Positions 1 to 21,197 of a stretch of 21,197 nt of DNA are shown here, piece by piece. Made by a program: the position numbers and the translations under genes. The DNA is from a virus. The notes under the pieces were generated by a model. It did no database searches. It saw only the letters and a program-made list of their open reading frames with translations, and was not told the origin of the DNA. Location: IMG/VR virus record IMGVR_UViG_3300021956_000091, positions 1-21,197 of that record; one strand, written 5' to 3'. How positions within the stretch are numbered: position 1 is the first letter of the stretch; each line of letters begins with the position of its first letter.

Positions 1-1847
1 ACCGCGTCAACCCCAATCTCGTGCTGGTAAACCTCAATTCGGTTCGGCGGCAAAGAAAATGTCAGGACAGACGAGGCTGAACCGGTGGCGCTTGCCGACA
101 TCTCAATGGCCTGAACGTATAGCGCCGAAACAGGAATCTGAAACCCGCTGCCAGTTCCGCCGAGATTCGTATTGCTTGCGCTCAGTATGTCGCCAACCTG
201 ATAACCTTCACCCCTCGACGTTATTGACACCGCCGAAACAGCGCCGCCGGATACGGTGATCGATGCCTTTGCGCCGGCACCAGACCCACCAGTCAGCGGG
301 ACGTTAGTGTAGACCGCGTTCACGTAACCAGATCCACCAGTGATCGAGCCGAGCGTCTTTATGTTGCTCGATGTAATCGCCACAACCTTGGTGCCGGTCG
401 GTATATTCGCACCTGAAATAATCTGACGAATCGCAACTTCGGTGCTGTAGGTGTCCGAATACAAAAATTTACTTCCTGAAACGGTCGTAAACGTCTTGCT
501 GAAAATGAATTCTTCGGTACTGACGCCCCAGTCCGCCTCGACCGGATAGTGGAAAACCTGTGAAAAATATCCGGCCGAACGACGTGCGCCGAGCGCCTGA
601 CCGGCGTCATACCAGACCCCCTCACGCACGTTGTAAATGATGGCGTCCGTGCATTCAGTCGCATTGCCGCGTGGGTAAAACCACCAAATCTCACCAAACC
701 GCGGCACCTTCGTCACCCAAACCTTTTGACGCTGAGAATAATTCAGGTTGTCAAAAAAATAATTCTGGTTGAACGTGTTCGGGATCTCTTTCACCGTGCC
801 GTTGTAGAGCAGGAATCGGTCAACGCCACACCAGTAATAGACGCCGTCATACTCAATTGCGGACTGGCTCGACAGGATCGAAGACTGGCCCGAAATCGTG
901 TCATAACGCCAATACTGAGCCGGCGTTCCAACCCCACCGATGAACGACACCCGAATCAGGCTGTCAAGGCTCCAAAACAGCCCTGAGGGCGCGTTTGAGC
1001 CGCCCCTGACGGGTAACCCCTGCACAATCTTGCTGGTGGCCACATTCGTCGCGTTAGCGTCTGCAGACACCCAATCCTGCGCGTTTCCGGCCGAACAATT
1101 CTGGATCAGGCCGGCGTTGCCGTAAACGAACACATACGGGTTCAGCGCAACAACTCCGCCGGACACCGAGATGTTGTTGTTGAAAGTCGCCGTGATTGTG
1201 GCAGACGCGGTTGCGTTCGCGGACATCGTAACCGTCGTGGTGACAACGGAAACCACCGTGGTGCCGGAGGGAATGCCGGCCCCGGTAATCGTTTGGCCAG
1301 CGCCGATCAAAGGGTTTGCGGCAGCAAGCGTGATGGTGTTGCTCGTGTTGGTGGTCGTAACCGAATCGGTAAAGACTCCGATTTGAGACATCGATGCGCC
1401 AAGGATGCTGCCGATCAGCACCGGCGTGTTGGCGTCGCTTGCAATTGCCTGAAGGTTCTGCCCCGGGTGCGCGAGCAGGTTCTGCACCCCACCACCGCCG
1501 ACGTCATAAAAACCGTCGAACTGCCACAAATTCAGATTTGAGGCGGTGAAGTTACTGAGCGAAAAATCCGCAATCCCCGCGCCGACACCGTTCTGGTCGA
1601 TCGTCAACGATTGCAGGCCGTCGTTGTATCCGCTGAATATGGTTGTGAATGAATTTTGTGCATTCACCCATATGCCGCGACTCGGGCCTGAAAGCTGATC
1701 CGAAATAACTCGGTATCCGCCGACTTTTCTCGGCCGGCCGCGCTGAAATCTGACCCAACGCCCATCGTTGTAGAACTGCTTGTCAAAAAGCGTTCCGTCC
1801 CGCTGCACGCCGGCCTGAGTATCAAGCGAGAATACTTTCTGCGTCAT
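1..1847 (-). CDS. Tail hub / packaged-DNA stabilisation protein (P22 gp10-like), partial at left edge
   Basis: An uninterrupted minus-strand frame starts at ATG 1847 and stays open for 615 codons to the window edge; I translated it codon by codon and found no stop. The ATG overlaps the upstream stop as ATGA. Residues 1-130 and about 280-455 look like a P22 gp10 or T7 gp12-type hub or nozzle that closes the portal channel: see GLFWSLDSLIRVSF (about 289-302), WRYDTISGQSSILSS and RFGEIWWFYPRGNATECTDA (about 384-403). Two different repeat-like modules interrupt it: a G-x-x-IP-x-GT-x-VV element at about 185-222, and a second copy at about 478-600 that is itself split by a GGSGY...GYQVGDIL module (about 500-577). 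The family match is from memory of motifs; the reading frame is certain. The C-terminus lies outside the window. Confidence 0.75.
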   Translation of the reverse strand, partial: MTQKVFSLDTQAGVQRDGTLFDKQFYNDGRWVRFQRGRPRKVGGYRVISDQLSGPSRGIWVNAQNSFTTIFSGYNDGLQSLTIDQNGVGAGIADFSLSNFTASNLNLWQFDGFYDVGGGGVQNLLAHPGQNLQAIASDANTPVLIGSILGASMSQIGVFTDSVTTTNTSNTITLAAANPLIGAGQTITGAGIPSGTTVVSVVTTTVTMSANATASATITATFNNNISVSGGVVALNPYVFVYGNAGLIQNCSAGNAQDWVSADANATNVATSKIVQGLPVRGGSNAPSGLFWSLDSLIRVSFIGGVGTPAQYWRYDTISGQSSILSSQSAIEYDGVYYWCGVDRFLLYNGTVKEIPNTFNQNYFFDNLNYSQRQKVWVTKVPRFGEIWWFYPRGNATECTDAIIYNVREGVWYDAGQALGARRSAGYFSQVFHYPVEADWGVSTEEFIFSKTFTTVSGSKFLYSDTYSTEVAIRQIISGANIPTGTKVVAITSSNIKTLGSITGGSGYVNAVYTNVPLTGGSGAGAKASITVSGGAVSAVSITSRGEGYQVGDILSASNTNLGGTGSGFQIPVSALYVQAIEMSASATGSASSVLTFSLPPNRIEVYQHEIGVDA

Positions 1848-3088
1848 GAAAAGGTTCCGCCCAATATACCGCCGGTGAAGTTTCCAGTCCCGTAGATATT
1901 AAGCCCTGAAGCGGTCAGATCAAAAAGCTGGGTGCCGAGTATCGATATGCCAAACTCGCCTGAGCCGGGTCGGTAAATGCCGGTCGATGTCTCACTCGCA
2001 AAATTTAATGACGGAGCGCCCGCTGTGCCTGAAACCAGCGACAGGTTCACCGCGCCGGCGGCAATCGTTGATGCGTTCAACAGGTTCACCGAATCACACA
2101 AAAGAATCACCTGCTGCCCAGCCGGCACACTGGCCACGTCCCCACCGGCTCCGGTCGTGAACGTGATCTCGTATTCAGCACCGGTGCCGTCCGTCTGGTT
2201 CGTGATGTAATACACCTGAATCGTCTGCGGCAAAATAACGGTCACGTTGCCGGTCAGGGTTCCGGTGTATTTCTGCACAACGTTTGATGCCTCAGACGAG
2301 GTCAACGTATACGTGCCGTTTTGCACCGCTTTCGTCAATTGCGTGAAATTGAACTGCGTCGATCGGCCAAGTCCGACGGTGTAAAAAGCCGACCCGGAGC
2401 AACAAATCACGCAGGAATCAGCCGGCTGGAGTCCAATGCTGGCCGCAGAGTTAATCAACACTCCGCCGGCCGGCGAAACCGTCAGGGTGCCCGTGCCGTT
2501 GTTGCGGACAAGCATAAACCAGTCGTTGCCGAGGGTGACCGCCGACGTCAAAGTCAAAGTCCCAGATCCGCCAGTCCACACGTATGAGGCGGCGCGGTCA
2601 GAGCTTATGGCCGTATAGTTTGACGAGAACGAAGAAACCGCGTGCGCCGTGTTAAGCGTGCTTGAGATGGCCTTGAGGCCGAATCCAGCAAGAGTCGCCG
2701 CATCCACGCTCGACGTGCCAACGCCGAACGCGATCAACTCCCATGATCCGGCCGTCGTATCGTTTGCCGTGATATAGACGTAATTCGCTTTCGTGGTGTC
2801 AACCGTGCAAATTACGTTGCCATCATAATCGGCAAGAGTGAATGAATAATTGCCGACATTCCTGACCAACGCATCATTGCCGACCGTCGTTTGGTTCGCC
2901 GGAGGCATAAACAACGTCAGACCAGACGTCGATGGCGTCACGTCCATGATCCTCGCCGCTGCATTGTCAGTCGCGTTACCGTTAATCGGCCACGCAAGGG
3001 TTGTATCCTCGGAAAGGGCAATTGCCCGATATGAGACGTCCGTCGGCTGTATTACGTTCCCAGTAAAGGGCGAAACGAATCCGGTCAT
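1844..3088 (-). CDS. Fibre-like tail appendage protein, 414 aa
   Basis: The protein is beta-rich and rich in Thr, Ser, Gly and Ala, with no signal peptide or membrane segment. The N-terminus (SPFTGNVIQPTDVSYRAI, about 6-23) is the sort of conserved attachment segment seen in phage tail accessory proteins. The middle carries repeated motifs of the type AG(L/F)GLKAISSTLN and GNDWFMLVRNNGTGTLTVS. The C-terminus has NFASETSTGIYRPGSGEFG followed by a NIYGTGNFTGG...GGTFS tail that resembles the end of the 1122-aa fibre. It overlaps the adaptor stop by four bases (ATGA) and its own stop overlaps the tail-hub start in the same way, so the three genes are translationally coupled. A structural role at the tail tip or side fibre is inferred from composition and position; no enzymatic motif is visible. 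Confidence 0.7.
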   Translation of the reverse strand: MTGFVSPFTGNVIQPTDVSYRAIALSEDTTLAWPINGNATDNAAARIMDVTPSTSGLTLFMPPANQTTVGNDALVRNVGNYSFTLADYDGNVICTVDTTKANYVYITANDTTAGSWELIAFGVGTSSVDAATLAGFGLKAISSTLNTAHAVSSFSSNYTAISSDRAASYVWTGGSGTLTLTSAVTLGNDWFMLVRNNGTGTLTVSPAGGVLINSAASIGLQPADSCVICCSGSAFYTVGLGRSTQFNFTQLTKAVQNGTYTLTSSEASNVVQKYTGTLTGNVTVILPQTIQVYYITNQTDGTGAEYEITFTTGAGGDVASVPAGQQVILLCDSVNLLNASTIAAGAVNLSLVSGTAGAPSLNFASETSTGIYRPGSGEFGISILGTQLFDLTASGLNIYGTGNFTGGILGGTFS

Positions 3089-3720
3089 GAATCCCTCACT
3101 ATTGCTTGACGGTCACCGATCCGCGCAACATCTTCTGTCTTCAACACGTTCATGATCTGATCGTATTGAGCCTGCCACATCGGTAGACGCTCATCATTTT
3201 TCAAAAAGGGCATTGCCTGAAGCAATGACCCATAGAGTAAAGCCTGCGGAGCATATTGCGTGAACCAGTTGCTTTGATTCGCGGAATCCAAAGGCTGCAG
3301 GCGCTCGTAATACAGCACCTCGTAATTGTAATCAGCGTCCGGCGTCGGAGAGACAAGCCAGTGCGTGTAATCGTAATCGCAATAGAACATCGGCACGTCC
3401 GTTGACGACGGATCTGGCCAGTATTCACGAAGGTATTCGTATTTCCTCAACAACACCGGCTGGCGCTTGCCGTCCACAGTCACATTCATTGAGACCGTCT
3501 TCCTCCACCGCGCCGGCTTATCAAGCGTCGCATTTCCTTGAATCATGCTGCTCTCGGCCACAGTCAGATTGCCAAGTATTTTCAAATCCGCAGCAATAAC
3601 CTGTTCCGCCAGCATGATGAACTGCGGAATCTTCTCAATCGTCGCCTGATCAGTCCGTTCGAGATATGTCTCGATGTCATTGACCAAGCTGTCATACGTC
3701 ATTACGGCTGCGGTAGTCAT
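3085..3720 (-). CDS. Head-to-tail adaptor protein (SU10 adaptor-like), 211 aa
   Basis: This protein probably forms a ring under the portal that receives the tail hub. It begins with a helical segment (YDSLVNDIETYLERTD, then IPQFIMLAEQVIAADL). A beta section follows (RKYEYLREYWPDPSS, WLVSPTPDADYNYEVLYYERL), then a helical C-terminus with WFTQYAPQALLYGSLLQAMPFL. This layout is that of SU10-type adaptors in podoviruses. I chose the ATG at 3720, one base after the endolysin stop; a TTG at 3732 in the same frame would add only MGLE and overlap the endolysin. The gene is followed by an ATGA overlap with the fibre-like gene, and the probable hub comes next, as expected for a connector block. The family call is from motif memory. 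Confidence 0.72.
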   Translation of the reverse strand: MTTAAVMTYDSLVNDIETYLERTDQATIEKIPQFIMLAEQVIAADLKILGNLTVAESSMIQGNATLDKPARWRKTVSMNVTVDGKRQPVLLRKYEYLREYWPDPSSTDVPMFYCDYDYTHWLVSPTPDADYNYEVLYYERLQPLDSANQSNWFTQYAPQALLYGSLLQAMPFLKNDERLPMWQAQYDQIMNVLKTEDVARIGDRQAIVRDS

Positions 3721-3721
3721 T

Positions 3722-4237
3722 TCAAGCCCCAATCATCTTTTCTGCTGCGTCCTGCACATGGGCAACCCTGTTTAACCAGCCCTTACCGAATACCGGAAAA
3801 GTGGGCAGGGATTGATAGAACTTCTCTTTTGCCAGCGTGAAAAGCTCCAGCAATTCGTCAGGCTGATGCTCTTTCGCAGCAGCAATCGTCTTCGGCCCAA
3901 TAGCACCGTCTGCGGTCACTCCTAACGCGCTTTGCAGCGTTTTTGCAGCCCTGTTGACACCTGCGTTCACCGCGAAATCAAATACAACGTAATCAATGCC
4001 TATGGGCAAAGAATCGCATTTACAGGCATCCCAATAATTCGTTTTGTATAACGGGGCTACCATCTCAGGCGTCAACGAGCGCATCTCGGCCTCGTCTACC
4101 TTTCGTTTCACCCACGTTTCCCAATTCAGCTTTGTCACCCCAAGCATAGTCATCCCGCCCGGGTCACTCGGATGATTCGAGAAATTTCCTTCGCTCTTGA
4201 GAACCAGCGCCAGCGAGGATTTGAAATTACTTACCAT
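3722..4237 (-). CDS. Endolysin, GH108-type N-acetylmuramidase with peptidoglycan-binding C-terminus, 171 aa
   Basis: This is a lytic enzyme that cuts the glycan strand of peptidoglycan at the end of infection. The N-terminal half matches glycosyl hydrolase family 108: LVLKSEGNFSNHPSDPGG places the likely catalytic glutamate at residue 16 in the SEG motif, followed by MTMLGVT. FDFAVNAGVNRAAKTLQ lies at mid-protein. The C-terminal part (from about 95, ALGVTADGAIGPKTIAAA) looks like the accompanying peptidoglycan-binding domain. There is no signal peptide, so export would depend on one of the small membrane proteins encoded just upstream. The start overlaps the 55-aa membrane gene by 11 bases. 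The length is normal for the family. Confidence 0.9.
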   Translation of the reverse strand: MVSNFKSSLALVLKSEGNFSNHPSDPGGMTMLGVTKLNWETWVKRKVDEAEMRSLTPEMVAPLYKTNYWDACKCDSLPIGIDYVVFDFAVNAGVNRAAKTLQSALGVTADGAIGPKTIAAAKEHQPDELLELFTLAKEKFYQSLPTFPVFGKGWLNRVAHVQDAAEKMIGA

Positions 4238-4394
4238 TTTCCGGCCTTACAACGCCGCCGATACCCAAAGCAGCAGCAATGCCCTGCGCCAACAGTTGAT
4301 ACTGCGGCGGCACCATGGGGATTACAACCATCGCAATAACGCCCAATCCTGCCATCGTGCTTGCTTCACCGAAACGCGCTTTTAACCAGCCCAT
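4227..4394 (-). CDS. Small membrane protein, candidate holin, 55 aa
   Basis: This short ORF starts at ATG 4394 with a strong AAGGAG five bases upstream; the Shine-Dalgarno overlaps the stop region of the 73-aa gene. The protein begins MGWLKARFGEAS. It then has a hydrophobic stretch (about 14-29, AGLGVIAMVVIPMVP), a short turn (PPQYQ), a second hydrophobic stretch (about 34-50, LLAQGIAAALGIGGVV), and a short polar tail RPENGK. Two short membrane passes and an 11-base overlap with the endolysin gene make it a good holin candidate. Two other small membrane proteins in the same cassette compete for that role, so the assignment stays tentative. Confidence 0.7.
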   Translation of the reverse strand: MGWLKARFGEASTMAGLGVIAMVVIPMVPPQYQLLAQGIAAALGIGGVVRPENGK

Positions 4395-4403
4395 GATGTC
4401 TCC

Positions 4404-4625
4404 TTATTTATCAGCCTTATGATCTAACTTGTCGAAAATGCTTTTAAGCATTACCTTGATCTCGTCAATATCCCGACGATAATCGTCTTTGGCAACATAC
4501 TTTGCGGGTATTTCCTGCAACCGATCTTCGATGCGTGTGATGGATTTTGTCAGCGAATTGATGACCCAGCCGCCGAAGAAGCCAGCAATTGCAGTGAATA
4601 TATTTATTAGCGACTGGGCGTCCAT
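4404..4625 (-). CDS. Small one-TM coiled-coil lysis-cassette protein, 73 aa
   Basis: The N-terminus has one hydrophobic segment (about 6-24, LINIFTAIAGFFGGWVINSL). It is followed by a charged amphipathic helix (about 28-70) with heptad-like spacing (ITRIEDRLQEI, YRRDIDEIKVMLKSIFDKLDHK). This layout resembles XhlA/haemolysin-type or other holin-accessory proteins, and could also fit an inner-membrane spanin without a partner. The ATG follows the stop of the 50-aa gene directly (TAA then ATG, no gap). It lacks its own clear Shine-Dalgarno, so translation is probably coupled. Function is inferred from topology and neighbours only. Confidence 0.65.
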   Translation of the reverse strand: MDAQSLINIFTAIAGFFGGWVINSLTKSITRIEDRLQEIPAKYVAKDDYRRDIDEIKVMLKSIFDKLDHKADK

Positions 4626-4778
4626 TTACGCTGCCGCTTCTTCTTTGGGCGGCTCGACTTGCGGCTGCGCTTGGCTTTGAATCTTCACGATCAAAGGAAA
4701 GCAACCCGATTTCGAGGGCAAAGAACCCAAAACTTCAAGAATAAAATTTACTTCATTAACTTCTAATTCCAGCTTCAT
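4626..4778 (-). CDS. Small soluble protein of unknown function in the lysis cassette, 50 aa
   Basis: The frame starts at ATG 4778 and ends at TAA 4626. An AAGGAG sequence lies about eight bases upstream, inside the 3' end of the homing endonuclease gene. The protein starts MKLELEVNEVNFILEVLGSL (1-20), continues LPSKSGCFPLIVKIQSQA, and ends in a Pro/Glu/Ala tail (VEPPKEEAAA). No membrane segment is visible. I recall similar 50-70 aa proteins with an L-E-x-x-E-V-N-x-I-L-x-x-L-G pattern beside phage lysis genes, but no function is known to me. It shares four bases (ATGA) with the endonuclease stop. Confidence 0.7.
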   Translation of the reverse strand: MKLELEVNEVNFILEVLGSLPSKSGCFPLIVKIQSQAQPQVEPPKEEAAA

Positions 4779-5509
4779 TTTGTTGCTCCTTTTCTATGGT
4801 GTGGACGACCTTCTGCTATACGCTTTGCTTCTCTTGCCTTTGCTGCAATTGACATATTTTTACGCGCTTCAGGTGTTGCTTTTGAACCTAATCGAGCTAA
4901 ACGTATTTTTTCACGAGCTTCCGGAGAAACGTATCGCCCCATTTGAACAATAGATAAATGGCGCTTACGTTCTTCAGATATTTTAATCCCTTTGGTATAA
5001 GTATTTCCTATTAATGCTTTACTGATCTTTGCCCTTGCTTCGTCGGAATGTTTTTTACCCAACATTGGTGCAAACCCCGGGCGTCCTTTCTTTTTATTAA
5101 CTTCGTCTGATTGTTTTTTTCCAATATTTGCCTGACGGAGAATTTCCCTTGCTTCCGCTGATTCCATTCTTTTTGCAGTGCGAATTGATTGTTCTTTCTT
5201 ATATTGTTCAGTATGTTTATAACCAGTAGTTCCATCACCGCCATTGGTTAAGTTATAGCCAAATGGGGATTTTGTGCAGAAAGCATGAATTGCCAATGGT
5301 TCAAGATACTTTATGTAATCAAAGTCACCTATTACAAGAACTTTTTTTTCAAATGATTCAAATCCATGATGACGAATTGCACGATATAAATAAGTATCAG
5401 TTCCGGCTTTTGCGTGTGCTTTGTGATTGTTCCATCTTAATTTGGCATTTTTTGCAATACCAATATATTGTTTTCCAGACGGAGATGTTAAGCAATACAA
5501 CTCAGCCAT
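4775..5509 (-). CDS. GIY-YIG homing endonuclease with NUMOD3-type repeats, 244 aa
   Basis: This is a mobile selfish endonuclease. The N-terminal GIY-YIG nuclease domain spans about 1-93: LYCLTSPSGKQYIG carries the modified GIY and the YIG (15-17). Arg25 and His29 match the spacing of the catalytic Arg27/His31 pair of I-TevI. Glu70 is the likely metal-binding glutamate and GYNLTNGGDG closes the domain. The C-terminal DNA-binding half has four NUMOD3-like helical repeats (SDEARAKISKALIGN, SEERKRHLSIVQMG, SPEAREKIRLARLG, TPEARKNMSIAAKA). The gene is visibly AT-richer than its neighbours, which indicates recent arrival. It sits between the holin-like and 50-aa lysis genes with overlaps of only one and four bases. 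No intron is evident, so it looks like a free-standing endonuclease. Confidence 0.92.
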   Translation of the reverse strand: MAELYCLTSPSGKQYIGIAKNAKLRWNNHKAHAKAGTDTYLYRAIRHHGFESFEKKVLVIGDFDYIKYLEPLAIHAFCTKSPFGYNLTNGGDGTTGYKHTEQYKKEQSIRTAKRMESAEAREILRQANIGKKQSDEVNKKKGRPGFAPMLGKKHSDEARAKISKALIGNTYTKGIKISEERKRHLSIVQMGRYVSPEAREKIRLARLGSKATPEARKNMSIAAKAREAKRIAEGRPHHRKGATK

Positions 5510-5691
5510 TACTTATTCCCTATGGGTTGAGTTGTGAGTAGACGCAAAATAACGATGCCCACCGAGATCGCAATCCCGACAAACATCTGTGCCACCGGCG
5601 TCATCGGCAGCAAATTCAAGTAGCACTGCACCACAGACAATACCGCGATGATGATCGCATACCAGACGGTTTTAGACTTGAGCAGTTGCAT
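5509..5691 (-). CDS. Two-TM holin-like membrane protein, 60 aa
   Basis: The protein is short and very hydrophobic. Positively charged residues come first (MQLLKSKTVW), then TM1 at about 10-29 (VWYAIIIAVLSVVQCYLNLL), a short Pro-containing turn (PMTPVAQ), TM2 at about 34-52 (FVGIAISVGIVILRLL), and a polar end (TTQPIGNK). The size and hairpin topology fit a class II-type phage holin, which would open the membrane for the endolysin. The start overlaps the end of the 87-aa gene by 20 bases, and the stop overlaps the endonuclease ATG by one base (TAATG). Before insertion of the endonuclease this gene was probably followed directly by the 50-aa gene. Confidence 0.75.
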   Translation of the reverse strand: MQLLKSKTVWYAIIIAVLSVVQCYLNLLPMTPVAQMFVGIAISVGIVILRLLTTQPIGNK

Positions 5692-5935
5692 CTTCTACTT
5701 TCGGCAGCGATGCTTTGTATGCTGCGATCACTTCCGGCGTCCATGCCGCGTTGCAGATCGCCACAACCTTTTCCGGCACACCCGTCAGGTCTTGGTCGGG
5801 CGTCAGGCTGGTGCGGTGATAGGTCTTGGTCAGTTCTGCGCCATCTTCCATGATGCGGGTGACTTCGCGGAACAAAACGATGCCGTTTTCCGTTACTGTA
5901 ATTTGATCGACTGCGGTTTCTTTGGTGATTGCCAT
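5672..5935 (-). CDS. Small conserved-looking phage protein downstream of tail fibre, 87 aa
   Basis: The start at ATG 5935 is supported by an AGGAG six bases upstream. The protein opens with a beta-like section (ITVTENGIVLFREVTRIMEDG, about 12-32) and a strand ending LTKTYHRTSLTPDQDL. It closes with a helical section (VVAICNAAWTPEVIAAYKASL). There is no membrane segment, signal peptide or cysteine cluster. Small proteins with this V-x-x-x-G-x-I-x-V-R-E-x-x-x-I-x-x-D-G pattern are often found between tail fibre and holin genes in phages, in my memory, but their role is unknown. They may be fibre accessory or chaperone proteins, given the position; that is inference only. Confidence 0.65.
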   Translation of the reverse strand: MAITKETAVDQITVTENGIVLFREVTRIMEDGAELTKTYHRTSLTPDQDLTGVPEKVVAICNAAWTPEVIAAYKASLPKVEDATAQV

Positions 5936-5954
5936 TTGTTTCTCCTGTGGTCTG

Positions 5955-5975
5955 ACTACACTAATCCGGTGTAGT
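5955..5975 (-). other. Perfect 7-bp intergenic stem-loop after the 991-aa fibre
   Basis: The 46-nt gap between the fibre stop and the 87-aa gene contains ACTACAC and its exact complement GTGTAGT around a 7-nt loop. No T-tract follows on the minus strand, so it is not a standard intrinsic terminator. It lies just upstream of the AGGAG of the next gene and could affect mRNA decay or translation of that gene. Confidence 0.45.
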
Positions 5976-5981
5976 TAAGGG

Positions 5982-8957
5982 TTAAACGGTATACGTTGCC
6001 GAAAAATATATTGTTGCAGCCGTGTCGATTGGCAGCGTTCCCTCTGCGCCGCCGCCTGAAGGTATTTGCGCAAATTCAGCGGTAGTTGAGTTTGCAACCA
6101 AACGGCAGATGAGTTGGTTGTTTGCTGTTGTCGTTAGGTTTGCAACCTTGACCAATGTAACGCCGGAATATTGCGTAGCGTTGCAAGCAAACGGCAGATT
6201 TGAAATAAGAAGGTTTCCCGTTCCGGTGTGTGCCGTCCAAATTACCGCGCCTTCAACATAAACTTGCCTACCGATTTTTGTATAACGACCGTCATAAAAA
6301 GTGTAGGTTCCCGCTCCCGCCGTTGTAGAGCCGCTTATTTGTGGGTTAAAAACTCCCTCCTCATAATCATCCAGCGTATTCGCGTCTGACGATGCGGATT
6401 GCGTGGCGGGGAAAGTGATGCCGGTGCCGGCTGATCTGCTTGCGCCCTCTAAAGCAATAGTTTGTGCCGCTTTAGCTGAAAGAACGGTTCCAGAAACACT
6501 GCCATTAGATGATTTTGACGCAATTTGAAATGCGCCAGCAGTGCTTGCATCTGCGCCATACGCTGTAATGGCAGATAAAGACGATCCTTCATACGAAAGT
6601 TTTACCGCTGACGCTTCGTTTGCAAGATTAGCGCCAGTAGATTTAATTGCGCCTGTTGCACTCAGCGTTCCCGCGATGCTTGTTGCCCCATCACCCGCTA
6701 CAGTAAACAGTGTTGTAAATGTTCCCGCTTGTCGAACCCTTAAACCATAATCAGCAGAAGTTGTTCCAGCATTAATTATCAGCCCATAGTTACCACCACT
6801 TGTTCCAGTGCTTGAGATTTGAGCGACAACGCCTCCAGTTACAGAACTTGCCACATTTAAAGCATTTGATACAGTGGAACTAGCAACATTAATAGCGCCG
6901 CCGGTTGTTGAAATATTCCCCGTCGTATCCAGCGTTCCCGTGACAGCAAGGCCGGCAGCCGAAAATAAACCAGCAGTTGCACCACCATTTGGGCGGATAT
7001 AAACATACTTTGATGCACCAGCATCAAGATAAAGATCACCGGTAGCTATTACTTGACCATACGATGCGCCGCTAAAATTTAATTGGCCAGTTGCCGCAGA
7101 ACAAGTAATGTTCCCCGTCGCACTCAGCGTTCCCGTGACAGCAAGGCCGGTGGAAGTAAAGTCAGCAATAGTTGTTGGAGTAAAAGTATTTCCGGCCGTT
7201 CCAGAAGCAGCATATTGAATTTTTGTGCTGCCGTTATACGCATATATATTTGATACTGCTTTTGTGCTGCTTGCGTAAACATATTGGCTTGAAGAATTAA
7301 AATACGCGCCCGATGCTAATCCACAAGCATAGTCATTGCTCTGACCGTAAAAAGTAGATTTACCTAAACTTCCACCTATTTGAAGTTGGGTAAACGCCCC
7401 AGCACTGCTCCCACTCGGCGTAACCCCCAGACCGAGGTTGCCGGAGGAGTCGAGGCGCATCACTTCTGTTTTATTTGCGCCGTTTGGTCTGGTGTAAAAA
7501 GCTAAATATCCAGCGTAATTGCCGCTTGTTGCATTGTCTTTTAATCCAGCTATTCCAGCCCAGCTAGTTTTTGTGCTGCCTGAAAAGTTGCCTCCAAATG
7601 CAATCCCGCCGCCAATATCTGCTGCTAGAGCTTGTGTATCCCATACTTGTAAAGGTGGATTAGCACTATACAAAGAACCGCCGACGCCCTGAATATCACA
7701 ACGAACAGCGGGTGAACTCGTGCCCACCCCCAAGTTGCCGGAGGAGTCGAGGGTCAAACTCCCCGCCGCCGCACTGCCGCTGAATGACGCACCAGTGTTG
7801 CTTATTGTTCCAGTCGCACTCAGCGTTCCCGTGACAGCAAGGCCGGTGGAGGAGACGGTGCCAACTATTGCACTATTTGAAACAAGATAAAACGGGGTGT
7901 TTGTAAATGACCCAATAAACGACGAATACGCTGCCGAACCCGTTAACGCTTCAGAGCCAACACTACTATCAATTCCAAACCTTAAATCGCCGCCAGTGTT
8001 AAAAATTCTTTGGCGATTGAAACCGGTGGTAGTGCCTTGCAAAGTTAATCCTGTAGTGTTCGTTGCTGCCGTTCCGGTCGCACTCAGCGTCGTAAACGCG
8101 CCTGTCGATGGGGTGGTCGCGCCGATTGCTGTGCTGTTTAAGCCGGTGGATGTGAATGCGCCAACACTGGAAAGTCCAGAACCCGCCTTTACCTCAATCG
8201 TTAATCCAAGAAGCTGTAAATTTTTCGCCGCAGATGCAGAACGGTCGTAAGATAGAATTCGAGCGGTATCAACAGAAACTCCGTAATCAATTTCAAGACC
8301 AGCACCGCTTGCCGGTGAAGAATAGCCGGTTGTCCGAAAGGTTTGTGTCGCACTCAGCGTCGTAAACGCACCCGTCGATGGGGTGGTCGCGCCTACGGTG
8401 CCGTTAAATGCGCCTGAGAATTTAGTCGCAGCAAGCGTGGTGCCGTCCCATGTCAGGGCAGCAGAATCAGCCAACAAACCACCAGTGCTGGCATACGTCA
8501 CGCGCCCCGAAGTCAAGCCGGAATCCGTGATACTGGTTGAGGTAACAACCCCACTAATCGGGCCAGAAAACCCCGCAGCAGTCAGCGTCGTGCCGTTGAA
8601 CGTCAGATTGGCAGAGTCTTGCAGCAGACCGCTTGCACCTGCGTATGTCACGCGACCAGAGGTGAGAGCGGTATCTTTAATCGACGCAGCGGTCAGGTAT
8701 GATCCATCCCATGTCAGCGAGGAAGAGCCTGAAAGAACGCCAGAACTGTTGAACTGAACCTGCGTGTTTGACCCACCCGCTGGCCCAGACGATGATCCAG
8801 CCAGTAGCTTCACCACACCGCCGTTGTCCTTGTAATACAGCTTGCCGTCGGTAATGTTGATTGCCAACTCACCATTGACAAGATTGCCAGCAGTCGGCGT
8901 GGCGGCAGCAGTCGTTGAATAATACAAAGATATGGGCGTTGATCCAATGGCGGCCAT
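5982..8957 (-). CDS. Long repetitive tail fibre protein, 991 aa
   Basis: The N-terminus (IGSTPISLYYSTTAAATPTAG and NGELAINITDGKLYYKDN, 4-50) looks like a virion-attachment segment. Next come at least two ~38-aa repeats of the type SGLTSGRVTYA...LLADSAALTWDGTTL (about 95-185), then many GATTPSTGAFTTLSATG, STGLAVTGTLSATG and LDSSGNLGLG modules. The distal end has TLDDYEEGVFNPQISG, which in my memory is a widespread C-terminal motif of phage fibre receptor-binding tips. It is followed by a beta-rich domain to the end. Several modules are repeated nearly exactly at DNA level and in frame, so module gain and loss by recombination is likely. A stop-start spacing of TAACATG links it to a 10-codon ORF upstream. 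Role: probable host recognition. Confidence 0.85.
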   Translation of the reverse strand: MAAIGSTPISLYYSTTAAATPTAGNLVNGELAINITDGKLYYKDNGGVVKLLAGSSSGPAGGSNTQVQFNSSGVLSGSSSLTWDGSYLTAASIKDTALTSGRVTYAGASGLLQDSANLTFNGTTLTAAGFSGPISGVVTSTSITDSGLTSGRVTYASTGGLLADSAALTWDGTTLAATKFSGAFNGTVGATTPSTGAFTTLSATQTFRTTGYSSPASGAGLEIDYGVSVDTARILSYDRSASAAKNLQLLGLTIEVKAGSGLSSVGAFTSTGLNSTAIGATTPSTGAFTTLSATGTAATNTTGLTLQGTTTGFNRQRIFNTGGDLRFGIDSSVGSEALTGSAAYSSFIGSFTNTPFYLVSNSAIVGTVSSTGLAVTGTLSATGTISNTGASFSGSAAAGSLTLDSSGNLGVGTSSPAVRCDIQGVGGSLYSANPPLQVWDTQALAADIGGGIAFGGNFSGSTKTSWAGIAGLKDNATSGNYAGYLAFYTRPNGANKTEVMRLDSSGNLGLGVTPSGSSAGAFTQLQIGGSLGKSTFYGQSNDYACGLASGAYFNSSSQYVYASSTKAVSNIYAYNGSTKIQYAASGTAGNTFTPTTIADFTSTGLAVTGTLSATGNITCSAATGQLNFSGASYGQVIATGDLYLDAGASKYVYIRPNGGATAGLFSAAGLAVTGTLDTTGNISTTGGAINVASSTVSNALNVASSVTGGVVAQISSTGTSGGNYGLIINAGTTSADYGLRVRQAGTFTTLFTVAGDGATSIAGTLSATGAIKSTGANLANEASAVKLSYEGSSLSAITAYGADASTAGAFQIASKSSNGSVSGTVLSAKAAQTIALEGASRSAGTGITFPATQSASSDANTLDDYEEGVFNPQISGSTTAGAGTYTFYDGRYTKIGRQVYVEGAVIWTAHTGTGNLLISNLPFACNATQYSGVTLVKVANLTTTANNQLICRLVANSTTAEFAQIPSGGGAEGTLPIDTAATIYFSATYTV
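6922..6955 (-). repeat. Fibre DNA repeat, copy 3 (diverged)
   Basis: A 26-bp core at 6930-6955 is identical to part of the 38-bp repeats at 7117 and 7813. Its offset from the 7117 copy is 195 bases (65 codons), so the copies are in frame. It encodes part of the GLAVTGTL-type fibre motif. Confidence 0.8.
7117..7154 (-). repeat. Fibre DNA repeat, 38 bp, copy 2
   Basis: This stretch is identical over 38 bases to 7813-7850 and lies 696 bases (232 codons) from it, in the same reading frame of the 991-aa fibre. It encodes a STGLAVTGTLSAT module. Confidence 0.9.
7437..7455 (-). repeat. Fibre DNA repeat, 19 bp, encoding LDSSGNL
   Basis: The same 19 bases occur at 7734-7752, 297 bases (99 codons) away and in frame. 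Both encode LDSSGNL at the start of a module (LDSSGNLGLGVTPS and LDSSGNLGVGTSSP). Confidence 0.85.
7813..7850 (-). repeat. Fibre DNA repeat, 38 bp, copy 1
   Basis: This is the identical partner of 7117-7154. Exact identity over 38 bases within a coding sequence suggests recent duplication or gene conversion rather than protein-level convergence. Confidence 0.9.
8077..8123 (-). repeat. Fibre DNA repeat, 47 bp, encoding GATTPSTGAFTTLSA
   Basis: It matches 8347-8393 at 45 of 47 positions, 270 bases (90 codons) apart and in frame. The two mismatches are third-position changes that do not alter the protein motif. Confidence 0.88.
8347..8393 (-). repeat. Fibre DNA repeat, 47 bp, second copy
   Basis: This is the partner of 8077-8123. 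Together they bracket a 90-codon module that includes the SVDTARILSYDRSASAAKN segment. Confidence 0.88.
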
Positions 8958-8958
8958 G

Positions 8959-8991
8959 TTAAGCCCCTTTCTTGATTAGATATGCTTGCAT
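8959..8991 (-). CDS. Possible 10-aa ORF (MQAYLIKKGA) in the inter-fibre gap
   Basis: ATG at 8991 shares one base with the stop of the preceding 11-aa ORF (TGATG). The frame ends in TAA just two bases before the ATG of the 991-aa fibre (TAACATG). A GGGG run inside this ORF could serve as the Shine-Dalgarno of the fibre. It may be a coupling peptide or chance; no homology can be judged at this length. Confidence 0.3.
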   Translation of the reverse strand: MQAYLIKKGA

Positions 8992-9026
8992 CAAAACAAT
9001 CCTTCAAAGATTTCGTTTTGTGCCAT
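8991..9026 (-). CDS. Possible 11-aa ORF (MAQNEIFEGLF) after the 1122-aa fibre
   Basis: ATG at 9026 is preceded by AAGGA six bases upstream; the AAGGA overlaps the stop of the 1122-aa fibre. The stop TGA overlaps the next small ORF. The two tiny frames fill the whole 78-nt gap between the fibres. Translation is plausible from the ribosome-binding site, but nothing else supports it. Confidence 0.35.
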   Translation of the reverse strand: MAQNEIFEGLF

Positions 9027-9035
9027 GATAGTTCC

Positions 9036-12000
9036 TTAAAAAGTCCCGCCAGCGATTCCTGTCGCGGTTATGGTTCCATTAAATGTGGTGCTTCCGGAGG
9101 AGAAAGCGGCAACTTTCGTTAAGTTTACAATTATTTCAACCGGCGTGTTACTTGCAGAACCTAAAACAGTTGCATACGCCGTTGTTCCCGTGCCTAGTTC
9201 TGCTCCTGCACTACCATTAATGCCCATAATGGTTGTGCCGCCGCCAGTGCTATCAATCTGAAGATAGTTTTGATCGGTTGATGTTCCGTAACACCTAAAA
9301 CTTGGGTTACCACCGGCAGTAGTCCTGTAGGAAAACAACCTGCCGTTAGCGATAATGTTGGACGTTGTTGCTAATGTAGAACCCATTTCTACGTTTACTG
9401 TACTGCCCGAAGCTCCGTTTGTGCCGATGTAAGTTGACTTTGTGTTTCCGCTGGCGGTGACGCCCGTGTTAATGTTTACAGAGTTTGTCGTGGTGGATTG
9501 ACCAAAAGTCAGCGCCCCCGTCATTGCGGTACCGCCAATGGTCACGGTGCCAGTTGTCGCCGATGTTCCCAAAGTGTGAACACTCGTTGCCGCACCTGAT
9601 AGTGTCACTGCGGCGTTTGCGCCCAGAGTTGTGAATAAACCAGTATTTCGAGTCGTCGCACCAACCGTTCCGTTGATGTTGATGCTGGCGGTGCCGGTCA
9701 GGTTTGTTACAGTGCCGCTGGATGGTGTGCCGAGCGCCCCACCGTTGACCACAAACGCACCGGCGCTGCCGACATTCACTCCAAGCGCGGTTTGGACGCC
9801 CGTTCCGAACGCTGTAATACCTGTGCCGCCTGCGGTGATCGGAAGCGTGCCAGAAGTCAATACAGAGGTCGAGGTGGCATACAGCGCACCACCGGAGGTG
9901 AACGAACTGAGGGCGGTTCCACCATAGGCAGTTCCGACCACGCCGGAGGTGATCTGGTTGCCGTTGATCGCTATTGATGTATTGCTCGCGCTGGTAATCT
10001 GCCCCTGCGCGTTGACGGCAATCGTCGGCACACTTGAGGCGGTGCCATAGGACGCATTCGTCACGCCCGTATTTGTGATGCTGAACGTCGTGCCGGTCAG
10101 CGTCAGACCGGTTCCGGCAGAATAGACCTGCGAATTGCTGAATTCGGAAAACGTGATCGCGGTGGTGCCAAATGTGATCGTGCCTACGGTCGTCACAACA
10201 AAAGAACTGCCCTTGTTGACGGTTCCGTTCTGCACAAAGAAATAGTCGTTCTGGCTGAGTTGATTAACGCCCGATCCGTAGGTGTCTGCATCCGTAGCGC
10301 GGGTCAGGACGGTTCCACCAGTCGCCCATGTGTAAATGCCGTTATAAGCCTGATTAACTTCGTTTTTGACCAAAATTCTGTTGGTATTGGCTAATGAGTA
10401 GCCATCCAACGTCGTTAAAGCCACAGAAAGCGTAATCGTCGCACCGACGCCAGATGCGCCGTTGTTGTAGGTGACCGTCCCGCCAGTCGTTGAGGCAAGG
10501 CTGGCGGTCGTCGCCGCCTGCACCGGCTGGTGAAAAGCCAGCCCCGTGGAAACGAGGTTGTCCACATACTGTTTGGTCGCAGCCTGCAAATCAGCAGACG
10601 GGTCTTGCGTCAGCGTGACCGAAGTCAGGCCAGCCAAGGTCAAGCTCGTCGCGCCGAGGCTGATTGCCGTTGATCCAATCGTCACGGATGAATTGGTCAG
10701 CGCCGAGTTGGGTATGTTTGTCAGCGTATTGGTGGAGCCGCTGATCGACTTATTGGTAAAAGTCTGCGTCCCCGTCAGGGTTGCAACGGTCGAGTCAATC
10801 GCTATCGTAACCGGCGCAGAGCCGTTGTAGCTTGTCCCTGACAGTCCGGTGCCTATCGTCAACGCATTCGTTGCGGTCGCGGTGATCGTGCCTGAACCCC
10901 CAAGCGAGACGGTCGTCCCGTTAAACGTCACGCTGGAATTCGTCAGGCTTGAATTGCCGATATTGCTCAGGGTGTTCGACGATCCGTTGATGGTCTTGTT
11001 GGTCAGCGTTTGCGTGCCGCTCAAGGTCGCCACAGTGGAATCTATGGCAATCGTGCCGGTCGAGGTGATCGTCCCACCGGTTAATCCGGTTCCTGCGGTG
11101 ATCGAGGTAACAGTCCCCTGCGGGTTCGAAGCGGTCGTGATTGACGTAACCCGACCATAGGTATCAATCGTAACCACCGGAATCAGGGTAGATGATCCAG
11201 TCGTTCCCGCCGTCGCAACCCCGCTGGCAAGGTCGATAACCGGTGTCGTCCCGCCAGTGCTGGTGATGCGCCCAGCCGTTCCGCTGACTGAATTTACATA
11301 CGTCCCCGCAGGCTGCTTGGAATTGAATGTTGTCCAGTCCGTGCTGGTCAGATAGCCATCCACCGATCCGGTCGCGGCAGGCATTGAGATCGCCGGAGTC
11401 GTCCCGCCAGATGACACTACCGGCGCGGTTCCGGTCACCGAGGTTACCGTGCCAACGCTTACGGATCCACCCAGACTGACCGGTGATCCGTTGATGGTGA
11501 TCGCGCTGTTGGTCAGGCTCGCGTTGCCAATATTGCTCAGGGTATTGTTTGAACCCGAAATTGTCTTATTCGTGAGCGTCTGCGTGCCGGTTAGCGTGGC
11601 CACCACCCCAGTATCGATCGAAATCGTGCCTGTGGACGTTATAGGGCCGCCTGTAAGGCCTGTTCCGGTGTCGATTAGGGTAACGCCGCCCGTCAGGGAG
11701 AAGTCGCGCCATGCGCCCGATGAGAAGCCCTCAAAGGTGCCCGAGGTGGTGTTGAACCGAACCTGCCCGTTATATCCGGACGGGCGCTCCGCGGTCGAGC
11801 CAAGCGGCAGGGTCAACGCCTCACTGCCCGGCATCACCGCATTCGGCACAATGCTGATAATCGGATTGTCGCTGCCGTTACCGTAAAGCACGCCAATCTG
11901 GCCCGCCGTGCCGTAAATTTGCCGGCTCGCAATCGTTGCCCCGCCCACTACCGACAGAAAACCGGTGCCGGACGCGTTTGCCAAGTTTGAAACCAACCCA

Positions 12001-12404
12001 GACAAGGACAAAACCGGATTTCCGGATACTCCGTTGCCGTTCGCAATCGACAGGCCCGCGCCGCTCGTCTGTATCGTGCGCGCAACAACCGATGAGGCGT
12101 TATCCTTTGCAATGATGCCCGTCAGGGCCGTCTCCAAGCTCCCTGAGGCGGCGTTCAGGCTCAGTCGAAGGTATGACTGCGCCCCGCCGTCCGTGATCCC
12201 CAAACCGGTTCCTGTGCTGAGATAACGGCTGTTCGGCAGCGTTGACTCTTGCACCTGCGTGATGAACGTCTGCTGCTGGTTCGGCGCTGAAGATATTGCG
12301 CCCGTCGTTGTCTGCACCGTCTGTCCGTTTTGAACAATCGGCACGGACTCCGTTCCGGTCAGCGGCAGCGCGGTCGGCAGCCTCGTGATGGTGATATTGG
12401 CCAT
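9036..12404 (-). CDS. Very long repetitive tail fibre protein, 1122 aa
   Basis: This fibre is rich in Thr, Ser, Gly and Ala. Residues 1-45 (ITITRLPTALPLTGTESVPI) look like a virion-attachment region of phage fibres. About 265-315, 455-505 and 540-590 are three copies of a module of the form TLTGTQTLTNKTISG...NTLSNIGNASLTNS...VSLGG. Residues about 595-757 are non-repetitive, containing AATKQYVDN and RILVKNEVNQAYNGIYTW, a module I have seen shared among many phage fibres. GGALGTPSSGTVTNLTG follows further on. The distal end is GGTTIMGINGSAG...GIAGGTF. No chaperone or protease site is evident. The ATG lies one base after the stop of the zinc-ribbon gene (TGACATG). Probable role: long tail fibre shaft; which of the two fibres binds the receptor cannot be told. 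Confidence 0.85.
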   Translation of the reverse strand: MANITITRLPTALPLTGTESVPIVQNGQTVQTTTGAISSAPNQQQTFITQVQESTLPNSRYLSTGTGLGITDGGAQSYLRLSLNAASGSLETALTGIIAKDNASSVVARTIQTSGAGLSIANGNGVSGNPVLSLSGLVSNLANASGTGFLSVVGGATIASRQIYGTAGQIGVLYGNGSDNPIISIVPNAVMPGSEALTLPLGSTAERPSGYNGQVRFNTTSGTFEGFSSGAWRDFSLTGGVTLIDTGTGLTGGPITSTGTISIDTGVVATLTGTQTLTNKTISGSNNTLSNIGNASLTNSAITINGSPVSLGGSVSVGTVTSVTGTAPVVSSGGTTPAISMPAATGSVDGYLTSTDWTTFNSKQPAGTYVNSVSGTAGRITSTGGTTPVIDLASGVATAGTTGSSTLIPVVTIDTYGRVTSITTASNPQGTVTSITAGTGLTGGTITSTGTIAIDSTVATLSGTQTLTNKTINGSSNTLSNIGNSSLTNSSVTFNGTTVSLGGSGTITATATNALTIGTGLSGTSYNGSAPVTIAIDSTVATLTGTQTFTNKSISGSTNTLTNIPNSALTNSSVTIGSTAISLGATSLTLAGLTSVTLTQDPSADLQAATKQYVDNLVSTGLAFHQPVQAATTASLASTTGGTVTYNNGASGVGATITLSVALTTLDGYSLANTNRILVKNEVNQAYNGIYTWATGGTVLTRATDADTYGSGVNQLSQNDYFFVQNGTVNKGSSFVVTTVGTITFGTTAITFSEFSNSQVYSAGTGLTLTGTTFSITNTGVTNASYGTASSVPTIAVNAQGQITSASNTSIAINGNQITSGVVGTAYGGTALSSFTSGGALYATSTSVLTSGTLPITAGGTGITAFGTGVQTALGVNVGSAGAFVVNGGALGTPSSGTVTNLTGTASININGTVGATTRNTGLFTTLGANAAVTLSGAATSVHTLGTSATTGTVTIGGTAMTGALTFGQSTTTNSVNINTGVTASGNTKSTYIGTNGASGSTVNVEMGSTLATTSNIIANGRLFSYRTTAGGNPSFRCYGTSTDQNYLQIDSTGGGTTIMGINGSAGAELGTGTTAYATVLGSASNTPVEIIVNLTKVAAFSSGSTTFNGTITATGIAGGTF
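10651..10799 (-). repeat. Fibre TLTNKT module, copy 3
   Basis: It encodes STVATLTGTQTFTNKSISG...SALTNSSVTIGSTAISLG. It aligns with the modules at about 10901-11043 and 11461-11620 at protein level and partly at DNA level. Confidence 0.8.
10901..11043 (-). repeat. Fibre TLTNKT module, copy 2
   Basis: It encodes STVATLSGTQTLTNKTINGS...GNSSLTNSSVTFNGTTVSLGG. A shared string reading tattgctcagggt on the plus strand recurs 570 bases (190 codons) away in copy 1, in frame. Confidence 0.8.
11461..11620 (-). repeat. Fibre TLTNKT module, copy 1
   Basis: It encodes GVVATLTGTQTLTNKTISGS...GNASLTNSAITINGSPVSLGG and is the first of three related modules in the 1122-aa fibre. Confidence 0.8.
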
Positions 12405-12405
12405 G

Positions 12406-12747
12406 TCAGGGCTGGATCTCTATGCTGTCCAGATTGCCGTTGTTTTCCGGCGTCTGGTTGTTTTGCTGCGGAGAAATGACGTATCCGCCATAACCCGTCG
12501 TGATCAGGTTGTTCGGATCGACCGCAACGCTGACATCAGGACGCGGAAACCGAATCGTTATGCGTTCGGTTTTTCTGGCCGGCAAGCGATAGGGATCGAA
12601 CTGATCCGCGCACCCTTGGTCGCACACTTGCAGCCCGGGGAAATTGGGGTCGGAGCGCATCACCGCGTGCGGGCGTTTCATTTTGCATCGATCGCATACC
12701 GCAATCGCAATATCCGAATACCCTCTGGTGTCCAGAAATTTGGGCAT
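12406..12747 (-). CDS. Zinc-ribbon-like small protein, 113 aa
   Basis: I chose ATG 12747 because a GGAGG lies eight bases upstream; a longer in-frame start at 12825 would overlap the preceding gene and has no such site. The protein opens MPKFLDTRGYSDIAIAVCDR and has a CxxC pair (Cys18, Cys21) and a CxxxC pair (Cys42, Cys46) about 20 residues apart, as in a zinc ribbon. A conserved-looking DPYRLPARKTERITIRFPRP follows (about 51-70), and the end is Asn/Gln-rich and probably disordered. I recall similar small proteins with P-G-L-x-V-C and DPYRLPAR beside phage connector genes, but no known function. Position between adaptor-like and fibre genes suggests a virion or assembly role. Confidence 0.75.
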   Translation of the reverse strand: MPKFLDTRGYSDIAIAVCDRCKMKRPHAVMRSDPNFPGLQVCDQGCADQFDPYRLPARKTERITIRFPRPDVSVAVDPNNLITTGYGGYVISPQQNNQTPENNGNLDSIEIQP

Positions 12748-12793
12748 TACACAGTCCTCCCCCGAGCACCCAACGCAGCCTTCAATACAAATA

Positions 12794-13867
12794 TCAACGT
12801 GTATAACAAGAAATATTCGGCGCAAAGTAGATCGGAGATTTGTCGCGTTCTTCGGCCTCGGCCAGCGTCAGATACTTCTCGGACTGCGCTTCGAGGTATT
12901 GAATACGAGCCATGTCCACGCCGGGCAGCTCCAAGCTCATCCGGTGCGACAACATCATCTGCACCGCCTCATACCAGCGCTGCGGAATTTCAAGCTCGCC
13001 GTAAAGGTCGCCCACGTCCATGATCTGCCGCGAATACCAGACCGTCATCTGCACAAAAGTGTCAGACGGCACCGGCCACAACGTGATTTGCGCCTGCGGA
13101 ATGGTGCGATTGAGCCAATATTGAAACGGCTGGTTTGCGGTGAATTGTTTGTTCGGCAGGTTGGTGTAATCGTCTCGGTTCAGGCGCGCCATCGTAATTT
13201 CGGTGGAATTGTTGCCCAAAAAAAACTCACGCAAGGACAGCGTATTGCCACCAGTCTCACGAATTCTGTAAAACTCCACCGTCTGACCCGGCTCAATGTC
13301 ATACCAGATCCATTGATTATCGACCCACTCCGTCGCCCCGGGCGCTTTGAGAGTGTTCCACGTTAAACCATCGGCCGAATACTCAAAAACAACGTTGAAC
13401 GTCCCTGTCACGCCCGGCAAAATCCCAATCGAGCCAACATAAACAGGATTGTCGCCGCCGTAATCAACCGTAACGCTTCCGTCCGGCGCATTTTGCGTCA
13501 AAATCGTGTCAACGTTCTGGTCAAACGCGTTCTCAACAATCCCGCCATCGCTCGACACGTATCCGCCGGTGCTGTTCGGCGTCGGGCGGTTCATCTGACG
13601 ATACAACGCCTGCAAAACATCATTGCCGCCAACGGGCAAAAGGTAAACATATTGGTCAGCCTGCAGGCCGTAGACCTTCTTGTCGATCGCCCAATACTGA
13701 ATGCCGATGTTGATCAGGTTCGAGAGGGCAAAATAAAGCGACTCACGAGCGGACAGGACTTGCTCAGACGTCAATTCCTCGGCCAGCTTACCGCATCGAC
13801 GCGCACCGTGATCAATCAAGGTCTGAACCTTGATTACCGTTGTCCCGACCGTCCCTGAATAAGCCAT
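12794..13867 (-). CDS. Connector/adaptor-like structural protein with discoidin-like insertion, 357 aa
   Basis: The first 95 residues are helical (VIKVQTLIDHGARRCGKL, LYFALSNLINIGIQYWAIDK). The C-terminal 130 residues have MARLNRDDYTNLPNKQF, then ITLWPVPSDTFVQMTVWYSR, and a helical end RWYEAVQMMLSHRMSLEL. This resembles gp4/gp11-type connector proteins. Between them (about 100-220) lies a beta-rich block (SVTVDYGGDN, VVFEYSADGLTWNTLKA, FYRIRETGGNTLSLREFFLG) that reads like a galactose-binding, F5/8 discoidin-type domain. The whole plan (helices, beta with WPVP, helices) parallels the 211-aa adaptor near the left edge. Role at the portal-tail junction is inferred; the inserted domain could bind sugars on the virion surface. 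Confidence 0.7.
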   Translation of the reverse strand: MAYSGTVGTTVIKVQTLIDHGARRCGKLAEELTSEQVLSARESLYFALSNLINIGIQYWAIDKKVYGLQADQYVYLLPVGGNDVLQALYRQMNRPTPNSTGGYVSSDGGIVENAFDQNVDTILTQNAPDGSVTVDYGGDNPVYVGSIGILPGVTGTFNVVFEYSADGLTWNTLKAPGATEWVDNQWIWYDIEPGQTVEFYRIRETGGNTLSLREFFLGNNSTEITMARLNRDDYTNLPNKQFTANQPFQYWLNRTIPQAQITLWPVPSDTFVQMTVWYSRQIMDVGDLYGELEIPQRWYEAVQMMLSHRMSLELPGVDMARIQYLEAQSEKYLTLAEAEERDKSPIYFAPNISCYTR

Positions 13868-13874
13868 TTTTACC

Positions 13875-14417
13875 TCACCATCCTGAGCATTTCCACCGCT
13901 TCAACGATGCCTTTGCCCTCGGCGCATCGCCCGAGGCGTGCTTCACAACGCCCGACATCCGAGCGCAAAACGAGTCCTTGCGACTGCCGCCCTCGGGCTG
14001 CGGGGCCTTCAGGTGACTGCCCGTCTCACGATTATACTTCGCCCGACCTTTCGCGGTCAGTCCGGCACCACGCTCAACAGGTAATTTTTCTCCTCGACCA
14101 ACCGCAAGCGATACGCCGCCAGATTTCATTTTTGCGGTTTTCTCGGCCTGCTTGAACGCCTGCGCTGTGGGCGCGCCTTCTTGACCGGGCCGGCGCATCT
14201 TTTCACCAGAGCCTTCAGCAATTCTTTCACGCTTTGCATGAATGTTTGCATACAGGCCACCGCCATTTTTTTTATGTTCAGGAAGTTTTCCGTAGCTCTT
14301 TGTAGCTGAGGAAAACTCTTCACCCACAGAAGCAGGAATGCCAGTCTTTTTAGCCAGTTTTGGATTGTGCGCTACCGCTTGCATCAGGCGGTATTGAGCT
14401 TTGGACTTGGCCGGCAT
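13875..14417 (-). CDS. Basic K-x-GG protein with DUF6321-like C-terminus, 180 aa
   Basis: Three modules are visible. Residues 1-50 are Lys/Ala-rich (MPAKSKAQYRLMQAVAHNPK). Residues about 50-97 hold GGGLYANIHAKRERIAEGSG and EKMRRPGQEGAPTAQAFKQA, a segment I recall from many environmental phage proteins. Residues about 116-178 (GAGLTAKGRAKYNRETGSHL, RKDSFCARMSGVVKH, SLKRWKCSGW) match the DUF6321 pattern, including two cysteines (151 and 177). KKNGGG (49-54) and KMKSGG (96-101) repeat the K-x-GG motif that dominates the 370-aa protein two genes upstream. The protein is strongly basic and probably partly disordered. Function unknown; nucleic-acid or virion-interior association is a guess from charge. 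The start follows the previous stop by one base. Confidence 0.72.
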   Translation of the reverse strand: MPAKSKAQYRLMQAVAHNPKLAKKTGIPASVGEEFSSATKSYGKLPEHKKNGGGLYANIHAKRERIAEGSGEKMRRPGQEGAPTAQAFKQAEKTAKMKSGGVSLAVGRGEKLPVERGAGLTAKGRAKYNRETGSHLKAPQPEGGSRKDSFCARMSGVVKHASGDAPRAKASLKRWKCSGW

Positions 14418-14418
14418 T

Positions 14419-14835
14419 TTACGCCACCGGATTAACGTAATGCTTCACCATCTCCAAAACAACAGTGTAATAATCGCCTGCGCTTGCATCTGCGGTAGTG
14501 AAAGTGATCGCTCCATCTTTTCCGGTAGATGCATTATTTGTCAATCCACCAATCGCAGAAAAATCTTGCGTGTAAGAATTATTTTGCGGAATTGCCTCAA
14601 TAATAACTGGTGTGTTGGCCTTCCATTTCAAAATAACTTCCATGCCGTGAGTGAGCGCAGTAATCTTTGTGATCGTCACGGCATCACAGGCACCACCGGC
14701 CGCAGAACGCGTTAACGATGCAGGGTTTACTTTGACTACGTTTGTCTCACCCGTGCCATCGCTGGCATTGGTAAATTTCATGATTGCCACGCGCTCACCA
14801 TCAAAGAGCGTTTGACTTGCGACTGCATCAGCCAT
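14419..14835 (-). CDS. Small beta-rich structural protein of unknown function, 138 aa
   Basis: The start at ATG 14835 has a GGAG seven bases upstream, immediately after the terminator hairpin. The sequence is beta-rich and has no membrane segment: VAIMKFTNASDGTGETNVVK near the N-terminus, VTITKITALTHGMEVILKWK in the middle, and YYTVVLEMVKHYVNPVA at the end. It could be a head completion, decoration or tail-joining protein, given its place between the head and connector genes, but I do not recognise the family. Being the first gene after the terminator, it is the likely start of a separately tuned connector/tail transcript. Confidence 0.65.
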   Translation of the reverse strand: MADAVASQTLFDGERVAIMKFTNASDGTGETNVVKVNPASLTRSAAGGACDAVTITKITALTHGMEVILKWKANTPVIIEAIPQNNSYTQDFSAIGGLTNNASTGKDGAITFTTADASAGDYYTVVLEMVKHYVNPVA

Positions 14836-14849
14836 ATTTTTCTCCGATT

Positions 14850-14873
14850 AAAAACAGGGGCCGAAGCCCCTGT
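14850..14873 (-). terminator. Intrinsic terminator with UUCG tetraloop
   Basis: On the minus strand the sequence reads ACAGGGGC, TTCG, GCCCCTGT, followed by TTTT and AA. The 8-bp stem is perfect, with a C(UUCG)G loop. It begins five bases after the stop of the 370-aa gene and ends about 14 bases before the ATG of the 138-aa gene. The T-tract lies only on the minus-strand side, so it terminates the head-gene transcript. Partial read-through would be needed to reach the tail and lysis genes unless an unseen promoter serves them. Confidence 0.88.
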
Positions 14874-14878
14874 CTGTT

Positions 14879-15991
14879 TCAGCGTTTGACTCGACCGCCG
14901 TTTTTCTTCTCAGGCGGAGAGACAGTCCGGCTCACTTCGCGCTCGGTGGTTGTTACGCCACCCAAGCCACGGAGCTTTTTCATCGCGCCGCGCACCAAGT
15001 TCATGGGGTTCATCATTTCACGCATGGCCCGATTCTCCGCGGTCTCGCGCTTGTAATGATCCTCATACCCCTTGGTCTCGCGGGCAGTTTGCTCATCAGC
15101 GACAGGGCCGCCGCCGTTCATGCGCCTACCGAAGCTGCTGTATGACTCGTTCGTATACATGCGGGCAGCTTTGCGGTTCGTCGCATTCTCGGCGTCGTTT
15201 GCGTTCAGCAGCTTTTGTTCGCCCGGGGTGACCCGACCTCCCTGCTTGAACGTGCCCGACAACTGATTGATGCTCACCGGAGTTGATGGTTTTTTGCGGC
15301 CTTGCGGCATTGCTACGGGGGCACCGCTGTCAACTTTTCCCCCCGTAGCAAAAGCTTTTTTTGCGGCACCACCCTTGCGGTAGCCACCGCCGTTTGCTTT
15401 TGCCACGCCACCAGTCGCATAACCACCGCCGTTGCCCATCTTCACGTCACCAGTCTTCGCCGGCGAACGATCGGGCTTTGCGGTATCCATTTTTGTCGAT
15501 CCCTTTTCCGACTTGATAATGCCGCCGGATTTGAAACCACCCTGACCATTTACCACACCACCGGTCGCCATCTTGCCGCCTTTTTTCAGCGACAATTTGG
15601 TTCCCTTGCCCCCTTTGTGCTCCTGAGCATCGTGCTGCTTCATGGCTTTCTTGATCATGGCCTTGTCTTGCGCCATGTCAGCCTTTCCGCCCTCTTTCAT
15701 CGGGGCAGTTGCCATCATGCGCGAGGCCTGACCGATCGGAGCGGCAGGGCCGGCACCAGCAGGCAGTCCACGCATTGCGCGACGGCGAGCCATCAGTGAG
15801 GGGCGCATCGGAGTCGCCGCGGGAGCAACGCCACCTCGAGCAGGCATTACAGGCATACCGCCATCGGCCATCTTTTTGTGACCGTTTTCGCCTTTGCCAT
15901 GCTTCATCGAAACATGACCGCCTTTTTTGAGCTTAAGCTCAACCGAAGGCTCGGTGGTCTCCATCTTGACCATTGGTTTGAATTGACCCAT
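14879..15991 (-). CDS. Lys/Gly-rich protein with about 18 GG motifs, 370 aa
   Basis: This is a low-complexity, strongly basic protein. GG doublets or triplets occur at about 18 places between residues 24 and 366, most often as K/M/T-x-GG followed by K, V, F or Y. Examples are LKKGGHV, MADGGMP, MKEGGKA, KMATGGVV, FKSGGII, YATGGVAKANGGGYRKGG, FKQGGRV and KKNGGRVKR at the very end. The central part (137-220) is the densest. Residues about 255-345 are less repetitive and helical (ENATNRKAARMYTNESYSSF, YEDHYKRETAENRAMREMMN). No enzyme motif, membrane segment or signal peptide is visible. Composition resembles a disordered nucleic-acid or structural binder, but function is unknown. It is the last gene before the terminator; an SD-like GGGG lies near its start. 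Confidence 0.75.
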   Translation of the reverse strand: MGQFKPMVKMETTEPSVELKLKKGGHVSMKHGKGENGHKKMADGGMPVMPARGGVAPAATPMRPSLMARRRAMRGLPAGAGPAAPIGQASRMMATAPMKEGGKADMAQDKAMIKKAMKQHDAQEHKGGKGTKLSLKKGGKMATGGVVNGQGGFKSGGIIKSEKGSTKMDTAKPDRSPAKTGDVKMGNGGGYATGGVAKANGGGYRKGGAAKKAFATGGKVDSGAPVAMPQGRKKPSTPVSINQLSGTFKQGGRVTPGEQKLLNANDAENATNRKAARMYTNESYSSFGRRMNGGGPVADEQTARETKGYEDHYKRETAENRAMREMMNPMNLVRGAMKKLRGLGGVTTTEREVSRTVSPPEKKNGGRVKR

Positions 15992-16003
15992 GTCGTTCCC
16001 CTA

Positions 16004-16750
16004 TTAGGCGAGGTTCTGGTTCACGCCCAACGCACCAGCGCGGGTCGCGTTCGGGCCAACAGCCAAGGCCGGAAGCAGAATGCCGACAACCATGCGCTTC
16101 GCGCCATCGGTCGCGCTCGACGGAATAACCGTCCCGCGCACATCACCGGTGGTGGTCGTCGCGGTGGTGACGTCAGCCTTCAAGCAGGTCGCGGCGTTGT
16201 CGGTCAGCGTGTTGTTGTAGCCGACGTGCGTGATGTAGGCCAGATCAGGGATCTTCACCGGCGCGCCAAGCACGTCCGAGGTGCCGACAGTAACGGCAGC
16301 GGTCGTGGTCGCGCTCACGGTGATCGACGAGATCTGGAAGAATGCTTTCTTGCCAGTCGCGGTCGAGGTCGTCGGGCCAGTGATGGCTTCGCTCATCTTC
16401 TGACCGTAATAGTCGTAACCGGTCACGGTGAACGTCACGCTCGTGACGCTGGCACCACCAGTGATGGTGACGGCACGCGGCACGTCCAACTGGATCACCG
16501 AGACGCCATCAGCGCGAATTACCGCGGTGCTGCTGGTGCCGGCGGCCAAGGTCGCGGACGAGGTGATGATGGCTGATTTGACGATGTTGTTGGCAACAAT
16601 CGCGGCCGGAACAGTGTCCCAGACGTAAATGCGACCCAACGGGCCAACACCAACATCCATCGGGGAGGGATCACCAAGGTTTGAATTGGTGTTGATCCCC
16701 ATGTAGGTCTGGGCAGTGCCCAGAAAAAGATCATCTGCAAATGCGGGCAT
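16004..16750 (-). CDS. Beta-rich virion structural protein after the capsid gene, 248 aa
   Basis: The start at ATG 16750 has AAGGAG seven to eight bases upstream. The protein is rich in Thr, Ala, Val and Ser, with alternating hydrophobic strands (AVTITGGASVTSVTFTVTGY, ISSITVSATTTAAVTVGTSD), typical of a capsid decoration or head-fibre protein. The N-terminus is FADDLFLGTAQTYMGINTNS, and RIYVWDTVPAAIVANNIVKS lies before the beta section. Placed directly after the major capsid gene, it is most simply a capsid-associated protein. I do not recognise a named family, and no enzymatic residues stand out. Confidence 0.68.
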   Translation of the reverse strand: MPAFADDLFLGTAQTYMGINTNSNLGDPSPMDVGVGPLGRIYVWDTVPAAIVANNIVKSAIITSSATLAAGTSSTAVIRADGVSVIQLDVPRAVTITGGASVTSVTFTVTGYDYYGQKMSEAITGPTTSTATGKKAFFQISSITVSATTTAAVTVGTSDVLGAPVKIPDLAYITHVGYNNTLTDNAATCLKADVTTATTTTGDVRGTVIPSSATDGAKRMVVGILLPALAVGPNATRAGALGVNQNLA

Positions 16751-16786
16751 ATCGTCTTCTCCTTGAAAAGCTTGACGAGATGTGAA

Positions 16787-16809
16787 GCGGGGGTTTTAGG
16801 CACCCCCGC
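16787..16809 (-). other. Strong GC-rich stem-loop after the major capsid gene
   Basis: GCGGGGGT pairs exactly with ACCCCCGC (8 bp) around a 7-nt loop in the 72-nt gap between the capsid stop and the next start. No T-tract follows on the minus strand. It is more likely an mRNA 3'-end stabiliser or weak, factor-dependent pause that raises capsid expression over downstream genes than a full terminator. Confidence 0.6.
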
Positions 16810-16822
16810 ATAGCCTTATTGC

Positions 16823-17737
16823 TTAGACGCCAGCAGTGCCATACATAGCACGCGGGTCGGTGAAGCCAACGTCGTAACGCTCGGTCGCCTTGTAGCGCAT
16901 GGAGTCGGTCTCAAAATCACCTTCCATGGTCTTTTCCAGCTTGCGACGCATCATCAGCTTCATGCCTTCCGGCGCATCGGTCTGCACCCACCATGCCGAG
17001 GCATTGGTGAGACGCGACAGAACAGCAGCGCCTTCGTCCAGCAAGCCGATCGAACGGATCGGGTTGATGTCGTTGTTGGCGTTGCCGGCACGCAACACGC
17101 TCTTCAGCAGAACTTCCGCTTGGAACACGTTGCCCGGGGCCACCACCAGTTGACGCGGCACGAGACGAATCTTTTTGCCGTTGTTGTCAACCGCTTGGCG
17201 GATCTGGATCAGCATCTGCTCAAGCGAGGTCTGGCTCAGGTTTGCGGCGGTCGTCAGCAGGTTGCTGAAGGTGCCGTTGACGATCGGGTGCGAGGCACTG
17301 TTCAGCGCCACGCCGTCGCCGCCGGGGTAGGACGAGTTGAACGCAACGTTCAGCACATTGGCCGACAGCGTCTCTTTCGTCTCAATCAGCGACTGGGCGA
17401 GGTGACGTGCATACACCTGACCGATACGGATGTGATCGCCGTCCTCGACCAGAACTTTGGTCAGCGCGAATGCAAGGCCGTAGACCTTATAAACGTAGCG
17501 CTTGAGGAACAGCACACCACCCTGTTGATACGTGACCGGAGTGCCGTCAGGCAACTGCGGAGCCGCACCAAAGCCGTAGAGCACCGGCTCTTCGTGGTAG
17601 TTACGCGGAATGCCTTCCTGCTCACGGAAAACACGCGACCATTCGTCGGTTCGCTGGTCATAAACACCATCGAAGCACTCGTTGAGAATAGGCTCAACAA
17701 TGCTCCGAAAGTCAGTACTTCTCATCGGGGCTGCCAT
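16823..17737 (-). CDS. Major capsid protein (HK97-fold), 304 aa
   Basis: This is the main shell protein of the head. It begins STDFRSIVEPILNECFDGVY. An acidic, Asp/Glu-rich helical part follows (YDQRTDEWSRVFREQEG). The middle (KVYGLAFALTKVLVEDGDHI, QVYARHLAQSLIETKETL) has the long-helix pattern of HK97-type shells. The later part has VPRQLVVAPGNVFQAEVLLK and AWWVQTDAPEGMKLMMRRKL, the P-domain and end strands; it ends YDVGFTDPRAMYGTAGV. I recall this sequence style from Mu gpT-like capsid families and other environmental phage capsids. A separate scaffold-like gene upstream and AAGGAG before the start fit. The gene is followed by a strong hairpin, as expected for a highly expressed gene. Confidence 0.87.
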   Translation of the reverse strand: MAAPMRSTDFRSIVEPILNECFDGVYDQRTDEWSRVFREQEGIPRNYHEEPVLYGFGAAPQLPDGTPVTYQQGGVLFLKRYVYKVYGLAFALTKVLVEDGDHIRIGQVYARHLAQSLIETKETLSANVLNVAFNSSYPGGDGVALNSASHPIVNGTFSNLLTTAANLSQTSLEQMLIQIRQAVDNNGKKIRLVPRQLVVAPGNVFQAEVLLKSVLRAGNANNDINPIRSIGLLDEGAAVLSRLTNASAWWVQTDAPEGMKLMMRRKLEKTMEGDFETDSMRYKATERYDVGFTDPRAMYGTAGV

Positions 17738-17749
17738 GTCCTATTCTCC

Positions 17750-18349
17750 TTAGATTGCGTTGACCGACGCGTTGATCTGGGATTCGTTGATGCGAACACG
17801 AACGATCGTGTAAGCGTCACCCCACGCGTTGTCTGGGTACGGGGCGATGTCGAGAATCTGCATCTGTGCGCTGTTGCCCACACCGACCAAAGTGGTCGAG
17901 AGCGTGCACTGCGACAGACCGGTGGTCGTCGAACCGTCCGTGGTGTTGGAAAGATCAGCCATGTCGCCAACTGAGGTTTGCGCCAGCGAGCCGTCAGCCT
18001 GAATTTCATAAACGATGTTCGGATCGTTGTAGAAATAGGCCACAACCGAACCGACTTGGAACGACTCGTTCGCAGGCCAGTAGTTGGACACGCGGCGGCG
18101 GCCGGTCGAATCAGTCCACTCGACGCCCGCAAAGGCACCGGCACACGTATCACCAGCAGCAGCAACCACAATATAGCCACCGGTGTTGTATTTCACCGGC
18201 TGCCCCTTAAGGATGTTGCTGGCATAGCCAGCCGACACATTCCCCGAAGTCGATACAGCTTGTATTCCGTTAGCCAGCGCCTGAGCGCGATCCAAACCGG
18301 AGGGATGGAACGCAGGACGCAGACCGAACGGAGCGGAAGTTGCAGACAT
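17750..18349 (-). CDS. Beta-rich head protein, candidate capsid decoration/stabilisation protein, 199 aa
   Basis: The start at ATG 18349 has AAGGAG seven bases upstream. The protein opens SATSAPFGLRPAFHPSGLDR. It continues with beta-rich, Gly/Ala/Val-rich sequence (ILKGQPVKYNTGGYIVVAAA, CAGAFAGVEWTDSTGRRRVS, SFQVGSVVAYFYNDPNIVYE) and ends YTIVRVRINESQINASVNAI. No membrane segment or enzyme motif is seen. It sits immediately before the major capsid gene, where decoration or head-stabilising proteins are commonly encoded, so a capsid role is inferred. I recall the FGLRP...HPSG opening from other environmental phages, without a proven function. Confidence 0.7.
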   Translation of the reverse strand: MSATSAPFGLRPAFHPSGLDRAQALANGIQAVSTSGNVSAGYASNILKGQPVKYNTGGYIVVAAAGDTCAGAFAGVEWTDSTGRRRVSNYWPANESFQVGSVVAYFYNDPNIVYEIQADGSLAQTSVGDMADLSNTTDGSTTTGLSQCTLSTTLVGVGNSAQMQILDIAPYPDNAWGDAYTIVRVRINESQINASVNAI

Positions 18350-18373
18350 TGTCTTGCTCCTTGTTCATTGAAG

Positions 18374-18916
18374 TTACCCGTAAAAAACGGGCGCTTTCAC
18401 TTCTTGGTCTAAATTGCCGAACCCTTCGCCCTCGACACGGCCCAGCGACTTGCCTGAGCTATCACGCGCACCCTGAAGGTTCTCGACTTGGACACGGACT
18501 TTGTCCGCCTCCTCCTGAGGCCTTTCGTGGTGCATCTGCAGCATGATGTCCTGATACATATCCATCGGGATCTTGCACAGAATCATCTCGTTACACGCGA
18601 TATGCCCAACGTGTTCTCCAGCCTTTACGCGATAATTATCGAACCCGGGGAACTCATCCGCTTTCACGGGAATGTATCCGAGTCGGTATCGCTTATCGAT
18701 GCTGTCGTAACTGTTGGTTGTCGAAAGCCAGCAAAGGTGCCATCCCGGAAGCTCAGGCAGTCTCGGCAGCGCACTTTGTGTCCATTCATCGCTCCACATC
18801 TTTCGACGTTCCTGCGCTGACATGAACTTCTCTTCGGGGGCAGCTCGGGTCTGATCTTGTGAAGATCGATTCTCACGGCCACCAGCGGAAAGATTCTTTT
18901 TGAGTCGTTCGTCCAT
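18374..18916 (-). CDS. Head-module protein of unknown function, 180 aa
   Basis: The start at ATG 18916 has AGGAG nine bases upstream, within the six-base gap and end of the scaffold-like gene. The protein begins with a polar, charged tail (MDERLKKNLSAGGRENRSSQ), then MSAQERRKMWSDEWTQSALP. The core is LPELPGWHLCWLSTTNSYDS, YRLGYIPVKADEFPGFDNYR, HIACNEMILCKIPMDMYQDI and a helical MLQMHHERPQEEADKVR. Trp- and Cys-containing core strands suggest a folded domain of about 110 residues. I recall similar proteins between scaffold and capsid genes in environmental podovirus-like phages, but no function. A head-assembly role is inferred from position. Confidence 0.65.
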   Translation of the reverse strand: MDERLKKNLSAGGRENRSSQDQTRAAPEEKFMSAQERRKMWSDEWTQSALPRLPELPGWHLCWLSTTNSYDSIDKRYRLGYIPVKADEFPGFDNYRVKAGEHVGHIACNEMILCKIPMDMYQDIMLQMHHERPQEEADKVRVQVENLQGARDSSGKSLGRVEGEGFGNLDQEVKAPVFYG

Positions 18917-18921
18917 ATTGT

Positions 18922-19881
18922 TTAGCTCCTGTGGTTTCGTGCGTCTTGCGCATAGCGCTTGATCATTTTTGCGCGTTTGACTGGGTCATCCCAGTAGCCG
19001 GCATCTTTCATTGCCCTCACCTGCTCGGGCTGTAACACGAAAGTGCCGCCTCCTGCTCTGCCGCCAACCGACTCGCGCTCCGATCCGGTCACAAAACTAC
19101 GGGGCCGCCTTCTGGACGTTGCCTCGTCTTGACCTTGAGTATAATGATGCGGTAACCGCTTTTGCAAGCGTTTGTCAAGCTCTTCCCAATAATCTTGGGT
19201 TTCGGGGTTCCAGCCCTCCGCCATTAGCTTGTTGTCAATGACCTTGGCGATCTGGCTGTCCTCGTCCTGACCGTTCGGGTCATACCACTCATTTTTCTCC
19301 ATCCAGCCATTGGCCAGCTTGATCAGCCGCGGGTTTGCCGCACCTGACTGATTGGCCGTCGCCTCGGATGCCCGCTGCTTGGCATTCCGCATGGCCTCCA
19401 CCTTGCGGCGACTGTCATACCACATTTCCTGCGCACGAGTGAAAGCCTCGCCGTCCGAGTTGTCGGTCGCCTCACGCATTTTCTGCGTGGCATACTGGAA
19501 GCGCATCTCCTCGTCTTCAATGGCTTTGTCCAAGCGGGCCAGATCCGAACTGAAGGTCTTGCGCTCGACCACCGACAGGCGATCCATCAGCTCCTGATTC
19601 TGCCGCTGCAGCAGCATCAGACGCTGATCTTTCTCCTCATTGGTCTTGCGGATGTAGTCCTTCTTCGCACGCCGGCGGGCACGCCGAGCAGCACGAACCG
19701 CATCGGTGTCGTCCGGATGATCTTCGTCGCCCTGATCGCCCTGAGCGTCAGCGCTATCACCCTGAACCTCACCGCCTTCGGCCGCCTCAACCTCCATGCC
19801 CTCGGGCAACTCGACGGTGGCCGAACCGTCTTTTTCCTCGACAACAGCAAGCGACTCTTCCTTGCCTTTTTCTTCACTCAT
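18922..19881 (-). CDS. Scaffolding-like coiled-coil protein, 319 aa
   Basis: This protein likely guides capsid assembly. Residues 1-60 are very acidic (Glu/Asp-rich, many Gly). A basic stretch RAARRARRRAKKDYIRK follows. Residues about 80-185 are a long charged helix, probably coiled coil (LMLLQRQNQELMDRLSVVER, LDKAIEDEEMRFQYATQKMR). The C-terminal end is basic and helical (KRAKMIKRYAQDARNHRS), as in many scaffold proteins whose C-terminus binds the capsid protein. The 'disordered-acidic, long helix, basic tail' plan and place between portal and capsid genes support scaffold. I see no protease motif. It shares an ATGA overlap with the GroES-like gene. Confidence 0.75.
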   Translation of the reverse strand: MSEEKGKEESLAVVEEKDGSATVELPEGMEVEAAEGGEVQGDSADAQGDQGDEDHPDDTDAVRAARRARRRAKKDYIRKTNEEKDQRLMLLQRQNQELMDRLSVVERKTFSSDLARLDKAIEDEEMRFQYATQKMREATDNSDGEAFTRAQEMWYDSRRKVEAMRNAKQRASEATANQSGAANPRLIKLANGWMEKNEWYDPNGQDEDSQIAKVIDNKLMAEGWNPETQDYWEELDKRLQKRLPHHYTQGQDEATSRRRPRSFVTGSERESVGGRAGGGTFVLQPEQVRAMKDAGYWDDPVKRAKMIKRYAQDARNHRS

Positions 19882-20309
19882 ATGAAAGCCCTCATAGCAA
19901 GCGGATCACCTGTGACCTTTGCAATCACCTCGTGATCATTCAGGATCATGAACAACGCAGGATCTTCGTCACGCGACTCGTTCGGCACCGTAACCTCCCA
20001 CCGATCGCCGCCCCACTTCGGGACGCGAATATAGTCGCCTGCTGCGCACCATGACCCCTCGGGCCACGGCTGCATGGTTTCGCGGTGTCGAAAGGCCAGA
20101 GGGCCGATCTCAATCACGCGTGCCACCATGTTGTTCCACTTCTCGGTTTCTTTGGTCTCTTCGACCAAAACGATTCCCGCGCTCGTCACCTTTTTTTTGG
20201 TTCGACGGAGTTGCACCAAAATGCGTCCGCCAAGGGGCTTCGCACCGGGATCTACGCTCGGAAATGCCCAAGCTATCTCAGCTTCGTTAGAAGCTACCGG
20301 TTCATTCAT
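19878..20309 (-). CDS. GroES-like co-chaperonin (Cpn10 fold), 143 aa
   Basis: This is a phage homologue of GroES, expected to cap the host GroEL ring, as T4 gp31 does for capsid folding. The GroES pattern is clear. PLGGRILVQLRRTKKK (about 25-40) is the first strand, and SAGIVLVEETKETEKW (43-58) is the mobile loop that would contact GroEL. VARVIEIGP (62-70), GDYIRVPKWGGDRWEV (91-106) and FMILNDHEVIAKVTGD (120-135) follow the standard order. It has an N-terminal extension of about 24 residues and a longer mid-insertion (FRHRETMQPWPEGSWCAA) than GroES. No GroEL gene is in the window. Location between portal and scaffold genes fits a capsid-folding job. The start overlaps the 59-aa gene by eight bases. 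Confidence 0.85.
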   Translation of the reverse strand: MNEPVASNEAEIAWAFPSVDPGAKPLGGRILVQLRRTKKKVTSAGIVLVEETKETEKWNNMVARVIEIGPLAFRHRETMQPWPEGSWCAAGDYIRVPKWGGDRWEVTVPNESRDEDPALFMILNDHEVIAKVTGDPLAMRAFI

Positions 20310-20481
20310 CTTCTTCCTTCATCAGATTGTCAAGAATGTCGAGGGCCTGCTGCAGTCCCTCGTATTGACCGACCATGCGGTGATAAGCCTCCCACGTAGA
20401 CGCATTTCCACGCGCCAAGGAAAGAGCAATTTCGCCCTGTGAGACTTTGATCCCGCCAATCAGGTCAGATATGGTTGCCAT
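20302..20481 (-). CDS. Small helical protein of unknown function, 59 aa
   Basis: This short ORF runs from ATG 20481 to TGA 20302. The protein reads as two or three helices (ISDLIGGIKVSQGEIALSLA, STWEAYHRMVGQYEGLQQAL, DILDNLMKEEDE) with no membrane segment. I recall small proteins with a LARGNAxxxExYxRMVGQYxGL pattern next to phage portal genes, but no function. It has no clear Shine-Dalgarno and starts six bases after the previous stop. Its stop overlaps the GroES-like start by eight bases. Confidence 0.7.
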   Translation of the reverse strand: MATISDLIGGIKVSQGEIALSLARGNASTWEAYHRMVGQYEGLQQALDILDNLMKEEDE

Positions 20482-20487
20482 GCGAGG

Positions 20488-20637
20488 TTATTTTTTCTTG
20501 GCCTGTTGCAGCGCTCCTTGTTTTTGGGCCGGCTGGCCTTTGGGTTGAAGGGAAGTGCCGTCAAGCTTCTCGCCCATGGCGATGCGCTTGTGCTGGCGGA
20601 CATACTCACTCTTTTGCTCTTGATCACTGGTAGACAT
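20488..20637 (-). CDS. Small basic protein overlapping the portal gene, 49 aa
   Basis: This short ORF runs from ATG 20637 to TAA 20488, overlapping the portal stop by 14 bases. An AAGGAG lies about seven bases upstream, within the portal coding sequence. The protein is hydrophilic and Gln/Lys-rich (STSDQEQKSEYVRQHKRIAM, QPAQKQGALQQAKKK), probably disordered or helical. No family is recognised. The good ribosome-binding site and dense packing support it as a real gene. Confidence 0.6.
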   Translation of the reverse strand: MSTSDQEQKSEYVRQHKRIAMGEKLDGTSLQPKGQPAQKQGALQQAKKK

Positions 20638-21197
20638 TTGGTGCTCCTTGCTTGGTTGATAAATCGATTACAGTCTTGTCTTGCTCGTGCTTCAGCTTCG
20701 CGGCGTCCCGCGTCAATCGGGCCGTTTCGATGCGCTCCTTCATGTCTTGGTCGCCTTGCGCAATGGCCAGACGCAGTTGCATCTCTTCCATATCGTTTTG
20801 CTGCTTTTGCTGCAACTCCTGCATGTCCATCTGTATGCGCGCCGCAAGCTCCTTGTCCTTCAGGCCCATCTCCGCCTGATCTCGGGCCTGCCGGCGTTGC
20901 GTCTCGGCCATGCTTGTCTGCATCAGCACCTGCGCGTCCGGCGGCAACTCGGGTTTCGGCTTGAATTGCTGCATCAGTTGCATCAGTTGCTGGATCACCG
21001 GCATGATGCCCTTGAGCGTCTGGTCGCTGTCCTGCAGAACGTGCTGAGATGCCGCGGCAAACAGCCTGTCCGCGTTCTTCGGGTCGTTCATCAGCTCGTA
21101 GTCGTCCATGCGCTCGCCCAAAGCCTTCTCGACATAGCCATTCATGCGTCCGAGATACCACAAAACGAGGTGCTGCTTGAGGTGCTCGATCACTTTA
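20624..21197 (-). CDS. Portal protein, C-terminal part (gene truncated by the right edge)
   Basis: The frame is open at the edge; an apparent GTG at 21193 is probably an internal Val, with AAA (Lys) before it. The visible 190 residues contain HLVLWYLGRMNGYVEKALGE and ADRLFAAASQHVLQDSDQTL, then a long Gln/Met-rich helix (QQLMQLMQQF, MAETQRRQARDQAEMGLKDK, IQMDMQELQQKQQNDMEEMQ). It ends with a polar tail (KTVIDLSTKQGAPNVYQ). A long Gln-rich C-terminal helix is the barrel/crown region of P22-type portal proteins through which DNA passes. Place upstream of scaffold and capsid genes agrees. The main body of the portal is outside the window, so the call rests on the C-terminus and context. Confidence 0.7.
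   Translation of the reverse strand, partial: KVIEHLKQHLVLWYLGRMNGYVEKALGERMDDYELMNDPKNADRLFAAASQHVLQDSDQTLKGIMPVIQQLMQLMQQFKPKPELPPDAQVLMQTSMAETQRRQARDQAEMGLKDKELAARIQMDMQELQQKQQNDMEEMQLRLAIAQGDQDMKERIETARLTRDAAKLKHEQDKTVIDLSTKQGAPNVYQ

Follow-up and report, generated by a model that had tools for sequence, protein, structure and literature searches.

What is the role of the strongly basic protein, rich in Gly-Gly (GG) pairs, that is encoded two genes after the major capsid protein (MCP) in this phage? We examined the gene, here called KGG, in the window, which spans a complete virus record (21,197 bases). We conclude that it is a real, uncharacterised protein family rather than junk sequence, because its GG motifs are under strong selection and its relatives nearly all end in cysteine. 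Three features define the locus:

14879 to 15991, minus strand: the whole KGG gene, supported by its open reading frame, a GG excess over shuffled sequences, a dN/dS of 0.14 and its relatives
14849 to 14873, minus strand: terminator-like hairpin ACAGGGGC-UUCG-GCCCCUGU (GGGGC-UUCG-GCCCC), then TTTTT, just after the stop codon
16823 to 17737, minus strand: the MCP gene (Pfam Phage_capsid_4, E = 2.5e-12; Mu-like gpT)

Relatives of the KGG protein are encoded by at least 596 IMG/VR stretches, and we used two samples of relatives. We aligned 61 members taken from the best 80 matches, an alignment that therefore leans to close relatives. We also assembled 113 non-redundant relatives, being 80%-identity representatives among the matches listed; all carry an N-terminal DNA pattern, so this set is unusable for judging the constancy of the N terminus. 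The net charge of these 113 relatives ranges from +23 to +50. In the phage collection, the only record with a KGG protein is MW202545 (Manatee Spring), where it is annotated “hypothetical protein”. Three further relatives lie on contigs binned into bacterial metagenome-assembled genomes; these are likely phage contigs that carry little information on the host.

The family has no name in the libraries that we searched. Neither the KGG protein nor the 61-member profile yielded anything usable in Pfam, PHROGs or PDB sequences, and the annotated relatives are hypothetical proteins only. The window's protein hits no Pfam family at E up to 1 and matches neither PF19846 (DUF6321) nor PF20106 (DUF6496). 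Open-licence papers on DUF6321, on DUF6496 and on phage proteins that are rich in glycine or have a C-terminal cysteine did not include one on the family. The Stress-induced KGG repeat family (GsiB-type) has frequent KGG triplets, and it shares the name and these triplets with the KGG protein; its Pfam model matched neither the window's protein at E up to 1 nor the 61 members at 0.1.

The first-pass annotation described a full-length, well-framed gene of strongly basic product at the end of the head operon, and these properties hold. The reading frame runs on the minus strand from an ATG at 15991 to a TGA ending at 14879. It encodes 370 amino acids with a computed net charge of +40 and a pI of about 10.5, and Cys and Trp are absent. 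An AGGGGAA string, similar to a Shine-Dalgarno sequence, can be read 5′ of the start codon; such a string precedes the gene in 112/113 relatives. The gene order is stable (portal, GroES, scaffold-like, p180, p199, MCP, p248, KGG, p138 or others, DUF6321, adaptor) and, together with the hairpin, fits a site at the end of the head operon. The hairpin folds at −21 kcal/mol (z −4.0, over a 46-nt stretch), and a relaxed form of its pattern follows the stop codon in 103 of the 113 relatives.

GG runs are genuinely over-represented. The window's protein has 18, exceeding the maximum of 16 (mean 8.0) among 10,000 composition-preserving shuffles of the same protein. It had been described as built around about 18 K-x-GG motifs; the 18 GG runs stand, but exact K-x-GG occurs at only six of them (shuffle mean 1.15, maximum 6). 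Across 1122 GG runs in the family, the motif is [YFLM]-[KA]-x-GG-x-[VAI]. Position −3 favors a large hydrophobic residue (Y 20%, M 19%, L 13%, F 10%), position −2 favors K (43%) or A (26%), and position +2 favors V or A. Position −3 is nearly always Y or F at the five core sites that are conserved best, GG 156, 194, 207, 217 and 251 of the window. The window's protein has both these core [YF][KA]xGG sites and the location two genes after MCP. A double-glycine leader, as in C39 substrates, was rejected as GG recurs 18 times along the chain rather than once after a leader; no C39-type peptidase was found among the MW202545 late proteins scanned.

The GG positions are under strong purifying selection. 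Among the 61 aligned members, the majority residue accounts for a mean fraction of 0.85 at GG residues outside the first 30 positions, against 0.55 at the rest (Mann-Whitney p = 7e-11). pN/pS is 0.054 for GG codons and 0.25 elsewhere in the gene, and the median pairwise dN/dS is 0.14 over 182 mutually non-independent pairs. Several of our statistics count related sequences as separate, and a tree count and the C-terminal types serve as checks. The earlier description had taken the motifs to hint at selection, not drift, and had proposed comparing GG with linker positions, and synonymous with non-synonymous rates, in homologues. Both comparisons support selection, since GG positions are conserved while linkers vary and GG pN/pS is low. 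Low-complexity drift without function would account for the biased composition (G 16%, K 12%) and for the length variation among relatives. However, it is contradicted by the conservation of GG columns far above linkers, by the low GG pN/pS and by the conserved N terminus and terminal Cys, and we consider it scarcely credible.

Conservation extends to the arrangement of some motifs. GGs 24, 101, 156, 194, 207, 217, 251 and 365 of the window are family-wide, while 188, 201, 293 and 344 are not. Spacing is identical for 127-138 and 151-156 wherever a member has both sites, differs by a few residues for 207-217 and 217-251, and is loose elsewhere. Such spacing bears on the idea that the protein is a precursor that a viral protease cleaves behind its GG sites into small basic peptides, as happens to adenovirus core proteins. 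The many xGG sites along a basic chain would suit this idea, but both the spacing and other domains are preserved, as though the chain were needed in its entirety. Furthermore, no fitting protease was found among the MW202545 late proteins scanned, and the conserved hydrophobic residue at −3 from the first G corresponds to P5, whereas the adenain consensus has a hydrophobic residue at P4. We thus regard such processing as very improbable.

The protein can be divided into the following segments, with helices taken from an AlphaFold2 (AF2) model:

15917 to 15991, minus strand: residues 1-25, signature MGQFKPMVKMxTTEPSVELKLKKGG, near-invariant in the A2 set
15575 to 15694, minus strand: residues 100-139, predicted helix (AF2) at 106-124 with GG at either end
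15338 to 15571, minus strand: residues 141-218, predicted disordered core, where GG motifs are densest (FKSGG, YATGG, YRKGG, FATGG)
15236 to 15262, minus strand: residues 244-252, motif LSGTFKQGG, marked by the conservation of GG 251
14969 to 15226, minus strand: residues 256-341, C-terminal helices predicted by AF2 at 256-284, 296-327 and 329-341
14882 to 14908, minus strand: residues 362-370, tail KKNGGRVKR, a tail that is Cys-ended in 97/113 relatives

The window's protein has the family's N-terminal FKPMVKM...TTEP...LKLKKGG segment, as defined by invariant columns in A2, a set partly selected on the N-terminal signature. In MCP-anchored loci, which were not selected on the N terminus, FKPMVKM is kept and residues 2-4 vary. 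GGs 156, 194, 207 and 217 are conserved in 95-100% of the 61 members, with Y/F at −3; GG 251 is present in 100% of them, and its −3 residue is always Y or F. The module at residues 100-139 is 51% identical over 43 aa to residues 479-519 of a sister-phage protein, L411 (E = 9e-6, from a single comparison). The C-terminal helix region is poorly conserved, being replaced or missing in several members. AF2, run on the 61-row alignment, gave a model of low confidence (mean pLDDT 53.5, pTM 0.18). It predicts a disordered protein with a few helices: those listed above and one at 66-74. The GG core is modeled as disordered, with pLDDT mostly below 50 at residues 141-218.

The family's terminal cysteine is our main new finding, and goes beyond the first-pass annotation. 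Cys occupies the exact C terminus in 97 of the 113 relatives, compared with 0.076% of other positions, and is the protein's only Cys in 78/113. The last GG lies 0-4 residues before it in 95/97. Terminal Cys codons include both TGC and TGT, and all three stop codons (TGA, TAA and TAG) are used, pointing to selection at the level of the amino acid. On the same grounds, we rejected a nucleotide-level cause, such as a fixed signal in the DNA at the stop codon. Cys-ended proteins are found in all 12 C-terminal clusters, even though several members have a replaced or missing C-terminal domain. Among them are short forms whose chain stops right behind a core motif that is internal in other members (LAGTYKRGGEVC, GGFKKGGAAKKC). 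We also built a tree that leaves out the last four residues; on it, 16 changes are needed to account for the 16 non-Cys members, so no clade has lost the terminal Cys as a group. In the window, whose protein is one of these 16, the last codon (14884-14882) is CGC, encoding Arg, where a sequencing error is possible; the nearest relative (L001) has TGC. A single, exactly C-terminal Cys is common in the family and is not required for membership, and the window's protein is without it.

The KGG gene is constant within one phage clade. Among loci fetched via MCP, and hence not chosen for the KGG gene, it is present in 65/65 at ≥90% MCP identity, 6/7 at 80-90% and 0/13 at 70-80%. It is therefore not tied universally to this capsid type. 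The gene is missing from Caulobacter phage RW, whose MCP is 76% identical, and from other phages with 70-80% MCP identity, so the capsid type in general does not need it. This distribution bears on whether the protein is an assembly factor that leaves the virion, that is, a scaffold- or chaperone-like disordered protein gathering head proteins via its GG motifs. Its gene shares a block with MCP and a scaffold-like protein and always accompanies the same MCP clade, and both disorder and helices are predicted, as such a role would have it. Nevertheless, a separate scaffold-like gene already precedes MCP, sister phages at 70-80% MCP identity manage without the KGG gene, and the reducing cytoplasm offers no easy explanation for a terminal Cys. 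An assembly role is therefore, in our view, unlikely.

The window contains other genes of note. A GroES-like co-chaperonin gene (19878-20309, minus strand) precedes the scaffold and MCP genes and is so annotated in most phages sharing this MCP. The 12406-12804 product (minus strand), encoded between the adaptor and the tail fibre in nearly all relatives, is small, has CxxC pairs and may be a zinc ribbon. The N terminus of the 4775-5509 product (minus strand; LYCLTSPSGKQYIGIA) resembles, by eye, a GIY-YIG homing endonuclease. Its kin are found after the adaptor in L007, L011, L042, L043 and L025 and after p180 in L080, scattered late-operon sites as expected of a mobile gene. We found no convincing solved relative of MCP or the adaptor.

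KGG is one of several basic GG proteins in these phages. Its closest annotated counterpart, UOF78453 (MW202545, Manatee Spring phage ctpbd312), is a homologue at the same site after MCP and p248, with the same N terminus, 19 GG runs, a net charge of +44 and the end GGPAKC. It differs in its length of 449 aa and in extra repeat units. A second GG protein is encoded nearby in the window:

13875 to 14417, minus strand: DUF6321 protein with two GG motifs and a near-C-terminal Cys (RWKCSGW); PF19846, E = 4.8e-16

Both the GG motif and the near-terminal Cys are found across this neighbor's cluster. DUF6321 proteins (PF19846) are widespread in cyanophages and pelagiphages and resemble KGG in being small, basic and encoded in the late or head region, with a GG motif and Cys at or near the C terminus. 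However, they have their own conserved SFCAR...RWxC domain and no detectable homology with the KGG protein. Residues 1-48 of the window's DUF6321 protein (MPAKSKAQYRLMQAVAHNP...) match two PHROGs labeled virion structural protein, as well as short proteins from phiKZ-like jumbo phages (201phi2-1 gp383, SL2_175). In the portion of the P-SCSP1u cryo-EM paper considered here, models are named for capsid, portal, adaptor, nozzle and fibre only, and the small DUF6321 genes go without mention, a weak negative (PMC10575957).

In loci of the window's clade, [YFMLW][KAR]xGG occurs 10.4 times per KGG protein against 0.37 expected, and 1.14 times per DUF6321 protein against 0.07. A third protein enriched for it is small and unnamed; MCP, the adaptor and p248 contain no such motif. 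None of 70 other ORF clusters is Cys-ended in at least half of its members; class-level clustering merged the KGG and DUF6321 groups and was hence used for the control value only. Several sister phages (74-80% MCP identity) encode other basic GG-motif proteins, some with DUF6496 (PF20106), that end in MYGGGKC, MPKGGKC, MPKGGKSC or NGGKVGC, a set of under ten proteins noticed after the fact. These DUF6496 proteins differ from KGG in their N terminus and in the DUF6496 domain itself, although one has the helix module of KGG residues 100-139. Another sister-phage GG protein that we compared has no homology to KGG. These observations suggest, short of proof, that head-region proteins unrelated to one another have a short motif and a tail in common. 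The first-pass annotation's view that the composition is unusual for a phage late protein is thus only partly sustained: the family is unnamed in the libraries searched, but these phages and their sister phages encode further basic proteins with GG motifs.

Some further small proteins were recorded alongside. Those at L083:12365-13051, L083:13311-13748 and L018:7425-8447 are small, basic late proteins with the C-terminal signature GGKINLxxCxVST...KNPNW, and the two from L083 gave nothing convincing in Pfam or PHROGs. A 100-aa sister-phage GG protein (L394:7083-7385) has a sub-threshold Pfam match to Peptidase_C70 (E = 0.0058), which is probably due to chance.

Our preferred, still tentative, reading is that the KGG protein is a late, head-associated, intrinsically disordered polycation acting as a multivalent tether with GG stickers and a terminal thiol. 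The constant N-terminal segment would dock one end. Flexible basic linkers would connect the [YF][KA]xGG motifs, which would serve as repeated stickers for packaged DNA or the capsid lining. The C-terminal GG-x(0-4)-Cys of the family would provide a thiol at the end of the chain; its simplest use would be an intermolecular disulfide, formed when the particle meets oxidising surroundings, and an anchored end would be an alternative. We infer the virion location, the docking, the DNA or capsid binding and the thiol's role. The stable site between MCP/p248 and the adaptor favors such a tether, as do the gene's presence in every locus at ≥90% MCP identity, purifying selection that is strongest on GG codons and on the Y/F three residues before GG, the terminal Cys in most relatives and the motif enrichment in the neighboring DUF6321 protein. 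Predicted disorder, charge and conserved Y/F positions together would also fit. Against it stand the window's own protein, without a terminal Cys, and the phages with 70-80% identical MCPs that lack the gene. High positive charge, predicted disorder and late-operon position would also suit a head-packaged protein that leaves the particle with the DNA and works early in the host, for example by protecting or organising the incoming genome. However, a separate block of large late proteins in MW202545, with a transglycosylase, is the more usual place for such proteins, and we rate ejection, too, as unlikely.

The tether reading can be carried further. Protamines and adenovirus core proteins are basic and pack sperm or viral DNA, and protamines use Cys for disulfide cross-links. 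KGG resembles them in composition only, without homology; it differs from them in being Lys/Gly-rich with, in the family, a single terminal Cys. It is conceivable, though doubtful, that several head-region proteins of phages, without being homologous, have arrived at the same design, in which a disordered polycation bears [YF][KA]xGG stickers and a single thiol at its C terminus and acts as a redox-switched lock. Such a lock would be cross-linked in the oxidising outside world and freed in the reducing host cytoplasm, a protamine-like principle of which we found no description for phages.

The late operons of uncultured phages contain many basic, GG-rich “hypothetical proteins”. For one such family, we show strong selection, sticker positions that can be defined and a terminal Cys that is retained. 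Should the terminal thiol prove to work in the particle, it would be relevant to the way in which phage heads are stabilised and opened.
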